A DNA stretch of 64,000 bases from Phycisphaerae bacterium (lineage in GTDB: Bacteria; Planctomycetota; Phycisphaerae; Phycisphaerales; UBA1924): positions 21,005-85,004 of the forward strand of contig JAUHYE010000003.1 of assembly GCA_030426395.1 (NCBI GenBank), in the 5' to 3' direction. A program made the translations under genes and the position numbers. The notes under the pieces are model-generated. The model saw nothing but the letters and a program-made list of their open reading frames with translations. It made no database searches and had not been told where the DNA came from. Positions 1 through 64,000 of the stretch are shown piece by piece (the stretch's first letter is position 1; each line of letters begins with the position of its first letter).

Positions 1-765
1 GTCACCCTGCTGGTAGAAGATCGCACCACCGAAGCGGAGGGCCTGCTCCTGGCCCTGGGTGGCGGTGAAGTCCTTCAGGTCGCTCCAGGCGCCCTGGACC
101 TTGTAGTCCAAGCGGCCGCCGATGGCGAAATCGGCTTCCATCGGGTTGGCAAACCCGGTGTTGGCCGAGTTGAAGCCGTCGGAGAAGTTGACCTCGACCT
201 TGTAATCATCGTCTTCGTTGCCGGCGTAGATGAACGAGATGCCCTGGCTGCGGCCCTGGCTGAAGCGGCTGTTGGTGAACGAGCGATCAACCAGCGGCTG
301 GCTGCCCGAGGAGACCAGCTCCTCGTACAGGAAGGGGGCCTTGAACTGACCGAACTTCAGCTTGGCCTCGTCCTCCATGCCGGGGACATCGGTCGTGATG
401 TAGAAGTCGAGCAGATCAAAGCTACCGCTGTTGCGGTCGAAACCACCCTGGACGTAGTAGCCGAAGCCCTCTTCCTCACCACGAACACCCAGGCGGGCGC
501 GGCGGTTCTGGAAGCCGTTGGCGTAGTCCTCGCCGGTGGCGGGCACCGGATCATCGATCAGGGTGACGTTGTATTGGAACTGGAGGCGACCGAAAACCTC
601 GGGACCGCCGGCGGCACCCTGGTTGAGCGTGGCGCGCGAGGCGTCGGTGCGGGTTTCCGCAGCGAACGAGCGGGCTTCATCCAGGCTCGACGTTTGAGCG
701 ATCGCGGTGCCACCAAGGCCCATTGCGAGGCCCGCGAGCAGCACTGTGGCCTTCTTGTGACTCAT
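1..765 (-). CDS. Phosphate-selective porin O/P-type outer membrane protein (3' end cut)
   Basis: This gene is not in the ORF track because it runs off the left edge without a stop; I read it from the reverse complement. The visible 255 codons begin MSHKKATVLLAGLAMGLGG, a signal peptide ending near AIAQ. The text that follows is typical of OprO/OprP-like porins: EVFGRLQFQYN, QNRRARLGVRGEEEG, KLKFGQFKAPF and SRFSQGRSQGISFIY. These fit beta strands of an outer-membrane anion (phosphate or polyphosphate) channel. The start has a good AAGGAG ribosome site about 8 bases upstream. It is divergent from a PhoB/PhoR-like pair, which fits phosphate control, but the substrate is inferred from the family only. 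Confidence 0.85.
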   Translation of the reverse strand, partial: MSHKKATVLLAGLAMGLGGTAIAQTSSLDEARSFAAETRTDASRATLNQGAAGGPEVFGRLQFQYNVTLIDDPVPATGEDYANGFQNRRARLGVRGEEEGFGYYVQGGFDRNSGSFDLLDFYITTDVPGMEDEAKLKFGQFKAPFLYEELVSSGSQPLVDRSFTNSRFSQGRSQGISFIYAGNEDDDYKVEVNFSDGFNSANTGFANPMEADFAIGGRLDYKVQGAWSDLKDFTATQGQEQALRFGGAIFYQQGD

Positions 766-1267
766 CTACGAGACTCCTTCTTCGAGGTCATGAGGGCGGG
801 TTGGCCGCCCGACTCTGCCACCGTGCCCGGCCGCACGTTGCATTGGCCGGTCGCACGTTGTGATCGATGCTCGGGGTTCCACCCAGAAGATCGATCGATC
901 GGGCTCGACCATTGAGCCCCCAAACAAGCTGGCGTGGGCCCATCCTGGGCCTTTTCCGTCAGCCAACCCGGCATCCCCAAGATGCCGGGAAAATGCGTTC
1001 TCCGCCCTACCGAGCCCCTTGACAGAAACGCCAGGGGCCTTTTGGGCCCTGAATGGACCACACGGGAAACCGCTTTGAACGGCCCTGTTCCCGGTTGGCT
1101 TCGACCGATTACCGGTCGAGAGCCGAGAGTGTAGCAAGCAACTTAGCCCTTGCCAACTACTGGTCCAGTCCGTTTTTCGGCCCGATGGTTCTTTGGACAC
1201 CACAATCTGTTCTTGAATGCGAAGATATGTTAAAGTCGGGTGTAGCAGCCGTTGCAGGAGCGTGATC
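766..1267. other. Divergent intergenic region with several GC-rich hairpins
   Basis: This is a 502-base gap between the porin and the response regulator. Besides the tandem repeat it holds GC-rich inverted repeats: GGCCC/GGGCC near 940-957, a perfect 8-bp stem CCCGGCAT/ATGCCGGG at 967-989, a CAGGGGCC-type arm around 1030-1050, and TCGACCG/CGGTCGA near 1100-1120. The right end is AT-richer and probably carries the promoter of the response regulator. No ORF here looks coding; those in the track are short shadows. Confidence 0.4.
821..860 (-). repeat. Tandem 20-bp direct repeat upstream of the porin (candidate operator)
   Basis: Two directly adjacent 20-bp copies share 16 of 20 bases, and both carry the 9-mer CAACGTGCG when read on the porin strand. 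They lie 56-95 bases upstream of the porin start, where an activator would bind. Direct repeats with a period near two helical turns suit OmpR/PhoB-type regulators, and one is encoded next door. It does not match the enterobacterial Pho box, so binding is only inferred. Confidence 0.45.
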
Positions 1268-2059
1268 ATGCCCAAGAATCAGCCCCCAGACAGGTCCCAA
1301 GGGCGGGCCAAGCGGGTGGAACGCGAGGGCAACGACATGGTCGCGAGCGGTGCGAATGCCAGCGAACGGGTGGTCCTGATCGTGGAAGACGAGCGGGATC
1401 TGTCGGATCTGCTCGAGTATAACCTGCGGAGCAGTGGTTATAGGACCATTTGCGCCCACACCGGCAGCGACGGGCTGGCCAAGGCCCGGGCACACGGTCC
1501 CGACCTGGTCCTGCTCGACCTGATGCTGCCCGAATTGCCCGGCACCGAGGTGGCCAAGCAGATCCGGGCCGACAAGACCATCGGGCAGGTGCCCATCATC
1601 ATGCTGACGGCCAAGGGGGACGAGGTCGACCAGGTGGTGGGCCTGGCGGTGGGGGCCGATGACTATGTGACCAAGCCCTTCTCGATGAAGGTGCTGCTGG
1701 CGCGGATCGACGCGGTGTTCCGCCGATCACAGCAGGGCCGGCGGACCAGCGAGCAGGTGCTACGCCTGGGCGGTGTGGCGCTCGACCTGGAAACCCACGA
1801 GGCCACGCTGGAGGGCGAGACGATCCCCTTCACGCTCACGGAGTTCCGCCTGCTCTCGGCTTTGATCGAGGCCGACGGCAAGGTGCTGAGCCGCACCAAG
1901 CTCATGAGCCACGCGATGGGCCCGGGCGTGACGGTGACCGAGCGGACCATCGACGTGCACATCACCAGCATCCGCCGCAAGATGGGGCGCTGGGGGCGGC
2001 AGATCAAGACGGTGCGCGGCGTGGGCTATCGCGCGGTGCACGAGTTGGCCCCGGCGTGA
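1268..2059 (+). CDS. phoB: OmpR/PhoB-family response regulator
   Basis: DNA-binding response regulator of 263 residues. The receiver domain starts at VVLIVEDERD; the phosphoacceptor Asp is about residue 84 in PDLVLLDLMLP, with Thr114 (IIMLTAKG) and Lys136 (DDYVTKPFS) as switch residues. The C-terminal half is a winged-helix Trans_reg_C domain (TLTEFRLLSALIEADGKVLS, ending GVGYRA). I chose ATG 1268, not the track start at 1217, because GCAGGAG sits just before it. The N-terminus has an extra basic tail of about 30 residues. A histidine kinase follows 25 bases downstream, and a porin is divergent. The assignment to PhoB rests on domain type and context; another OmpR-family regulator is possible. 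Confidence 0.88.
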   Translation: MPKNQPPDRSQGRAKRVEREGNDMVASGANASERVVLIVEDERDLSDLLEYNLRSSGYRTICAHTGSDGLAKARAHGPDLVLLDLMLPELPGTEVAKQIRADKTIGQVPIIMLTAKGDEVDQVVGLAVGADDYVTKPFSMKVLLARIDAVFRRSQQGRRTSEQVLRLGGVALDLETHEATLEGETIPFTLTEFRLLSALIEADGKVLSRTKLMSHAMGPGVTVTERTIDVHITSIRRKMGRWGRQIKTVRGVGYRAVHELAPA

Positions 2060-2084
2060 CGCGCCGCGGCGATACGATCTGAGC

Positions 2085-3413
2085 ATGGGTGCACGCGGCC
2101 GACGCTGGTTCGTGATTGCGGCGTTGGCGGGGGTTGGCGCCCTCGTGCTTGTTCTGATTAGTTTGCTGCCGATCGTGGCGACCTTGCTGCTGGTGGGTGC
2201 GGCCGTCGCGGTGTGGCTTGGGGCAACCGAGCTCCAACGCGCAGCACGGGAAGCCGGGAAGCAAGCCAAGGAAGCCCAGGCCGAGGCGGCGAAGCTCGAG
2301 TCGTCGTATCGGGAGTTGGCGTCGTACTTCCGGCTGATCGACGAGCCCGTGATGGTGTGCGATGAGCGCCAGACCGTTGCGCGGGTGAACGAGGCGGCGT
2401 GCCACTGGCTCGAGATGGATCGCGATGACCTGATCGGTCGGCACGTCGACGAGGTGTTTACGAACGCCGAGGTGCTGTCTCTGCACGCGCGGGCCGCGCG
2501 AGGCGAGCGGTGCCGGCGGCGGGTGACGATCGCGGGCGAGAACGGATATCGCGTGGCGGAAGTTTCGGCCGTACCGGTGCCGCTGGTGCGTGGGGGTTCT
2601 TCTGAAGATGGGAGCGAGAGCCGGGGCGTGCTGCTGGCCTTGCGGGACGTGAGCGAACTGGCTCGGGCGCTCGAGGTTCGGACCGACTTCGCGGCCAACG
2701 CGTCGCACGAGCTACGCACGCCCATCGCGGCGCTGCGTGGCGCGGTCGACACGCTGCAAGGGCCCGCCGCCCGGGACGAGGCGATGCGGACGCGATTGCT
2801 CTCGATGCTCGACGAGAACGTGTTCCGGCTGGAAGACCTGATCCGAGACTTGCTGGATCTGTCGAGGCTCGAGGCGCTCGAGGGTTCGGCGAAGCTCTCG
2901 CTGGTGCCCGCGAGCGAGTTGGTGCACGTGCTGACACAGAACTTCGAGGCCATGTGCGAGCGCGGCGGGGTGACGCTGCGTTTCGAGCTCGATGGCGAAC
3001 TGGAGCACCTGCGCACCGATCGCAATCTGCTGACGATCATCCTGCGGAACCTGATCGAGAACGCCATCAAGTTCAGCGAGAGCGGCGACGAGGTGCTCGT
3101 GCGCGGCACGATTATCGAGGGCGACACGCCCGGAGCGGCGCGCACGTGCGTGCTCGAGGTGATCGACCAGGGGCAGGGCATCCCGCTGCCGATGCAGCAG
3201 CGCATCTTCGAGCGGTTCTACCAGGCCGACACGTCGCGCGACGGCAGCAAGATCGCGCGCGGCACGGGGCTGGGGCTTGCCATCGTGAAGCACGCGGTGC
3301 GAACGCTCAATGGCGCCATCAAGGTGAAGAGCGTGTGGCAGCACGGCACGACGATGACGGTGGAACTGGCCGGGGCGGTACCGGCCGTGAAGGCCCAGAA
3401 GCGCGGCGGCTAA
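2085..3413 (+). CDS. phoR: PhoR-like membrane sensor histidine kinase
   Basis: Sensor kinase of 442 residues, partner of the upstream response regulator. Two hydrophobic segments lie at about residues 8-46, then a short coiled coil, a PAS domain (YFRLIDEPVMVCDERQTVAR, about 80-190), a HisKA domain with the phosphorylated His208 in FAANASHELRTP, and an HATPase domain with N box LIENAIKFS, G1 VIDQGQGIP and G2 GTGLGLAIVKH. This is the PhoR layout: no large periplasmic sensor, a PAS domain next to the membrane. It ends with a 4-base overlap with the convergent lipoprotein gene. The role in phosphate sensing is inferred from layout and from the porin and phoH nearby. Confidence 0.87.
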   Translation: MGARGRRWFVIAALAGVGALVLVLISLLPIVATLLLVGAAVAVWLGATELQRAAREAGKQAKEAQAEAAKLESSYRELASYFRLIDEPVMVCDERQTVARVNEAACHWLEMDRDDLIGRHVDEVFTNAEVLSLHARAARGERCRRRVTIAGENGYRVAEVSAVPVPLVRGGSSEDGSESRGVLLALRDVSELARALEVRTDFAANASHELRTPIAALRGAVDTLQGPAARDEAMRTRLLSMLDENVFRLEDLIRDLLDLSRLEALEGSAKLSLVPASELVHVLTQNFEAMCERGGVTLRFELDGELEHLRTDRNLLTIILRNLIENAIKFSESGDEVLVRGTIIEGDTPGAARTCVLEVIDQGQGIPLPMQQRIFERFYQADTSRDGSKIARGTGLGLAIVKHAVRTLNGAIKVKSVWQHGTTMTVELAGAVPAVKAQKRGG

Positions 3414-3814
3414 CGCGGGGCCCATTCCACGCCGTGGAGCTGGCGCAGGCGGCGGGCCCAGGTGTCGAGCAGGCGTTGCTGGGCGACCTGGTCGCCGTCG
3501 GGCTCGACGAAGGCGGTCAGGGTGTACAGCCCATCACCAACACGGGAGGCGGTGGCGACACCCTCGCGGTTCTCGATGACCAGCAGGCGGGCGGTGTAGG
3601 TGTCGCCTTCCCAAGCGCCAGAGAGCATCGCGGCCTCGGCGTCGGAAAGAGCAACATCGAGGGCGCGGGGGACGTCGTCGCGGTCGCCGGGGGTGGGGCC
3701 CAGGGTGGTGGGGCCGTCGGTGGGCACGATCTCGTAGCCCGGCCCCACGGCGCAGCCCGCCAGGAGGGCCAGGGCGGCGAGATGAATGAAATTGGCTTTT
3801 GTTTGGTTCTTCAT
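3410..3814 (-). CDS. Small predicted lipoprotein, function unknown
   Basis: A 134-residue protein starting MKNQTKANFIHLAALALLAGC, a lipoprotein signal with lipobox LLAGC (Cys about residue 21). The mature part has no domain I recognise; it mixes short beta-like stretches (TYTARLLVIEN, LYTLTAFVEPDG) and ends in a basic helix, TWARRLRQLHGVEW. No strong ribosome site is visible. Its stop overlaps the stop of the histidine kinase gene on the other strand. The opposite-strand ORF 2954..3979 is a shadow. Confidence 0.7.
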   Translation of the reverse strand: MKNQTKANFIHLAALALLAGCAVGPGYEIVPTDGPTTLGPTPGDRDDVPRALDVALSDAEAAMLSGAWEGDTYTARLLVIENREGVATASRVGDGLYTLTAFVEPDGDQVAQQRLLDTWARRLRQLHGVEWAPR

Positions 3815-3917
3815 CGGCTTGGGCGATTGGCCTCAGGTAGGATTGCCCGAGAGACGACACTGACGGTGTGGGCCGGGGCTGGCAGAGTCCGGCGGTTCAC
3901 GGTCTGGAGACTGGTTC

Positions 3918-4976
3918 TTGGAATTGACCATCGAGTTTCCCATCGGCCCCGATCCGGTTCGGGTGCTGGGGGTTCATGACCGGAATGTACGCCTGCTCCG
4001 CGAGGGGCTGGGGGTGTCGGTGACGCCCAAGGGCGGCATCGTGCGCATCAGCGGGCAGGAAGAGGGCGTGCGGGCGGCCGAGCGCTTCCTGCGGGCCATC
4101 CTGCGGCGTGGGGGGCGTGCGTCGACTTCGGATGTGCTCCAGATGCTGGCCGAGGCGGCCTCGGGCGGGCTGATGGCGCCAAACGGCTCGGACTATCCGG
4201 ATGTGTCGACCACGCCCGGGCTCGCTCCGGGTGGTCGTGGGCCGACGCGGGTTCCGCCAGGCGACGGCGAGGCGTGGGAGGGCCCGCTAGCGGTCTACAG
4301 CGGCGGGCGGCAGATCCGCGCGCGCACGCCGGGGCAGGAGAACTACCTCGAGGCCATCCGCACCAACGAGTTGGTCTTCGGCATGGGCCCTGCCGGCACG
4401 GGCAAGACGTACCTGGCCGTCGCGGCGGCTGTGCATCTGCTGCGGACCGATCGCGTGCGCAAGCTGGTGCTGGTGCGGCCGGCCGTCGAGGCGGGCGAGC
4501 GGCTTGGCTTTTTGCCCGGCGACATGCAAGCGAAGGTGCATCCGTACCTGCGGCCTTTGCTCGACGCGCTGTACGACATGATGGACGTGGGCACGATGGA
4601 GCGGTTCCTCGAGAGCGGTGTGATCGAGATCGCGCCCCTGGCGTTCATGCGTGGACGCACGCTCAATCAGGCGGCGATCCTCTTAGACGAAGCCCAGAAC
4701 AGCACGGTGGGGCAGATGCAGATGTTCCTCACGCGCATGGGCGAGGGCTCTCGCATGATCGTGACGGGCGACCCGACGCAGATCGACATCCCCGACCCGG
4801 GCGGCAGCGGGCTCATCGACGCGGCACGGCGGCTGCGGCGCGTGCGCGGGGTCGCGTTCGCCGCGTTGACGCGTGAGGACGTGGTGCGACACCCGCTGGT
4901 GCAGCGGATCATCGACGCGTACGGCGAGGAAGACTCGAAGAAACCCACGCCGGCGATGGCCGAGGGGGATGCGTGA
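3918..4976 (+). CDS. phoH: PhoH-family ATPase
   Basis: PhoH/YbeZ protein of 352 residues. The N-terminal 80 residues look like the KH-like domain of this family (VLGVHDRNVRLLREGLGVSV), and the C-terminal PhoH ATPase has Walker A GPAGTGKT, RPAVEAGERLGFLPGD, Walker B AAILLDEAQN and RMIVTGDPTQID. The start is TTG with GGAG 8 bases upstream. Family members are nucleotide-binding proteins linked to RNA metabolism and ribosome function, and are phosphate-starvation induced in some bacteria. It is coupled to the next gene by a TGATG overlap. In many bacteria the set is phoH-pgpH-ybeY; ybeY is not here. Confidence 0.93.
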   Translation: MELTIEFPIGPDPVRVLGVHDRNVRLLREGLGVSVTPKGGIVRISGQEEGVRAAERFLRAILRRGGRASTSDVLQMLAEAASGGLMAPNGSDYPDVSTTPGLAPGGRGPTRVPPGDGEAWEGPLAVYSGGRQIRARTPGQENYLEAIRTNELVFGMGPAGTGKTYLAVAAAVHLLRTDRVRKLVLVRPAVEAGERLGFLPGDMQAKVHPYLRPLLDALYDMMDVGTMERFLESGVIEIAPLAFMRGRTLNQAAILLDEAQNSTVGQMQMFLTRMGEGSRMIVTGDPTQIDIPDPGGSGLIDAARRLRRVRGVAFAALTREDVVRHPLVQRIIDAYGEEDSKKPTPAMAEGDA

Positions 4977-7366
4977 TGCGTTGGCCCTGGCAGAAGTCCA
5001 AGAGCAGCGGCCGGCGCGTGAGCCTGCGGCGGGAGCGGCAGACGCCCTGGGAGAAGTTCCAGCGGCTGATCACCAACCCCAAGACGGGGTACGCGGTGGT
5101 CATCAGCACCGGGGCGGCGTTGCTGCTGAGCGTGATCACGTGGTGGGCGAGTTCGCAGCCCATGCTGGCGATGGGTCGGTTGGCCGACGAGACGGTGGTG
5201 GCCCGCGAGCCCTTTCGCATGCCCGACCCGGCGCGCACCGACGAGAAGCGCACGTTGGCGCGCGATCGGGCGGCCCGCATCTTCGTGATGCGGCCCGAGC
5301 TGAGAGGGCTGGTCGATGGGCTTGCGGGTTTGCCGCTCACGCTACGTGACGCCGAGACGCTCGAGCAGGTGGCGCCCGAGCTTCGCGCGCGGTTCGATCT
5401 CGATGAGGAAGAGCTGGCCGCCATCCGCGGGCTGGTGACCGAGGAAGAGGTCGAGCCGCGGTGGACCGAGGCCATGACGCGGTTGCGCAACGCGCTGGTG
5501 CGGCGGCCGTTTGTCGATCTTGCCACATGGCAGACCGAGCGGCAGCGTTCGGCCCAGCTTGGCGGCAGCGAGGCGGGCGAGACGGCGGTCATCTGGCTGC
5601 ACGACAGCGAGACGAGCACGCAGCCCATCCACACCAACGCCACCACCCTTGTGAATGTCGCCAGCCCCGAGCAGCGGCGCGAGGCTGCCGAACTCATCGC
5701 CGGGCAATCGCAGCTCAGCGAACCCGCGTTGCGGTCGCTCATTGTCGGGCGGCTGGTGAACCAGACCGAGCCGACGTACCGGCTCGACGAAGCGGAGACC
5801 GCCGCCCGGCAGGCCGAGGTGGTCGAGGGCATCGAGGAGTCTTGGGTCGAGGTGCAGGCGGGGCAGGTGATCGTGCGGCGAGGCGAGCCGGTTGGGCTCG
5901 AGACCATCGGCCTGTTGCGCAGCGAGCGGGATGCCGTGGCGGAGGCGCGGGGCGTGTTCTCGCTCGGGTCGCGACTGGTCGGTTCCGTCGCGGTGTGCGT
6001 GCTGGTGGTGCTGGGGCTCACGCTGTATCTGGCGTGGTACTGCCCCCGCGTGACGCGCAACCCCGAGCGCATGCTGGGCATCGCCGGGCTGTTCGTGGCG
6101 TGCTTCGCGCTTGCGGTATGGCCGGCGGCGCTGGAGCCGCGACTGGTCATGCTGCTGGCGGTGGCGCCGACGCTGCTGCTGTCGATGCTGCTGGTGATCG
6201 CCTACGACGCGCGCATCGCGCTGGCAATCTCTGCCGGGCACGCGGTGCTGGTGACGGTCGCGCTGGGCAGGCCATCGTGGTTCGTGATGATCCCGCTGGC
6301 CGGGGCGGCGACCGCGGCGTGGCAGCTCAGCGACATTCGGGATCGGCGGGCGTTCGTGCGCACCGGACTGGCAACCGCGCTCGCGCTGGCGGCGGCGACG
6401 CTGGGCGGTGGGCTGCTCGGCCGGCCGCTGTCGGCTCAGGGCTTGCTCGAATTGTCATGGGACATGGGCTTTGCCGCCAGTGGTGGGCTGGCGATGGCGG
6501 GGCTGGTGCTGTTCATCCTGCCCAGCGTCGAGAAGGCGTTCGACATCACCACGGGCATGAAGCTCATCGAGCTGCGCGACCCCAAGCACCCGCTGCTGCG
6601 CGAGCTGCAACGCCGGGCGCCGGGCACGTACAACCACTCGATGAACGTCGCGTCGATCGCCGAGGCGGCGGCGGACGCGATCGGGGCGGACTCGTTGCAG
6701 ACGTACGTGGGCGCGTTGTACCACGACGTGGGCAAGATGAACAAGCCCGAGTACTTCGTGGAGAACCAGGCAGGCGGGCCCAACAAGCACGACAAGCTGA
6801 GCCCGGCGATGAGCCTGCTGGTGATCGTGGGTCACGTGAAGGACGGCCTGGAGCTGGCGCGCGAGTTCGGCCTGCCGCGCACGCTGCACCACTACATCGA
6901 GGCGCACCACGGCACGACCCTGGTGGAATACTTCTACCACCGTGCGAAGCAGAAGGCCGCCGACGAGGCCGAGGCCGCGCGCGAGAGCCGGGCGGTGAGC
7001 AAGGGCGCCTCGGGCGAGGCGGCCGAGGTGAGCAAACGCGAGGCCAAGGAGGGCGAATTGGTCAGCGAGCCGAGCGAGATGGAGTATCGCTACCCGGGCC
7101 CGAACCCGCGGACGAAGGAGTGCGCCATCCTCATGCTGGCCGACGCCGTCGAGAGCGCCACGCGCACGATGGCCGACCCGACGCCGGCCCGCATCGACCA
7201 GCTCGTGCGTCGCCTGGCCCAGAAGCGGCTGACCGACGGCCAGTTCGACGACTGCGATCTGACGCTCAAGGAGTTGGACGCGGTGGGGGATTCGATCTCC
7301 AAGACGGTGGCGAGCATTTACCACGGGCGGATTGCGTATCCGGGGGGTGGGGAGAAGCGGGCTTAG
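4976..7366 (+). CDS. 7TM-HD membrane phosphohydrolase (PgpH-type)
   Basis: A 796-residue membrane protein of the 7TMR-HD family, whose studied members (Listeria PgpH) degrade cyclic di-AMP. After one N-terminal TM segment comes an extracellular domain of about 270 residues, then a block of TM helices (from SRLVGSVAVCVLVVLG to GLAMAGLVLFILPS), then a cytoplasmic HD domain: YNHSMNVASIAEAAADAIG, GALYHDVGKM, HHYIEAHHGTT and YPGPNPRTKE. A charged Ala/Glu/Lys insert of about 50 residues sits between HHGTT and YPGPNP. ATG 4976 overlaps the phoH stop as TGATG; GTG 4973 is an alternative. The cyclic di-AMP substrate is known for the family, not shown here. Confidence 0.9.
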   Translation: MRWPWQKSKSSGRRVSLRRERQTPWEKFQRLITNPKTGYAVVISTGAALLLSVITWWASSQPMLAMGRLADETVVAREPFRMPDPARTDEKRTLARDRAARIFVMRPELRGLVDGLAGLPLTLRDAETLEQVAPELRARFDLDEEELAAIRGLVTEEEVEPRWTEAMTRLRNALVRRPFVDLATWQTERQRSAQLGGSEAGETAVIWLHDSETSTQPIHTNATTLVNVASPEQRREAAELIAGQSQLSEPALRSLIVGRLVNQTEPTYRLDEAETAARQAEVVEGIEESWVEVQAGQVIVRRGEPVGLETIGLLRSERDAVAEARGVFSLGSRLVGSVAVCVLVVLGLTLYLAWYCPRVTRNPERMLGIAGLFVACFALAVWPAALEPRLVMLLAVAPTLLLSMLLVIAYDARIALAISAGHAVLVTVALGRPSWFVMIPLAGAATAAWQLSDIRDRRAFVRTGLATALALAAATLGGGLLGRPLSAQGLLELSWDMGFAASGGLAMAGLVLFILPSVEKAFDITTGMKLIELRDPKHPLLRELQRRAPGTYNHSMNVASIAEAAADAIGADSLQTYVGALYHDVGKMNKPEYFVENQAGGPNKHDKLSPAMSLLVIVGHVKDGLELAREFGLPRTLHHYIEAHHGTTLVEYFYHRAKQKAADEAEAARESRAVSKGASGEAAEVSKREAKEGELVSEPSEMEYRYPGPNPRTKECAILMLADAVESATRTMADPTPARIDQLVRRLAQKRLTDGQFDDCDLTLKELDAVGDSISKTVASIYHGRIAYPGGGEKRA

Positions 7367-8595
7367 GTCGACTTGCCCAGGCTATCGGTCGCGTACCACT
7401 CCCCAAGCACCCCCCGCCAATCCTCCAGCCCCTTCACCCCAATAAACCGCTTGCGCACCTCATCCCCCGCCGGATGATGCTGCGCAAACCGGATGGCGAA
7501 CTTGCGCATGGTCTTGCCGGTGTGGTGTTCGGGGTCGCGCATGCCTGAGTTGACTCGCAGGGCCAGCTCGAAGTGGTCCTCGAGCACCTGTCGCTGCTCG
7601 GCGATGGTGGGGGGGCGGGGCTCGTCGCCGGCCATCATGGCGCGGGCCTGGCGGAAGATCCAGGGGTTGCCGATGCAGCCGCGGGCGACGCTGACGCCGG
7701 CGACGCCGGTGTAGCCGATCATGCGGAAGATGTCCTGCACCTTCCAGATGTCGCCCGAGCCGAAGACGACGCGGCCGGGGCGCTGCTGCACGATGTCGCG
7801 GAGCAGGTCCCATCGGCTGGGGCCGACGTACTTCTGCTGGACGGTGCGCGCGTGGACGGTGGCCCAGGCGTAACCAAGGTCGTAGGCGGCGTCGAAGATG
7901 CGCATGAAGTTGCGCGCCATCTCGGGCGTGTCGTCGAAGCTGCGGCGGATCTTCAGCGTCAGCGGCATGCTCTCGGGCAGCGCGTCACGGACGGCCTTGA
8001 GGATGTCGATCGCGCCATCGGGCTCGGCCAGCCAGTGTCCGCCGCGGGCCTTCTTGGCGATCTTCTTGACCGGGCATGCGAGGTTGATGTCGATGGCCTG
8101 GAAGGAAGACTCGCTCGTGTGTTCGATGGCCAGCTCGCCACCCTCGGCCAGCTTGCGATATTCCTTAGGCCGCCTGGCGCCCTGTTCGACCATCTTGATC
8201 GCCGCGGCGGCCATCTCGCCGGGGTCGCTGCCCATGATCTGGCCCACGAGGGGGTGGTCGTCCTCGCCTCCGGGCACGTTGTCGTGCAGCTCGCCCAAGT
8301 CGGCCTTGGCGAAGCCGCGACCGCCGGCCAGCAGGGTGCGGTCGAGCAGGGCCTCGGTGACGCACAGCGGGCAGCCGTGGCGGCGGGCGATGATGCGCAT
8401 GGCCGCGTCGGAGTAGCCCGCCAGGCCGGCTTGGTAGAAGGGGGCGTCCATGCCGGGGATGGTCGCGGGCAGGAGCGGGTGCACACCGGTGCGGCCGATC
8501 TCGGCGGCGATAGCGCGCGCGTCGAGGCCCTCGCCGCCTGGGGCGACACCCGGGGTGGGCTCGGTAGCGTTGCGTGAGGCGGTCTCGCAGGACAT
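7363..8595 (-). CDS. dus: tRNA-dihydrouridine synthase
   Basis: FMN-dependent reductase that makes dihydrouridine in tRNA, about 410 residues. It shows the Dus barrel: PLLPATIPGMDAPFYQAGLAGYSDA, a central NLACPVKKIAKKARGG with the catalytic Cys, TLKIRRS, ATVHARTVQQKY and VFGSGDIW, followed by GVAGVSVARGCIGNPWIF. The Cys motif has Ala in place of the usual Gly before Cys. The track start at 8661 is probably too early because it runs into the divergent lipoprotein gene; ATG 8595 (MSCETAS) is my choice, without a clear ribosome site. Its stop overlaps the PgpH-type gene by 4 bases. Which U position is modified cannot be told. Confidence 0.9.
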   Translation of the reverse strand: MSCETASRNATEPTPGVAPGGEGLDARAIAAEIGRTGVHPLLPATIPGMDAPFYQAGLAGYSDAAMRIIARRHGCPLCVTEALLDRTLLAGGRGFAKADLGELHDNVPGGEDDHPLVGQIMGSDPGEMAAAAIKMVEQGARRPKEYRKLAEGGELAIEHTSESSFQAIDINLACPVKKIAKKARGGHWLAEPDGAIDILKAVRDALPESMPLTLKIRRSFDDTPEMARNFMRIFDAAYDLGYAWATVHARTVQQKYVGPSRWDLLRDIVQQRPGRVVFGSGDIWKVQDIFRMIGYTGVAGVSVARGCIGNPWIFRQARAMMAGDEPRPPTIAEQRQVLEDHFELALRVNSGMRDPEHHTGKTMRKFAIRFAQHHPAGDEVRKRFIGVKGLEDWRGVLGEWYATDSLGKST

Positions 8596-8642
8596 CGGGC
8601 AAGGGTAGTGGACGCGGGGGGATGGCGGGGGCACCATTGGCG

Positions 8643-9074
8643 ATGCGTCGAGGCTTGCCAATCGTGTTTTCGGGCGTGGGACTCGCGCTGCTCGCGGGCT
8701 GTGCCTCGCGGGGCGAATTGGACAGCGGGCCGGTCTACCCGCTCGCCAGCCAACGCGTCGAAACGCTCGATATCCACGCCTTCCGCGAGGGCACCAGGCT
8801 CCGGCTGACCAACACCACCGCCCGCAGCTTCGGCCCGGGCACGCTCTGGCTCAATGGCCGCTACGGCTACGCCATCGAGGGGTTGGCCATCGGCGAAACC
8901 CTGCGCGTGCCGCTGGGCGACTTCGTCGACGCCCAGGGACGGCGATTCGGCGCGGGCGGGTTCTTCGCGGCCGAGCCACCCGAACTGCTGGCGCTGGTGG
9001 AGCTGACGGTCGACGCGCCGGCGGATGAGCAGCCGGTGAAGTACGGGCTAATCGCGGTGGGGCAGCGGCGGTAG
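8643..9074 (+). CDS. Predicted lipoprotein, function unknown
   Basis: A 143-residue protein starting MRRGLPIVFSGVGLALLAGC, a lipoprotein signal with lipobox LLAGC. The mature part is beta-rich (LRLTNTTARSFGPGTLWLNG, YAIEGLAIGETLRVPLGDFV), like a small sandwich domain. An alternative start at 8622 (MAGAPLAM) adds seven residues; neither has a good ribosome site. It is divergent from dus and convergent with the tagged secreted protein. No family recognised. Confidence 0.68.
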   Translation: MRRGLPIVFSGVGLALLAGCASRGELDSGPVYPLASQRVETLDIHAFREGTRLRLTNTTARSFGPGTLWLNGRYGYAIEGLAIGETLRVPLGDFVDAQGRRFGAGGFFAAEPPELLALVELTVDAPADEQPVKYGLIAVGQRR

Positions 9075-9081
9075 TGCCGGT

Positions 9082-10194
9082 TCAGGGGCAGGCCTCACCG
9101 GTGTCGAACGAGTTCTGATAGCACAGGAAGTCGAAGATGGTCAGCACACCGTCGCTATCGCAATCGGCGTACGGATCGCCGTCCATGAACGCGTTCTGGA
9201 ACGCGAGGTAATCGAAGATGTTGAGGATGCCGTCCTGGTTGGCGTCGGCGTAGCAACGCCAGTTGGTCTTGTACGCACGGATGGTGAAGGGGATCATCGG
9301 GAAGAAATCGACCGCACCGATGCCGTCGAAGACGACGCTCACGCGCACGTCGACCGATTCGATGCGCTCTGCTGCCGCCGGGCCGATCGCCAGCGCGTTG
9401 TCGTAGGCGCTGTGCCCTTCGGCCGGATCACGGGGCTCGCCCGTGCTCGGGCTGTGTGCATCGTCCAGGGTAAGCTCGGTGCCATCACCGAATCGCACGC
9501 GCGCCTCGGCCATGATCGATCCGGTACCGGCGAGCAAGCCGTTCCAGGTGCCCAGCGTGATCAGCCCGGTGTCGCCCAGGCGGCTGTTGTCGGCGTCGCG
9601 AGCGTCGAGGGTCTGCCAGACCGACACGCTCGTGGTGCTCGCGGCAAACGCGGACGGCGGCGATAGATCGGTCGTGCCATGGGGCGAGCGGATAGTGTCG
9701 CGCACGCCGTACGCGACGTAGAGCGTGGCCTCCGTCGAGCCGGCCAGACCCGTCACGCGGGCTTCGAGGTCGGCCACGGGCGCGCTGGTCACCACCGGCG
9801 TCAGCACGAATCGCACGGCGTCGATCGCGCCCTCGCCCGAAACAGGGATGCGCACGCGGCGGGTGTTGGCGGCCGTGTCCGCCCGGCTGATCAGTTGCAG
9901 GTCGGGGATGTCGGCAAAGCCAATCGTCTCGCCGCCCGACACGAGCGCGACGCTAAATTGCACGGCCGCGCCGCCGATATCGGTCTTGGTCCGGCTCAGG
10001 TCGATCGCGTCGATCACGACCTCGGCCCCACGGAGCACGGGCACCGGCGGCTCGACCGGCACGGTGGCAACCGTGGCTTTCGGGAACGTCGCCGACAGAT
10101 CGAGGTCGATGGTGCGGACCTTGAGCGGCCCATCCTGGGCCAAGCAGGCCGAGGCGGCAGTGAACAGCAGCGTCGTGGTGAGGGCTCGATTCAC
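9082..10194 (-). CDS. Secreted protein with C-terminal dockerin-like (Gly-Cys) tag
   Basis: A 370-residue exported protein. I place the start at GTG 10194, with GGGAG seven bases upstream, giving signal peptide VNRALTTTLLFTAASACLAQ; the track start at 10329 lies in the divergent promoter region. The body is beta-rich with no named domain. The C-terminus has two EF-hand-like dockerin repeats, DANQDGILNIFDYLAFQN and CDSDGVLTIFDFLCYQN, ending EACP. Five other proteins in this window end in the same module, so it is most likely a shared surface-attachment or sorting tag. Here the spacer between repeats has extra cysteines. Confidence 0.8.
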   Translation of the reverse strand: MNRALTTTLLFTAASACLAQDGPLKVRTIDLDLSATFPKATVATVPVEPPVPVLRGAEVVIDAIDLSRTKTDIGGAAVQFSVALVSGGETIGFADIPDLQLISRADTAANTRRVRIPVSGEGAIDAVRFVLTPVVTSAPVADLEARVTGLAGSTEATLYVAYGVRDTIRSPHGTTDLSPPSAFAASTTSVSVWQTLDARDADNSRLGDTGLITLGTWNGLLAGTGSIMAEARVRFGDGTELTLDDAHSPSTGEPRDPAEGHSAYDNALAIGPAAAERIESVDVRVSVVFDGIGAVDFFPMIPFTIRAYKTNWRCYADANQDGILNIFDYLAFQNAFMDGDPYADCDSDGVLTIFDFLCYQNSFDTGEACP

Positions 10195-10318
10195 TTCATT
10201 TCTCCCTATGTCCCTAACCCAAGATATCCGAAATGCGGCCTTGGTGCAATCCGACCAAAGCCCAAGAACCGCGACGGAATGTGCCCACGGCGACGCCGCG
10301 CGTCGATATCCTCCGCCC

Positions 10319-11056
10319 ATGGCCAACATCCTCGTCGTCGGACCGCATCCTGATGATCAAGAGCTCGGCATGGGCGGCGCGATCGCCAAGCTGGCCGAGC
10401 AGGGGCACGACGTGCTGCTGGTCGACGTGACCAACGGCGAGCCAACGCCGTATGGCGATCCAGTGACGCGTGCCGCCGAGGCGAAGAAGGCGGCGGAGAT
10501 CCTGTCGCCCGACCCGGCGAAGTTTCCCGATGCCAAGCCGGTGCAGCGTGTGCTGCTAGGCATGCCCAATCGGTTCGTCGAGCACACCATCGCCGCGAGG
10601 CACGTGATGGCGGGCGTGATCCGGGCCCACCAGGCGAGCATCGTGTTCACGCCTTTCTTCGAGGATGCGCACCCCGACCATCGTGCCGTCACGCGGATCG
10701 TCGAGGACGCGCGATTCGACGCCAAGCTGACGGGCATCGACATGCCGGCGCCCGAGGGGATGGCGGCGGGCGAGCCGATCTATCCCAAGTGGCTGTTCTA
10801 CTACTACGCCACGCACCTGCGCTGGGTGGCCAACCCGAGCTTCATTCTCGACGTGACGGGGTACGTGGAGCGCAAGATCGAGTCGATCCGAGCGTACCAC
10901 ACGCAGTTCGTGCTGCCCGAGAAGAACCGCAAGGTGATCGACTGGGTCGAGGCGAGCGGGACGTATCTGGGCAGCCGGATCGGGGTTGGGGCGGGGGAAG
11001 GGTTTTTTACGAAGGAGCCGGTGGGGCTGGACGGGATCGAGAGTCTTGTGGGCTAG
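10319..11056 (+). CDS. PIG-L/LmbE-family deacetylase
   Basis: A 245-residue zinc-dependent N-deacetylase of the PIG-L family. The metal site is visible: VVGPHPDDQELGMGGAI (His-Pro-Asp-Asp near the N-terminus) and FEDAHPDHRA (second His). Family members deacetylate N-acetylglucosaminyl compounds; one branch, BshB, works in bacillithiol synthesis, but the substrate cannot be decided from sequence alone. The true start is ATG 10319; the track ORF from 9725 reads through the promoter and the opposite-strand gene. The end overlaps the following minus-strand gene by 4 bases. Confidence 0.87.
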   Translation: MANILVVGPHPDDQELGMGGAIAKLAEQGHDVLLVDVTNGEPTPYGDPVTRAAEAKKAAEILSPDPAKFPDAKPVQRVLLGMPNRFVEHTIAARHVMAGVIRAHQASIVFTPFFEDAHPDHRAVTRIVEDARFDAKLTGIDMPAPEGMAAGEPIYPKWLFYYYATHLRWVANPSFILDVTGYVERKIESIRAYHTQFVLPEKNRKVIDWVEASGTYLGSRIGVGAGEGFFTKEPVGLDGIESLVG

Positions 11057-11358
11057 AGGTAGTCATCCGCATTGATCGTCTTCGGCCCCTCACTCCCGGC
11101 CGTGCGTTCGTAGTAGCCGTCGCCCTTCTTCTCGAACTTCGTGAAGCCGAGTTCGCCCAGGCGCTTGTTGCTCATCTGGGTCTTGTTGAGGTCGCTCCAC
11201 TTGCCGGCGATGGCGGGCGCGGAGATCGCGCGGCGGCAGGGCTGGCCGGTCTCGGGGTGCTCGGTCAGCGGCTCGTCGGCCATGCGCTGGACGTACTCGA
11301 AGGTCTTGCCGGTGGGCTCGCCCTTCTTGTCCAGGAGTTCATAGTCATAGGTGGGCAT
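11053..11358 (-). CDS. FmdB-like small protein with a degenerate zinc ribbon
   Basis: A 101-residue protein. The opening MPTYDYELLDKKGEPTGKTF and EPLTEHPETGQPCRRAIS follow the FmdB/CxxC-ribbon pattern (MPtYeYxCxxCG...CPxCG). Here only one cysteine, in GQPCRR, remains of the expected four, so zinc binding is unlikely. The C-terminal half (KRLGELGFTKFEKKGDGYYE) also resembles longer FmdB-type proteins. Function unknown. It ends with a 4-base overlap with the PIG-L gene. Confidence 0.72.
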   Translation of the reverse strand: MPTYDYELLDKKGEPTGKTFEYVQRMADEPLTEHPETGQPCRRAISAPAIAGKWSDLNKTQMSNKRLGELGFTKFEKKGDGYYERTAGSEGPKTINADDYL

Positions 11359-11366
11359 TGTCTATT

Positions 11367-12872
11367 TTACGCCGGAAGGTCGCCCGCCGTTCGGCTGAGC
11401 GCGCCTGACAGAATAAACGCCAATTCCAGGGCCTGGGCGTAGTTCAGGCGCGGGTCGCAGGCGGTGGCGTAGTTCTCGGACAGTCGCTCCTGCGTCACGC
11501 CCGAGGCACCGCCGATGACCTCGGTCACGTCGTGCCCGGTGACCTCGACATGCACGCCGCCGAGCACGGTGCCGGCCTGGGCGTGGGCGGCCATCGTGCT
11601 GCGCAGCTCGGCCACGATCGCGTCAAAGCTGCGCGTCTTGCGGCCGTCGTCGGTCACGTGGCCGTTGCCGTGCATGGGGTCGCACAGCCAGACGGCCGGC
11701 TCCCCCGACTTCTCGACGGCTCGCAAGATCGGCGGCAGCGCGTCGACCTTCGTCGCGCCCATGCGCGAGATCAGCACGATCTTGCCCGGCTCGCGCTTGT
11801 GGTTGAGTGTGCGCAGCAGGGCGACGGCCTCGTCGGGATCGATGCTCGGGCCGATCTTCACGCCCACGGGGTTGGCGATGCCTCGGAAGAACTCGACGTG
11901 GGCGCCGTCGAGGGCGCGGGTGCGCTCACCAATCCAGGGCAGGTGGGTGGTGAGGCAGTAGTAGCCGTCGCGGCGGGGAACCTTGCGGGTCTGGGCACTC
12001 TCGTATTCGAGATTGAGCCCCTCGTGGCTGGCGAAGAAATCGACGCGGCTGACCTCGTGCATCGAGTTTTCGCCGATGAGCTCGGCGAAGCGGATGGCGC
12101 TGCGCACCTCCTGGCTCATGCGCTGGTAGCGCTCGCGCAGGTCGCCAGAGAGCTGGGCGTTGGTCAGGAACCGCAGATCCCACTGCTCGGCGTGGTGCAG
12201 GTCGGCGAAGCCGCCGGTCGCCAGCGAGCGGATGAAGTTGAGCGTCATGGCCGCGTGGTGGTAGCCGGCCAGGAGCAACTCCGGGTCGGGCCGGCGGGCG
12301 CCCGGGGTAAAGTCGGCCTTGTTGACCAGGTCGCCGAAGTAGCTGGGAAGCTCGCAGGCCTGGCCGTCGATGTCGCCGGTCTCGGTCGGCTTGGAGCGGG
12401 GCTTGGCGTACTGGCCGGCCAGGCGGCCGATGCGGACCACGGGCTTCTGCGAGCCGTGGATGAGTACGAGGCTCATCTGGAGGAGGATCTTGAGTGTCGC
12501 GGTGATGGTGGCCGGGCTGCACTCGTCGAGGGTTTCGGCGCAGTCGCCCCCATGGATGATCAGGCGCTTGCCGGCCTGGGCGTCGGCGAGGTTGGCCTTG
12601 AGGCTCTCGATCTCCCACGAGGTGACCAGCGGCGGCAGGCCGGCCAGGCGATCGACCGCGCGCTTGAGGGCGGCAGGGTCGTCATATTGAACGGTTTGAG
12701 CGCGCGGGCGCTGCTGCCAACTCGTGGGCGTCCAGGGCGATCGGGCGGTGGATTGGGCAGTAGATTGGGGCACTGGCGGCTTTCTTCGCGCGGTTTTTGC
12801 GCGTTTGGGGCAGATTTTCTTTTTTTTCGTCGGATTCGCTGAATGACATGCGGTGAAGGGTCGATGCACCAT
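11367..12872 (-). CDS. Class II 3-deoxy-7-phosphoheptulonate (DAHP) synthase
   Basis: First enzyme of the shikimate pathway: condenses phosphoenolpyruvate and erythrose 4-phosphate. About 501 residues. Class II hallmarks: PWTPTSWQQRPRAQTVQYDD, LPPLVTSWEIESLKANLA, the metal-binding Cys in IIHGGDCAETLDEC, RIGRLAGQYAKPRS, GVKIGPSIDPDEA, LISRMGATKVDALPPI, CDPMHGNGH and GVHVEVTGHDVTEVIGG. Homology begins about 60 residues in; before it is a Lys/Arg-rich tail (PTKKKKICPKRAKTARRK) whose start is uncertain. I use ATG 12872; the track start 12977 and a GTG at 12773 are alternatives, none with a clear ribosome site. No other aro genes are near. Confidence 0.92.
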   Translation of the reverse strand: MVHRPFTACHSANPTKKKKICPKRAKTARRKPPVPQSTAQSTARSPWTPTSWQQRPRAQTVQYDDPAALKRAVDRLAGLPPLVTSWEIESLKANLADAQAGKRLIIHGGDCAETLDECSPATITATLKILLQMSLVLIHGSQKPVVRIGRLAGQYAKPRSKPTETGDIDGQACELPSYFGDLVNKADFTPGARRPDPELLLAGYHHAAMTLNFIRSLATGGFADLHHAEQWDLRFLTNAQLSGDLRERYQRMSQEVRSAIRFAELIGENSMHEVSRVDFFASHEGLNLEYESAQTRKVPRRDGYYCLTTHLPWIGERTRALDGAHVEFFRGIANPVGVKIGPSIDPDEAVALLRTLNHKREPGKIVLISRMGATKVDALPPILRAVEKSGEPAVWLCDPMHGNGHVTDDGRKTRSFDAIVAELRSTMAAHAQAGTVLGGVHVEVTGHDVTEVIGGASGVTQERLSENYATACDPRLNYAQALELAFILSGALSRTAGDLPA

Positions 12873-13010
12873 GCGTTCGGGGTTATCCGCCACTGACGGC
12901 GGCCGGACGAGATGGATCAGGCCGCACAAACCATATCGCCCGGCTCTGCAGGACCAATTCGGACCTCCCGGGAGCAACCAAGACCGCGGCCGCTGTTTGG
13001 AGATTCAGGT

Positions 13011-13826
13011 ATGCCGACTTCGACTTCGACTCGCCGTAGCGGGACCAGGACCACCAGCCGCACCCACGCGGCCCGGACTGCCCCCAAGCGTCGCACCCGG
13101 ACCACCGGGAGCGCCATCGCCACCAAACGCAAGGCCACCAAGCCGAGCACCCGTAAGACCGCCGGCAAGAGCACCGCTCGCAAGACCACCGGCAGCAAGG
13201 CAACCGGTCGCAAGACCACCGCCAAGCGGACCACTGGTCGCAAGACCACGGCTCGCAAGACCGGCACCACGGCCAAGCGCCGCACCGGCACGACCGCCAA
13301 GCGCACCACGGGTGCCAAGACCGCGGCTCGCAAGCCCAGCACCCGCAAGACCACGGCCCGCAGCACCACCGGTCGCAAGACCGCCGCCAAGCGGACCACC
13401 GGTCGCACCACCACGGCCCGGAAGACGACTGGTCGCAAGACGACCGCTCGCAAGACCGGCACCACCGCTAAGCGCACCACGGCCACGCGGGCGACCACCC
13501 GCAAGCCCGCCGCGCGCAAGACCACGGCCCGTAGCACCACCGGTCGCAAGACCACGGCCAAGCGGACCACCGCCAAGCGCACCACCGCGCGGAAGGCCAC
13601 CGGTCGCACGACCACGGCCAAGCGCACCCCCGCGAAGCGGACCACCGCGAAGCGCAGCACCGCTCGCAAGAGCACGGCTCGCACCGCTACGGCCCGGACC
13701 AACGGTCGCAAGACCGCGGCCCGCAAGCCCAGCACCCGCAAGAGCCCGGCCCGCAGCACGACCTCGACGAGCCGCAGCCTGACGCTGCGTTCGGCTCGCT
13801 CGGGCAGCCGCCGCCGCGCCGCCTGA
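13011..13826 (+). CDS. Histone H1-like Lys/Arg/Thr-rich repeat protein
   Basis: A 271-residue, extremely basic protein made almost entirely of Lys, Arg, Thr and Ala, in irregular repeats such as TTGRKTTAKRTTGRKTTARK. Such tails resemble the C-terminal domain of histone H1 and the H1-like nucleoid proteins of several bacteria, so DNA binding and compaction is the likely role. I chose ATG 13011 (MPTSTSTRR) because GGAG lies 8 bases upstream; the track start at 12912 is too early. A strong terminator follows. Long ORFs in the other frames (Pro/Ala-, Val/Leu- and Gly/Ala-rich) are by-products of the repeat. There is no globular domain. Confidence 0.82.
   Translation: MPTSTSTRRSGTRTTSRTHAARTAPKRRTRTTGSAIATKRKATKPSTRKTAGKSTARKTTGSKATGRKTTAKRTTGRKTTARKTGTTAKRRTGTTAKRTTGAKTAARKPSTRKTTARSTTGRKTAAKRTTGRTTTARKTTGRKTTARKTGTTAKRTTATRATTRKPAARKTTARSTTGRKTTAKRTTAKRTTARKATGRTTTAKRTPAKRTTAKRSTARKSTARTATARTNGRKTAARKPSTRKSPARSTTSTSRSLTLRSARSGSRRRAA
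13130..13780 (+). repeat. Low-complexity coding repeat of the H1-like gene
   Basis: Degenerate short repeats built from units like CGCAAGACCAC and GCCAAGCGGACCACC encode the TTGRKTTAKR pattern. Unit lengths vary, so it is not a regular tandem array. It could vary in length between strains by slippage or recombination. Confidence 0.75.
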
Positions 13827-13879
13827 TTCCACTTCACACATCCGGCCTTGCCAGCGATGGCACGGCACTGCTTCGAACG

Positions 13880-13904
13880 CCGGCCCCATGGGGCCGGTTT
13901 TTAT
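13880..13904 (+). terminator. Rho-independent terminator of the H1-like gene
   Basis: A perfect GC-rich stem, CCGGCCCC/GGGGCCGG, with a very short loop is followed by TTTTTATTT, about 55 bases after the stop of the H1-like gene. Confidence 0.85.
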
Positions 13905-13933
13905 TTGGCCTGGGGGATCGCTGGCAAATTTAT

Positions 13934-13945
13934 TTGTAGATACAA
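13934..13945. promoter_or_regulatory. Palindrome TTGTA-GA-TACAA upstream of the AhpD-like gene
   Basis: TTGTAGATACAA is a perfect 5-bp inverted repeat with a 2-base centre, in an AT-rich patch (AAATTTATTTG before, AAGAATATGG after), 94 bases upstream of the ATG. Redox-responsive repressors of the MarR/OhrR kind use similar TACAA/TTGTA half-sites, which would suit an AhpD-like target; this is inference only. Confidence 0.35.
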
Positions 13946-14038
13946 GAATATGGATGGTCCGGCTGGGGTTGGTTCTGGAGCAAGCATCACAAACCCCGAT
14001 GGGAACACACGAACCATCCCCAACACAAGGAGACCGAA

Positions 14039-14587
14039 ATGCCCCGCCTGAACACCATCGACCCCGCCAACGCCTCGGGCAAGGCCAAGGAGATCTTCGA
14101 CGGCCCGTTAAAGGGCAAGCACCTGAACATCTTCAAGGGCATGGCCAACTCGCCAGCCGGCCTCCAGGCCTACCTGGGCATGAGCGGCGCCCTAGCCGGC
14201 GGCTCGCTGTCGGCGGCCGAGCGCGAGATCGTCGCCCTGGTGACGGCCCAGCAGAACGACTGCGACTATTGCCTGGCGGCCCATACGCACATCGGCAAAG
14301 GGGCAGGGCTAAGCGAGGCCCAGACCCTCGAGGCACGCCGCGGCGACATGGGCGACCCGAAGTACGGCGCCCTGGCCACCTTCACCAAGGCCCTGCTGGA
14401 CAAGAACGGCCACGCCGACGAGGGCGACCTGAGCGCCTTCAAGGCCGCGGGCTACGACGACGGCGACGTTGTGGAGGTCATCGCCAGCGTGGCGCTGAAC
14501 GTGTTCACCAACTACTTCAACCACGTGAACGGGACCGACGTGGACCTGCCCACGCCCCCGGCTCTGGAGACGGCCGGGGCTCGGTAA
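14039..14587 (+). CDS. AhpD-like carboxymuconolactone decarboxylase-family protein
   Basis: A 182-residue all-helical protein of the CMD/AhpD family. The redox motif is DCDYCLAAHTH, with Cys75 and Cys78 and the usual His82, preceded by SLSAAEREIVALVTA. Proteins of this type act as alkylhydroperoxidases or other peroxide/thiol redox enzymes. The ribosome site AAGGAG is 8 bases before the ATG. A terminator follows directly and a palindromic site lies upstream, so it is probably a single-gene unit. The exact substrate is unknown. Confidence 0.88.
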   Translation: MPRLNTIDPANASGKAKEIFDGPLKGKHLNIFKGMANSPAGLQAYLGMSGALAGGSLSAAEREIVALVTAQQNDCDYCLAAHTHIGKGAGLSEAQTLEARRGDMGDPKYGALATFTKALLDKNGHADEGDLSAFKAAGYDDGDVVEVIASVALNVFTNYFNHVNGTDVDLPTPPALETAGAR

Positions 14588-14600
14588 CCAAGGACAAGCA

Positions 14601-14632
14601 AGCCCCTCGTGCAAGCGAGGGGCTGTTTGTTT
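14601..14632 (+). terminator. Rho-independent terminator after the AhpD-like gene
   Basis: Stem AGCCCCTCG/CGAGGGGCT with loop TGCAAG, followed by GTTTGTTT, 13 bases after the stop codon. Confidence 0.85.
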
Positions 14633-14634
14633 CA

Positions 14635-14871
14635 CTATCCACGGCTCAGGCGGTTTGCTCGATAGAGCGCGAGGGCGCCGAGCGCCAGGGCCGGCAATGC
14701 CATCAGCGCCACCGCGGCCCAGATCGACCCAGGGTCCGGATCGCGCGCCACCAAGCCACCGGCGGCGACCAGGCCGACACCGGCAACGATGCACAGGCCG
14801 CCCAATCGGGTGGCGCGAATAGCCGGGCTGCACCACAGCCCGGCGGCGTTCTTGCGCTGGTTGTGCGACAC
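14635..14871 (-). CDS. Small two-helix membrane protein, function unknown
   Basis: A 78-residue protein from GTG 14871, preceded by GAGAGAGG. It has two hydrophobic helices, RLGGLCIVAGVGLVAAGGLV and IWAAVALMALPALALGALAL, with a basic end NRLSRG. The track ORF starts further upstream at 15075 inside the methyltransferase promoter and gene, which I reject. No family recognised. Confidence 0.55.
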   Translation of the reverse strand: MSHNQRKNAAGLWCSPAIRATRLGGLCIVAGVGLVAAGGLVARDPDPGSIWAAVALMALPALALGALALYRANRLSRG

Positions 14872-15025
14872 TTGGGCCTCTCTCTGCAATCCGAAATCCG
14901 CTCGGCAAACGACAACCGGGCGAGGAAAGCTATCGGCAACATCGCATCGTTTCCAACACCCAAGTAGCGCTTTGCGCTCGAGCACGGTACACTGCTTCGT
15001 GCCCACTGCGACTCCATCCAAGCCG

Positions 15026-15958
15026 ATGCCCAAGCCCAAGTCGAAGCTGCCCAAGCCCTTGCGCCCGAAGGGCAAGAGTCTGCCCGACTGCCGTGTCTAC
15101 GTTGGCGATTGCCGGGAGTTGTTGCCGCAGATCCCCGAATGCGCCAAGGGGCAGGTGGACCTCGTGTTCGCCGACCCGCCGTTCAACTGGGCGCGCAGCT
15201 ACGACAAGTGGGACGACTCGATGCCCGACAAGGAGTACTGCGACGTGACGCAGAGCTTCGGGCGGCCGGGCGATGTGACGGCCTTTACGCAGCGTTGGAT
15301 CGATCTCTGTATTCAGGCACTCAAGCCCACGGGCAGCCTGTGGATCAACATACCCGACGACTGGGCCGCCGAGATCGTGGTGCACCTTAAGCAGCGCGGG
15401 ATGCACATGGTCAACTGGTGCGTGTGGCACTATCGCTTCGGGCAGAACACCACCAGCCGGTTCATCAACAGCAAGGTGCATGTGCTGTACTTCTGCAAGG
15501 ATCCCAAGAACCGCACGTGGAACCCCGGGGAAGTTCTCGAGCCCAGCGATCGGGCGACGACGTACTTCGACCCGCGGACGATGGACAAGAAGGACGGCAT
15601 GCCCGCAGGCATGCGCCTGCCGATGGACGTGTGGTACGGTCAATACTGGGGCCGCATCCAGGGCAACAACGCCGAGCGCCGCGGCAACCACGACAACCAG
15701 CTCCCCGAGCTCTACCTCGCCCGCGTGGTGCGTGCGACCAGCAACGAGGGCGACCTGGTGCTCGACCCATTCACCGGCAGCGGCACCACGGCCGTCGCGT
15801 CGACAGCACTCGGGCGGCGCTACGTTGGCTGCGAGTACTCGCCCGACATGGCCAAGAGCGCCATGGAGCGCGTGAACAAGGGACCGGTGCGCGACTTGCG
15901 CGCTCCGGCCCAGGCGACGGCGATCTTCAAGCCCCGGCGGCGGCGCCCCGAGGCGTAG
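15026..15958 (+). CDS. Orphan DNA methyltransferase (N4-cytosine/N6-adenine type)
   Basis: SAM-dependent DNA amino-methyltransferase of about 310 residues. The catalytic motif is VDLVFADPPFNW near residue 50, and the SAM-binding motif LVLDPFTGSGTTAVAS comes near the C-terminus, followed by YVGCEYSPDMAKSA. Catalytic motif first and SAM motif last is the beta arrangement. DPPF is typical of N6-adenine enzymes, but the target base is not certain. ATG 15026 gives a Lys/Pro-rich N-terminus (MPKPKSKLPKPLRPK); GTG 14999 is an alternative. There is no restriction enzyme beside it, so it may serve in regulation or epigenetic marking. Confidence 0.87.
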   Translation: MPKPKSKLPKPLRPKGKSLPDCRVYVGDCRELLPQIPECAKGQVDLVFADPPFNWARSYDKWDDSMPDKEYCDVTQSFGRPGDVTAFTQRWIDLCIQALKPTGSLWINIPDDWAAEIVVHLKQRGMHMVNWCVWHYRFGQNTTSRFINSKVHVLYFCKDPKNRTWNPGEVLEPSDRATTYFDPRTMDKKDGMPAGMRLPMDVWYGQYWGRIQGNNAERRGNHDNQLPELYLARVVRATSNEGDLVLDPFTGSGTTAVASTALGRRYVGCEYSPDMAKSAMERVNKGPVRDLRAPAQATAIFKPRRRRPEA

Positions 15959-15961
15959 GGC

Positions 15962-17542
15962 CTACTCGCAGCCGGCGTCGAACTCGTTCTGGAACGTCAG
16001 GAAGTCGAAGATGGTCAGCTCGCCGTCGCCGTCGAAGTCGGCCGCCAGGTCTCCCGCGTCGAACTCGTTCTGAAACGCCAGGAAGTCGAAGATGGTCAGC
16101 TCGCCGTCGCCGTCGATGTCGACCCGGCACGGCGCGGCTTCGAGTACGTCGGCCACGCCGTCGCGACGCACGTTGTACTGGTACGTGCGTACCGGAGCCA
16201 GCGCGGAGTCGTACACGATCGAGTCGGACGCGAGCTGGAAGAGGTAGGTCTGGTTGTTGATCTGGTCGTTGCCGCTCACGCTCAGGTCCAGGAAGCCGTC
16301 GCCGTCGAAGTCGCCGATGGTGGGCGACTGCTGGAACGACGAAGCCGTGCCAACGGGCAGCGGCCAGCCCGAGATGGGCGTGCCGTCGTGGTTGAAGCCG
16401 TAGAGCGGCGTGACGGCCGTGTTATCGTCGACGAGCAGCTCGACCGCGCCGTCGCCGTCCACATCGGCAACCATGATCTGCGCGTGCACAGCGCCCACGA
16501 CGCCGGTCACAGGCCAGCCGGGCAGCGGCACGCCGTCGCGATCCCACACTTGAATGTTGGCGAGTGGCGCGGGCGTCAGCGTCCGATCGCCGATGGCGAT
16601 GTCGAGGTTTCCGTCGCCGTCGATGTCGGCGATACTCGGCGGCGTGAAGATCGAGAACTCGGTGGTGGTGGGCCAACCCGGGCGCAGGTTGCCCGCAAAG
16701 TCGAGCACGTACACGCGGCCAGTGAACGGATCGACCTCGTTGGTCGTCGCGAACACGATCTCTCGCGCACCATCGCCGTCCAAGTCGGCCAAGCCGGCGG
16801 AGTTGTAGTTCAGCGTCTGGATGGTGCCGCCATCGGCCGGCGTGTACGGGAAGCCGGCGAGCGTGTTGCCATCGGCATCGAAGGCGTACACGGTGTAGAA
16901 CGACGACACGACGATCTCGGGCTGGCCGTCGCCGTTAATGTCGCCCACGGCCGGCGATGCGCCGCTCGAGATGTCGTCGAGCACAACGGGGAAGCCTGCG
17001 CGTTGCGTGCCGTCGCCCTCGAGGGCCGAGAGCTGCGCTACTCCGCCCGAGTTGGCGTTGACCAGGATCTCCAGGTCGCCGTCGCCGTCCAGGTCGGCGA
17101 GCGCCGGGCTCTTGAACGGACCGCCCACCGAAACCGGGAAGCCCGGCACGGTCGAGCCGTCCTTGTTGATTGCAAACACGTTGCCGCGGATGCCGAAGAA
17201 GAACGTCTGCACGACAATCTCGTCTTCGCCGTCGCCGTCGACATCGCCGAAGGCGGGGGCGCCGAAGGTACCGTGGCCGGCGGTCAGCAGACGCGGGAAC
17301 CCGGGCACGTTGGTGCCATCGAGGTTGAGCGCGTGCAACTGGTCCTGGACGACGTGCACCATTTCGAGTTCGGGGTCGGCGTCCATGTTGACCATCATGC
17401 CGCCGTCGACCGACGGGCCGGGGCCGAGGATGAGCGGCCAGCCGTCACGGGTTTCGAAGCCGGGCACCTGCGCGAGGGCCGGGGTGGCCAGGCCGGCGGC
17501 CAAGAGCAGACAGCAACAGCGGTGGGTGTGGTTGAACGACAT
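15962..17542 (-). CDS. Secreted FG-GAP/VCBS propeller protein with dockerin-like tag
   Basis: A 526-residue exported protein. Signal peptide MSFNHTHRCCCLLLAAGLATPALAQ (cysteine-rich) follows a strong AAGGAG site. The body is a run of about seven FG-GAP/VCBS repeats with calcium-loop motifs such as FGDVDGDGEDEIVV, LADLDGDGDLEILV, VGDINGDGQPEIVV and IADIDGDGNLDIAI, forming an integrin-alpha-like beta-propeller. The C-terminus carries the double dockerin-like tag, IDGDGELTIFDFLAFQN and FDGDGELTIFDFLTFQN, ending DAGCE. The protein is most likely surface-attached and calcium-binding; its ligand is unknown. Confidence 0.88.
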   Translation of the reverse strand: MSFNHTHRCCCLLLAAGLATPALAQVPGFETRDGWPLILGPGPSVDGGMMVNMDADPELEMVHVVQDQLHALNLDGTNVPGFPRLLTAGHGTFGAPAFGDVDGDGEDEIVVQTFFFGIRGNVFAINKDGSTVPGFPVSVGGPFKSPALADLDGDGDLEILVNANSGGVAQLSALEGDGTQRAGFPVVLDDISSGASPAVGDINGDGQPEIVVSSFYTVYAFDADGNTLAGFPYTPADGGTIQTLNYNSAGLADLDGDGAREIVFATTNEVDPFTGRVYVLDFAGNLRPGWPTTTEFSIFTPPSIADIDGDGNLDIAIGDRTLTPAPLANIQVWDRDGVPLPGWPVTGVVGAVHAQIMVADVDGDGAVELLVDDNTAVTPLYGFNHDGTPISGWPLPVGTASSFQQSPTIGDFDGDGFLDLSVSGNDQINNQTYLFQLASDSIVYDSALAPVRTYQYNVRRDGVADVLEAAPCRVDIDGDGELTIFDFLAFQNEFDAGDLAADFDGDGELTIFDFLTFQNEFDAGCE

Positions 17543-17683
17543 GGCGGTCTCCTTCTTCCGATCTCGTGCGAAATTGGGTGTGTCGGGAGCGGGAGTGACT
17601 CGTGCTGTGTTCGGTTTTCACACATGGGGCCCGCCCCGACGGTTCACTCTACCTGATCCGCCAAGCCAGCACAAGAGGTTTCT

Positions 17684-17705
17684 CAAATATTTCTAGAAAT
17701 ATTTG
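17684..17705. promoter_or_regulatory. 22-bp perfect AT-rich palindrome (candidate operator)
   Basis: The 11-base arm CAAATATTTCT is followed at once by its exact reverse complement AGAAATATTTG. It stands out in this high-GC sequence. It lies 42 bases upstream of the HTH-like protein at 17748 and about 140 bases upstream of the divergent propeller gene, so it could control either. Autoregulation by the 17748 product is possible but not shown. Confidence 0.55.
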
Positions 17706-17747
17706 CATGGGTGGTGCCAACTCGTGATTCTGGCTCTAAACTGAATC

Positions 17748-18989
17748 ATGACCGCCATTGGTCCCATACCAGCCGCCACCAGCACGCTCGACGCGGAGGT
17801 AGTCGATGCGGTCGTGAGCCTGCGGGGTGCTTATGCGGACCTACTGGCTGCAATTCCCAGGGAGGGAGCCGGGGCAATCGGTGTTGAGCGGGCTCTGGGC
17901 ATCAGCAAGAAACTGGCTTGGCAGGTGTACCGGGTGGCAACGGCGGAGAACCCGCTGAGCTCGGGGGCCAGGGTGCCGGGCAAGGCCGCGGCCCAACAGG
18001 TGATCGCGGCGGCCGCGCGGTTAGGTGTTGCGGCGGAGGTCACCGATCGAGTCAAAGTCGCGACGATTCGGTTCCATGCCGTGGTAAGCGAGCACGCCGA
18101 CGATCGCAGCAGCTTCGACCTCATGGTCCGCTCGGTCACGGGCGAGGGGCTCGCCGGGCACGACGCCGAACTCAAGCGTACGGCGTACCGCGTCAATCGC
18201 GAATTGATGGGACGCTGCTGCGATGTCGACCTGTTCACGCTGCTCGTCGCGCTGTCGGAGAAGCCTGGGCACATGGATATGTGCTCGCTCCGCGGCTTGC
18301 ACGGCTTGCGTCGGCTGCGGCCCGACGTTCCGCTGATTATTTCACGCCATCGCTTCGATCAGGGCGAAGGCAACGTGCGGCAGCGCGAGCCGGTGTTCCA
18401 GAGCGCGTTCGCCGATGGCCCGACCGCGCTGGTGGCCGAATTTTCGACCAAGCCGCTGCCCCATATCGCGGCGCACACGGGCCAGGATGGCTACACGCGT
18501 TTCGTCGCGAACGTCGACCGATTGGGCACGAGTTCGGCAGTCAGTTGTTACCTGGCGGACCAGACGCGGGGGCTGCCCATCCGCTCGCCCGATGGCTCGT
18601 GCGCGATCGGCAACATCCACGAGATCGGCACGCCCGCCGAGACGTTGTACCAGGACATGCTGATCGATCGCCGGCTGCTCTCCGAGGACGCGTTTGGGCC
18701 GATCTCGCCCGAGCTTCGTGTGCTCTCGCGTCGGCTCGAATCGACGAATTGGCCGGGCGAAGACACCGGCGTGCTGCTGCCCGTGTCCGAGCGCATCGTT
18801 CGCGGCGGTCGTGGCTTGCCTGCGCTCAGCGCTCCCGAGCTGCCCGACTATCCGGGCATGGTCGAGAGCGTCACCAAGCAGCTTGGCTGGGACGCGGGCA
18901 ACATGGTGCTGTTCCGCGTGCGCATCGAGCACCCGGTACTGCACTCGGTGGTGTGGGTGCGGCTCGACCTGGCCGACAGGCTCGATTAA
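17748..18989 (+). CDS. Conserved-looking hypothetical protein with N-terminal HTH-like segment
   Basis: A 413-residue soluble protein I cannot assign. Residues about 43-67 (AIGVERALGISKKLAWQVYRVA) look like a helix-turn-helix: a short helix, a GIS turn, and a basic second helix. The rest is mixed alpha/beta without a recognised motif; it has no signal peptide or membrane helix. A transcription-regulator role would fit the palindrome just upstream, but the large C-terminal part (residues 100-413) would then be a ligand or unknown domain. It is convergent with the next gene; the two TAA stops share TTAA. Confidence 0.7.
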   Translation: MTAIGPIPAATSTLDAEVVDAVVSLRGAYADLLAAIPREGAGAIGVERALGISKKLAWQVYRVATAENPLSSGARVPGKAAAQQVIAAAARLGVAAEVTDRVKVATIRFHAVVSEHADDRSSFDLMVRSVTGEGLAGHDAELKRTAYRVNRELMGRCCDVDLFTLLVALSEKPGHMDMCSLRGLHGLRRLRPDVPLIISRHRFDQGEGNVRQREPVFQSAFADGPTALVAEFSTKPLPHIAAHTGQDGYTRFVANVDRLGTSSAVSCYLADQTRGLPIRSPDGSCAIGNIHEIGTPAETLYQDMLIDRRLLSEDAFGPISPELRVLSRRLESTNWPGEDTGVLLPVSERIVRGGRGLPALSAPELPDYPGMVESVTKQLGWDAGNMVLFRVRIEHPVLHSVVWVRLDLADRLD

Positions 18990-19261
18990 CGAGAAACTTG
19001 GCTCGCCAGCGCCGCCAGCGCCTTCACGTCTTGCTCTTCCACGATCCGGTCGATCTGCGCGTCGGGCACGCCCTTCTGCTTCAGGGCGGCGCGGGCGCTG
19101 TTCCACAGGCGCTTGATGGGCGCCTGTTTGCCCTCGGCCATCGCGAGGTACAGCTCGGACACGACATCACCCAGACGCGTCTCGACGATCGCGTCCTTGT
19201 TCGCGTAGTAGCGGTTGACGATGCGCTTCTGGTTGGCCGACAGGTCCGGGCGCTTGGCCAT
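18986..19261 (-). CDS. Small hypothetical protein beside rpsU
   Basis: A 91-residue, mostly helical charged protein starting MAKRPDLSANQKRIVNRYYA and containing DVVSELYLAMAEGKQAPIKRLWNSARAAL. No cysteine motif, signal or membrane helix. It follows rpsU on the same strand with a 26-base gap, so the two are probably co-transcribed, which suggests a ribosome or translation link. The track ORF is longer upstream (to 19549) because its frame runs through rpsU; ATG 19261 is the likely start. Confidence 0.7.
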   Translation of the reverse strand: MAKRPDLSANQKRIVNRYYANKDAIVETRLGDVVSELYLAMAEGKQAPIKRLWNSARAALKQKGVPDAQIDRIVEEQDVKALAALASQVSR

Positions 19262-19287
19262 CGGCGCGGCTCTCCAGTGCGGTGTGC

Positions 19288-19497
19288 TCAGTCCTTGCCG
19301 CGGCGGGGGCCGAACTGCTCGCGGACGCGCTTGTTGACGGCCTTGCGGGCGGCGCGGCGGCGGCGCTCGCTGGGCTTCTCGAAGAACTCGCGACGCTTGA
19401 TGTCCTTCGTGAGCCCTTCCTTCTCGCAGAGCTTCTTGAAGCGCTTCATCATCTGTTCGACGGATTCCCCGCCGCGAGACTTGATGCGGATCGCCAT
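19288..19497 (-). CDS. rpsU: Small ribosomal subunit protein bS21
   Basis: bS21, 69 residues, a small basic protein of the 30S subunit that helps initiation on mRNA. The sequence MAIRIKSRGGESVEQMMKRF, then REFFEKPSERRRR and an Arg/Lys-rich tail, is typical. I chose ATG 19497 because GGAGG is 11 bases upstream; the track start 19647 overlaps the divergent hydrolase. It heads a two-gene unit with the 91-residue protein. Confidence 0.93.
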   Translation of the reverse strand: MAIRIKSRGGESVEQMMKRFKKLCEKEGLTKDIKRREFFEKPSERRRRAARKAVNKRVREQFGPRRGKD

Positions 19498-19610
19498 AGG
19501 AACGTGAACCTCCATCCCAGGTCCGCGGCCCATTCCACCAGGCCGCCAAGATCGGGAACCCGAAGGGTTGGTCCCGGGTCGGGGCAAGTCAAGCCGGCGT
19601 AGCCTGAGCC

Positions 19611-20258
19611 ATGCTGGTCGACATCTCTCCGCCGCTCTCACCCGCAACGGCCGTGTTCCCTGGCGATACGCCTTTGTCCCGGAACGTCCTCATGGACACC
19701 GCCCGGGGCGACCACCTGACGCTCAGTACCCTTACAAATACCGTGCATATTGGGTCGCACGCCGACGCCGAGAGCCATTACAAGCCCGGTGGGCGGCCCA
19801 TCGATCAGCACCCGATCGAGTTGTATGTGGGCCCCTGCGTGGTCGCGCCGGTGCGGGCCGAGCGGGGCAAGCGGTTCGGCATCGACGCCATTGACGAGAA
19901 GTGGCTCGACGCCGTGGAGGGCCTGACCACCCACGGCCAGCCCGGTAGGCTGCTGCTGGCGACGGGCACCGGGGGAAGCCCCGAGGTGTTCCCCAGTGAC
20001 CTGGCCGCCCCGGAGCCGGCGTGCATCGAGGCTTTGGTTGGCCGGGGCGTGCGGCTGCTTGGAGTGGATACCCCCAGCGTGGACCTGGCCGACGCCAAGG
20101 ACCTGATCGGCCACGCGGCGTGTGCCCGGGGTGGGGTGTCGATCATCGAGGGGCTGGTGCTCGATGGCGTGGAGCCGGGCATCTGGGAGCTGATCGCGCT
20201 GCCGCTGAAGCTGGTGGGGTTCGATGCGAGCCCCGTGCGTGCGGTGTTGCGGCGATAA
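19611..20258 (+). CDS. Cyclase-family hydrolase, kynurenine formamidase (KynB)-like
   Basis: A 215-residue metal-dependent hydrolase of the KynB/cyclase family. The metal site HIGSHADAESHY (HxGxHxDxxxH) is clear, as is the opening MLVDISPPLSPATAVFPGDT and the later LLGVDTPSVDLADA. KynB hydrolyses N-formylkynurenine in tryptophan breakdown, but other cyclases share this motif and no other kyn genes are near, so the substrate is not settled. No ribosome site is obvious at the ATG. Confidence 0.85.
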   Translation: MLVDISPPLSPATAVFPGDTPLSRNVLMDTARGDHLTLSTLTNTVHIGSHADAESHYKPGGRPIDQHPIELYVGPCVVAPVRAERGKRFGIDAIDEKWLDAVEGLTTHGQPGRLLLATGTGGSPEVFPSDLAAPEPACIEALVGRGVRLLGVDTPSVDLADAKDLIGHAACARGGVSIIEGLVLDGVEPGIWELIALPLKLVGFDASPVRAVLRR

Positions 20259-20310
20259 TCACCGATACCACAACCCGACTCTGGTTTGCCAAGAGAAGAA
20301 GGAGCGAGGC

Positions 20311-22767
20311 ATGCCCCACCCTGAGCCCCCGGTTTTCGAAGCGCTCGAGCCACGCACGCTGCTGAGCGTCAGCTTCACGATCGACTACAGCTACGACGCC
20401 AACGGTTTCTTCGACGACGCCGGCCGGCGCGAGGTGATCGAGGCGGCCGCCGATTATCTGGGCTCGTTGCTGAACGACTCGCTCAACGCGATCATCCCCA
20501 GCGGCGGCAACGAGTGGCGCATCCAGTTCACCAATCCCGCGACGGGCACGACGCAGCAGGTCGAGAACCCGACCATCGACGAGGACGAGCTTCTGATCTT
20601 CGTGGGCGGCCGCGATATCGACGGCGACACGCTGGGCCTGGGCGGCGCGGGCGGCTGGCAGGCACAGGGCGGCAGCTCATTCCTGCTGAATGTCGAGGGC
20701 CGCGGGCAGAGCGGCGCCACCGGGCCCGAGGCGGGGCAGAACGATACCAGCCTGTGGGGCGGCAGCATCGCCTTCGACATCGACACTAACTGGCACTTCG
20801 GCACGACCACCAGTGGGCTCGCGGGCAACGAGCACGACTTCTACTCCGTCGCGCTGCACGAGCTGATGCACGTGCTGGGCTTCAGCGATGGCACGCCCGC
20901 CTTCGCCAACCTCATCTCGCCCAGTGGCGAGTTCATGGGCGCGGCGGCGACGGCGCTCAGCAGCGACACACAGCTCGACACGGGCGACCTGGCCCACTGG
21001 CGCGAGGGGCTGACAAGCGCAGGGCAAGAAACGGCGATGGACCCAACGTTCGCGCGAGGCACGCGCAAGCTGCTCACGCCGCTCGACCTTGCCGCGATGA
21101 TCGACATCGGCTGGGAGCTGGGCGAGATGCGCTGGCCCGGCCGCGGCGCTTCGATCGCACTGAACCCATTCTCGGGCGAGGGCATCGCCTCGGGCAGCGC
21201 GTCGCCGGGCAACCCGGGGCTGCACTGGGTCGACGTGTCGGACGCCGGCTTGCTCGACTTCCGTTTGACCGCCGACCAGCCGGTGACGCTACGGCTATGG
21301 GACTCGCAGGGCGTGTTCATAAACGAGGTCGCGAGCGCCAGCATGATCACCGGCGTGGGCATCGCCGCCACCGATCAGTTCTACGTGATCGAGGTCGTGA
21401 GCTCGTCGCCGGCAACGTACGACATGGCGATCACGGCGAGCGAATTCGATGAGTTTGCTTACTACCCCGAGGGCTTTGCGTCGCCCGACATCGACCAGAC
21501 GGTCTATGTCACCAACCCGACGGATACGGCGCAGGTGTTCACGCTCTCGCTGCGGTATGAACGCGATGGGTTGGGTCGCGAGGGCGACGCCGTGGCAGCC
21601 GATCGCGTGATCGAGCCGGGCGCGACGATCGCCATCGATATCGCCCGCGACGGGACGTACGCCACCGACGAGGCGACCGGACGGGAACTCCTGACCAGCG
21701 AGCCATACGCGCTGGTGCTGGCCGCCACAGCGCCGCTGGCCGCCGCGATCGAGCACGCGGACGTCTTCAACGGCCAGCGCATCACTACGGGCGAGGACTT
21801 CACGCGGCAGACCAACGCCACGTGGCACCTGCCGCGCGTCGAGAAGGTGTTCAATGTCTCGGACTTCCTGGTTTTCTACAACCCAAACCAGCACGACGCG
21901 CGGGTGACCATCACGTTTGTCGCGATGAGCGCGCAATTCACGCTGACGCAAACGGTGCGGGCCGAGGCGCGGGGTGGGCTGAACGTCCAGGCCATCGGCA
22001 ACCTGGCCGATGGCAACTTCGGCGTCATCATCACCAGCCAGGCGCTCAACGCCGGCAACCAGCCCGACCACGACGGCATCGTCGCGGCCCTGTCCCACTA
22101 CGACGGCGTCGACGGCGTGGGCTGGACGGCCCTCGGCACGCCGGGCGCCCTGCCAGCGTCCAACACCGTGCCTCTCGCGGACATCTCGGGCTCGACGACC
22201 GAGTTACTGATCTTCAACCCCGGATCCTCGACCGCACGGCTGCGGCTCATCCGCACGACGTCGACCGGAGACGAGATGCTGGCCGAGCGGTTCGTGCCCG
22301 TGGGCTCGACGACCGCGCTCTCGGTACCCAACGCGTTGGGTTACCGCTACGAGTTCACCACCGGCACGGGCGCGATTCAGTTCGTGCAACGCACCGATGC
22401 GGAGACCTTCAGCGGCCGCGGACCCGGGGCGGCGGCGTTCAACATCGCGTTCTCGGCGGTGCCCTTTGACGCGAGCTCGGCCGACTCGGTGCTGCGGCTG
22501 GGTGTGTACAACGTTGAGCTGGCAAGTATGGCCAGCATCACCATCCGCTTCCTGTTCGAGACCGGGCCGGAGCTCAGTCAATTCGTGCAGGTAGGCGGGC
22601 AGGACTTCCGCTCGGTCGACCTCGGCGCCTTCCAGGCGGTGCGCGACCGCTCGGGCGATCGCCTGCTCGGGGTCGTCCTCGAGTCGAGCCAGCGCATCTC
22701 GGCGTTGCTTGCGGTGAGCGATGTTGATCTGGGGTGGGCGAGTGGGGGGGTGTTGTTGCCTGCTTGA
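20311..22767 (+). CDS. Large LEPR-type surface metalloprotease (matrixin-like)
   Basis: An 818-residue protein. It starts MPHPEPPVFEALEPRTLLS, the LEPRxLL motif found at the N-terminus of many planctomycete exported proteins in place of a normal signal peptide. Residues 182-191 hold the metzincin zinc motif LHELMHVLGF (HExxHxxGF; His183, Glu184, His187), preceded by a domain with DFYSVALHE, as in matrixins. A long beta-rich C-terminal part of about 600 residues (repeats such as TELLIFNPGSSTARLRLIRT) follows, without a dockerin tag. ATG 20311 has GAAGGAG upstream. It ends directly against the lysS stop. Substrate unknown. Confidence 0.82.
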   Translation: MPHPEPPVFEALEPRTLLSVSFTIDYSYDANGFFDDAGRREVIEAAADYLGSLLNDSLNAIIPSGGNEWRIQFTNPATGTTQQVENPTIDEDELLIFVGGRDIDGDTLGLGGAGGWQAQGGSSFLLNVEGRGQSGATGPEAGQNDTSLWGGSIAFDIDTNWHFGTTTSGLAGNEHDFYSVALHELMHVLGFSDGTPAFANLISPSGEFMGAAATALSSDTQLDTGDLAHWREGLTSAGQETAMDPTFARGTRKLLTPLDLAAMIDIGWELGEMRWPGRGASIALNPFSGEGIASGSASPGNPGLHWVDVSDAGLLDFRLTADQPVTLRLWDSQGVFINEVASASMITGVGIAATDQFYVIEVVSSSPATYDMAITASEFDEFAYYPEGFASPDIDQTVYVTNPTDTAQVFTLSLRYERDGLGREGDAVAADRVIEPGATIAIDIARDGTYATDEATGRELLTSEPYALVLAATAPLAAAIEHADVFNGQRITTGEDFTRQTNATWHLPRVEKVFNVSDFLVFYNPNQHDARVTITFVAMSAQFTLTQTVRAEARGGLNVQAIGNLADGNFGVIITSQALNAGNQPDHDGIVAALSHYDGVDGVGWTALGTPGALPASNTVPLADISGSTTELLIFNPGSSTARLRLIRTTSTGDEMLAERFVPVGSTTALSVPNALGYRYEFTTGTGAIQFVQRTDAETFSGRGPGAAAFNIAFSAVPFDASSADSVLRLGVYNVELASMASITIRFLFETGPELSQFVQVGGQDFRSVDLGAFQAVRDRSGDRLLGVVLESSQRISALLAVSDVDLGWASGGVLLPA

Positions 22768-24384
22768 TTACGCTTCCGGCCGCATGAACGGGAACGGGAT
22801 TACCTCCCGCAAGCTCGCCCCACCGGTCAACAACATCGCCAGGCGATCGATGCCAAGCCCGATACCACCCGCCGGCGGCATGCCCACGCGCAGGGCGCGG
22901 AGGAAGTCCTCGTCGAGCGTGCGGAAGGTGTCGTCGTCGGCCTTGGCGCCCTCGAGCTGCTGGCGGAACTTGGCTTCCTGGATATGCGGATCGTTCAACT
23001 CGGTGTAGGCCGGGCCGATCTCCATGCCGGCGATGAACAGATCCCACCGGCCGGCAAGCTCGGGGCGGTCGTCGAGCTGGCGCGTCAGCGGACTGGTCGC
23101 GCTGGGGTAGTGCAGCACGAAGGTCGGGCGCGTCGTGTCGATAAGCTCCTCGGCCTTGTCCTCGAACAAACGATCGACCAAGAGCCAGTGGTCGGTGGTC
23201 TTCGCGTCGTCGTAGCCGGCGTCGACGGCAGCGGTGCGCACGGCGGCTTCATCGAACATCGAGCAACCCACGGCCTTCTCGAACAGATCGCCGTACTCGA
23301 CCTGCACGAACGGGTCGGCGTAGTTGATCTCCATGCCTTCCCATGGCATGGCCCTTGTCGTCGCGTCTGGGTAGAGACCCTTGTACGCCGGGTCGGCACA
23401 CACCATCTCGGCCAGGCGGCGCACCATGCTCTCGGCCAACTCGAGCATCGTGTGCGCGTCGCCGAAGGCCTGGTAGGCCTCCATCGACGTGAACTCGGGG
23501 TTGTGCCGGCGGCTGAGGCCCTCGTTCCTGAAGTTGCGGCTCATCTCGAACACGCGCGGCATGCCGGCGACGAGCAGCCTCTTGAGGTATAACTCGGGCG
23601 CGATGCGCAGCGAGAGGTCCATATCGAGCGCGTTGAGGTGCGTTACGAAGGGCTTGGCCGCCGCGCCACCGGCCTGGGCTTGCAGCACGGGCGTCTCGAC
23701 TTCGGCGAAGCCGCGCTCTTCCATGAACGCGCGCACGTCGCGCACGATCTTGCCGCGCAGCACGAGCCGCGCCATGGCCTCGGGGTTGCTCCACAGGTCG
23801 ACGTAGCGCCGGCGGAAGCGGGCCTCGGGGTCGCTCAGGCCGGCGTGCTTCTCGGGCGGGGGCTCGATGGACTTCGAGCCCGTCTTGAGGTCGCTGGCCC
23901 AGATGGTGAGCTCGCCCGCGCGAGTCTTCATGAGCGGGCCCTCGGCCACCACGATGTCCGCCAGGTCGGTGTGCTTGGCCAGGTTGAAGCCCGCCTCTGA
24001 ACAATCGCGCTTGCTGACGGCGACCTGCACGTCGCCGCTGGCGTCGCGCAGGTTGACCCACACGAGCTTGCCGTTGTCACGGTGTAGCACGACGCGGCCC
24101 GCCACGCGCACGCGCGTGCGATTGTCCTGGGCGGGTGGCACGTCGGCGTTCGGATCTTCCTTCAGCTTCGCCTTGCGATCGGCCTCGGCCTGCTGGTGGG
24201 CCGCGTCGGCCTCGGCGTCGTACAACTCGTGCGTCTGGGCCAGCGTCACCAGCCCGTCCTCGCGCACGCCGTAGGGCTTCATACCCAGTTCGGCCACCGC
24301 ATCGCGGTTGGCCAGGCGCTGGCGCACGAACTCGTTGTCGGCGTTGGGGTGGGCGGGTGACTGATCGGTCGCGGTGTCGTTCAT
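22768..24384 (-). CDS. lysS: Lysyl-tRNA synthetase (class II)
   Basis: Charges tRNA-Lys; 538 residues. N-terminal OB-fold anticodon domain (RVRVAGRVVLHRDNGKLVWV), then class II motif 1 (VRAFMEERGFAEVETPVLQ), motif 2 (FEMSRNFRNEGLSRRHNPEFT) and motif 3 (GIGLGIDRLAMLLTG, ending REVIPFPFMRPEA). An extra 25-30 residue charged stretch (EADAAHQQAEADRKAKLKED) sits before the OB fold. A membrane protein gene lies 25 bases upstream on the same strand. No lysine riboswitch is visible. Confidence 0.96.
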   Translation of the reverse strand: MNDTATDQSPAHPNADNEFVRQRLANRDAVAELGMKPYGVREDGLVTLAQTHELYDAEADAAHQQAEADRKAKLKEDPNADVPPAQDNRTRVRVAGRVVLHRDNGKLVWVNLRDASGDVQVAVSKRDCSEAGFNLAKHTDLADIVVAEGPLMKTRAGELTIWASDLKTGSKSIEPPPEKHAGLSDPEARFRRRYVDLWSNPEAMARLVLRGKIVRDVRAFMEERGFAEVETPVLQAQAGGAAAKPFVTHLNALDMDLSLRIAPELYLKRLLVAGMPRVFEMSRNFRNEGLSRRHNPEFTSMEAYQAFGDAHTMLELAESMVRRLAEMVCADPAYKGLYPDATTRAMPWEGMEINYADPFVQVEYGDLFEKAVGCSMFDEAAVRTAAVDAGYDDAKTTDHWLLVDRLFEDKAEELIDTTRPTFVLHYPSATSPLTRQLDDRPELAGRWDLFIAGMEIGPAYTELNDPHIQEAKFRQQLEGAKADDDTFRTLDEDFLRALRVGMPPAGGIGLGIDRLAMLLTGGASLREVIPFPFMRPEA

Positions 24385-24409
24385 GGACCGCGATTGTAGG
24401 GTTTGCCGT

Positions 24410-25246
24410 TCAGCCCGGGTCCGCCTCTTCGCCCTGCACGGCCATAGCGGCCGGGCTCTGGGCCCGGATGCGGCGCAGGTCCTTGTCGCCGCCCTCGTCC
24501 GACGCCTCTGTGGTGGTCATGCACCACAGTTCGAGCCGGGCGCCCACCGGCCTCAATGCGATCATCCGCACGCGGCGTCCGTCGCCCAGCGCCTGCGAGG
24601 CGTCCTCGATGAGCGGGGCTTTGCCCTCCAGGGCCAGGAAGATTGCCTCCAGCTCGGGCAGGGTGAGCAAGGCCGCGGGGATGTATTCCTCGCGGTTTCG
24701 GCGGAGGTAGTCGAGCAGCACACCGGCGGGCAGCGTGAGGCGGCCGACGCTCACGGTTCTGGCGGGCATCCACAGCGCACCGGTTTCGGGGTCGATGATG
24801 GGCTCGACCACGGCCGACACATACCGCACGCCGTCGGGCATGCGCACGCGCAGGCCGATGGCGATGGAGCCGTCCATGAACTCGACCTGGACCTGCTCGA
24901 GCTCCTTGGGCCAGCCGACGAGCTCCCACTCGGAGGCCACCCAGTCGCGCATGGTGGTGTTGAGCCAGGCGTTGGAGTCCTGGGCGCTGATCCAGACGTG
25001 CCAGCGTTCCTGCCCCGCCTCGCGCCGCTGGTACAGGGCGTTCCACAGGCCGTTCTCGATGGCGATGGCCGTCTGCTCGGTGCGGGGGTCTTCGACCGCG
25101 ACCGAGCGCCACCACGCGGGGGCCTGCTCGACCAGCGAGTAGGCAACGACCACCGCGAGCGTGAGCACCGCCACGAGGGAGAGGGCCCCGATGACCAGCC
25201 ATCGGCGCAGACCGCTGATCTTCGAGCTCCTGGGCCGATCGGACAT
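24410..25246 (-). CDS. Membrane-anchored hypothetical protein
   Basis: A 278-residue protein with one N-terminal membrane helix (WLVIGALSLVAVLTLAVVVAYS) after a basic start, so the bulk is outside the cytoplasm. The rest is mixed, with FMDGSIAIGLRVRMPDG and VSVGRLTLPAGVLLDYLRR; no family recognised. It lies between coaD and lysS on the same strand and may be co-transcribed with lysS (25-base gap). Confidence 0.72.
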   Translation of the reverse strand: MSDRPRSSKISGLRRWLVIGALSLVAVLTLAVVVAYSLVEQAPAWWRSVAVEDPRTEQTAIAIENGLWNALYQRREAGQERWHVWISAQDSNAWLNTTMRDWVASEWELVGWPKELEQVQVEFMDGSIAIGLRVRMPDGVRYVSAVVEPIIDPETGALWMPARTVSVGRLTLPAGVLLDYLRRNREEYIPAALLTLPELEAIFLALEGKAPLIEDASQALGDGRRVRMIALRPVGARLELWCMTTTEASDEGGDKDLRRIRAQSPAAMAVQGEEADPG

Positions 25247-25356
25247 CGTTGGTGAATGTTGGGTCGCGCCGGGGCTTCAATCAAGCGGTAAGCCCCAGCT
25301 TACTGCGGCGCATCGCTCTAAGACGCGCCAGGGGAGTGAGATTCCCTTAGCCCAGG

Positions 25357-25923
25357 TCAACCCTCGCCGTTCGCGGGGTCGTGGTCGGCCCGCAGGCGGG
25401 CCAGCAGCGGGTCGTCGCGTTTGGCCCACATGGCCTCGATGACCGCCTCGGGCACCATGCTCCGCAGCACGTCGGGGTCCTTGCCCATCGCGGCGATCTG
25501 CTTGATGAGGCTGCTGCTGATGTACGCGAAGCTCTCGCCGGCCACCATGAAGGCCGTCTCAAGGCCCGCAAGCTGCCGGTTGGTCACGGCCTGCTGGACC
25601 TCATATTGCAGGTCCGAGAGGTTCCGAACGCCCCGCAGCAAGGCCGCCGCCCCGCGCGAGACGGCGAAGTCGACCGTCAGCCCCGTGAACACCTCGACCC
25701 TGACCGGGGCGTGCTGGGGCTCGTCGGCACACAGCTCGGCCACCAGGTTCCGCGCCATGGCGGCCCGCTCCTCAGCGGTGAAGAGCTGAGGCTTGCTGGG
25801 GTTGTTCCCAATGGCCACAATCAGCTCGTCGAACAGCGTCCGGCCGCGGCGGATGACGTCCAGGTGCCCGAAGGTTATCGGATCGAACGAGCCCGGGTAG
25901 ATCGCGACGTGGGGGCCTGGCAT
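25357..25923 (-). CDS. coaD: Phosphopantetheine adenylyltransferase
   Basis: Fourth step of coenzyme A synthesis: makes dephospho-CoA from 4'-phosphopantetheine and ATP. 188 residues, with AIYPGSFDPITFGHLDVI (TxGH nucleotidyl-transfer motif), LLRGVRNLSDLQYE, and FAYISSSLIKQIA. It is about 25 residues longer than most CoaD proteins owing to a charged C-terminal tail (AKRDDPLLARLRADHDPANG). A 310-base gap with structured RNA separates it from the divergent DUF4259 gene. Confidence 0.95.
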   Translation of the reverse strand: MPGPHVAIYPGSFDPITFGHLDVIRRGRTLFDELIVAIGNNPSKPQLFTAEERAAMARNLVAELCADEPQHAPVRVEVFTGLTVDFAVSRGAAALLRGVRNLSDLQYEVQQAVTNRQLAGLETAFMVAGESFAYISSSLIKQIAAMGKDPDVLRSMVPEAVIEAMWAKRDDPLLARLRADHDPANGEG

Positions 25924-25999
25924 CGGCCATCGTACCAGAACCGCCCGCCGCCGGCATCACCTGGATGGGTCATGCGGCCCTGGGGCGGCTCGGTTTGGT

Positions 26000-26185
26000 C
26001 AATCACCGCCGGCAACGCTTGGCAACCGGCGGCGTGCAATGGACATTTGTCGTGTTCGGCCATCGGCCTTTGGCCGTGCCCAGCCGAAGCACGGGCCCGT
26101 GTGGGCCCACGTCTGGGCAGCAGTGGCCGCATCCCCCTGCACCGGCCCCGCGTCGTGTTCCTCACGGCGCGGGGCTGTTTTTTTG
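26000..26185 (+). ncRNA. Candidate structured RNA or attenuator ahead of the DUF4259 gene
   Basis: Within the 310-base gap 25924-26234, three structures follow each other on the plus strand: hairpin CCGCCGG/CCGGCGG (26006-26032), a long nested rod built from CGGCCA/TGGCCG, TGCCCAG/CTGGGCA and GGGCCC/GGGCCC (26057-26129), and a terminator at 26145. No plus-strand gene lies upstream for that terminator to serve. So it either ends a small RNA or attenuates the gene that starts 50 bases later. It matches no RNA family I can name. Confidence 0.42.
26145..26185 (+). terminator. Rho-independent terminator just upstream of a gene
   Basis: Stem GCCCCGCG/CGCGGGGC with an internal GTCGTG/CACGGC-like extension, followed by TGTTTTTTTGTT. 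It is 50 bases before the ATG of the DUF4259 gene, in the orientation that would stop transcription into it. Confidence 0.8.
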
Positions 26186-26234
26186 TTGCCTACTTTTGTG
26201 TTCTGGCACTTCGCTGGTACAGGAGGGGCACTCA

Positions 26235-26657
26235 ATGGGTGCATGGGGTGTTCAACCGCTGGAAGACGACACCGGAGCCGATTTCGGCTACGACATTGAG
26301 AAGAGTAAAGACCTCTCGCCAATGACCGAACTCTTTGACCGTGTCGAAAGGATCGATCGTGAGGAAGACACGATCTATTCATGGGATGCGGACATGGTAC
26401 TCGCAGCGTGCGATATCCTCGCGCGGATTCGAGGGAAGCCAGGGTATCACAACTCCTATACCGAAGAACTGGATACTTGGGTTGCAAAGCACCAGCCCGC
26501 ACTGCCACAGGAGCTACTTGATCGCGCGATTCGACTCTTCGATCGTGTAGTAAGAGACGGATCTGAAACTCGAAAACTATGGCAAGGCACCGAGAGCGAA
26601 CAAGACTGGTTGGATGCCATGTTAGACCTTCGCAAACGGCTGACTACATCCACGTAA
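26235..26657 (+). CDS. DUF4259-like protein
   Basis: A 140-residue protein opening MGAWGVQPLEDDTGADFGYD, which matches the start of DUF4259 proteins (MGxWGxGPFENDxAxD). Function unknown for the family. The ribosome site AGGAGGGG is strong; I chose ATG 26235, not the earlier track start that lies in the structured leader. The gene is clearly AT-richer than its neighbours (for example GAGAAGAGTAAAGACCTCTC), a sign of recent transfer. Its 3' end overlaps the convergent NIF3 gene by 14 bases. Confidence 0.75.
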   Translation: MGAWGVQPLEDDTGADFGYDIEKSKDLSPMTELFDRVERIDREEDTIYSWDADMVLAACDILARIRGKPGYHNSYTEELDTWVAKHQPALPQELLDRAIRLFDRVVRDGSETRKLWQGTESEQDWLDAMLDLRKRLTTST

Positions 26658-27795
26658 ACGGCGTCCGATCCCGCGTCGACACCACGCACTCGACCTTGGG
26701 CAGCAGGTCGACAAGGCGGTCGCGCAGGCGCGGGAGGTAGCCGCGCTCGGTGTTGGTGTGGCCGGCCAGCAACACGCCGCAGTCCTTGCGGAGCAGCTCG
26801 AGGGCCTCGTGGTGGGTCATCTCGCCGGTGACGAAGAGCTCGCAGCCCGAGGCCAGGGCCGCGGCCCGCAGCGACGCGCCCGCGCCGGGGATGACGCCCA
26901 CCGTGCGCACGGGCTTGTTCACGTCGCCGTCCACCGCCGCCACCTTGACGGCCGGGATGCCCAGGAAGGTCTTCAGCCGGTCGGCGATCTCGGCTGGCGC
27001 AGCGGGGCGGTCGAGCACCAGGCGACGCCCCGCGCCGGCGTGGCGCACGGGCTCGGGTAACAGCTCGTAGAGGTCGACGGCCGGCTCTTCATACGGGTGG
27101 AACTGCCGCAGCGTCTCCATCGCGATCGGCAGGGCGGCCTTCGAGCAGACCATCTCGAGGCGCAGCTCTTCGACGCGTTCGAGCTGGCCGATCTCGCCGA
27201 CGGCGGGGTTGGCCTCGTCGTTCGCAAAGAAGGTGCCCGTGCCCTTGCCTCCAAAGGAACACGCGGTGTAGGCCCCGATGATGCCCGCGCCGGCGCTGGC
27301 CAGGGCGTTACGCACCTGGTCGGCGTCCTTGTGGGGCACGAAGGTCACGATCTTGATCTCTCGGCTGCCCGGCTGCTCGAGGTGGGGGGTCAGAGCCCGC
27401 ACGTCCCCCGCGATGGCGCCCTCGGTCTTCGAGCCGCTGATGGCCTCGCACAGCCAGTCTGTCATGCCGCCTGGGGCCGCGTCGAGGCTGCTGTGGGGGC
27501 TCACCACCGCCATTCCGGCAGAGACGGCCTCAAGGAGCATCTTGCCCATGGCCGTCTCGTCGGTCAGGCTCTTGATGGGGTGGAAGATGGGCGGGTGGTA
27601 GGCCAGGATGGCCGATGCGCCGGCTGCCTTGGCCTCCTCGAGCACGCCGGGGGCCAGGTCGATGGTCAACAGCACGGGCCCGGTGAGGGCCTGCGAACGC
27701 GAGCCGATGATGAGGCCGACGTTGTCCCATTTGCCCGCGTAGCTGAGGGGCGCGAAGGACTCCAGAGCGTTGAGCAGGTCGCCGACGTGTGCCAT
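26644..27795 (-). CDS. NIF3/YbgI-family dinuclear metal protein
   Basis: A 383-residue protein of the NIF3 family (also annotated GTP cyclohydrolase 1 type 2). It has SYAGKWDNVGLIIGS, AYHPPIFHPIKSL, VVSPHSSLDAAPGGMTDWL, the CutA-like insert of the long form (KIVTFVPHKDADQVRNALASAGAG to FHPYEEPAVDLYEL), and the C-terminal metal residues in FVTGEMTHHEALELL and AGHTNTERGYLPRL. ATG 27795 (MAHVGDLLNALE) is the natural start; the track's 28107 runs into ispE. The true biochemical role of the family is poorly defined. Confidence 0.88.
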   Translation of the reverse strand: MAHVGDLLNALESFAPLSYAGKWDNVGLIIGSRSQALTGPVLLTIDLAPGVLEEAKAAGASAILAYHPPIFHPIKSLTDETAMGKMLLEAVSAGMAVVSPHSSLDAAPGGMTDWLCEAISGSKTEGAIAGDVRALTPHLEQPGSREIKIVTFVPHKDADQVRNALASAGAGIIGAYTACSFGGKGTGTFFANDEANPAVGEIGQLERVEELRLEMVCSKAALPIAMETLRQFHPYEEPAVDLYELLPEPVRHAGAGRRLVLDRPAAPAEIADRLKTFLGIPAVKVAAVDGDVNKPVRTVGVIPGAGASLRAAALASGCELFVTGEMTHHEALELLRKDCGVLLAGHTNTERGYLPRLRDRLVDLLPKVECVVSTRDRTPFTWM

Positions 27796-27842
27796 GGGCG
27801 ATGGTACGGACGTGGGGGGGCAAATGGTCGATAGGCTTGGCG

Positions 27843-28718
27843 ATGAGCCGGCTGAGCCTGAGAGCCTTCGCGAAGCTGAACCTGGCCTTGGCCGTCGCGC
27901 CGCCGGAGCGCGATGGGCCGCGCAGGGGCTGGCACCGGATCTGTTCCTGGATGCACGCCATCGACCTGCACGACGACGTGACGGTCGAGGTCGATCGTTC
28001 GCTGACGGGGCCGACGCTGGACACCCGGTGGGCCGACGACGCACCGGTGCACGCGGGCGAGGCATTGGCGTGGCCGGTGGAGAAGGACCTGGCCTACCGG
28101 GCGGCATTGCTGCTAGGCGAAAAGGCCCCGCTGCGGATCACGGTCCGCAAACGCATCCCCGACGGCGGCGGCTTGGGCGGCGGCAGCAGCGATGCGGCGG
28201 CCGTGCTCAGGGCGGGGGATGCGCTGCTGGGGCTCAACCTCGGCCCCGCGAAGCTCCGCGAGCTCGCCATGACGCTGGGCAGCGACATCGCGTTCTTCAT
28301 CGGCGACACCGACCCGAGCCTCGACGCCCCGCCCAGGCCGGCGATCGTGAGCGGGTTTGGGGAATCGATCGAGCGGTTGGCGGCACCGGCGGAGGCGATC
28401 GATGCCACGCTGGCGTTCCCAACTTTCGGCTGCGCGACCGGAGAGGTGTATCACGCCTTCGATGGCGCGGACCCCGGGCCTTTGCGCGAGGCCGAGGTGC
28501 GGTCGCTGGCGATGCAGTCGCCGCGGGTGGCGGGTTTGTTCAATGACCTGGCGGCGGCGGCAGAGGCGGTGCGGCCGGAACTGAAGACGCTGCGGAGCGA
28601 ACTTATCCACGGCTGGGAGGCCCCGGTCCACGTCACCGGCAGCGGCTCGACGCTGTTCGCCATCGGCACGCACGCACCATCCAAGGCCGTCAAGACCTTG
28701 AACGTCCACCTGATCTAA
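27843..28718 (+). CDS. ispE: 4-diphosphocytidyl-2-C-methyl-D-erythritol kinase
   Basis: GHMP kinase of the MEP isoprenoid pathway, 291 residues. The ATP-binding motif is IPDGGGLGGGSSDAAAVL, the substrate Lys region is RAFAKLNLALAV, and VHVTGSGSTLFAI is GHMP motif 3. ATG 27843 (MSRLSL) is preferred to 27789. The stop and the next start overlap as TAATG, so translation is coupled to the ROK kinase. No other MEP genes are nearby. Confidence 0.93.
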   Translation: MSRLSLRAFAKLNLALAVAPPERDGPRRGWHRICSWMHAIDLHDDVTVEVDRSLTGPTLDTRWADDAPVHAGEALAWPVEKDLAYRAALLLGEKAPLRITVRKRIPDGGGLGGGSSDAAAVLRAGDALLGLNLGPAKLRELAMTLGSDIAFFIGDTDPSLDAPPRPAIVSGFGESIERLAAPAEAIDATLAFPTFGCATGEVYHAFDGADPGPLREAEVRSLAMQSPRVAGLFNDLAAAAEAVRPELKTLRSELIHGWEAPVHVTGSGSTLFAIGTHAPSKAVKTLNVHLI

Positions 28719-29650
28719 TGACAACCCTGCCCGACCAACCCGACTCCTACCTCGTCGGCGTCGACGTCGGCGCGACGGGATTGCGCGCGGGTGTGATTGA
28801 TGGGGCGGGGCATGTCATCGCACGTGTCAAGCACGCAACACCAAAGGATCCCGATGAGGCGGTGAGAGTCATCGCCACCGCCGTCGCGTGCGCGTGCGAA
28901 GAGGCCGGCATCGCACTGCCGCCAGCCGTCGGCCTGGGCGTGCCCGGCCCGGTCGTGGGCAACACCATCACCGCCTCGGTCAACCTCGGCTGGCGTGACG
29001 TGCCGCTGGGCGACATGGTGCGCGAGCATCTTGGCGTGCCGGCGGTGCTGATCAACGACGTCAACGCGGCCGCGCTGGCCGAACAACGCCTGGGTGCCGC
29101 ACGGGGCGAGTCGGACATGATCGCGCTGTGGATCGGCACCGGCGTGGGCGGTGGGGCGGTCTTGGGCGGCGAGGTCTACCTGGGTATCGACGGCGTCGCG
29201 GTCGAGGCGGGTCACATCATCATCAACGCCGATGGGCCGGCCGAAGCGCGAACGGTCGAGCAATGCTGCTCGCGGCGGGCGATTGTCGAGGCGGTGCGAA
29301 GGGGCATGGCCGAGGGCCTGGCAAGCTCCGTGAAGGAAGCCACGCCGCAGGCCATCGCCGACGCGTACCGGCAGGGCGACGACTTGTGCGTGACCGTCGC
29401 GGACAACGCGCTTCGGATGGTGGGCTCGGCCGCGGCCAGTTGCTGCGCCATGCTCGGGCCCAGCGTGGTGGTGGTGGGGGGAGCGCTGGTCGAGGCCATC
29501 GGGCCGGCGGTCGCCGAGGTGGTGGGCCGGGCCGCCAATGCCGACGCCTTCCCGCCCGGCCGGTCGCTGTCGGTCCGCCAGGCGGTGTTCGGCGACGACG
29601 CGGGGCTCATCGGCGCGGCCCTGCACACCGCCCGTACAATGGGCCGATGA
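28718..29650 (+). CDS. ROK-family sugar kinase (glucokinase-like)
   Basis: A 310-residue ASKHA kinase: phosphate-1 motif GVDVGATGLRAGVIDG, GLGVPGPVVGNTI, the catalytic Asp in VLINDVNAAALAEQ, and the adenosine motif IGTGVGGGAVLGG. The usual ROK zinc motif (CxCGxxGCxE) is degraded to EARTVEQCCSRRAIVE, so zinc binding is doubtful. Members phosphorylate glucose or N-acetylated hexoses. Middle gene of the ispE-ROK-M20 unit, overlapping both neighbours. Confidence 0.87.
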   Translation: MTTLPDQPDSYLVGVDVGATGLRAGVIDGAGHVIARVKHATPKDPDEAVRVIATAVACACEEAGIALPPAVGLGVPGPVVGNTITASVNLGWRDVPLGDMVREHLGVPAVLINDVNAAALAEQRLGAARGESDMIALWIGTGVGGGAVLGGEVYLGIDGVAVEAGHIIINADGPAEARTVEQCCSRRAIVEAVRRGMAEGLASSVKEATPQAIADAYRQGDDLCVTVADNALRMVGSAAASCCAMLGPSVVVVGGALVEAIGPAVAEVVGRAANADAFPPGRSLSVRQAVFGDDAGLIGAALHTARTMGR

Positions 29651-30879
29651 CCACGAGCTCGACGACTTCCATGCCGCTTTCGCAGACACTCTCGCAACTG
29701 ATCAAGGCCGACACGCCCCGCCTGACCGAGCTGCGCCGCGAGTTCCACAAGAACCCCGAGCTGAGCAACAACGAGCACGCAACGGCCAAACGCATCGAGG
29801 CCGAGCTGCGCGAGCTGGGGCTCGAGATCAAGACCGGCCTGGCGACCAACGGCACCGGCATCATCGCCTATCTGCCCGCGACGGCGAGCACGACCGAGAC
29901 CATCGCGCTGCGGGCCGACATCGACGCCCTGCCTATCACCGAGAGCACCGGCAAGGCGTACGCGTCGACCAACCCCGGCGTGATGCACGCCTGCGGGCAC
30001 GACGGGCACACCGCCATTCTGCTCGGTGTCGCTCGCGCGCTCACGCAGCTCGACGAGCGGCCCAACAACGTGCTCTTCCTATTCCAGCCGGCCGAGGAGG
30101 ATGGTGGCGGGGCGGAGGTCATGTGCGAGCAGGGTGTGCTCAAGGGTGCCAATGGCGGCGGCCTGGGCGAGCCGGTGACGCGCATCTATGGCCTGCACGG
30201 CTGGCCGCGAATGGAGCTGGGCAAGATCGGCACGCGCCCGGGCCCCCTCATGGCCAGCACCGACGACTTTGACGTGCGCATCATCGGCCGCGGTGGGCAC
30301 GCGGCCATGCCGCACTTGGCCAAGGACCCGATCGTTGCGGCAAGCGCCGTGGTGATGGCGCTCCAGACGATCGCGTCGCGCAGCGTGAATCCCAACGATG
30401 CCGGCGTCATCACCGTTGGCCAATTCCAGGCCGGCACGGCCAACAACATCATTCCCGACAGCGCGCGCATCGTCGGCACCATCCGTGCACTCAACGACGA
30501 CACCCGTGCGCTGCTGACCGAGCGATTCCGCCAGGTCGTCTCGTCGACCGCCGCCGCCCACGGCTGCACGGCCGAGATTGAATGGCACCCTGGCTACCCC
30601 GTCACGGCGAACGACCCGGAGAGCACCGAGCACGTTCTCGAGATTGCGCGCAAGACTATCGGCGGCGACATGGTCGAACTCGTACCCGAGGCCAGCATGG
30701 GCGGCGAGGACTTCAGCTACTACGGCCATCACGTGCCGGCATGCTTCTTCCTGCTCGGGCTACTACCCGATGGGGCCGACGCGGACGCCGTGCCGCTGCT
30801 GCACCAGCCGGGCTTCGACTTCAACGAAGACGCCCTACCCATCGGCGTTCGGCTTATGTGCGCCCTCGCAACCGCCTGA
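29647..30879 (+). CDS. M20-family amidohydrolase/peptidase
   Basis: A 410-residue zinc amidohydrolase of the AmhX/hippuricase type. Metal site and core motifs: ELRREFHKNPELSNNE, IALRADIDALPITE, MHACGHDGHTA, LFQPAEEDGGG (catalytic Glu) and SMGGEDFSYY. Relatives cleave N-acyl amino acids; the substrate is not known. Start ATG 29647 overlaps the kinase stop as ATGA; the track ORF from 29128 is the same frame read too far upstream. Confidence 0.91.
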   Translation: MTTSSTTSMPLSQTLSQLIKADTPRLTELRREFHKNPELSNNEHATAKRIEAELRELGLEIKTGLATNGTGIIAYLPATASTTETIALRADIDALPITESTGKAYASTNPGVMHACGHDGHTAILLGVARALTQLDERPNNVLFLFQPAEEDGGGAEVMCEQGVLKGANGGGLGEPVTRIYGLHGWPRMELGKIGTRPGPLMASTDDFDVRIIGRGGHAAMPHLAKDPIVAASAVVMALQTIASRSVNPNDAGVITVGQFQAGTANNIIPDSARIVGTIRALNDDTRALLTERFRQVVSSTAAAHGCTAEIEWHPGYPVTANDPESTEHVLEIARKTIGGDMVELVPEASMGGEDFSYYGHHVPACFFLLGLLPDGADADAVPLLHQPGFDFNEDALPIGVRLMCALATA

Positions 30880-30993
30880 GGCTCGCCCCGGTAACGCATC
30901 GGCCAGCATTGGCCTTATGTGCTCCCAGCGTTGGGGGACGCCGCGCGGCGGGGTATGCCGCGCACACGCACCATTGATCCGTAGGAGAGACCG

Positions 30994-31692
30994 ATGCTCG
31001 CCAAGCGCACCATGTTGTCCGCCCTGGGCCTGTCCATGTTTGCCGGCGTCGCCAACGCCCAGCTCGTCACCATCACGCCCGACGAGCCGCTGACCATCCT
31101 GTTCCGCACGCCCGCGGGCGCCACGCCGACGCCCGACATGTTCGTCGTGCTGTTCGGCATCACGCAGTCGGGCGGCACCGGCCTTCGCACCGCCGACATC
31201 TACGACGGCGACACGCACCTGGGCACGCACGCGACCGCACAGTTCGGCGGCGTCGTGGGCGGGCTGAGCCTCAGCCCGGGCATCTGCTTCCGCGAGCCGA
31301 CCTGCATCTGGGATTTCTTCGAGGCCGGTGATCTGGATATGAGCACGTTCATCGACGGCAGCGAAGAGGGCAAGATCGTCTGGCGCATCGAGAGCGGATT
31401 CCTTGAATTCGAATCGGCCAATCTGGCCATCGATTGGGGCCAGGGCTTCATGCCGTCCTGGTACCGCAACTCCAACCCTCGCCCCGAGGTCATCGACTTC
31501 TATGTTGGCGAGATCGTGGAATGTCGCGTCGACCTCGATGGCGACGGCAGCCTGACCATCTTCGACTTCCTCGCGTTCCAGAACGCCTTCGACGCGGGCG
31601 ACCTGTCTACCGCCGACTTCGACGGTGATGGCTCGCTGACGATCTTCGACTTCCTCGCATTCCAGAACGAGTTCGATGCCGGCTGCGAGTAA
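30994..31692 (+). CDS. Short secreted protein with dockerin-like tag
   Basis: A 232-residue exported protein: signal peptide MLAKRTMLSALGLSMFAGVANA with TAGGAGAG upstream; an unassigned domain of about 150 residues; then the double tag, LDGDGSLTIFDFLAFQN and FDGDGSLTIFDFLAFQN, ending DAGCE. The tag is almost identical to those at 15.9, 59, 60 and 62 kb, while the N-terminal domain is unrelated to theirs. A terminator follows. Confidence 0.85.
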   Translation: MLAKRTMLSALGLSMFAGVANAQLVTITPDEPLTILFRTPAGATPTPDMFVVLFGITQSGGTGLRTADIYDGDTHLGTHATAQFGGVVGGLSLSPGICFREPTCIWDFFEAGDLDMSTFIDGSEEGKIVWRIESGFLEFESANLAIDWGQGFMPSWYRNSNPRPEVIDFYVGEIVECRVDLDGDGSLTIFDFLAFQNAFDAGDLSTADFDGDGSLTIFDFLAFQNEFDAGCE

Positions 31693-31720
31693 GCCAAAGA
31701 AGTTCTGACAGAACTCCACA

Positions 31721-31751
31721 CCGCCGGCAACACGCCGGCGGCGTTTTGTTT
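31721..31751 (+). terminator. Rho-independent terminator after the short tagged protein
   Basis: Stem CCGCCGG/CCGGCGG with loop CAACACG followed by CGTTTTGTTT, about 30 bases after the stop. Confidence 0.83.
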
Positions 31752-31773
31752 GTGCCCGCAGCTCAAAACCGTA

Positions 31774-34700
31774 CTACCGCCGCATCGTGCGACCGTTGCC
31801 ATTTCCACCACCGCCGTAGCCGTTGTTGCGGCGCTTGTCCTGCATGTCAACAGCCACGCCCTCGAACAGCCGGGCCGACTGCGGGCCCAGAACGCCCTCG
31901 ACACCCGCGATGAACGCCGGCTCGAGGCGTACGCGCGACGGGTTCGTCGACGGCACCGCAACCGGCTCGTGCTCGCCGATGCACACGACGACTTCGAGCG
32001 GCGAGGTTGGCCCGTCGATAGACGCGCCGTTCTGCTTCGATGCGTCGTGCCCGCGCGCCAATTCGTGCACGGTCTCGAGCGCCGCTGGCCCATTGCCGTT
32101 CAGGCGGCTGTCGCGGACGTATAACCGCAGCTTGCCGCCCTCGAGCGGCACGGCCTCGATGGGCGTCATCTGCTCGACGATGATCTGGGCGTCACCGCGC
32201 GAGCGATCGAGCCGACCCAGGATAAACTTGGGCGAGTCGTCCTCGAGCAGGTGGTGGTACTTCTGGTAGGCGTCGGTGAACAACACGGCGTCGGCGGTGC
32301 CCGTCGTATCCTCGACGGTCAGGATGCCCATCTTCTGCCCCGCGCTGCGTCCGCTGCGCGCGACGATCACGCGCGTGCTCTGCACCATGATGCCCGCGAT
32401 CACCCGGCGGCCCTGCTCCACTCCGGCCAACTGCCCGAGTTCGTGTGTCGCAAACGCGCGGATCCATGGCCCCCATTGCTCGAGTGGATGGCTCGAGACA
32501 TAAAACCCAAGCGTGTCCTTCTCATTACGGAGGGTTTCCTGCTCACCCCACGGCTCGACGTTGATGAGTGCGGGCGAGGGGATCTCTTCGGTCGCCGCGC
32601 CACCACCGAACAAGCCGCCCTGCCCCGCCGCACGGTCGGCCGCCGCACTTTGGCCCGCGCTCACGGCGCTCTCGATCGACGCGACCATCGCAGCCCGCTG
32701 CTCGCGGGAATGCACGTTGTCGAACGCGCCGGCCTTCACCAAGCTCTCGATCGTCGCCTTGTTCACGCTGCGCAGCGGGATGCGCTCGCAGAAGTCGAAC
32801 AGGTCCTTGAACGGCTCGGGCCCGTTCTCCCCCTTGCGCGCGGTGACGATGGCCTCGATCGCGCCCGCACCGGCACCCTTGATGGCCTTCATGCCGAAGC
32901 GGATGTGGCCGTGGGCGGCGTCGTGCGGTTCGTCTTGGGCGTACACCACCTCGAAATCCTGGCCCGACAGGTTGATGTCGGGCGGCGCGACGTCGATGCC
33001 AGTGCGCAGCACCTCGCCGGTCTTTGGATCGATGACGCGGGTGCGCTTGCAGTCCTCGAGGTACGGCAACCAGTCGGCGACCTTCTGGGCCTGGCTCTCG
33101 AAGCTCAAAAACGCCGCCATGTACGGAGCCGGGAAGTACGTCTTGAGGTACGCAGTCTGGTACGCCACGATCGCGTACCCGGTGCTGTGGCTCTTGTTGA
33201 AGCCGTAGCCGGCGAACTTGAGGATCAGCTCGAACAGCTCCTGCGCCTTGTCCGCGGTCAGGCCTTTCTTGCCAGCTCCCTCGACGAACTTGGGCCGCTC
33301 GGCCTCGATGATCTTCTCTTTCTTCTTGCTGATCGCCTTGATGAGCGAGTATGCCGCGCGCAGCGGGATACCGCCCAACTCGTGGACGATCTGCATTACC
33401 TGCTCCTGGTACACCATCACGCCGTACGTCTCGGCGGTGAAGCGATCGACGATCTCGTGTACCGTCGGCACCGGCGCCTGCCCATGCTTGCGCCGATTGT
33501 AATCGGGGATCAGGTCCATCGGCCCCGGGCGGAACAGCGCGTTGGCGGCGATAAGGTCTTCGAGGCGGTCGGGCTTCATCTCCATCAGCAAGCGACGCAT
33601 GCCGCCCGACTCGAACTGGAACACGCCCGTGGTGTCACCGCGCGAGAACATCTCGAAGACGGTGGGGTTGTCGTACGTCAGGCGGTCGAGGTCCAGCGGG
33701 TGCGGCCCGCCGTCGCCCTTCTCGCGACCGACGGCCCTGTAGATCGCCTCCTCGTCCATCGCGCCTGTGATGAGCGACCGCGCGCGCTCGATCACGCTCA
33801 GCGTGCGCAAGCCGAGGAAGTCCATCTTCAGCAGGCCCATCTTCTCGCAGGTGGGGCCGTCCCATTGCGTGATGGCCTCGTCCTCGCCGCCGCCGCTCTG
33901 CTTGTATAGCGGCACCAGCTCGTGCAGCGGCCGCGTCGCGACGATCACGCCCGCCGCGTGCACGCTGGCGTGGCGGGCCTGGCCTTCCATCACCTTCGCG
34001 TTGGCGATGAGCCGCTGGATGGTCTCCTTGTCGGCGTGCTGCTCGGGAGGCAGCTTGTCATTGATCTTCGCCAGCGCCGCGGGCTTGCCGGCGGCGATGT
34101 CGGCCCACTCGGGGTCCTCCGCCTCGGCCTTGTCCAGCGTCATCCCGAGTTGCTCGGGAATGGCCTTGGCCAGGCGATCGGCCGCGGGCAGGCTGATCGC
34201 CAGCACGCGCGCCACGTCGCGTACGGCAGCCCGCGCCTTGAGCGTCCCGAACGTGATGATCTGCGCCACGTGCCCGTACTTCTCGCGCACGTAGCGGATG
34301 ACGTCGCCGCGCCCGTCCTGGCACAGGTCGATATCGATATCGGGATACTCGCTGCGATCCGGATCGGTGAACCGCTCGAAGAGCAGCCCATACTTCACCG
34401 GGCAGGCGTTGGATAAACCCAGCACGTACCCCGCCATCGTGCCCACGCCCGAGCCACGGGCCAGAGCCGGGATGCCCTTGGCACGACCCCAGTTCACGAA
34501 GTCCCACACAATCAGGAAGTACGCGCTGATGCCCTTGTCGGCCAGGATCCGCAGCTCGCGGTTGAGACGGGCCCACTTGTCGAACGCATCCGCATCGGCC
34601 GCCTTCTCGCGCGCCGTGTCGGTGCCGTCGGCGCCCTCGGCGTGCTCGTGCTTGTGCGCGGTGATCTCGGGCCCGTAGCGCCACACCATGCCGCCCTCGG

Positions 34701-35847
34701 CCAGCAGCCGCAGCGCCCCATCGCACTGCACGTTCAGCTCGTCGTGGTCCAGCCCCGCATCGGCCGCGGGCTCGAGCGTGAACCGGGCGCAGTAGTCCTT
34801 ATACCACGCTGTCAGGAAGCCGCTGTACTTGGGGTCGTCGTGGCTCGGCAGCTCGTCGGGCGTGCGCACCACGACAACAGGTGCGTGATTCGCGCCAATG
34901 GGCAGCTCGACATCGCACCGAGCCGCGATGCGGAGCGTGTTGTCGCACGCCTCGACGCCATCCTCACCGTACTCGCCCTCGAACAGCTCGCGCATCTGTT
35001 CTGGCGTCTTCACGTACAGCTCGGGCGTGTAGCGCAGCCTCTCCTGGTCGTGCTTGTTCTTGCCCATCGAGATGCAGATGAGCGTGTCGTGCGCGTCGTG
35101 GTCCTCGGCCCTCAAGAAGTGCGAATCGTTGTCGCACACCAGCGGCACGCCGTGCTTCTTGGCCAGCTCGATCACGTGCGGATTGATCGACACCTGCTCG
35201 GGGATGTGGTGCTGCATTTCGCAGTAGAACCGCGGGCCCGTCCCCTCGTCGGCGAAAACCCGCTTGTGCCACTCGACGCTCTCTTCGGCCGCCTCCCAAG
35301 AGGTCTGGCTCTGGTTGCGCACATAGGCCAGCAGGTGGTCGCCCAGTTCGCTGCCCAGGTGGCCGTTGATGGCGATCAGCCCGCTGCTGTGCTGCTCGAG
35401 CAGATCCCGATCGATCCGAGGCTTGAAGTAGAACCCCGTCAGGTACGCCTGGCTGCAGAGCAACATGAGGTTGTTCCAGCCCGTGATGTTCTCGGCCAGC
35501 AGCACCAGGTGGTACCCACCGTCGCTCACGCCGGTGTAGGTACGGTCCTGCCTCGGTCGGCCGGGGGGGCAGACGTACGCCTCGACGCCCAGGATGGGCC
35601 GGATGCCCCGCTGGCGGCAGGCCTCGTAGAAGGCCACCGCGCCGAACATGTTGCCATGATCGGTCACGGCCACCGCGGGCGTGCCCAGGTCCTTGATGCG
35701 GTCGGTCAGCCGGTCAACGCGGTTGCCGCCGTCGAGCAGCGAATACTCGGTATGCAGGTGGAGATGGGCGAAGCCGGTGCCGAGCTGTCCCAGAAGAGCC
35801 TCGGCAAGCCCATTGCTCGTATTTTGTTTGGGATTCTCGCTGCCCAT
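31774..35847 (-). CDS. dnaE: DNA polymerase III subunit alpha
   Basis: Catalytic subunit of the replicative polymerase, 1357 residues. The N-terminal PHP domain (FAHLHLHTEYSLLDG, AVTDHGNMFGAV) is followed by the palm with the catalytic Asp pair in YPDIDIDLCQDGR, GSGVGTMAGY in the fingers/palm, the tandem HhH region and a C-terminal OB-fold (GILTVEDTTGTADAVLFTDA). It is about 200 residues longer than E. coli DnaE, partly from an Asp/His/Glu-rich insert around residues 360-440 (TAHKHEHAEGADGTD). The start ATG has CGGAGG upstream. Confidence 0.96.
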   Translation of the reverse strand: MGSENPKQNTSNGLAEALLGQLGTGFAHLHLHTEYSLLDGGNRVDRLTDRIKDLGTPAVAVTDHGNMFGAVAFYEACRQRGIRPILGVEAYVCPPGRPRQDRTYTGVSDGGYHLVLLAENITGWNNLMLLCSQAYLTGFYFKPRIDRDLLEQHSSGLIAINGHLGSELGDHLLAYVRNQSQTSWEAAEESVEWHKRVFADEGTGPRFYCEMQHHIPEQVSINPHVIELAKKHGVPLVCDNDSHFLRAEDHDAHDTLICISMGKNKHDQERLRYTPELYVKTPEQMRELFEGEYGEDGVEACDNTLRIAARCDVELPIGANHAPVVVVRTPDELPSHDDPKYSGFLTAWYKDYCARFTLEPAADAGLDHDELNVQCDGALRLLAEGGMVWRYGPEITAHKHEHAEGADGTDTAREKAADADAFDKWARLNRELRILADKGISAYFLIVWDFVNWGRAKGIPALARGSGVGTMAGYVLGLSNACPVKYGLLFERFTDPDRSEYPDIDIDLCQDGRGDVIRYVREKYGHVAQIITFGTLKARAAVRDVARVLAISLPAADRLAKAIPEQLGMTLDKAEAEDPEWADIAAGKPAALAKINDKLPPEQHADKETIQRLIANAKVMEGQARHASVHAAGVIVATRPLHELVPLYKQSGGGEDEAITQWDGPTCEKMGLLKMDFLGLRTLSVIERARSLITGAMDEEAIYRAVGREKGDGGPHPLDLDRLTYDNPTVFEMFSRGDTTGVFQFESGGMRRLLMEMKPDRLEDLIAANALFRPGPMDLIPDYNRRKHGQAPVPTVHEIVDRFTAETYGVMVYQEQVMQIVHELGGIPLRAAYSLIKAISKKKEKIIEAERPKFVEGAGKKGLTADKAQELFELILKFAGYGFNKSHSTGYAIVAYQTAYLKTYFPAPYMAAFLSFESQAQKVADWLPYLEDCKRTRVIDPKTGEVLRTGIDVAPPDINLSGQDFEVVYAQDEPHDAAHGHIRFGMKAIKGAGAGAIEAIVTARKGENGPEPFKDLFDFCERIPLRSVNKATIESLVKAGAFDNVHSREQRAAMVASIESAVSAGQSAAADRAAGQGGLFGGGAATEEIPSPALINVEPWGEQETLRNEKDTLGFYVSSHPLEQWGPWIRAFATHELGQLAGVEQGRRVIAGIMVQSTRVIVARSGRSAGQKMGILTVEDTTGTADAVLFTDAYQKYHHLLEDDSPKFILGRLDRSRGDAQIIVEQMTPIEAVPLEGGKLRLYVRDSRLNGNGPAALETVHELARGHDASKQNGASIDGPTSPLEVVVCIGEHEPVAVPSTNPSRVRLEPAFIAGVEGVLGPQSARLFEGVAVDMQDKRRNNGYGGGGNGNGRTMRR

Positions 35848-36257
35848 GTCCGACGATCCTCCGTGATCCGTGCGGTAGACCGGTCACGGTAGCACATGCA
35901 CCCTTCGCCCAGCTGGCGAATACGTTAAAGGACCCATTTAAGCCCGATAACTGCACGAGTTGTCGCTTACCGGCGATTCTACCATAAATCCCTGCGAATT
36001 CAGGGGATCCGAGTGGGCATTTCTTCGCGTACCCACTATTGTCAAGTAGAGAGGAAGGGATGCGCGACGGAGCCGCTCGGCCTGGTCGCGATTCAGTCAA
36101 CTCGAAGAAGCGATCGGCACCTGGAAGGATCTCCGGGGCGATATGCGTGCCTCCCTGCTTGTCGGGATGGCTACCGACCCTCGGGCGTGCGTGAGGCCCG
36201 AGGTGCCGCGATTTTTGCGTCAGAGGCTCGAAAGAGAGAACCAAGGGAGAAGTGAAG
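35848..36257. other. Intergenic region between dnaE and the first thioester-type gene
   Basis: A 410-base divergent gap. The left part near dnaE is AT-rich (for example TACGTTAAAGGACCCATTTAA), likely promoter sequence. Two hairpins are visible: CCCTG/CAGGG around 35990-36005 and AGTGGG/CCCACT at 36012-36037. No coding ORF is convincing; the track ORFs 36013..36255 and 36143..36814 are read-throughs. Confidence 0.4.
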
Positions 36258-36965
36258 ATGCGTTCTGTGATTGCAATGACTGCCGCGCTGGCCCTCGCCG
36301 GCGCCGCCGCCGCCGATTCGGTCGACCTGCAGTACACCGGCCCGGGCAACGGCCACTCGATCTCCGTCGTGGCCAACGGCACCTCCACCAGCGTGTTCGC
36401 CGGCCAGCTGACCTTCGCGGTCGTCAACGGCTCGGGCTCTACCGGCGTGCTGCTCAACGGCTCGCTGATGACCTACTGCATCGACGTGCTCGAGGGCGTC
36501 GGCCCCGGCCTGAACACCTACGACCTGGCCGCCCTGGAGGACGCCCCGGTCACCGCTGGCGGCATCGCCCCCGCCATGGGTGCCGAGAAGGCCGCCGCTA
36601 TCGCCCGCCTCTACACTGCTGCGGGCGGCGACCAGTTCGGCACCGACAACGACTTCGCGGCCGCCTTCCAGCTGGCCGTGTGGGAAGTGATCGCCGACTT
36701 CGGCACCACGGGCGCCACCCTGGACATCGCCGATGGCAACTTCGAGGTGACCGGCAGCCTCAACGCCGGCACCCAGTCGGTACTCGGTGGCCTGCTGGCC
36801 GCCGCCGCGGATGACAGCGTCGCCAAGTTCGGCGGTCTGGGCGCTCTGACGAACTCGGGCTTCCAGGACCAGCTCTACAGCGTGGTCGTGCCGCTTCCTG
36901 GTGCTGCAGGCCTCGCGGCCGTCGGCTTGGCCGGCGTGGCGTTCACCCGCCGCCGCCGCGCCTGA
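36258..36965 (+). CDS. Secreted protein with thioester-type domain and PLP sorting tail, copy 1
   Basis: A 235-residue exported protein. Signal peptide MRSVIAMTAALALAGAAAA, with AGGGAG 8 bases before ATG 36258 (the GTG at 36252 is too close to the site). The only cysteine, Cys74, is in MTYCIDVLE, and Gln138 is in AAFQLAVWEVIAD. This pairing, YCxD and FQxAxW, is the signature of internal Cys-Gln thioester domains of Gram-positive adhesins. The C-terminus VVPLPGAAGLAAVGLAGVAF followed by TRRRRA is a PEP-CTERM-like sorting signal. It is the first of three tandem paralogues. Covalent host or surface binding is inferred only. Confidence 0.8.
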   Translation: MRSVIAMTAALALAGAAAADSVDLQYTGPGNGHSISVVANGTSTSVFAGQLTFAVVNGSGSTGVLLNGSLMTYCIDVLEGVGPGLNTYDLAALEDAPVTAGGIAPAMGAEKAAAIARLYTAAGGDQFGTDNDFAAAFQLAVWEVIADFGTTGATLDIADGNFEVTGSLNAGTQSVLGGLLAAAADDSVAKFGGLGALTNSGFQDQLYSVVVPLPGAAGLAAVGLAGVAFTRRRRA

Positions 36966-36996
36966 TCTCGAAAGGCAATCCAACTCGTGAGCCATG

Positions 36997-37021
36997 CACC
37001 CCCAAACAGGGGGTGTTTTCG
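36997..37021 (+). terminator. Rho-independent terminator after thioester gene 1
   Basis: Stem CACCCCC/GGGGGTG with loop AAACA followed by TTTTCGTT, about 30 bases after the stop. Confidence 0.8.
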
Positions 37022-37454
37022 TTCCAGGTTCACAAAACATTCTCAGCTCAGTTCTTCATCTTGCGCTTAAATACACGCCGTGCGGATGCCGCAATATCAC
37101 ATCTTCACGCTCCACAAGCCCTCGCAAGCGGGGAGACAGAGTTCACTAGATTGCCAAAGCCACTCATAATGAATTATCCTTCAGTTTTTTTTCACATTTA
37201 CTTGTAACTCTCACTTGACAGGTTTCCGTACCTTGGTAGAACTAACCTGCGCGTATTCGTGACCAGTCTTCGGTGTCCACAAGTACGCTGCGTGTGATTC
37301 GAGTAGGTAGAGAAGGAACGAGTGGTCGGGGGGATCCGATCCATAAATTGAAAGCACCGATTTCCGATCGCCTGTAGCGATTCGGGAGCTTTGCAATCAT
37401 ACCGAAATCGCTCCGGGAGCGACGGGGTATCTGATTGCCACAGGAGGAATTACG
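37022..37454. other. AT-rich spacer and leader of thioester gene 2
   Basis: About 430 bases with clearly lower GC than the surroundings, including TTCAGTTTTTTTTCACATTT. It contains no convincing gene; the two track ORFs lack ribosome sites. The long leader (over 200 bases if the promoter below is used) could hold a regulatory RNA, but I recognise none. Confidence 0.4.
37215..37242 (+). promoter_or_regulatory. Candidate sigma-70 promoter for thioester gene 2
   Basis: A consensus -35 TTGACA is followed after 16 bases by TAGAAC as a partial -10. It lies about 215 bases upstream of the ATG in AT-rich DNA. Confidence 0.35.
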
Positions 37455-38159
37455 ATGAAGAAGAGCATCTGTGCGCTCGCGATTCTCGCGGGTGCGGCGT
37501 CAACGGCGCTGGCCGACAGCGTCAAGCTCGATTACAAGGGCCAGAATGGCAAAACCGTGAACGTATCCGGGCGTGGCAATGTCAATGCTGGCTACATGGA
37601 TTTCGAGGTGAAGGTCGGGGGCACCAGCACGCAGTTTACTGCCGGCGATCACATCCGCACATTCTGCATCGACCTCACCAGGACGTTGATCGATCCCGAC
37701 TTGTACGAGATCAAGAGCCTGGGTGGCGTTGTGCCGACAATTTCCATCGAAGAGCAAGCCGCGCTCGCCAACATGTTTGCCCATGCGGTCGCCAATGGGT
37801 ATGACTTCACCAATAACGAGACCGGATCCACGTTCCAGTTGGCGATCTGGGAGGTCTTGACAGACTTGGATCTGACTGCCGGTAACGGTGGCAAGGACAG
37901 CTTGGATGTCAAGGCCGACGCTTTCAAACTTGGCTCGAGCGGGTTCCAAGGCACTTCCACGATGCTGGATGACTTGTTCGAGGCGGCTATCAACGGCTCA
38001 GCGAACCCCAACATCATCTTGCACGGCCTCGACGCAGTATCCGGCGCTCAGGGCCAGGACCAGATGTACTTCACCGTCATCCCCCTGCCCACCAGCGCCG
38101 GCCTCGCCGCCGTTGGCCTCCTTGGCGTCGCCACCATCCGGCGCCGCCGCATGGCCTGA
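37455..38159 (+). CDS. Secreted protein with thioester-type domain and PLP sorting tail, copy 2
   Basis: A 234-residue paralogue of the preceding gene. Strong AGGAGG site; signal peptide MKKSICALAILAGAASTALA. The single mature cysteine, Cys71, is in RTFCIDLTR and Gln128 in STFQLAIWEVLTD. The tail is VIPLPTSAGLAAVGLLGVATI then RRRRMA. The gene is less GC-rich and less biased in codon use than copies 1 and 3, so it may be older, less expressed, or acquired separately. Confidence 0.8.
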   Translation: MKKSICALAILAGAASTALADSVKLDYKGQNGKTVNVSGRGNVNAGYMDFEVKVGGTSTQFTAGDHIRTFCIDLTRTLIDPDLYEIKSLGGVVPTISIEEQAALANMFAHAVANGYDFTNNETGSTFQLAIWEVLTDLDLTAGNGGKDSLDVKADAFKLGSSGFQGTSTMLDDLFEAAINGSANPNIILHGLDAVSGAQGQDQMYFTVIPLPTSAGLAAVGLLGVATIRRRRMA

Positions 38160-38219
38160 ATTGCCTCGGTACGCACGAAGGCAATCAGACCAATAACTCA
38201 GTCCCTTATTCTCTCTTTC

Positions 38220-38243
38220 GGGCCGCCGCGTGGCGGCCCTTTC
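38220..38243 (+). terminator. Possible terminator after thioester gene 2
   Basis: Strong stem GGGCCGCC/GGCGGCCC with loop GCGT, followed by only a short T run (TTTCG), about 60 bases after the stop. Confidence 0.55.
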
Positions 38244-38324
38244 GATGCGCGGCTCCAGCGTTGGCCCATAACCGCCCAATCCTCATAACCCACTGTCATA
38301 ACACGCTTTAGAACTGGACATCGA

Positions 38325-38456
38325 CACGAATCCGTGTATGCTGTCCCCGGCTTGGCGCCAACGGCCGGGGGGGAGGAGAGTCTTCCTGCCGGGGACCCAG
38401 CCAACGCCGCCCAGCCCGCCCTCAACCCGGGGGCGGCTGGGCGGAGGCAAACCAAA
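38325..38456 (+). promoter_or_regulatory. Structured 5' leader of thioester gene 3
   Basis: Three successive hairpins end just before the ribosome site: ACACG/CGTGT (38325-38338); GTCCCCGG/CCGGGGAC enclosing the palindrome TTGGCGCCAA (38343-38396); and a long CCGCCCAGCC/GGCTGGGCGG stem (38407-38454). It fills much of the 317-base gap 38160-38476. It may be a riboswitch-like or mRNA-stability element; I cannot match it to a known class. Confidence 0.4.
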
Positions 38457-38476
38457 GACCAAGAGGGAGTGGGCCA

Positions 38477-39181
38477 ATGAAGGGTTCGATGATCACCGCC
38501 GCCGCAGCCGTGCTTGCCACCGCCGCGTTCGCATCCGCAGACAGTGTCACCATGAGGTTCACCGGCTCCGGGGCCGGGCGCAACGTCACGATCCGAGTCA
38601 ACGGCGACCAGCACAACGTGCATGCCGGCCAGCTCAACCACGAGGTGACTGCCCGCACGGGCCCCACAGGTCCAGCGCTCGGCGCCCTGACGACCTACTG
38701 CGTCGACGTCTCGGAATGGGTCAGTTCCAGCAACCGCCAGTACGAGGTCACCGACCTCACCGACGCCCCAGTCGGCGCCGGCAACGACGGCATGGCCCAG
38801 CACCAGGCCGACGCCATCGGCCGCCTCTACGCCTACGCCAACGGCCAGCAATTCGGCACCAGCAACAACTTCGCCGCGGCGTTCCAGATCGCCGTGTGGG
38901 AGGTCGTCAGCGACATGGACACCGAGTCCAGCAGCCTGAGCGTTGGCAGCGGCGACTTCCGAGCCTGGAACCTCAACAGCGGCACCACCAGCTACCTCAG
39001 CACGCTCCTCGGGGTCGCCACCAGCGAAGGCCTGGCGATCGACTCGAGCCTCCGCGCCCTGACCAACGACGGCTCGCAGGACCAGATGTTCCAGGTCGTC
39101 GTGCCCCTGCCCACCACGGGCGCCATGGCAGCCGCGGGCCTCCTCGGTGCGGGCTTCTTCGGCCGCCGCCGCCGGGCCTGA
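38477..39181 (+). CDS. Secreted protein with thioester-type domain and PLP sorting tail, copy 3
   Basis: A 234-residue paralogue. Signal peptide MKGSMITAAAAVLATAAFASA, with GAGGGAG upstream. The single cysteine, Cys75, is in TTYCVDVSE and Gln138 in AAFQIAVWEVVSD, with QQFGTSNNFAAAFQ before it as in copy 1 (DQFGTDNDFAAAFQ). The tail is VVPLPTTGAMAAAGLLGAGFF then GRRRRA. Conservation of the Cys, the Gln and the sorting tail across copies that differ elsewhere argues that these are the working parts. Confidence 0.8.
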   Translation: MKGSMITAAAAVLATAAFASADSVTMRFTGSGAGRNVTIRVNGDQHNVHAGQLNHEVTARTGPTGPALGALTTYCVDVSEWVSSSNRQYEVTDLTDAPVGAGNDGMAQHQADAIGRLYAYANGQQFGTSNNFAAAFQIAVWEVVSDMDTESSSLSVGSGDFRAWNLNSGTTSYLSTLLGVATSEGLAIDSSLRALTNDGSQDQMFQVVVPLPTTGAMAAAGLLGAGFFGRRRRA

Positions 39182-39268
39182 TCGCCCCAAGCAGACCACC
39201 TCGCCGGCAACCACCAGCCGGCCACATCTCCCGCGGCCCGGACTCCGATCCACCGCGTCACACCACCG

Positions 39269-39293
39269 CCCGCCGATTCCGGCGGGTGTGTTC
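39269..39293 (+). terminator. Possible terminator after thioester gene 3
   Basis: Stem CCCGCCG/CGGCGGG with loop ATTC, followed by TGTGTTCGTT; the T run is weak. Confidence 0.5.
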
Positions 39294-39321
39294 GTTGGCG
39301 CCAAGCCCCTAAACTCCGCTG

Positions 39322-39627
39322 GTGTCCCAATACTCGTTCAACTACTCCCTCGGCGGCGGCCAAGCCCCAAACCCCGGGCCGCTCGCACGTCTCAAGGCCG
39401 CCCTCATGCTGGGGGCGCTCGTCGTCATCGGCGCGGTCATACTGGTTGGCATCGTGGCGGTGGGGCTCATCATGCTGCCCTTCGCGCTCGTGGCCGTCCT
39501 GGTCGGCTGGTTCCTCATCCGCCGCCGCATCCGCCAGGCGTTGCGAGCCATGGAAGACCCGCCCGAAGACACCAGCGGCCGCGAGAACGTCCGCGTCCGC
39601 AAGCCCGCACAGGACGGCCCGTTCTAG
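39322..39627 (+). CDS. Small membrane protein, function unknown
   Basis: A 101-residue protein from GTG 39322, with a long hydrophobic stretch of two helices (LMLGALVVIGAVILVGIVAV and MLPFALVAVLVGWFLI) and a basic, charged C-terminus (RRRIRQALRAMEDPPEDT). No family recognised. The stop shares CTAG with the stop of the convergent aminotransferase gene. Confidence 0.6.
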   Translation: MSQYSFNYSLGGGQAPNPGPLARLKAALMLGALVVIGAVILVGIVAVGLIMLPFALVAVLVGWFLIRRRIRQALRAMEDPPEDTSGRENVRVRKPAQDGPF

Positions 39628-40562
39628 GCGTTGTCGAGCTCGGCCAGCTTCTGTCGCAATTGCGTGCTCACCGGCCCGACTTGGCCATCGCCGATCTCGC
39701 GCCCCTCGATGCGCGTCATCGCCAGCACGCCGAAGCTCGCGTTGGTGCAGAACACCTCGTCGGCGTCGAGCAAATCAGAGATCGCCAGCCACTGCTTGCT
39801 CACCGGCGTGCCCATGCCCGCGGCGATCTCCAGCACCGCCGCCCGCGTCACACCTGGTAGCACCGGGCTGGGCATCGCGCCGCCTTGGCCCGCGACGGCG
39901 GCCTCTTCCCCCCGCGCCACGGGCGTCATCACCGTGCCACCCTTGACGGCAAACACGTTGCTCACGCACCCACCGCACACGTGATTCGTGATGGTGAACA
40001 CGAGGCCCTCGGTGCCGCCCTTGCCCAGCGCCGCCTGCAACTCGCGCAAACGCCACCAGTAGTTCAGCGTCTTGTGCCCGGCTGTGGGCTCGAGCGGATT
40101 GGCCTTCGCGTCGGCTACGGTCATCAGCCCGCCCCGCTCATACAACTCGGCGGGATACACCGTCGCCCGCTGCGCCACGATCGCCACCGTCGGCGTTTGC
40201 ACGCCCACACCGACGCGCTCGGCCTCGCGGCGCACCAGGTTCAGGTCGCCACCCGTTACGGTGAGTCGTAACCGTGCGGCGTCGTAGTCCGCGTCTTCCA
40301 GGTGCGCCTGGGCCGTGTGTTCGATCGCCTCGGCCAGCGGCCCCGCACGCAGCGACGACGCGAGCCCTAGTTCCTTGGCCGACGCGACGAGCCTGCCCAC
40401 ATGCTCGTCAACGCGCACCACGCGCACGCCGGAATCGGTTCTGCGCGCCGTCATCGTCTCGAACAGCCCCACGCCATGCATGAAGCCAGCGTCCGAGAGC
40501 GAGACACTCGCGGCGGGATCGTCGTCCCGCAGCAGCTTACCGTTGAGGAAAACCGTTGCCAT
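39624..40562 (-). CDS. Class IV PLP-dependent aminotransferase
   Basis: A 312-residue fold-type IV PLP enzyme. It starts MATVFLNGKLL, has GVGLFETMTA, the PLP Lys in EPTAGHKTLNYWWRLRELQAA, VCGGCVSNVFAVKGGTV and PVLPGVTRAAVLEIA. The family includes branched-chain and D-amino acid aminotransferases and aminodeoxychorismate lyase; motifs alone do not decide. ATG 40562 is the real start; the track start at 40805 overlaps the protease gene. It follows that gene by 5 bases, so the two may share a transcript. Confidence 0.87.
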   Translation of the reverse strand: MATVFLNGKLLRDDDPAASVSLSDAGFMHGVGLFETMTARRTDSGVRVVRVDEHVGRLVASAKELGLASSLRAGPLAEAIEHTAQAHLEDADYDAARLRLTVTGGDLNLVRREAERVGVGVQTPTVAIVAQRATVYPAELYERGGLMTVADAKANPLEPTAGHKTLNYWWRLRELQAALGKGGTEGLVFTITNHVCGGCVSNVFAVKGGTVMTPVARGEEAAVAGQGGAMPSPVLPGVTRAAVLEIAAGMGTPVSKQWLAISDLLDADEVFCTNASFGVLAMTRIEGREIGDGQVGPVSTQLRQKLAELDNA

Positions 40563-40567
40563 CGCCG

Positions 40568-41398
40568 TCAGCGTAGGTCGCTCGTGAGCATCTCCTGCGG
40601 CGTGACGCGCGACGGCAGATCGTCGAGCAACCCCCGCGCCGCCATGAACGCCTGCTCGGGCACCGCGTGCGTCACGATCGCCCGCCCGCGAAGCCACAGG
40701 CCGCGATACTCCACACGCCCGAGCAAGATGCCCGCCACGCCCGGCCGCCCCTGGTCGTCGTGCACCACCACCGGCCCGCCCGAGGCCCCGCCGAGCTGGC
40801 TCCACCCGCGCACCATGCGCAGGTAGTGCAGTTCGCTCTCTGCGTCGTGCCCCAGCTTGTCGACCTCGCCCAGAGCCGCACTGCGCAGCACGACGACCTC
40901 GCGTGGCATCGAGAAGTCCTTGGCCCCCTCCTTCGTCGGGAAGCCCACGAGAACCGAATCACCATCACCGACGGCTTCCGCAACGCTGCCTTCCAGCAAA
41001 CGCGCGGGCGTGACGTCGAGCCGCTCGGCCATTTCCGTAAATCGGATGAGCGCCCAGTCGCCCTCTTCCACCGGCTCGCCGCCGCCGGTGATGATCAGCT
41101 CGATCGGCAGCACCATGCCCGAGGCCGACCCCGGTGCGTTCTTCCACACCCAGGCGTACCGGGCGCCCTCGGGCACGACATGCGCGGCGGTCAGCAGCCA
41201 ACGCTCCGACACGAACACGCCCGACCCACTCCCACGCACGCCGTCGCCCAGGATGTCGACACCGACCGGCGTGCACCCGAACACCGCTTCCACGTCCGCC
41301 GGCCATGCCTGCCGCGTCGCGGTCTCTTCGAGACCGGAGATCGTGCACCCACCAACGAGCATCGCGCACAGCACGATGGCAATAGCGCCCAGCCTCAC
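40568..41398 (-). CDS. Trypsin-like serine protease lipoprotein
   Basis: A 276-residue lipoprotein (lipobox LVGGC, Cys18). The chymotrypsin-fold triad is visible: His73 in LLTAAHVVPEG, Asp114 in EEGDWALIRF, and Ser206 in LGGASGGPVVVHDD. There is no PDZ domain. It starts at GTG 41398, overlapping the stop of the upstream phosphatase gene, so the two are coupled. It probably acts in the periplasm or on the cell surface; its substrate is unknown. Confidence 0.84.
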   Translation of the reverse strand: MRLGAIAIVLCAMLVGGCTISGLEETATRQAWPADVEAVFGCTPVGVDILGDGVRGSGSGVFVSERWLLTAAHVVPEGARYAWVWKNAPGSASGMVLPIELIITGGGEPVEEGDWALIRFTEMAERLDVTPARLLEGSVAEAVGDGDSVLVGFPTKEGAKDFSMPREVVVLRSAALGEVDKLGHDAESELHYLRMVRGWSQLGGASGGPVVVHDDQGRPGVAGILLGRVEYRGLWLRGRAIVTHAVPEQAFMAARGLLDDLPSRVTPQEMLTSDLR

Positions 41399-43149
41399 GG
41401 CTTCACCCGCAGCACCACGATGGTCTGGTCATCGGGCATCGCCGCAAGCCCAGAAAACCGCCGCACGCCCCACACCACTTCCTTCACCATGGCCGAGGCC
41501 GAGATGTCCGGGTCGGCGCTCACGGCCCTGAAGACCGATTGGGTCAGCCGCTTGCGCGTGTATCGCTCGCCGTCGAAATTACGCGCATCGGTCATGCCAT
41601 CGGTGAACATCACCAGCGTGTCGCCACCAAGCAGCGGCACGCGCTCCTCGTCGAACACCTGCCCGGGCAGCACGCCCGCGAGCATGCCACTGCTCCGCAT
41701 CGGCCGCGCGTCGGCACCCTCGACCTCTGTGCTATCGGGCGGCATCCCATCAACGACTGGCCTCAGCAGCACCGGCGGGTCGTGCCCCGCGCTCGCGTAG
41801 ATAAGCTCCAGGCTCACGGGGTCGACCACCGCGTACCACAGCGTGACAAATTCGTTGGGCAGCGAATCGCGGCACAAGTCATCGTTCACCGCCGCCAGCA
41901 CGGTGCCGGGCGAAGCATCGAGCGACGCGTGCGCCAGCAAGCTCGCGCGCACGTGGCTCATCAGCAGCGCCGCTGCCACGCCCTTGCCTACTACGTCGCC
42001 CACGACGATGCCGATGCGCCGCGCGCCCTCGGGCCGCGTGTCCCGATCGAGCTCGACGAAGTCGAAGAAGTCGCCGCTCAGCTCCAGGCTGGGCTCCCAG
42101 CTCGCCGCGAGGTCCAGCCGCTCGCTCTCGGGCGGCCGTTTTGGCAACATACGCCGCTGCACGTCGCTGGCGAGCTTGAGCTGGCGTTGCATCCGCCGCT
42201 CCTCGCGCTGCATTCGCAGCAGCCGGGCCTGCCCGATCGCCACCGCCGCCTGGTGCGCAATGGTCTTGAGCACGCGCTCCTCGGCCGGCGTGAACTGCCG
42301 AATCTGCCGCCCATACAGCCGGATCACGCCCAGCGGCTTCTGGTTGAAGATCATGCCCGCGTGCAGCGCGCACGCCAGGCCTTCCTTCTTCGTGCGATCC
42401 TTGAGCTGCACGCGCGGGTCGCGTTGCAGGTCGGCGACGGCCACGACCTCGCCCGCCAGTGCCCGCTTGTCGAACTCTCGATCGATCGACAACGGCAGCG
42501 GGTTGGCGAGCCAACTCTCGCTGAGATTCCGGCTCACTCGATGCTCGACGTCCCGCTCCTCGGTCGCCAGACCCGGGCTCTGGTCGTCCTGGTCGAACAG
42601 CACCAGCGAGCCCGCCCACAGGCCCAGCAACTCGATCGCGCTATCCAGCGCGATGCCCAGCACCTCGTCCTCGCTCTGCGCCGATGCGAGCAGCGCACTC
42701 AGCCGCTGCGTGGCACTTAATTCGCGAAGCCGCGCGCGCAGCTCGAGTTCCCGGTCGCACACCTGGTCGGCCACGTCCACCATCAACGCCACGGCCTGCT
42801 CGATGTCAGCCGCCTGGGGGCCCTCGGTCGTCGCACCCTTGCCCACGTGCACCCAGCCAATGACCCGCCCGTGCGCCCGCATCGGCACGGTGAAGGCACG
42901 CTCGGCGGCCAGTTCCGCCGGGTCGGGCCCGGGGTCGACCAACCGCCACGTGACCGCCTCGTCGTCGGTAGGCACGATCTCGCGACCCTGAGAATCCAGC
43001 AGCCGCACCGGCGCGGCCAGCAAATCCGACAGCGTCGCGCACAGGTGCACGAAGCCGCCATCGCTCAGGAAGTCGGTGATCGAAAGCCCCGGGTCGTCCT
43101 CGATACGCGCGGGCTTGCGGGCGGGTTGTGTTGTCATGCCTTCCGCCAT
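41395..43149 (-). CDS. RsbU/SpoIIE-type PP2C phosphatase with GAF sensor
   Basis: A 584-residue regulator. The N-terminal 120 residues (ITDFLSDGGFVHLCATLSDL, then LLDSQGREIVP) resemble PocR/PAS sensor domains; residues about 140-320 are a GAF domain (IELLGLWAGSLVLFD, LACALHAGMIFNQKPLGVI); a coiled linker (QREERRMQRQLKLASDVQRR) leads to the phosphatase with SGDFFDF, GDVVGKGVAAALLM and LVMFTDGMTDARN, the metal-binding Asp residues. Such proteins dephosphorylate anti-anti-sigma factors in partner-switching stress pathways. No partner kinase is in the window. Confidence 0.89.
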   Translation of the reverse strand: MAEGMTTQPARKPARIEDDPGLSITDFLSDGGFVHLCATLSDLLAAPVRLLDSQGREIVPTDDEAVTWRLVDPGPDPAELAAERAFTVPMRAHGRVIGWVHVGKGATTEGPQAADIEQAVALMVDVADQVCDRELELRARLRELSATQRLSALLASAQSEDEVLGIALDSAIELLGLWAGSLVLFDQDDQSPGLATEERDVEHRVSRNLSESWLANPLPLSIDREFDKRALAGEVVAVADLQRDPRVQLKDRTKKEGLACALHAGMIFNQKPLGVIRLYGRQIRQFTPAEERVLKTIAHQAAVAIGQARLLRMQREERRMQRQLKLASDVQRRMLPKRPPESERLDLAASWEPSLELSGDFFDFVELDRDTRPEGARRIGIVVGDVVGKGVAAALLMSHVRASLLAHASLDASPGTVLAAVNDDLCRDSLPNEFVTLWYAVVDPVSLELIYASAGHDPPVLLRPVVDGMPPDSTEVEGADARPMRSSGMLAGVLPGQVFDEERVPLLGGDTLVMFTDGMTDARNFDGERYTRKRLTQSVFRAVSADPDISASAMVKEVVWGVRRFSGLAAMPDDQTIVVLRVKP

Positions 43150-43180
43150 CGCGCCCCGCCCCGCGCCTCCAACCGCCAGC

Positions 43181-44893
43181 TCATTGGCCGTCGGGTTCTT
43201 CGGCCGGGGGCTGCTCCTCGTTCACCCCCGCGCCCGCATCCGTTTCCGCTTCAGCATCATCGTCGAGCCACACGGCTCGCAGCAGCGGCGTGAGCGGGTC
43301 GCGACGACCGGCCGCACCCTCGCCAAGCCGCTCGAGCGCCAGCACGGTCGACGGCCGATCACCGCGATGGAACGAAACATACGCCAGCAGCAGCGCAGTC
43401 TCACGCCGGGCGCGGTCGGCCCCCTCGCCGGTCAATTGCTCGGTCAGCCGGCGCGACGCGACGGCCAGCCGCTCGTCGCTGGGCAGCAGGTCGGGCTCGT
43501 ACTTCGCGCCAACGAACTCGGGGTGCTCCACCAGGAACGCCTTGAGGTTCACCGCTGCCGACAGATCAAGCCCGGCCCCGATCTGCGCGTGCACGCGGCC
43601 GATTGAAGCGATCGCGTCGCCCGGCCGCGCCGCCAGCGCCATCGTGAATCGCTGCTCGGCCTCGAAGAACCGGCCCTCCGACAGCATATCCTTGGCCCGG
43701 CTCACATGCAGGTCGTACGCCGACGCGCGGTCGAGCTTTGGCGCCGGCACCTCCACCGTGCCCGCGCCCTGCTTGAGCGTCACGACCAGCTCCTTCCAGC
43801 CGCTCACATGATCGGACATCGCCGTTCCAACGCCAGGAGTTGCCGCGCCCTCGCCACCTTCGGCCCCTAGTTCGGCAACGGGGTCGGACGCGCCGAACTC
43901 GCCCTCGCGCAGCACGCGTTGCAGGCTCGCCAACTGCTCGAGGAACGGATCGCCCCCCCGCATGGCCGCCGCGCCTTCGGGTTCGGCCGACGGATCCTCT
44001 CCTTCAGTCGCCTCCGCGCCCGGCGCGCGAGCGGCAAAGTCCATCGACAACCGCTCTCGCAGGTCGCCGATCACGCCCAACCCCGGCGCCGGATTCAGCC
44101 CGCCAACACCGCGTCTGCTTGTCTCGTCCGAGCCATCTTGCGGCAGCGACGGATCACCGGGCTCCCTGTCCAGGCGATCGCCCGGCTGGTTCTCTTGCAG
44201 CTCATCGCTCGTCTCGCTATCACCCAGCAGTCGCTCTCGCGCCAAGCCTCGCAGCGGCGAAGACACGAGCCCCTGGGTCGAGCCTTCGGGCCCCTCGACC
44301 ATCGTCAGCATCGACGGCCCCAGGCTCCGACCAGCCCGGAATGCCGAGATCGACCGCAGTGAGAGCAGCGTGCCGGGCTCGAACTGTCCCAATTCCTCGG
44401 CGGTGGCCCGTCGTACGTCCACATCGCCGCTCCCGCGCTCAACTGGGTTCGACGGCAACGACAGAGTCACCCGCTCGCCCGTTCGCGACGTCAGCAGGCT
44501 GCCGCGGAGGTTCCGGGGCAACTGATTGCCGGTCGTCAGAGCAAACTGGTACTGGAGCGCCTCGGTGCCGCGGATGCCAGTGCCCGCCAGGCCGCTGGTG
44601 AACGAGTCCCGCCGGAAGCTGAACAGGTCGTCCGAGCCCACGCGTCCGCGGAAGTCATACTCAAGCCCATACCCGGTGATGCCGCGAAAACCCATGCCCC
44701 CCGGCACGTTGCCGGTGACCAAGGCGTTGCGGAAGCGTATCTCCGCGTTGAGGTCTCGGGTGGGGCTGTTGATGCCCTCGCCGCCGACCCGGCTGTTGCG
44801 GTCGAGCGCGTGCCCATCGCCCAGCGCGTACTGCCCCAAGGCCAGCCCCGCCGAAAGCAAGATCGCACCAACGCCTGCATATACCTGCCGCAT
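43181..44893 (-). CDS. Secreted TPR-containing protein
   Basis: A 570-residue exported protein. I start it at ATG 44893 (MRQVYAGVGAILLSAGLALG, signal peptide) behind AGGGAGG. A beta-rich N-terminal region contains GMGFRGITGYGLEYDFRGRV and is followed by a low-complexity acidic linker (about 230-370). The C-terminal third holds TPR-like helices, AKDMLSEGRFFEAEQRFTMA and RPGDAIASIGRVHAQIG. It ends in an acidic, Pro-rich tail. It may be an assembly or scaffold protein of the cell envelope; no family recognised. Confidence 0.74.
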   Translation of the reverse strand: MRQVYAGVGAILLSAGLALGQYALGDGHALDRNSRVGGEGINSPTRDLNAEIRFRNALVTGNVPGGMGFRGITGYGLEYDFRGRVGSDDLFSFRRDSFTSGLAGTGIRGTEALQYQFALTTGNQLPRNLRGSLLTSRTGERVTLSLPSNPVERGSGDVDVRRATAEELGQFEPGTLLSLRSISAFRAGRSLGPSMLTMVEGPEGSTQGLVSSPLRGLARERLLGDSETSDELQENQPGDRLDREPGDPSLPQDGSDETSRRGVGGLNPAPGLGVIGDLRERLSMDFAARAPGAEATEGEDPSAEPEGAAAMRGGDPFLEQLASLQRVLREGEFGASDPVAELGAEGGEGAATPGVGTAMSDHVSGWKELVVTLKQGAGTVEVPAPKLDRASAYDLHVSRAKDMLSEGRFFEAEQRFTMALAARPGDAIASIGRVHAQIGAGLDLSAAVNLKAFLVEHPEFVGAKYEPDLLPSDERLAVASRRLTEQLTGEGADRARRETALLLAYVSFHRGDRPSTVLALERLGEGAAGRRDPLTPLLRAVWLDDDAEAETDAGAGVNEEQPPAEEPDGQ

Positions 44894-45266
44894 CACCGGC
44901 CTCCCTTCGCACCAGCCCGATCGCTCCGTCTGGACGATATCTGTAAGGATAGGCCCCGGGCCTCCCTGCTCCAGGTACGACATCGGCCCCACCGCAGGTT
45001 CTCATCGACCCGAATGAAGACTGCCAATAGACCGATAACATAAGTAAGTAACCACCAGCTTTTTTGCCCGTTTCGCCGACAATACCTCCCGACCGCATCT
45101 TCAATGGGTGTAGAATCCCCACTGCGGCGTGCCAGCGGCCCGGATTCTCAAGGGCCGATCGCCGTGCTGGGGCTCGCGCACGCCCCCGGGCGTGCACACG
45201 ACATCGGACGCGTACGCACCGGTCGCGGAGCGATCGGATTGTCCCGCACAGCAGGAGGCTTGAACC
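44894..45266. other. Divergent intergenic region upstream of the skp-like gene
   Basis: A 373-base gap. It contains an AT-rich patch (AACATAAGTAAGTAACC, then CTTTTTTGCCC) near 45040-45070 and a perfect hairpin GCACGCCC/GGGCGTGC at about 45179-45197 in the probable leader of the skp-like gene. TAGAAT near 45110 may be a -10 element. No coding ORF; the long minus-strand track ORF 44661..46808 is a shadow. Confidence 0.4.
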
Positions 45267-45938
45267 ATGCCAGCTTTCCCCAAGGCAAACACCATCGCCA
45301 CCACCCGCACCAATACCGGCCTCGGCCTGCTCGCGATGATCGCCGTCGCGATCTCGACCGTCGCCCTCCTTCGCCCGCAGGCCGACGCGTCGGCCACCAT
45401 GCGCGCCCCGGCGACCCCGGTAGCCACCATCGACATGGTCTCGGTCATCACCCAGCTCAAAGAATTCAACGACATCACCACGAAGATCAAGGCCGAGGGC
45501 GAGCGGAAGACCGCCGAAATCGAGCAACTGACCGAGGAGATCGAGGGCCTCCAGGAAGACCTCAAGCGCCTCGACCCCAATTCGGACGCCTTCGACGAGA
45601 CCTCCCGCGAGCTCAACATGAAGCTCGGATTCCGCGAGCTCCGCGGCACCATGCTCATCCGCTGGCAATCCGAGGACAACGCCCGTGTGCTCACCGAGCT
45701 CTACGAGAAGGCCCTCAAGGCCGTCGAGACCGTCGCCAAACGCGACGGCTGGGAAGTGGTCATCCACCGTGGCCAAGGCCTCACCGTGCCCCGCAACCCC
45801 AACGTCCGGGCCGAGAACGCCATGGACTTTGTGGAGAACTTCATCCAAACCCGCCGAGTCATCTATTCCGGCGAGTCGGTGGACATTTCCAACAGCGTGG
45901 TCCAGCAGATGAACAACCAGTACGCCGCAGGGGGCTGA
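45267..45938 (+). CDS. OmpH/Skp-like periplasmic chaperone
   Basis: A 223-residue protein with one N-terminal membrane helix (GLGLLAMIAVAISTVALL) and a long charged helical middle (KIKAEGERKTAEIEQLTEEI, GLQEDLKRLDPNS) typical of Skp/OmpH coiled-coil arms, ending in a small beta segment (DGWEVVIHRGQGLTVP). Skp carries outer-membrane proteins across the periplasm. It stands before lpxD, as skp does in many Gram-negatives. AGGAGG lies upstream. Confidence 0.83.
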   Translation: MPAFPKANTIATTRTNTGLGLLAMIAVAISTVALLRPQADASATMRAPATPVATIDMVSVITQLKEFNDITTKIKAEGERKTAEIEQLTEEIEGLQEDLKRLDPNSDAFDETSRELNMKLGFRELRGTMLIRWQSEDNARVLTELYEKALKAVETVAKRDGWEVVIHRGQGLTVPRNPNVRAENAMDFVENFIQTRRVIYSGESVDISNSVVQQMNNQYAAGG

Positions 45939-46004
45939 AGAGCCACGGAACGCCATCGCCCGCTGCCATAGCCCACCGATCTCCCACCTGTCGAGGCTTG
46001 CCCC

Positions 46005-47081
46005 GTGCCAACGCCCGCTCCAGCCAAATCCCGTGATATGAACCAAGCCAGGCCCAAGGCCACGACGACAGGCACGCTGGCAGACGTCCTCCAGGCCCGG
46101 TTGGTCGGCCCGAGCGATATCCCCCTGGCCGATATCGCCCCCCTCGACAAGGCCACCCCCGGGGCCCTCACCTTCATTCGTGACCAGCGCCACGCCGCCG
46201 CCTGGGCCACCTCCAACGCCTCGGCCGCCCTGGTCACCGAGGGCGTCCAACTTGACGAGGGCGACACCACCGACCGCGCCATCCTCTATGTGCCCAACGC
46301 CGACCGGGCACTGCTCACCCTGCTCGAGGCCTTCGCCGAGCACGCCGCCCCGCCCATCCCCGAAGTCGGCATCGACCCTACGGCCGTGGTCGATCCCTCG
46401 GCCCATGTCGATGGCGCCGCCATCGGCCCCTTGTGCGTCGTGGGCGCGGGCTGCCGCGTCGCGCCCGGCGCGGTGCTCATGGCTCGCGTCACGCTCAGCC
46501 CGGGCGTGACCGTGGGCGAGGGCTCGGTGCTGCATTCGGGCGTCGTCGTCCAGCACGGCTGCACTATCGGCAACGGCTGCACGCTGCACCCCGGCGCGGT
46601 CGTCGGGGCCGACGGCTTCGGCTACCTGCCCGGGCCCAAGGGCCCCATCAAGATCCCCCACCTGGGCGCGGTCGTCATCGAAGACGACGCCGAGATCGGC
46701 GCCAACACCTGCATCGACCGCGGAAAGCTCAGCGACACCCGCATCGGCAAGGGCACCAAGATCGACAACCTCTGCCAGATCGGCCACAACGGCGACATCG
46801 GCGAGCACGTCATCATCTGCGGCGCCTGCGCCATCGCCGGCAGCGTCACAATCGGCAACGGCGCCACCATCGCCGGCAATGTCTCGGTCAGCGACGGGCT
46901 CACCATCGGCGCGGGCGCCACCATCGGCGCACGCAGCGGCGTTATCAACAACGTGCCGGCCGGCGAGGTCTGGATGGGCACGCCCGCCATGCCAGCGCGA
47001 GAGGCCGCCGCCAACTACGCCCAGTTCCGCACGCTCTCCAAGGACATGCGCCAGCTCCGCAAGCGGCTCCGCGACGCATGA
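46005..47081 (+). CDS. lpxD: UDP-3-O-acylglucosamine N-acyltransferase
   Basis: Third enzyme of lipid A synthesis, 358 residues. After an N-terminal uridine-binding domain ([20 protein letters not shown]) comes a left-handed beta-helix of hexapeptide repeats ([20 protein letters not shown] and [20 protein letters not shown]), with the catalytic His in [13 protein letters not shown]. Start GTG 46005 has CGAGG upstream; ATG 46038 is an alternative. The stop overlaps the lpxC start as ATGA. Confidence 0.93.
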
Positions 47082-47953
47082 CCGCCCACCCGGTCACGCG
47101 AAGGACCCTCGCCGCCGCCGCCACGCTCAGCGGCACCGGCCTGTTCACGTCCCAGCCCGCGACCATCACCTTCAAGCCCGGCTCCAGCGGCCTGCTGATC
47201 AACCACGACGGCCTCACGTCGCCGCTGCCCGTGCACCACAGCGCGGTTTCGTCTCAGCCCATCCACCCCGCCTTCGCCGCAGGACCGGCTCGCAGCACCA
47301 ACCTCGCCATCGGCGCCACCGTCATCGGCACCGTCGAGCACGCCCTCTCGGCCCTCACCGGCATGGGCGTCACCGACTGTGTTATCGAGTTGGAAGGCCC
47401 CGAGGTCCCCATCCTCGACGGCTCAGCCCAGCCCTTCGTCGACGCAATCCTCGAGGCCGGCCTCAAAGAACTCGGCACCACGGTCGACCCCATCACGATC
47501 AACGAACCGCTCACGGTCGAGCACAACGGCACAACCATCACCGCCAAGCCGCGCGCTCAGGCCGGCTGGTCGATCACTTACTTCCTCGACTACGGCGACG
47601 GCGCGTACCTCGAGCCCCAGGCCATCACCTGGGACGGCTCGCCCGAAGGTTTCAAGCGCACGATCGCCCCCGCCCGCACCTTCTGCATGGAGCACGAGGC
47701 GCTCGCGCTCCAAAGCGCCGGGCTCTTCCAGGGGCTCACCCCCGCCGACATGCTCGTCATCGGCAAGGACGGCCCGATCGACAACGCCTATCGCCTCGAC
47801 AACGAGCCCGCCGCCCATAAGTTGCTCGACGCCATTGGCGACCTCACACTCGCCGGCCGGCCGATCCAGGCCGACATCGTGGCGACCAAGTCGGGCCACG
47901 CGCTGAATCACCAGATGGCTCGGGCACTGGCTTTGACCGAGCCGAGTGCCTGA
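47078..47953 (+). CDS. lpxC: UDP-3-O-acyl-N-acetylglucosamine deacetylase
   Basis: Zinc deacetylase, the committed step of lipid A synthesis, 291 residues. Opening [20 protein letters not shown]; zinc/catalytic Glu-His in [14 protein letters not shown]; the second His and Asp in [16 protein letters not shown]; the general-acid His in [11 protein letters not shown]. It ends without a FabZ domain, whereas some planctomycetes carry an LpxC-FabZ fusion. Coupled to lpxD. No lpxA or fabZ follows in the window. Confidence 0.93.
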
Positions 47954-48162
47954 GCACGAGAACCTCTCTCCGAGCACTCGATATTTCTAACTCCTACCAC
48001 CGCCCCCGCGCGCAATCTGCCGGCCTTCCACCCAAATACGCTTGCATCCCCCGGCCCCGCCGGTATGCTCGAAATGCCCACAACCCCCACCACCAGCCGC
48101 CGGCCCCAGGGCCCGCACGGGCGGCGGTGACATCGCCAGCGGGCCCGCGATGGGGGTTTCCC

Positions 48163-48882
48163 ATGAAGACCGTTCAGGATTCGGCCGATGCCCATGCATG
48201 CTCGCCAGCCATCCGGCATCCGTTCGTAACGCGCAACACACTGGCGGGACTACCCTTTGGGGAGAGGTTCCTCGGGGCTCTCGGCCGTCTGCGGCCGAAG
48301 AATTGGATGGCGTTGGCGGCGTTGTTCGCCTGCCTTGCCGCCATCAGCGTGACAGGGGGCTGCGTTGACCAGGCCGCCATGCGCAACCAGATCGACTCAG
48401 CGCGCCAGGACCTTGGCGTGCTGCGCGATGCCTTGGCCGCTCGCCAGCATGCCCTGCGCCAGGCCCTGGAAGATCCGTCGGCCCCGGCCGATCTCGCCGA
48501 CGGCTGGCGAACCCAGCTCACCGTCCTCGAAGACCAACTCGCCGCGACCGATCACGCCATCAGCGCCTCGGCCGACTACCAGCACGACCCGGCTGGTGGA
48601 GCCGTTACCCGGACGATCGGCGCGGTCGCGCCGTTCGTGCCCGAGCCCTACCGCCTCCCACTCGTCCTTGGCGCCGGGCTTGCGGCATCGCTCGCTCGCG
48701 GCGCGCAGCTCCGTCGGGCCGGTCGGGCGATCGCGCGAGGCGTCCAGCGGGCCCTCGACGCCGATCCGCAACTCGCGACCAAGTTTGCCCAACAGTCCGA
48801 TGCCGTCCGAGACGAGCAACCGCCGCTCGCCCGGCGGATCGTCGACGAGGCCCAGGGCAAGCGCGCCGCGCTCCCCATCTGA
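48163..48882 (+). CDS. Predicted lipoprotein with coiled coil, function unknown
   Basis: A 239-residue protein with an unusually long basic N-terminus before its hydrophobic segment (WMALAALFACLAAISVTGGC, lipobox TGGC). The mature part begins with a coiled coil (NQIDSARQDLGVLRDALAAR), then a glycine/alanine-rich amphipathic helix (LPLVLGAGLAASLARGAQLR) and a basic helix. ATG 48163 (MKTVQDSADAHA) is preferred. No family recognised. It is followed by a pseudopilin on the same strand. Confidence 0.62.
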   Translation: MKTVQDSADAHACSPAIRHPFVTRNTLAGLPFGERFLGALGRLRPKNWMALAALFACLAAISVTGGCVDQAAMRNQIDSARQDLGVLRDALAARQHALRQALEDPSAPADLADGWRTQLTVLEDQLAATDHAISASADYQHDPAGGAVTRTIGAVAPFVPEPYRLPLVLGAGLAASLARGAQLRRAGRAIARGVQRALDADPQLATKFAQQSDAVRDEQPPLARRIVDEAQGKRAALPI

Positions 48883-48904
48883 CGAGAGCGGAGGAACGCC
48901 GGGC

Positions 48905-49588
48905 ATGCGCAAGGGCTTCACACTCATCGAGTTGCTGGCGGTCATCGCGATCATTAGCGTTCTCGTTGGCATCCTCATCCCCACCCTGAGCGGCGCACGT
49001 GAGAGCGCCCGCCGCACGCAATGCCTGGCGAACCTCGCCCAGATCGGCATCGGCACCCAGATGTACATGGACACCGAGTCCAAGGGCGTGCTGCCGGTCG
49101 TGCGCCCCTTCCACACCGGCGAGCCCGGCGGCGGCAGCGACCCGAGCCTGCTCGACGTGCTGAGCCAGTACCTCGACACGCCCGTGCCGCAACGGCCGTC
49201 CCCCGACGTCGACTTCGTGCTGGGCAAGAACTCGTGCTACCGCTGCCCGAGCGACCACGGCGGCAAGGACCCCGCGCTGTGGGCCAGCACGGGCACCAGC
49301 TATGAGTACTTCCCGGGCCAGGCGATGACCGCCACCGAGCTGTTCTTCGCAGCCGAGAGCCCGCAGGTCGAGAAGGCCGTCACGCGCGCGCTCGAATTGC
49401 AGGCCGAGGGCGGCACGCCGTTTCCGCTGCTGAATTGCGGCGACGACTGGCACGAGCTTCGGGCCGGGGCGCCGGCGCGCAACGCCGTGTACTTTCCATC
49501 CATGCGGGCGGATTGGCTCGAGGAACTGGCCGCCGAAGACGCCGAAAACCTCTTCGGCGACATCGGCCGCCTGCTGGGCTTCCAATGA
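48905..49588 (+). CDS. Type II secretion/type IV pilin-like pseudopilin
   Basis: A 227-residue protein with a textbook prepilin start, MRKGFTLIELLAVIAIISVL: a short leader ending in Gly, then FTLIEL with Glu5 and a hydrophobic helix. The rest follows the planctomycete DUF1559-like pattern loosely (GARESARRTQCLANLAQIGI). It may be a minor pseudopilin or a matrix protein processed by prepilin peptidase. GGAGG is 12 bases upstream. It overlaps the next gene as ATGA. The track ORF 48365..49588 is this frame read through the upstream gene. Confidence 0.82.
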   Translation: MRKGFTLIELLAVIAIISVLVGILIPTLSGARESARRTQCLANLAQIGIGTQMYMDTESKGVLPVVRPFHTGEPGGGSDPSLLDVLSQYLDTPVPQRPSPDVDFVLGKNSCYRCPSDHGGKDPALWASTGTSYEYFPGQAMTATELFFAAESPQVEKAVTRALELQAEGGTPFPLLNCGDDWHELRAGAPARNAVYFPSMRADWLEELAAEDAENLFGDIGRLLGFQ

Positions 49589-50373
49589 ACAAGAACATCC
49601 ACGAGGACATGCTCAAGACGCTCGGCCAATTGGATGGCCGGCGCGTCAACGTGCGTGCGATCCGCGAGCGCGTGGCCGACTTCGAGCGTAACACGCTGCG
49701 CAACGGCGACAACTGGCGCCGCTGGTCGCGCAAGGGCTGGCCGTTCGCGGCGGCGTTCCTCGTCATCGCCGGCGTGGCGGGGTACTTCATCTTCCGCCCG
49801 ATGCCCGTGCCCGATTACGAGAACGGGCGCATCGACACGCTGATGAACTTCACGCTGTTGCAGGACGAATTCAATCAACTCCCGCTCGAGCGCCGGCTGG
49901 AGCTCGTCGGCATGCTCGTGCAGCGGATGGAGAGCATGAGCTCGAGCGACTCGCTGATGCTGGCGGCCTTCGCCGGCTCGATCCGCGGCAAGGCCCGCGA
50001 GCAGCTCGAAGAGAACGCCAGCCGACTGGCAATCGAGCTGTGGGACTCGATGGCCGTCGAGTACCAGAACGTGCCGCCCGAGGGGCGCGACGAGTATCTG
50101 GCCGAGGCGTTCGTGAAGTTCGAGACCACCATGGAAATGATGGGCGGCGACGTTCGCGACCGCACGCCCGAGGAACGCCTCGAACGCGCGCGCCGCCAGG
50201 CCCAGCGTGACGAGGAAGCGATCAAGGAAGGCGACGGCCCGCCGTCACGCATCGTGGGTCGAATCTTCGAGGTCATGAGCAATAACGTCGGCCAGCACGC
50301 CAGCCCGCTGGAGCGCCGCCGCGGCGAGTTGCTCATGCGCGACATGACCCGCTTCCTGCGCGGTCCGGGCTGA
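49585..50373 (+). CDS. Membrane protein coupled to the pseudopilin gene
   Basis: A 262-residue protein with an N-terminal cytoplasmic part of about 50 residues, one membrane helix (GWPFAAAFLVIAGVAGYFIF) and a long, mostly helical outer domain rich in Glu/Arg (LPLERRLELVGMLVQRMESM, TPEERLERARRQAQRDEEAI). No family recognised. Translational coupling to the pseudopilin gene suggests a common process. Confidence 0.72.
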   Translation: MNKNIHEDMLKTLGQLDGRRVNVRAIRERVADFERNTLRNGDNWRRWSRKGWPFAAAFLVIAGVAGYFIFRPMPVPDYENGRIDTLMNFTLLQDEFNQLPLERRLELVGMLVQRMESMSSSDSLMLAAFAGSIRGKAREQLEENASRLAIELWDSMAVEYQNVPPEGRDEYLAEAFVKFETTMEMMGGDVRDRTPEERLERARRQAQRDEEAIKEGDGPPSRIVGRIFEVMSNNVGQHASPLERRRGELLMRDMTRFLRGPG

Positions 50374-50436
50374 TTGTTCTTTCATACGAAGCAGCAAGCC
50401 GCCTCGCACGGGTAGACTGCCCGCGAGGAGGTTGCG

Positions 50437-51168
50437 ATGTCCAAGAGCCTGACCGAGCGAGCGCCGGCGAAGTACGACGATCTTCGCGCGGTATTCATCA
50501 ACTGCACGCTGAAGAAATCACCGCGAACGAGCCACACGCAGGGTCTCATGGATCGCTCGATCGCCATCATGGAGAAGCTGGGCGTGTCGGTCGAGACCAT
50601 CCGGGCCGTCGACCACGACATCCCGCCCGGCGTGCAACCCGACATGACCGAGGAGGGCTTCGACACGGACGAATGGCCCCAGCTCCATGAGAAGGTGATG
50701 GCCGCCCAGATCCTGGTCATCGGCACGCCCATCTGGCTCGGCGAGAAGAGCTCGGTGTGCACGCGCATCGTCGAGCGGCTGTACAGCAACTCGGGCGACC
50801 TGAACAGCAAGGGCCAGTCCGACTTCTACGGTCGTGTCGGCGGGTGCATCATCACGGGCAACGAGGATGGCATCAAGCACTGCGCGATGAACATCCTGTA
50901 TTCGCTCGGGCATGTGGGCTTTACCATCCCGCCGCAGGCCGACGCGGGCTGGATCGGTGAGGCCGGCCCAGGGCCGAGCTATCTTGATGAAGATTCGGGC
51001 GCGCAGGACAACGACTTCACCAATCGCAACGTCACGATCATGACGTGGAACCTTCTGCACTTCGCGCGGATGCTCAAAGACGCCGGCGGTGTCCCGGCCT
51101 TCGGCAACCAGCGCGACAAGTGGAAGGATGGGGAGCGTTTCGGGTTCGAGAACCCGGAGTATCGCTAA
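50437..51168 (+). CDS. Flavodoxin-fold NAD(P)H/FMN-dependent reductase
   Basis: A 243-residue protein of the NADPH-dependent FMN reductase/flavodoxin superfamily: first strand and phosphate loop AVFINCTLKKSPRTSHTQGL, then ILVIGTPIWLGEKSSVC and GGCIITGNEDGIKHCAMNIL. Two conserved cysteines occur near these motifs. It probably reduces quinones, azo compounds or acts on an unknown electron acceptor. GAGGAGG lies before the ATG. Single gene. Confidence 0.83.
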   Translation: MSKSLTERAPAKYDDLRAVFINCTLKKSPRTSHTQGLMDRSIAIMEKLGVSVETIRAVDHDIPPGVQPDMTEEGFDTDEWPQLHEKVMAAQILVIGTPIWLGEKSSVCTRIVERLYSNSGDLNSKGQSDFYGRVGGCIITGNEDGIKHCAMNILYSLGHVGFTIPPQADAGWIGEAGPGPSYLDEDSGAQDNDFTNRNVTIMTWNLLHFARMLKDAGGVPAFGNQRDKWKDGERFGFENPEYR

Positions 51169-51172
51169 CGGT

Positions 51173-52105
51173 TCAGCACGCCGTCGCCTCGAGCAAACTC
51201 GCACGCTCGAGGGCCTGGTGGACGGCCCGCTTCGTCGCCTCGGTGGGCTGGGTCATGGGCAGGCGGACCTGGCCGGTGTCCAGGTGCATCATCGCCATCG
51301 CCGCCTTCACGCAGATGGGGTTGGTCTCGAGGGACATGATGCGGGCGAGCAGGAACAACTCGGCGTGTCGGTCGCACGCTGTGGCCAGGTCACCATCGAG
51401 CATGGCTTGGCAGAGCGCAGCGGTCCGCCTGGGCGCGATGTTGCTGACGACCGAGACGCAGCCCACGCCACCGATCGACATGAGGGGCAGGGTCGAGCCG
51501 TCGTCGCCGCTCAGCAGTGCGATGCCCGGGCAGCGGGCCAGCACGTCGCTGGCCAGCTCGGCCCCGCCGGCAACATCCATGATGCTCACCAGCCAGGGGC
51601 TCTCGTACAGCCGCTCGATGGTCGCCGGCTCGAGCGCCACGCCGGTGCGGGCGGGGTCGTTGCCGAGCATGATGGGCAGTTCGACACTCTCGGCAATGGT
51701 GGCAAAGTGGGCGTAGAGCCCCTCTTGCGTGGGCTTGTTGTAATACGGGTTCACGCTGAGGCCCGCGTCGGTGCCCAGCGACATCGCGATGCGTTGCAGC
51801 TCGACGGCCTGGGCCGTGCTGTTGCTGCCCGTGCCGGCGACGACGACCAGGTCGTGGGCCTTGCCCATCTCGACGGCGCTTCGCACCAGCGTGCGATACT
51901 CGGCTTCGCTCAGCGTCGGGCTCTCGCCGGTAGCGCTCGCGACGACTATGCCCGCGATGCCGGCCTCGGCCTGACGCGAGATCTGGGCTTCCAGGCGACC
52001 GGTGTCGATGGCCTTGCCGTCCTCGGTGAAGGGCGTCACGATGGCGGTGAACGCTCCGGCGAATCGGTCGTCTCGCAGGTGGCTGACTGGGTGGCTGGTC
52101 GGCAT
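51173..52105 (-). CDS. dapA: DapA-family protein with the catalytic Lys replaced
   Basis: A 310-residue TIM-barrel protein of the dihydrodipicolinate synthase/N-acetylneuraminate lyase family, which condenses pyruvate with an aldehyde through a Lys Schiff base. It has FTAIVTPF, VVASATGESPTLS, VNPYYNKPTQEGLYAHF and LLSGDDGSTLPLM. At the Schiff-base position, where E. coli DapA has GIKEATG, this protein reads SIMDVAG: Met176, codon ATG, not Lys. So it may be inactive or changed, or be a sequence error (AAG to ATG). I start at ATG 52105 (MPTSHPVSHL); the track ORF begins too early. Confidence 0.85.
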   Translation of the reverse strand: MPTSHPVSHLRDDRFAGAFTAIVTPFTEDGKAIDTGRLEAQISRQAEAGIAGIVVASATGESPTLSEAEYRTLVRSAVEMGKAHDLVVVAGTGSNSTAQAVELQRIAMSLGTDAGLSVNPYYNKPTQEGLYAHFATIAESVELPIMLGNDPARTGVALEPATIERLYESPWLVSIMDVAGGAELASDVLARCPGIALLSGDDGSTLPLMSIGGVGCVSVVSNIAPRRTAALCQAMLDGDLATACDRHAELFLLARIMSLETNPICVKAAMAMMHLDTGQVRLPMTQPTEATKRAVHQALERASLLEATAC

Positions 52106-52282
52106 CGGCGTTGGCCTTCGGCTGGGGTCCTGGCGAGCGTCATTGATCGCCGGGGGTGAGTACGCGTGTCGGCGGCCGGGCGTTTGCGGCCTAGCCTCGC
52201 TCTTCTGTTCGTCGGCTGGGCCGGGCGGGTTTGCCCGGGTTTCCGGAATCGGGCCGGAACGGGATAGACGGAGCATCGACCG

Positions 52283-53776
52283 ATGGCTCAGCCGGGCATG
52301 ACCGAGACAGCCAGGCGGATCGCGAGCGGAGAATGTTCGGCCCGCGAGGCCGTCGAACAGGCCCTGTCGCGCATCGATCTTGTGCAGCCCGAGATCAACG
52401 CGTTCGTGGATGTTTTCCATGAGGCGGCGATCGCCCATGCTTCATCCGTGGACGACCGGCGGGTGTCCGGCGAAGAAATGGGTCCGCTCGCGGGCGTGCC
52501 GGTGGTTATCAAGGACAACATCTGCCTTGGCCAGGACGCCTACCCGGGGCGTACGACCTGCGCGAGCCGGATGCTCGGGGGTTATCGCAGCCCGTACTCG
52601 GCGACGGCTGTCGAGAAGCTGCTCGCCGCTGGCGCGATCGTCGTCGCCAAGGCCAACCTGGACGAGTTCGCCATGGGCGGGAGCGGCGAGCACTCGGCCT
52701 TCGGCCCCACGCGGAACCCGTGGGACATAGAAAGAACCCCCGGCGGCAGCAGCAGCGGCAGCGCGGCGGCCGTGGCCGCGGGCGTGGTGGGCATGGCGCT
52801 GGGCAGCGATACTGGCGGCTCGGTGCGCCAGCCGGCAGCCATGTGCGGGCTGGTGGGGCTCAAGCCGACGTACGGGCGCGTGTCGCGGTATGGCTTGGTT
52901 GCGTTCGCGAGCAGCCTGGATCAGATCGGCACATTGACCCATAACGTGGAAGACGCCGCAGCGGCGCTCTCGGTCATCGCCGGCCATGATGCGCACGACG
53001 CAACGAGTTCGACGCGGGATGTTGATGGCTTTAGTTCGGCGATCGAAGCCGACGCCAAGGGCCAGCATGTTGCGGTCGTACGGACGGAGGGATCAGTCCA
53101 TCCCGGCATCGCCGATGCGCTCGAGCGAGCGGCGAAGGTGCTGGGCGATGCGGGCGTTGGTGTCGACGAGGGCGCGCTGCCACACACGCGGTATGGTGTG
53201 GCGGCGTACTACCTGATCGCGCCAGCGGAAGCATCGAGTAATCTCGCGCGGTATGACGGCATCAGGTATGGGCGGCGCGTCGGGCTACGCGAGGGCGAGG
53301 GGCTCGAAGACCTGTACGTGCGCTCACGCACCGAGGCGTTCGGGGACGAGGTCAAGCGGCGCATCCTGCTGGGCACGCATGCGCTCAGCAGCGGGTACTA
53401 CGACCAGTATTACGGCAAGGCCCAGCGCACGCGGCGGCTGATCAAGAACGACTTCGACGCGATTTTTGCGAGCGGTGCACGGGCGGTGCTCATGCCCACA
53501 ACACCGACGCCGGCCTTCAGGCTCGGCGAGAAGCTGGGCGACCCGATGGCGATGTACCTCGAGGACGCGTTCACAGTTGGGGCGAACCTGGCGGGCTTGC
53601 CGGCGATCAGCGTGCCGGCGGGGTTGGTCGAGGTGGATGGCGTGAAGCTGCCCGTGGGCGTGCAATTGGTGGGGCGAGCGTTCGACGAGGCGGGCCTGCT
53701 GCAACTGGCGCGCGCGCTCGAACGCGGGCTGGGGTTCGATGCCCGCAGCCCGCTCTCGATCAAGGTTTGTGGGTAA
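52283..53776 (+). CDS. gatA: Aspartyl/glutamyl-tRNA amidotransferase subunit A
   Basis: GatA, 497 residues, the amidase subunit of GatCAB, which supplies ammonia from glutamine to amidate mischarged Glu-tRNA(Gln) and Asp-tRNA(Asn). The Ser-cisSer-Lys triad is visible: Lys77 in VPVVIKDNICLG, the TPGGSSSGSAAAVAAG loop (about Ser157) and Ser180 in GSDTGGSVRQPAAMCG. Full length. gatB and gatC are not in the window. It ends one base before the stop of the convergent anti-sigma gene. Confidence 0.95.
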   Translation: MAQPGMTETARRIASGECSAREAVEQALSRIDLVQPEINAFVDVFHEAAIAHASSVDDRRVSGEEMGPLAGVPVVIKDNICLGQDAYPGRTTCASRMLGGYRSPYSATAVEKLLAAGAIVVAKANLDEFAMGGSGEHSAFGPTRNPWDIERTPGGSSSGSAAAVAAGVVGMALGSDTGGSVRQPAAMCGLVGLKPTYGRVSRYGLVAFASSLDQIGTLTHNVEDAAAALSVIAGHDAHDATSSTRDVDGFSSAIEADAKGQHVAVVRTEGSVHPGIADALERAAKVLGDAGVGVDEGALPHTRYGVAAYYLIAPAEASSNLARYDGIRYGRRVGLREGEGLEDLYVRSRTEAFGDEVKRRILLGTHALSSGYYDQYYGKAQRTRRLIKNDFDAIFASGARAVLMPTTPTPAFRLGEKLGDPMAMYLEDAFTVGANLAGLPAISVPAGLVEVDGVKLPVGVQLVGRAFDEAGLLQLARALERGLGFDARSPLSIKVCG

Positions 53777-54739
53777 TTAGATCGCGCCGGCCAGGGCGGG
53801 GGCCTTGAGCTTGGTGGCCAGCGTGCGCGTGGTCTCGGGCGACGAGGTCACGAGGTAGTACACCAGCCCATCGTGGCGCCAGCCGATGACGCTGCTGCCG
53901 TCAGTCGACTCGGCGCCGACGGTGTAGGCCTTGCCCTCTTCGAAGCGCTTGTCGCCGCAGCGCTGGATGTACAAACTGACGCCAACGGTGTCGCCCTGCG
54001 GGTTGATCGCTTGGAACATGAGGTGCACCGACGGGCCCTTGCCTGGGACCTGGCACTTGCCGCCGGCCACGAATTTGGCGTCGCTGAAAAGGATGTCTTC
54101 TTTGGTAAAGCCGTTGCCTAGCACATCGCGGAACGCCTCGGGCACCTTCTCGAGGTCGTCTTCGGTGAACTTGCGGATGCTGGCGGGATGGCTCGCGCAG
54201 CGTGTGTGCTCGGTGTGCATGAAGCCGGCAAGCTGGAGGCCGGTTGGCGCCTCGTCGGCAATAGCCACGCCCGGGCCGCCGCCCGGCTGCGCGGGGCCGG
54301 CCTGCCTGAAGTAAGCCGAAACCGCGATGATGATCACGATCGACGCGGCCAGCGCGACGACACGCTTCCAGGTTGGAAACCGCTCGGCATCGGGCGCCAC
54401 CGACACGTCGGCGGGCGTGGGATTGAGCTTGAGGGCGGGCTGGGCTTCGCCCGCAGCGCCCGTCATGGCGGCGATGCGATCGCGCAGCGCCTGGGGACAG
54501 GCGGCGTCTTCACCGCTCATGCAACGGCCGACGGCGGCGCGCAGCTTGCGCTGGGCCTGCTCGTGCTGCTCGAGCTCGGGGTTGGTGGACTTGGCGCGGG
54601 CGTACGCGGCGGCCTCTTCGTCGGACAGTTCGCCGTCGGCGGCGAGGCGAACCAAGCGCCCCAGCGTGGCGTAATCGAGAGAGTCTCGGAGGTTGTCGTC
54701 TGGGCCCTGGCTGTTGGGTCCGGTGTCGTGGTCGCTCAT
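53777..54739 (-). CDS. Putative anti-sigma factor, membrane-anchored
   Basis: A 320-residue protein: a cytoplasmic N-terminal part of about 150 residues (SLDYATLGRLVRLAADGELS, ELEQHEQAQRKLRAAV) like planctomycete anti-sigma domains, one membrane helix (WKRVVALAASIVIIIAVSAY), and an outer domain with HTEHTRCASHPASIRKF and KFVAGGKCQVPG. It has cysteines and histidines that could bind metal or sense redox state. It follows the ECF sigma gene on the same strand, 124 bases apart, which is the main argument for the role. ATG 54739 (MSDHDTG) is the start. Confidence 0.75.
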   Translation of the reverse strand: MSDHDTGPNSQGPDDNLRDSLDYATLGRLVRLAADGELSDEEAAAYARAKSTNPELEQHEQAQRKLRAAVGRCMSGEDAACPQALRDRIAAMTGAAGEAQPALKLNPTPADVSVAPDAERFPTWKRVVALAASIVIIIAVSAYFRQAGPAQPGGGPGVAIADEAPTGLQLAGFMHTEHTRCASHPASIRKFTEDDLEKVPEAFRDVLGNGFTKEDILFSDAKFVAGGKCQVPGKGPSVHLMFQAINPQGDTVGVSLYIQRCGDKRFEEGKAYTVGAESTDGSSVIGWRHDGLVYYLVTSSPETTRTLATKLKAPALAGAI

Positions 54740-54863
54740 GCGTGCCGCTCCAAAACTGCTGGCGGGCCGACCGGTGCGGGTGTCCGGGTCGAATGGTCCG
54801 AGATGATGCCGGGCGGGCTCGCTACGGGTCTCCCCAGACGCCGTGCGGGGCCGCTCGCAGTGG

Positions 54864-55457
54864 TCAACTTTCCTCTCTCCCGTTTTCATCCCGGGAAAGT
54901 CGATTGATTCCAAGCCTTTCGGCAACGTCCGAGTCGGCGGCCAGCGCCTCGGCCACCAGCTTGCGCGCCCGGTGCAGGCGGGACATCACCGTGCCGATGG
55001 GAACTTCCAATATCTCGGCGATCTCGCGGTACTTCAGGCCTTCCACGCCCCACAGCAGCAGGATCTCGCGGAACTCGGGCTTGAGCTGTTCGATGGCCTT
55101 CTTCAGGGCGTCGTCGACCTGGTCCCAGTCGAAGCTGGCCCGGTCCCAGGCGGGGGAGGCCTCGCCCGGCGTGAGCTCGCCGTCGGATTCCTCATAAAAC
55201 TCGCCCACGGGGGTGGGGCGCCGGCTCTGCTTCTTGAGGTCCGAATAAAACGCGTTGTGAGCGATGGTGAACAGCCAGGCCCGCATGCCGCCGCCGCGCT
55301 CCTCGAAATTCGTCCAGGTCTCGCTCTTGAGGGCCCGCAGGTAGACGTTCTGGACCAGCTCGTCGGCCCGTTCGGGGCTCCGGGTCAGGTGGTACGCCAG
55401 GCGGTACACCGCGTCGAGGTGTTCCAGGGCCATGGCTTCGAATGCCTGACGTTCCAT
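54864..55457 (-). CDS. ECF-type RNA polymerase sigma factor
   Basis: A 197-residue sigma-70 family factor of the extracytoplasmic-function group. Region 2: DAVYRLAYHLTRSPERADEL and MRAWLFTIAHNAFYSDLKKQ; region 4 helix-turn-helix: EFREILLLWGVEGLKYREIA then EVPIGTVMSRLHRARK. An acidic linker (YEESDGELTPGEASP) joins them. ATG 55457 (MERQAFEAMALEHL) is the start; the track start at 55763 overlaps mutM. The promoter it reads is not known; its regulator is probably the next gene. Confidence 0.9.
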   Translation of the reverse strand: MERQAFEAMALEHLDAVYRLAYHLTRSPERADELVQNVYLRALKSETWTNFEERGGGMRAWLFTIAHNAFYSDLKKQSRRPTPVGEFYEESDGELTPGEASPAWDRASFDWDQVDDALKKAIEQLKPEFREILLLWGVEGLKYREIAEILEVPIGTVMSRLHRARKLVAEALAADSDVAERLGINRLSRDENGREES

Positions 55458-55567
55458 CGGGGAGGTCCTTCGCGGGCGGGGTAGATTCGGCCCGGGCAGG
55501 GCGAGGGTACACCCGCCACCCGCGGCCGACCTTGGGGCAGCCCCGATGATCCTCGATACCCTGACCC

Positions 55568-56437
55568 GTGCCCGAGTTGCCCGAGGTTGAGCACCTGAGA
55601 CGCACGCTCGAGCCCAGGCTGCTGGGCCGGCGTGTGGTGGACGCCACGTTGCACCGGCGGGACGTGGCAGTAGGACCCAAGGACCCACCCGGCGGGTTCG
55701 CCCGCCAGCGGGCGGTTGTTCGGCCGAGCAGGCTCCGCGCGGCCCAGTTGCTTGCCGATGCAACGATCGAGCGGGTCGACCGGCGCGGCAAGTTGCTGGC
55801 GATCATCGCGAGCGACGGCAGGGCCCTGGGCGTCCATCTGGGCATGAGCGGCCAGCTCTTCTGGGCCCCGGCGGGTGCGAGGCTGCCCACCGACCACGTC
55901 CACGCCACCTGGCGGCTGGATGATCGCTCGCGGCTGCTATTCCGCGACCCCCGGCGCTTCGGCGGGCTGTGGCTTGCCGAAACCCGAGACGAGCTGCCGC
56001 CGTGGCGTGGGCTCGGTCCGGACGCCCTCACTCTGCCGCCCGAGCACTTGGCCGGACTGCTGGCGAAGGCGAGGCGGCCGATAAAGGCGGCCCTGCTCGA
56101 CCAGGGCCTGCTGGCAGGCGTGGGCAACATCTACGCCGACGAGGCCCTGCACCGGGTGGGCATCCACCCAGCGGAGCTGGCCTGCGAGATCTCGGCACCG
56201 AGGGCTCTGCGATTAGGCGAGGCCCTCCGGGAGCTGCTACGCCTGGCCGTGGAAGCCGGCGGCTCAACGCTGCGGGACTACCGGGCGGCCGAGGGGCAGG
56301 CCGGGGCGTTCCAGCTCCAGCACGCCGTGTATGGACGGGCAGGGCAGGCGTGCCTGACCTGCGGCGAGGTTCTGGAGAGCGGCATGCTGGCCCAGCGGAC
56401 GACCGTGTGGTGCCCCAGGTGCCAGGGTGGATTATGA
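55568..56437 (+). CDS. mutM: Formamidopyrimidine-DNA glycosylase
   Basis: Base-excision repair glycosylase that removes 8-oxoguanine and formamidopyrimidines, 289 residues. The catalytic N-terminus PELPEVEHLRR (Pro2, Glu3 after Met), the Lys in VDRRGKLLAII, GVGNIYADEALHRVGIHP of the H2TH domain, and the zinc finger CLTCG...CPRCQ are all present. Start codon GTG. A clear full-length MutM/Fpg rather than endonuclease VIII. Confidence 0.94.
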   Translation: MPELPEVEHLRRTLEPRLLGRRVVDATLHRRDVAVGPKDPPGGFARQRAVVRPSRLRAAQLLADATIERVDRRGKLLAIIASDGRALGVHLGMSGQLFWAPAGARLPTDHVHATWRLDDRSRLLFRDPRRFGGLWLAETRDELPPWRGLGPDALTLPPEHLAGLLAKARRPIKAALLDQGLLAGVGNIYADEALHRVGIHPAELACEISAPRALRLGEALRELLRLAVEAGGSTLRDYRAAEGQAGAFQLQHAVYGRAGQACLTCGEVLESGMLAQRTTVWCPRCQGGL

Positions 56438-56843
56438 AGGGAGCGCAAACGGCCCCCAAAGCACCAACGAGTTATCCACAAGGACAACTTCGCACCGCAA
56501 TGGATTGGCTCCCTCTTTCTTTACCCTATATATAGAAAGAAAGTAATCGTCGTATTCGTTACAGGTGTCGGATTGTGGATGGCTCGGCCATGTATCCACA
56601 CAAGTAGCGTTTATACAAGGCCTTGCATTGTATGGATACGGGACGTTTGGCTGTCGCAAGGCGCGCTTGTGGGCTGGTGCCTGGGAAGGGCGCGCGGCTG
56701 GGCTTGCTGGCATGCTTCCTGGTCGACCACTCGCGAGCGCTAGTGACATGTTGTCCACACAAGTTGCGACAGGGCTGGCGCAAAGAGAACGGCCCCGTGA
56801 AGGGCCGTTGTGTCGAGTTCTGACGCGGGTAGTCCTGGGCTTC
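56438..56843. other. Gene-free region with DnaA-box-like sites: candidate origin or DnaA-controlled region
   Basis: A 406-base gap, AT-rich in the middle. It holds one perfect DnaA box TTATCCACA (56472-56480), one-mismatch boxes GTATCCACA (56592-56600) and TTGTCCACA (56751-56759), and a weaker inverted one TGTGGATGG (56574-56582). Between the first and second lies an AT-rich inverted repeat, CTTTCTTT/AAAGAAAG around TATATATA (56515-56543), which could unwind. This is the layout of a replication origin, but dnaA is not in view, and G over C on the plus strand seems to be on both sides, so an origin is not certain. Confidence 0.45.
56782..56809 (-). terminator. Terminator of the HTH/acidic/TM gene
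   Basis: On the minus strand, stem AACGGCCC/GGGCCGTT with loop TTCACG is followed by CTCTTTG, about 35 bases after the stop of the 56844-57668 gene. Confidence 0.7.
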
Positions 56844-57668
56844 TCAGCTGGTCATCTTGCCGACGAGGGCGCCGATGATGGCCAGGAGGACCACGACGCC
56901 AGCCAGAGCGCCAGCCAGGATGGCGATGCTCATGCCGCCGATCAGCTCCATGATGACGCCCGCGCCGGTGGTAATCGAGACGATCAGGGCGAAGGCGAAG
57001 GCCATGACCAGGAACAGGCCCAGGCAGGCGAACATGGTGGCCATCGAGGCGACCGGGGAGAGCGACTCCTCGGCGTAGACGACCGCGGTGGGCTGGCTGG
57101 CTGAGGTGCCGGCGTCCTCGAACAGGGCGCCACCGCCCGCTCCGACGCCCTCGCCGACGGTGGAGCCCTCGCCGTCGCCCATGTCAAAGTCGCTGAGCAG
57201 GTCGGCACCCAGCGAGGTATCGTCGGCCTCGCGGGTCATGTCCAGCAGGCCGCTGCCCGAGGCGGCGGGGTCTGCGGTGGTCTCCATGCCGAAGCTGGGG
57301 GCGGCGGTCATCTGGGTCTGGGCGGCGGCGTCGGCCTCCTCGACCTCGTCGGCATCGAAGATGCTGATGCCGGTCTGCTCCTTGGCGTCGCCCGAGCTGT
57401 CGTCGTCGGCAAAGCCGATGGCCGAGTCGTCCGAGTCTTCCTCGAGGCCGATGCCGGCTCCGAGGCCCGAATCGTCGGCGAAGCCGGGCAGGTCGTCGTC
57501 TTCGCTGTCGCCGTCGGCGAGCAGGTCGACCTGGTCAACCTTGAAGATGAGCTTGTCGCCGTCGACGAACTTGCTCAGGCGGTTGGAGTCGACGAGCTCC
57601 ATGACCTCTTCCTCGCTCTTGCCGAGCTTCTGGCAGGTCTCTTCCATCGAGTAAAACAGCTTGGCCAT
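56844..57668 (-). CDS. HTH protein with acidic linker and C-terminal membrane helices
   Basis: A 274-residue protein in three parts. Residues 1-50 (MAKLFYSMEETCQKLGKSEE, then FVDGDKLIFKVDQVDLL) resemble the MerR/excisionase-type helix-turn-helix. Residues about 50-200 are a low-complexity Asp/Glu/Gly/Ser linker. The C-terminus has two membrane helices (MFACLGLFLVMAFAFALIVS and AILAGALAGVVVLLAIIGAL). A membrane-tethered DNA- or partner-binding protein is likely. It lies beside the DnaA-box region. GGAGCGAAG precedes the ATG. Confidence 0.78.
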   Translation of the reverse strand: MAKLFYSMEETCQKLGKSEEEVMELVDSNRLSKFVDGDKLIFKVDQVDLLADGDSEDDDLPGFADDSGLGAGIGLEEDSDDSAIGFADDDSSGDAKEQTGISIFDADEVEEADAAAQTQMTAAPSFGMETTADPAASGSGLLDMTREADDTSLGADLLSDFDMGDGEGSTVGEGVGAGGGALFEDAGTSASQPTAVVYAEESLSPVASMATMFACLGLFLVMAFAFALIVSITTGAGVIMELIGGMSIAILAGALAGVVVLLAIIGALVGKMTS

Positions 57669-57890
57669 GGCGCTTCGCTCCAGCGTTTGGTCGGTCTAAC
57701 TCGGGGTTACCCTAAGACCAGATGCGACAAATCGGCTCCCGGGGGGAGCCCTGAGATGGGCCGATCCGCACGCCACCACGCGGCGGATGCACCGGCGGGG
57801 AGGATAGGCCCAAAGGGGCCCGGGTGTTTCAGCGGATCTTCGCGCTCGGCGGGCTTGCTATTGACGGCGGTCGGGGCTCCCATACCGGCG

Positions 57891-59270
57891 ATGAATCCGA
57901 CCGCCGAGCTGTTGAATGTCGAGGTCCGCGAGCTGATCGAGGGCAAGCGGTATCGGGAGCTGCGCGAGTCGCTGGCGTCGATGCCGCCGTTTGATGTGGC
58001 GGCGGTGCTGGACCTGCTCGAGCCGGCCGAGGCGGCGGTGGCGTTCCGGCTGCTGCCGCGGGAGCTGGCCGGCGAGGCGTTCGCCGACCTGACCTTCGAC
58101 CGCCAGCAGGCGATCATCGAGGCGCTGGGCGATCGATCGGCCCGCACGATGCTCCAGTCGATGGACCCCGACGACCGGGCCGCGCTGCTCGATGAGATGC
58201 CCACCGAGGCGGCGACTCGGCTGATCAGCCAGCTCAAGCCCGAGGACCGGAGGGTGACCCAGCAGATTCTGGGATATCCCGAGGAGTCGGTCGGCCGCCT
58301 GATGACGCCCGATTACGTGCGGCTGCGGCCCGAGTGGACGATCGCTCAGGCGCTCGACCACATCCGGCGGTATGGGCGTGATGCCGAGACGGTGCACTGG
58401 GTGTACGTGATCGACGGGAAGGGCAAGCTGATCGACGATCTGCACATCCGCTCGATCCTGCTGGCCGAGCCGGACGAGACGGTGCGCGACATCATGGACG
58501 ACGCGTACCAGGCGCTCCGCGCTACCGACGACCAGGAGCAGGCAGCGCGCGCGATGCTGGACTACGACCGCACGGTGCTGCCCGTGGTGGACAGCAAGGG
58601 CGTGCTCCTTGGCATCGTGACGATCGATGACGTTGCGGACGTTGTGGAAGAAGAGGCCACCGAGGACATCCACTTGCTCGGCGGCATGGAGGCGCTGGAC
58701 GACCCATATATCAAGACGACGCTGCTGGCAATGCTCCGCAAGCGTGGCATCGCGCTGGGCGTGCTGTTCGTGGTGCAGGTGTTCACCATCGCGATCCTCG
58801 GGCGCTTCGAGGGTGCGCTCGAGACGCACCTGATATTGGCAATGCTGGTGCCCTTGATGATCTCGTGTGGTGGAAACACGGGGACGCAGGCGGCGAGCCT
58901 GCTAATTCGTGCGGTGTCGCTGCGCGAGCTGTCGCCGAGTGACTGGGCGCGCGTGGCGCGTAAGGAACTGGTCACGGGGGCGATCCTGGGTCTGACCCTT
59001 GGTGTGATGGGTGTGGGGATCGTGTGGCTCGTCAACGCCATCGGCCTGGCCAGCACCGACCAGCCGCTGCGCGTGGGCGTTTCGGTGGGCATTGCCGTGC
59101 TGTGCATCGTGACGTGGGCGGCGCTCTTGGGCGGGCTGCTGCCGCTATTGCTCGAGAAGCTGAAGCTCGACCCGGCGACGATCAGCAGCCCGCTGGTGGC
59201 GACGCTGATGGATATCAGTGGGATCCTGATCTATCTGGGCGTGGCGACGGCGGTGCTGGGGTTGGCCTAG
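57891..59270 (+). CDS. mgtE: MgtE magnesium transporter
   Basis: A 459-residue Mg2+ channel/transporter. The N domain (DVAAVLDLLEPAEAAVAFRL, LTFDRQQAIIEAL), two CBS domains (LMTPDYVRLRPEWTIAQALD and LDYDRTVLPVVDSKGVLLGI) and a five-helix membrane part with PLMISCGGNTGTQAASLLIR, the MgtE pore signature, are all present. ATG 57891 (MNPTAELLN) is the start; the track's 57687 reads through the upstream gap. A 222-base divergent promoter region separates it from the HTH gene. Confidence 0.95.
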   Translation: MNPTAELLNVEVRELIEGKRYRELRESLASMPPFDVAAVLDLLEPAEAAVAFRLLPRELAGEAFADLTFDRQQAIIEALGDRSARTMLQSMDPDDRAALLDEMPTEAATRLISQLKPEDRRVTQQILGYPEESVGRLMTPDYVRLRPEWTIAQALDHIRRYGRDAETVHWVYVIDGKGKLIDDLHIRSILLAEPDETVRDIMDDAYQALRATDDQEQAARAMLDYDRTVLPVVDSKGVLLGIVTIDDVADVVEEEATEDIHLLGGMEALDDPYIKTTLLAMLRKRGIALGVLFVVQVFTIAILGRFEGALETHLILAMLVPLMISCGGNTGTQAASLLIRAVSLRELSPSDWARVARKELVTGAILGLTLGVMGVGIVWLVNAIGLASTDQPLRVGVSVGIAVLCIVTWAALLGGLLPLLLEKLKLDPATISSPLVATLMDISGILIYLGVATAVLGLA

Positions 59271-60616
59271 CTACAACCCGCGTCGAAGTCGTTCTGGAAC
59301 GCGAGGAAATCGAACAGAGTTAGGCTCCCATCGCCGTCGAAATCGGCCTCGCTGCTTCCGGCATCGAAGAGGTTCTGGAAGGCGAGGAAGTCGAAGAGCG
59401 TGAGCTCGCCGTCGCCGTCGAGGTCGGCGCGGCAGGTGTCGCACGCCAGGCGGTGGGAGAGTGGGGCGTCGTGGGGCGTGAAGTAGTTGCCCACAGCCCA
59501 GAGGTCGCCGCCTTCGATGGTGCTGATGGCGAAGTACTGCTCGTTCTCGCCGTCGGTGGGGCCCACGGGCATCTGGGTCCACGAGGCGCCGTCGAAGTGC
59601 AGGATGAGCGGGCTGGGGAAGCCGCCGCCATCGCTGATGAGGCCGGCGGCGTAGACGTCGTCGGGCGCGCGGGCGGTCACGCCGCGGAGGATGGCGCCCG
59701 AGCCGGGCAGCCAGGAGAGGTCTTCGAGTGTCCAGGTCGTGCCGTCGAAGTGGGCGAGGTAAGCCTCGTTGCCCGTGCCCGGGCTGTGGTAGCCCACGAC
59801 CCACACGTCCGAACCCGAGACGGCGACGTCGCTGATGCTCGTGAACTGTGGCGTTGGGTTGGGCGCATCGTTGATGATGCGCCAGGTGCTGCCGTCGTAG
59901 TGCGTGATGTAGTGGGTGTAGAACGCGTCGGGATCGCCGGTGAAGCGCGCCTGCTGGTGCGCAGTGCCGACGGCCCAGATGTCGTCGGCGCTCGTTGCGT
60001 CGACGCCGAAGATGGTGTTGAACGAGTCCTGGCCGTGCAGGGCCTTGAGTGGCGGGGGGGTCTCGATCCAGCGAGAGCCGTCCCACCGTGCGGCGAGCGG
60101 GTAGCCGCCGGGTGCGGGGGGCGGATCGGTGCGCGTGCGGCGGCCGAAAGCCCAGAGCTCGCCGTCGATCATGATGGCGTCGTGGAAGATGCCGCCGCCA
60201 ATCGTGATGGTGATTCCCGGCCCGACCTCCCACTCGCTGCCGTCCCAGATCATGAACAGCGGCTGGGCGCTGGTGCCCAGGCTCGGGATCCTGTGGTCTC
60301 CGAAGGCGTAGACCTCGTTCTCGCTCACCACGACTATGGCGTCGAGGGCGTTGTTATCGGGGTCGAGCGGGTGGGGCACGATCGACCACTGCTCGCCGTC
60401 GTAGCGCTCGATGAGCGCGCGGGTGTCGAGCGAGGGGAAGGCGAAGTTCGTGGTGCTGCCGACGGCCCAGATGTTGGTGGGCGACGAGCCGGCGACGTCC
60501 TCGAAGACGCTCGAGAAGTCCCCCTCGGGGACGGCGGGCACGTGCTGCCATTGGCAGTCTTGGGCGAGCGCGGCCGACGAAGCGGCGACAACAACGGTGA
60601 GTGCGGTTCGGTGCAT
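59267..60616 (-). CDS. Secreted propeller protein with dockerin-like tag, copy A
   Basis: A 449-residue exported protein: signal peptide MHRTALTVVVAASSAALAQ behind AAAGGAGAA, then repeated blades of the form DIWAVG...LIERYDGEQWS, for example NIWAVGSTTNFAF, YDGSTWRIINDAPNP and FDGASWTQMPVG, resembling kelch-like beta-propellers. The tail is LDGDGELTLFDFLAFQN and FDGDGSLTLFDFLAFQN, ending DAGCS. One of three tandem paralogues. Its stop overlaps that of mgtE by 4 bases. Confidence 0.84.
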   Translation of the reverse strand: MHRTALTVVVAASSAALAQDCQWQHVPAVPEGDFSSVFEDVAGSSPTNIWAVGSTTNFAFPSLDTRALIERYDGEQWSIVPHPLDPDNNALDAIVVVSENEVYAFGDHRIPSLGTSAQPLFMIWDGSEWEVGPGITITIGGGIFHDAIMIDGELWAFGRRTRTDPPPAPGGYPLAARWDGSRWIETPPPLKALHGQDSFNTIFGVDATSADDIWAVGTAHQQARFTGDPDAFYTHYITHYDGSTWRIINDAPNPTPQFTSISDVAVSGSDVWVVGYHSPGTGNEAYLAHFDGTTWTLEDLSWLPGSGAILRGVTARAPDDVYAAGLISDGGGFPSPLILHFDGASWTQMPVGPTDGENEQYFAISTIEGGDLWAVGNYFTPHDAPLSHRLACDTCRADLDGDGELTLFDFLAFQNLFDAGSSEADFDGDGSLTLFDFLAFQNDFDAGCS

Positions 60617-60627
60617 GTGGTTCTCCT

Positions 60628-61977
60628 TTAGTCGCAGCCGGCGTCGAACAAGTTCTGGAACGCGAGAAAATCAAATATGGTCAGCGAGCCATCGCCGTCA
60701 AAGTCGGCGGTCGGGTCGCCGGCGTCGAAGAGGTTCTGGAAGGCGAGGAAGTCGAAGATGGTGAGCTCACCATCGCCGTCGAGGTCGGCGCGGCAGGTGG
60801 CGCCGGCGGGCAGGCGTTGCGTGGTGACGTGGATCGCGCTCTCATCGGGGCGGAAGTACTGGCCCATGGCCCACACGTCGCCGCTCGGGGTGACCGACAT
60901 CGTGCGAAACCACTGCTGCAAGCCATCGGGTGGGGTGGCGGCTTCGACGCGTGTCCAGCTCGTGCCGTCGTACTTCAGGATGAGGGCGCGGGGGTAGCCG
61001 TCGGGGTCGGCGTCGGTGCCCGAGGCGTAGATCTCGGTGGGCGAGCGGGCGGCGATGGCGCGCAGGTCGGCCCGGCCGTCGGGCATGATCGGCACGTCGG
61101 CGAAGTCCCAGTCGCTGCCGTCCCAGTGCAGGATCATCGGCTGGCTGCCCAGGCCGTCAATGTTGCGCGAACCAACGGCCCAGACGTTGTCTGTAGCGAG
61201 CGCGATGACGTCGCTGAGCTGCGCGACGTCGCGCAGGCCGATGTCGTAGAGCTCCCAGCGTTCGCCCTGCCAGCGGTTGATCATCGCGGTGGGTCCGAAG
61301 CCCTCGGTGCCGGTCTGCTCGCCGCGGCCCACGGCCCAGGCGTCGTCCTCGCTCGCGCCGGCGACGGCCCGGAAGGAATTGATGGCGCGGCCGCCGGTGC
61401 CCAAGGCGACGGCCGGGTAGCGCACCCACTGGTCGCCCTCCCATCGCGCGGCCATGGGTTGACCGGTGGCCGAGGGCGGTGGCTCGAGGGTGGTCTGGCC
61501 GCCCACGGCCCAGACGTCGCCGCCCGCACGGCCGATGCCCTGGAAGATCGAGCCGCCGCGGCGCGTGGGGCTGTCGTCGAGCGTCCACGAAGATCCGTCG
61601 TAGCGCAGAAAGAGCGTTTGCGACTCGGGGCCCGAGGGCTGGTATGCGCCGACGACGAAGAGCTCGCCGTCGGGCATCTTCATCACGCCGTAGAACGAGG
61701 ATCCGCGGATTTCGGGCGGTGTGACGAACTCCCAGGCCGTGCCATCGAAGCGCATGACGAAGGTGAACTCGAAGTAATGCGGGATCGGATCGAAGAAGTT
61801 GTTGTTGCCCACGACCCACACCTCATCGTCGGCGGGGGCGTCGCTGCCCTGGGGGATGTTCTGTGGGTAGGGGCTGGTGGTGGGGATGAACTCCCAGTCC
61901 TGGGCGTGGGTGGTCGCGGCACCAAAGGCGAGGCCGCATATCGAGAGTGTTGTCAGGGTGTGGCGTGGGAGTCGCAT
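60628..61977 (-). CDS. Secreted propeller protein with dockerin-like tag, copy B
   Basis: A 449-residue paralogue of copies A and C: signal peptide MRLPRHTLTTLSICGLAFGA (cleaved near AATTHAQ), blades such as EVWVVGNNNFFD, MRFDGTAWEFVTPP, ARWEGDQWVRYP and LKYDGTSWTRVEAATP, and the tail LDGDGELTIFDFLAFQN, FDGDGSLTIFDFLAFQN, DAGCD. It follows copy C with 30 bases between them and precedes copy A by 11, so they form one probable operon read from C to A. Confidence 0.84.
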   Translation of the reverse strand: MRLPRHTLTTLSICGLAFGAATTHAQDWEFIPTTSPYPQNIPQGSDAPADDEVWVVGNNNFFDPIPHYFEFTFVMRFDGTAWEFVTPPEIRGSSFYGVMKMPDGELFVVGAYQPSGPESQTLFLRYDGSSWTLDDSPTRRGGSIFQGIGRAGGDVWAVGGQTTLEPPPSATGQPMAARWEGDQWVRYPAVALGTGGRAINSFRAVAGASEDDAWAVGRGEQTGTEGFGPTAMINRWQGERWELYDIGLRDVAQLSDVIALATDNVWAVGSRNIDGLGSQPMILHWDGSDWDFADVPIMPDGRADLRAIAARSPTEIYASGTDADPDGYPRALILKYDGTSWTRVEAATPPDGLQQWFRTMSVTPSGDVWAMGQYFRPDESAIHVTTQRLPAGATCRADLDGDGELTIFDFLAFQNLFDAGDPTADFDGDGSLTIFDFLAFQNLFDAGCD

Positions 61978-62007
61978 GGGTTCCTCTCTCGTGGTGTGAG
62001 CGGTGAA

Positions 62008-63327
62008 TCAGGCGCAGCCGGTATCGAATTCGTTCTGGAACGCGAGGAAGTCGAAGATGGTCAGGTCACCGTCGCCATCGAAGTCGGCGGTGGGGTCGCC
62101 TGCGTCGAACAGGTTCTGGAATGTGAGGAAGTCGAAGATGGTGAGCTCGCCATCGCCGTCGAGGTCGGCGCGGCAGGTAGCCAAGCTGGCACGCATCGTG
62201 AAGGGCCGGCCGTCGAAGGAGTACAGGCCCGCGCCCCAGATGGTGCCCGCGGGGGTGAGCGTGGCGGCCATGAACTGCTCGCCGCTGCCGTCGGTGGTTG
62301 GGCTCTCCAAGACTGTCCATTCGCTGCCGTCGTAGCGCATTACCAGTGGCATGGTCTCGACGCCGTCGATGACGCCCAGGGCGTAGACCTCGCTCGCGCT
62401 GCGGGCGACGACCTCGCGGAGGATGGCGCCGTCGCCGGGGAAGGGGTCGATCTCGGTGCGTGTCCAGGTGGCGCCGTCGTAGTGCATGATGAGCGGCTGG
62501 TTGGTGCCCGGCTGGGCGTGATAGCCCACGGCCCACACGTCGTCGCTGGCGATCATCGTGACGTCCAGCAGCGTGGTCAGCTCGGTGCGCGGCATGGTCT
62601 GGTCGAGCGTCCACCGCTGGCCGTCCCAGTGCACGGCGAACATGGTGAAGCCGAAGCTGGGGCCGGGCGTGAAGGTCTGGTTGGCATCGCCCACCGCCCA
62701 GGCGTCGGTTTCGCTGATGCCGTCCACGGCGTGCAGGTCGTTGAGGCCGCGCCCGAATTCGGCAAGCGGGGGCACGTCGTAGCGGACCCACAGCCCGCCC
62801 TCGCGGCGGAGGGCCAATGGGAGCGAGGTGATCGTCGGCGGCGGGGCGGGGTTGGTCCACAGGCCCACGGCCCAGATGTCGTCACCGGCCCGGTCGATGT
62901 CGTTGAACCAGGACGCCTGGCCGGTGATGTTGCGCGCCTCGACTTCCCATTGGTCGCCGTCCCAGCGGTAGACGACCAGCTCCTGCGCGCCGAGCCACTT
63001 GGTGTCGCCGACGGCGTAGGCCTCGGTGGGCGAGATCGCCAGCACGCCGGCCAGCTCGTTGTGGGCGCCGTCGGCGTCGAGGTCGGGCGGGTCGATGCGG
63101 GTCCAGGCCGTGCCGTCGTAGTGCAGGGCGTAGTTCCAGTACTTCCAGGGAAGGCTCCCGGTGGTGTGCTCGCCCACCAGCCACACGTCGTCGTCGGCCG
63201 ACGCGCTCATGTCGAAGACGGTGGCGAAATTCCCCCCCACGGGCGGCACGGGCACCTGCTCCCAGCCGAGCTGGGCGAGGGATTGGGCAGCGCAGACTAG
63301 CAGGGTGGCGGCAAAGGCATAACGCAT
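62008..63327 (-). CDS. Secreted propeller protein with dockerin-like tag, copy C
   Basis: A 439-residue paralogue, first in the probable operon: signal peptide MRYAFAATLLVCAAQSLAQ, blades DVWLVGEHTTGSLP, LHYDGTAWTRIDPP, DAWAVGDANQTF and MRYDGSEWTVLES, and the tail LDGDGELTIFDFLTFQN, FDGDGDLTIFDFLAFQN, DTGCA. A ribosome site GGAGGAGA lies before the ATG. The 899-residue plus-strand ORF across copies B and C is a shadow. Confidence 0.84.
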   Translation of the reverse strand: MRYAFAATLLVCAAQSLAQLGWEQVPVPPVGGNFATVFDMSASADDDVWLVGEHTTGSLPWKYWNYALHYDGTAWTRIDPPDLDADGAHNELAGVLAISPTEAYAVGDTKWLGAQELVVYRWDGDQWEVEARNITGQASWFNDIDRAGDDIWAVGLWTNPAPPPTITSLPLALRREGGLWVRYDVPPLAEFGRGLNDLHAVDGISETDAWAVGDANQTFTPGPSFGFTMFAVHWDGQRWTLDQTMPRTELTTLLDVTMIASDDVWAVGYHAQPGTNQPLIMHYDGATWTRTEIDPFPGDGAILREVVARSASEVYALGVIDGVETMPLVMRYDGSEWTVLESPTTDGSGEQFMAATLTPAGTIWGAGLYSFDGRPFTMRASLATCRADLDGDGELTIFDFLTFQNLFDAGDPTADFDGDGDLTIFDFLAFQNEFDTGCA

Positions 63328-63471
63328 GGCACGGGTTCTCCTCCGGATCTTGTCCTGTGTTCCTGCAATGTACCGTGCAATCGCCGCGCCACCAAGGTGG
63401 AAGTGCGTGTGTGGTGGGCATTGGCCACCGATGGCCCATCGCGGCGTGCGATCGGGCCACGTGTGGTCGGT

Positions 63472-63915
63472 TCAGTTGGCGGTTGTGTCCAGCGCGATCT
63501 GGCGGATGCCCACGCGGGTGAGGATGTCCTGGGTCGTCACCACGTGCTGCCAGGCGACGCCCTCGCCCGCGCTCAGGCGGATCTTGATGGCCTCGGCGTT
63601 GGCGCCGGCGAGCTGCGCGCGGGTGTGGTCCTCGAAGTTGTCGAGCTCGATCGAGCCGGGGCCCAGACCCGTCACGGTCGGGGCGCCACCCTCGATCGAG
63701 ACGCGCACGTCGAGCGTGGCATCGGGCAGGGCGTAGGGATCTTGCGATTCGGTCTCGTCGGGCGTTCGTTCGTCGGGTAAAGCCGCGGGCAGGAACCACT
63801 CGGGCCCGACGAACACGATCGACGCCATGAAGAAGATGAGGATGACCAGCACCACGTCGACCATGGGCGCGAGGTTGGGGCCGTAGACGTGGCGTGGGTC
63901 TCGGGCGCGGCGCAT
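63472..63915 (-). CDS. exbD: ExbD/TolR-type biopolymer transport protein
   Basis: A 147-residue protein with a short cytoplasmic N-terminus (RRARDPRHVYGPNLAPMVDV) and one membrane helix, VLVILIFFMASIVFV, with the conserved Asp at its start, followed by a periplasmic domain ending DILTRVGIRQIALDT. ExbD works with ExbB and TonB, or with MotA/TolQ-like partners, to use the proton gradient. It is coupled to the next upstream gene, which is another ExbD. Confidence 0.88.
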   Translation of the reverse strand: MRRARDPRHVYGPNLAPMVDVVLVILIFFMASIVFVGPEWFLPAALPDERTPDETESQDPYALPDATLDVRVSIEGGAPTVTGLGPGSIELDNFEDHTRAQLAGANAEAIKIRLSAGEGVAWQHVVTTQDILTRVGIRQIALDTTAN

Positions 63916-63918
63916 GGG

Positions 63919-64000
63919 TCAGGGCCCCCCGCCGGTGAGCGAGGTCTGCTCGGTCGCCACGCGCACGGAGCGCACGCCCGCGCGCCGCAGCTCGGCGAGC
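63919..64000 (-). CDS. ExbD-like protein, 3' end only (5' end outside the window)
   Basis: Not in the ORF track. Read from the reverse complement, the last codons before a TGA at 63919 are LAELRRAGVRSVRVATEQTS, then LTGGGP. This matches the C-terminal end of ExbD/TolR proteins (compare ILTRVGIRQIALDT next door). It stops three bases before the ATG of the downstream exbD, so two ExbD genes lie in tandem, as in other planctomycete exbB-exbD-exbD sets. Confidence 0.7.
   Translation of the reverse strand, partial: LAELRRAGVRSVRVATEQTSLTGGGP

Follow-up and report, generated by a model that had tools for sequence, protein, structure and literature searches.

The internal-thioester domain (TED, PF08341) is a self-activating module through which some Gram-positive bacteria form chemical bonds with their targets, and descriptions of it have so far concerned the surface proteins of those bacteria; could it also serve a diderm planctomycete, and to what would it bind? 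The question is raised by three tandem genes (P1–P3, Table 1) in the window, that is, the whole 64,000-nucleotide stretch of a Phycisphaerae bacterium contig analysed here. The explanation we favour, and consider probable, is that they encode stalkless class I TEDs that are delivered by an exosortase, hold a buried thioester and are covalently joined to a partner, most likely the cell's own matrix. The basis in hand is a predicted fold with its structure search, the conservation of one Cys and one Gln, a sorting tail together with the exosortases of the genome, and the operon linkage of a divergent cousin; bond formation, processing, location and target are what we infer from it.

The open reading frames (ORFs) bear out the first-pass annotation in its description of three paralogues of 234–235 residues, each with a signal peptide (read from the sequence) and an end made up of PLP, a hydrophobic stretch and RRR(R); in P1 the signal peptide covers residues ~1–19, the TED ~20–208 and the tail 212–235. 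All three are encoded on the forward strand with a Shine-Dalgarno-like sequence upstream of each. P2 and P3 show 41% and 47% identity to P1 in the alignment and 37% to one another, and the tree places P2 as the orthologue of the middle gene in the trio of another Phycisphaeraceae MAG. The mature form of each protein does contain a single Cys (C74, C71 and C75 in P1, P2 and P3, respectively; P2 has one more within its signal peptide), located in MTYCID, RTFCID and TTYCVD and followed 64, 57 and 62 residues later by FQLAVWEV, FQLAIWEV and FQIAVWEV. The list of conserved motifs was thus right for the Cys and FQ motifs, but had missed a second invariant Gln, that of QDQ, before the PLP tail. Chance is far from explaining the architecture of the trio, which is repeated in genomes of the same genus and was met again in another 78 proteins. 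The hairpin after P1 and the promoter-like sites before P2 and P3 suggest, as pattern matches, that the three genes are transcribed as separate units. A promoter motif of the sigma-54 type known from PEP-CTERM genes of proteobacteria gave 36 matches versus 27.5 expected, which is not clearly above chance.

Table 1. Features of the trio and its surroundings (window positions, with the evidence for each feature).
Feature	Position	Strand	Basis
P1, secreted TED protein, 235 aa	36258..36962	+	ORF; profile, AF2, Foldseek
P1 Cys74, proposed thioester Cys, motif Y-C-I-D	36477..36479	+	invariant 81/81; end of strand C (model)
P1 Gln138, Gln of the first-pass annotation, TQxxΦW-type α2 motif, likely not the bond partner	36669..36671	+	helix 114-130 of mature model
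P1 Gln203, proposed thioester Gln, F-Q-D-Q-L	36864..36866	+	invariant 81/81; adjoins last strand; spacing
P1 PLP + hydrophobic + RRRR exosortase-type tail	36891..36962	+	tail profile A7; PF07589 sub-threshold
Terminator-like hairpin 3' of P1	36996..37016	+	pattern scan only
Promoter-like site upstream of P2	37142-37180	+	pattern scan only
P2, secreted TED protein, 234 aa, divergent	37455..38156	+	ORF; profile; tree
P2 Cys71, proposed thioester Cys	37665..37667	+	conservation, spacing
P2 Gln201, proposed thioester Gln	38055..38057	+	conservation, spacing
P2 sorting tail	38082..38156	+	tail profile; PF07589 sub-threshold
Promoter-like site upstream of P3	38315-38342	+	pattern scan only
P3, secreted TED protein, 234 aa	38477..39178	+	Pfam TED over cut-off; AF2; best PDB match 6FWV
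P3 Cys75, proposed thioester Cys	38699..38701	+	conservation, AF2 model, spacing
P3 Gln201, proposed thioester Gln	39077..39079	+	conservation, AF2 model, spacing
P3 sorting tail	39104..39178	+	tail profile; PF07589 sub-threshold; terminal helix 214-233 in model
Terminator-like hairpin 3' of P3	39267..39288	+	pattern scan only

The proposal that these are thioester domains now stands on firmer ground than when it was made, by fold and, in P3, by a profile score over the cut-off. TED was the best Pfam family for all three proteins, with P3 over the 22-bit cut-off (23.3 bits) and P1 and P2 below it (17.0 and 13.1 bits), and PF08341 matched 51 of the 81 relatives (the trio plus 78 fetched proteins) at E≤0.01 (best 2.2e-6). 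A sequence search against the TEDs in the PDB gave no direct match, so a structure search was needed. AF2 models of mature P1 (pLDDT 94.6, pTM 0.91) and full-length P3 (pLDDT 90.7, pTM 0.83) were obtained, and in a Foldseek search of 350,542 PDB chains the mature P1 model retrieved nothing but solved TEDs at ranks 1–13 (CpTIE, FNE and Cpa; E 1.6e-3 to 0.12, prob 0.80–1.00), with a sharp drop at rank 14 (E 0.93, prob 0.02); these E-values are weak in absolute terms and the TM-score to CpTIE is modest (0.51). The full-length P3 model had BaTIE (6FWV) as its best PDB match. The order of elements in the P1 model, A-B-C-D-α1-α2-α3-P-Q, is the class I topology (as in PMC6194298), and the contention that these are TED-fold proteins holds for the modelled P1 and P3.

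As stalkless class I domains, P1–P3 probably cross-link matrix or surface amines. P1, P2 and P3 would be exported by Sec, after which an EpsH-family exosortase would recognise and remove the PLP/hydrophobic/RRRR tail and pass the protein on to the exopolysaccharide layer or the cell surface. The single Cys with which strand C terminates (C74/C71/C75) would, as the protein folds, attack the side chain of the invariant Gln next to the last strand (Q203/Q201/Q201), releasing ammonia and leaving a buried thioester, with the FQxxVW motif of α2 supporting the Cys backbone; the thioester could then capture an amine (or other nucleophile) of a partner in a covalent link.

Relatives were found in Phycisphaerae, other planctomycetes and β-proteobacteria, with several tandem copies per genome; the plasmid and viral collections yielded none. 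A divergent TED-like cousin, present in this genome and in congeners, lies at the end of an exosortase/exopolysaccharide operon (ugd-GT-exosortase-EpsI-TPR), and because it closes this operon the cell's own matrix is the most likely partner, and at least as likely a target as the host amines proposed earlier. It is possible, though on the unlikely side, that P1–P3 are functional TEDs acting as adhesins that attach covalently to foreign surfaces (algae, particles or other cells), in keeping with the proven targets of Gram-positive TEDs, which are foreign (SfbI binds fibrinogen, PMC6194298), and with the role in mating of the TED protein of pLS20 (PMC8092201); however, without a stalk, and with only ~9 residues between domain and tail, the protein cannot reach far out, the cousin belongs to an exosortase/polysaccharide operon, and several tandem copies per genome suit a matrix component. 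More tentatively still, exosortase-borne TEDs may be two-ended covalent cross-linkers of diderm matrices: the exosortase would attach a polysaccharide or lipid carrier at the C-terminus, the thioester would join the other end to an amine, and if so the slime layer would be chemically welded.

The case for a thioester depends further on the Cys and its partner. Across the 81 relatives, C75, F136, Q137, W141, E142 and Q201 (P3 numbering) are invariant while the rest of the protein diverges to ~25% mean column identity, and the pattern by which the 78 relatives were fetched left out the Cys and Q201. The Cys motif of class I TEDs, [YFL]C-Φ-ζ, appears as YCID, FCID and YCVD in P1, P2 and P3, and the C-terminal Gln motif, ΦQ-ζ-ΦΦ, as FQDQL, GQDQM and SQDQM, with its weak flanking pattern kept only in part. 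In solved class I TEDs the bond-forming Gln is on the last strand, 129–153 residues past the Cys; the QDQ Gln lies 129 (P1), 130 (P2) and 126 (P3) residues past it, and the P1 value equals that of CpTIE (Cys138–Gln267). The bond partner of the Cys is likely this Gln and not that of FQxxVW. It stands ~9 residues upstream of the sorting tail; in the two-ended arrangement raised above, the thioester Gln would lie just 9 residues from the processing motif. We regard it as unlikely that the TED fold is present without a thioester, its lone Cys serving as a free thiol or in an intermolecular disulfide and the proteins being non-covalent matrix components. Two Cys-less relatives (L019 and L031) keep the rest of the fold and both Gln residues, which shows that loss of the bond need not cost the fold, and a second mature Cys is present in 13/81 relatives (the other 68 have exactly one); against this, both C75 and Q201 are invariant in a background of such divergence, a disulfide does not demand an invariant Gln, and the proteins that share this fold are ones in which a Cys-Gln bond has been proven. 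As L019 and L031 retain both Gln residues, they were uninformative as discriminators between the two.

The tail, for which an exosortase-like route had been proposed, could be assigned to the PEP-CTERM/exosortase type. P1–P3 all carry the tripartite C-terminal signal in addition to a signal peptide, a tail profile (A7) matched 14 places in the genome, several on unrelated bodies, and three exosortase genes (PF09721) were found, two of them over the TIGR02602 cut-off, none adjacent to the trio. The β-proteobacterial relatives, which include isolate genomes (Paucibacter, Crenobacter), combine a TED with a canonical PEP-CTERM tail, several over the PF07589 cut-off. Among 294 planctomycete genomes, TIGR02602 occurred in 11 of the 12 with TEDs, a co-occurrence that is uninformative because exosortases are present in all members of the class that were sampled. 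A tail that does no more than anchor the C-terminus in the inner membrane, with no exosortase role, would agree with the sub-threshold scores of P1–P3 (PF07589 14.1, 9.6 and 16.4 bits versus a cut-off of 20.7; NCBIfam tail models likewise below cut-off), but appears quite improbable given the same tail on unrelated bodies, two exosortases over cut-off in the genome and PEP-CTERM tails over cut-off on β-proteobacterial proteins of the same architecture.

The pairing given in the first-pass annotation, in which the Cys and the FQ[LI]A[VI]WE Gln (C74–Q138 in P1) form a thioester that binds host amines, did not stand and is now very hard to credit: although the latter Gln is invariant too and lies 57–64 residues past the Cys, it belongs to the TQxxΦW helix motif, present in α2 of the model as FQxx[VI]W with F replacing T, the pattern used to fetch the 78 relatives required it and so made it invariant among them, another invariant Gln is better placed, and in known TEDs the Gln and Trp of this motif flank the thioester without forming it and are dispensable for it (Walden 2015, PMC4450167; Miller 2018, PMC6194298), the Gln being non-essential for the bond of Cpa (PMC4450167). 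Because the bond-forming Gln of TEDs is on the last strand, a check of the Cys74–Gln138 distance would probe the wrong pair.

Among 5.39 million open-access articles we found no report of TEDs in planctomycetes or on PEP-CTERM proteins, and the joining of a TED to an export tag that is Gram-negative and associated with the making of slime is a combination unreported in the literature searched. The role of most PEP-CTERM proteins was left open by Haft 2006 (PMC1569441). If the thioester works, part of the exosortase substrate set would gain a specific and testable chemistry (a −17 Da mass shift, the capture of amines, and a single Cys and a single Gln to mutate), and the TED family would span at least two diderm phyla, including the isolates named above.

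Compared with known systems, P1–P3 share the fold order of class I TEDs (PF08341: CpTIE-TED 5A0G, SfbI, FNE 5DCQ and Cpa 2XI9/4C0Z), as well as the [YFL]C-Φ-ζ Cys, a TQxxΦW-type helix motif and a distant C-terminal Gln. Known class I TEDs are, however, Gram-positive and cap long stalks that contain isopeptide/ester domains and are anchored by sortase, whereas mature P1–P3 consist of nothing but the TED, their tail is an exosortase-type one and the host is diderm; strands A and B are also long, α0 is at most a short turn and the T of TQxxΦW is F. TIE proteins, with stalk and LPXTG anchor, are not matched for the same reason, the TED being the sole domain before the PLP/hydrophobic/RRRR tail. 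Class II TEDs (BaTIE 6FWV, pLS20 p34) have the head fold and the proposed Cys/Gln chemistry in common with P1–P3, but their ~75-residue β-sandwich insert between α3 and strand P is absent (the mature P1 model passes from the end of α3 at 167 to the start of strand P at 177), and profile-profile similarity to those of Bacillus-type plasmids (Gram-positive) was limited to 12 columns around the Cys and not significant. The flocculation protein PepA (NF033554; PMC9850573) has weak NCBIfam similarity to the trio (at best 24.5 bits versus an 80-bit cut-off), mainly in the C-terminal part, and the TED-like cousin adjoins a TPR gene just as pepA, a PEP-CTERM gene, adjoins the TPR gene prsT (PMC9850573); PepA was rejected as a functional proxy, and is not a TED, since neither the mature Cys nor FQxxVW is present in the fetched members of its family that score over the cut-off. 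PEP-CTERM/exosortase substrates (TIGR02595, PF07589; Haft 2006, PMC1569441) resemble P1–P3 in signal peptide, Pro motif, hydrophobic stretch and Arg cluster, in the exosortases of the genome and in long upstream regions of probably single-gene units, and differ in that the motif here is PLP with a sub-threshold score. Most known PEP-CTERM proteins are without an assigned chemistry, whereas P1–P3 carry what sequence and model indicate to be a recognisable reactive domain.

The three tandem genes of secreted paralogues described in the first-pass annotation were all found at their expected positions, and the products P1, P2 and P3 (235, 234 and 234 residues) each proved to carry the reported signal peptide, PLP/hydrophobic/RRRR tail, single cysteine in the mature part (P2 has an additional Cys, but inside the signal peptide) and FQ[LI]A[VI]WEV motif 57–64 residues C-terminal of the Cys. 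Pattern scans placed terminator-like hairpins 3' of P1 and P3 and promoter-like sites 5' of P2 and P3, which suggests separate transcription units. P2 has the lowest G+C (0.598 versus 0.709 for P1 and 0.691 for P3) and a long, A+T-rich upstream region. Unrelated genes flank the trio, one for DNA polymerase III alpha to one side and those for a class IV aminotransferase, a trypsin-like protease and a SpoIIE-type phosphatase to the other.

Tandem genes of the three secreted paralogues
Gene	Position	Strand
P1	36258-36962	+
P2	37455-38156	+
P3	38477-39178	+

Profile searching supported the proposed relationship to Gram-positive thioester domains (TEDs, PF08341), the best Pfam match of all three proteins, with P3 above the cut-off of 22 bits (23.3) and P1 (17.0) and P2 (13.1) below it. 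AlphaFold2 models of mature P1 (pLDDT 94.6, pTM 0.91) and full-length P3 (pLDDT 90.7, pTM 0.83) pointed the same way: PDB ranks 1–13 for P1 were all TEDs (E 1.6e-3 to 0.12; among them CpTIE 5A0G and 5A0D, FNE 5DCQ, and Cpa 2XI9, 2XIC and 4C0Z), with the probability falling to 0.02 at rank 14, and the top match for P3 was BaTIE (6FWV; E 0.07, probability 0.91). TM-scores to solved TEDs were modest, 0.51 at best, and the predicted fold is therefore read as the TED fold with drift.

Genome contigs were scanned with an alignment of relatives from the same genus and order, using the pattern [AT]FQ[LI][AV][VI]WE[VIL]. This yielded 165 relatives, and 80 of them were retained; protein ends could be defined in 78, giving a family set of 81 proteins with P1–P3. 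The TED profile matched 51 of the 81 at E<=0.01, and the conserved Cys was the sole Cys of the mature domain in 68. Invariant columns (P3 numbering) were C75, F136, Q137, W141, E142, Q201 and P210; invariance of F136, Q137, W141 and E142 is forced because they belong to the search pattern, while that of C75 and Q201 is independent of it. In a set found by profile, without the pattern, Q137 and Q201 were both kept in 15/15 and the Cys in 13/15. Two TED relatives (L019 in G139, L031 in G251) lack the Cys and retain an FQxxVW-type motif and the QD Gln; by sequence, they are possibly unreactive forms.

The Gln of FQ[LI]A[VI]WE, originally proposed as the bond partner, was not borne out in that role. 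In TEDs the bond Cys lies in [YFL]C-Phi-zeta and the bond Gln in a weak PhiQ-zeta-PhiPhi motif on strand Q, while the Gln and Trp of a helical TQxxPhiW motif adjoin the thioester and are dispensable for the bond (Walden 2015, PMC4450167; Miller 2018, PMC6194298); FQ[LI]A[VI]WE corresponds to the helical motif. The candidate bond-Gln motif of P1–P3 is QDQ[ILM], directly N-terminal of the tail, at 129 (P1), 130 (P2) and 126 (P3) residues from the Cys; solved class I TEDs have spacings of 129 (CpTIE), 152 (SfbI) and 153 (PnTIE) (PMC4450167, PMC6194298). A profile match alone can mislead, because in the control pLS20 p34 PF08341 spans residues 54–115 only and leaves out the bond Gln (YQRLM), far beyond.

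The genome encodes a divergent TED-like cousin (SFCLEYDE ... VQDAFW ... QSIL, PLP tail; 131 residues from Cys to Gln) that the Pfam TED profile does not match and that is related to the family across the Cys-to-FQxxVW core (hhalign probability 92, E 5.7e-7). In the congener G034 it closes a same-strand run of genes for UDP-sugar dehydrogenase, glycosyltransferase, exosortase, DUF3485 (EpsI), an unknown protein, a 1401-residue TPR protein and the TED-like protein; the order is the same in the window's genome, interrupted by a contig end within the exosortase gene, and in three further congeners the TED-like gene lies 7–8 kb from an exosortase gene. This gene order links TED-like proteins with the exosortase/polysaccharide system. 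In L105, a distant MAG of the Phycisphaerales, TED and exosortase genes (about 6001-6771 and 10812-11573) are about 4 kb apart.

Three exosortase-family genes are present in the genome, two above the TIGR02602 cut-off. The third (L011, G000:C4:4604-5356) has GDFAGVRM versus EAC[NS]GMRM in the other two, and its product apparently has no active-site Cys; counterparts with weak scores occur in 4/4 congeners. The tail profile matched at 14 places across the genome, several on unrelated bodies. The tails of P1, P2 and P3 all score below the PF07589 cut-off, and beta-proteobacterial relatives with the same domain carry a PEP-CTERM above it.

Single orthologues of P1 and P3 are adjacent in four congeneric genomes, and in the tree P2 clusters with the central member of a three-gene set from another Phycisphaeraceae MAG; the trio is thus probably old, with P2 lost elsewhere. 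Tandems of two to four TED genes occur at 10 of the 81 loci examined, the window included; L096 and L117 have four. Relatives were found in Phycisphaerae, Gemmataceae, Planctomycetales and isolates of Burkholderiales and Neisseriales. TEDs on contigs titled Leptolyngbya and Cyanobacteria (L053, L086) nest among Phycisphaerales in the tree, and these contigs are probably mislabelled or misbinned planctomycete DNA.

The TED fold, the conserved Cys and Gln, the tail type and the presence of exosortases are supported. On the proposed mechanism, a thioester would form in P1–P3, exosortase would cleave their tails, and the proteins, then extracellular, could capture an amine through the thioester. 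With no stalk, and given the cousin's operon linkage, a matrix role appears somewhat likelier than long-range adhesion, at close to even odds. No paper in the literature searched, chiefly open-access articles, combined 'thioester domain' with either 'PEP-CTERM' or 'Planctomycet', and the five with both 'thioester' and 'PEP-CTERM' were, by their titles and abstracts, on other subjects. Among known TEDs, class I (as in Miller 2018, PMC6194298) has the same element order as the P1 model, in which two long strands are followed by strand C, which ends at the Cys, then by strand D, three helices and a pair of short strands; the insert of class II is absent from the model.
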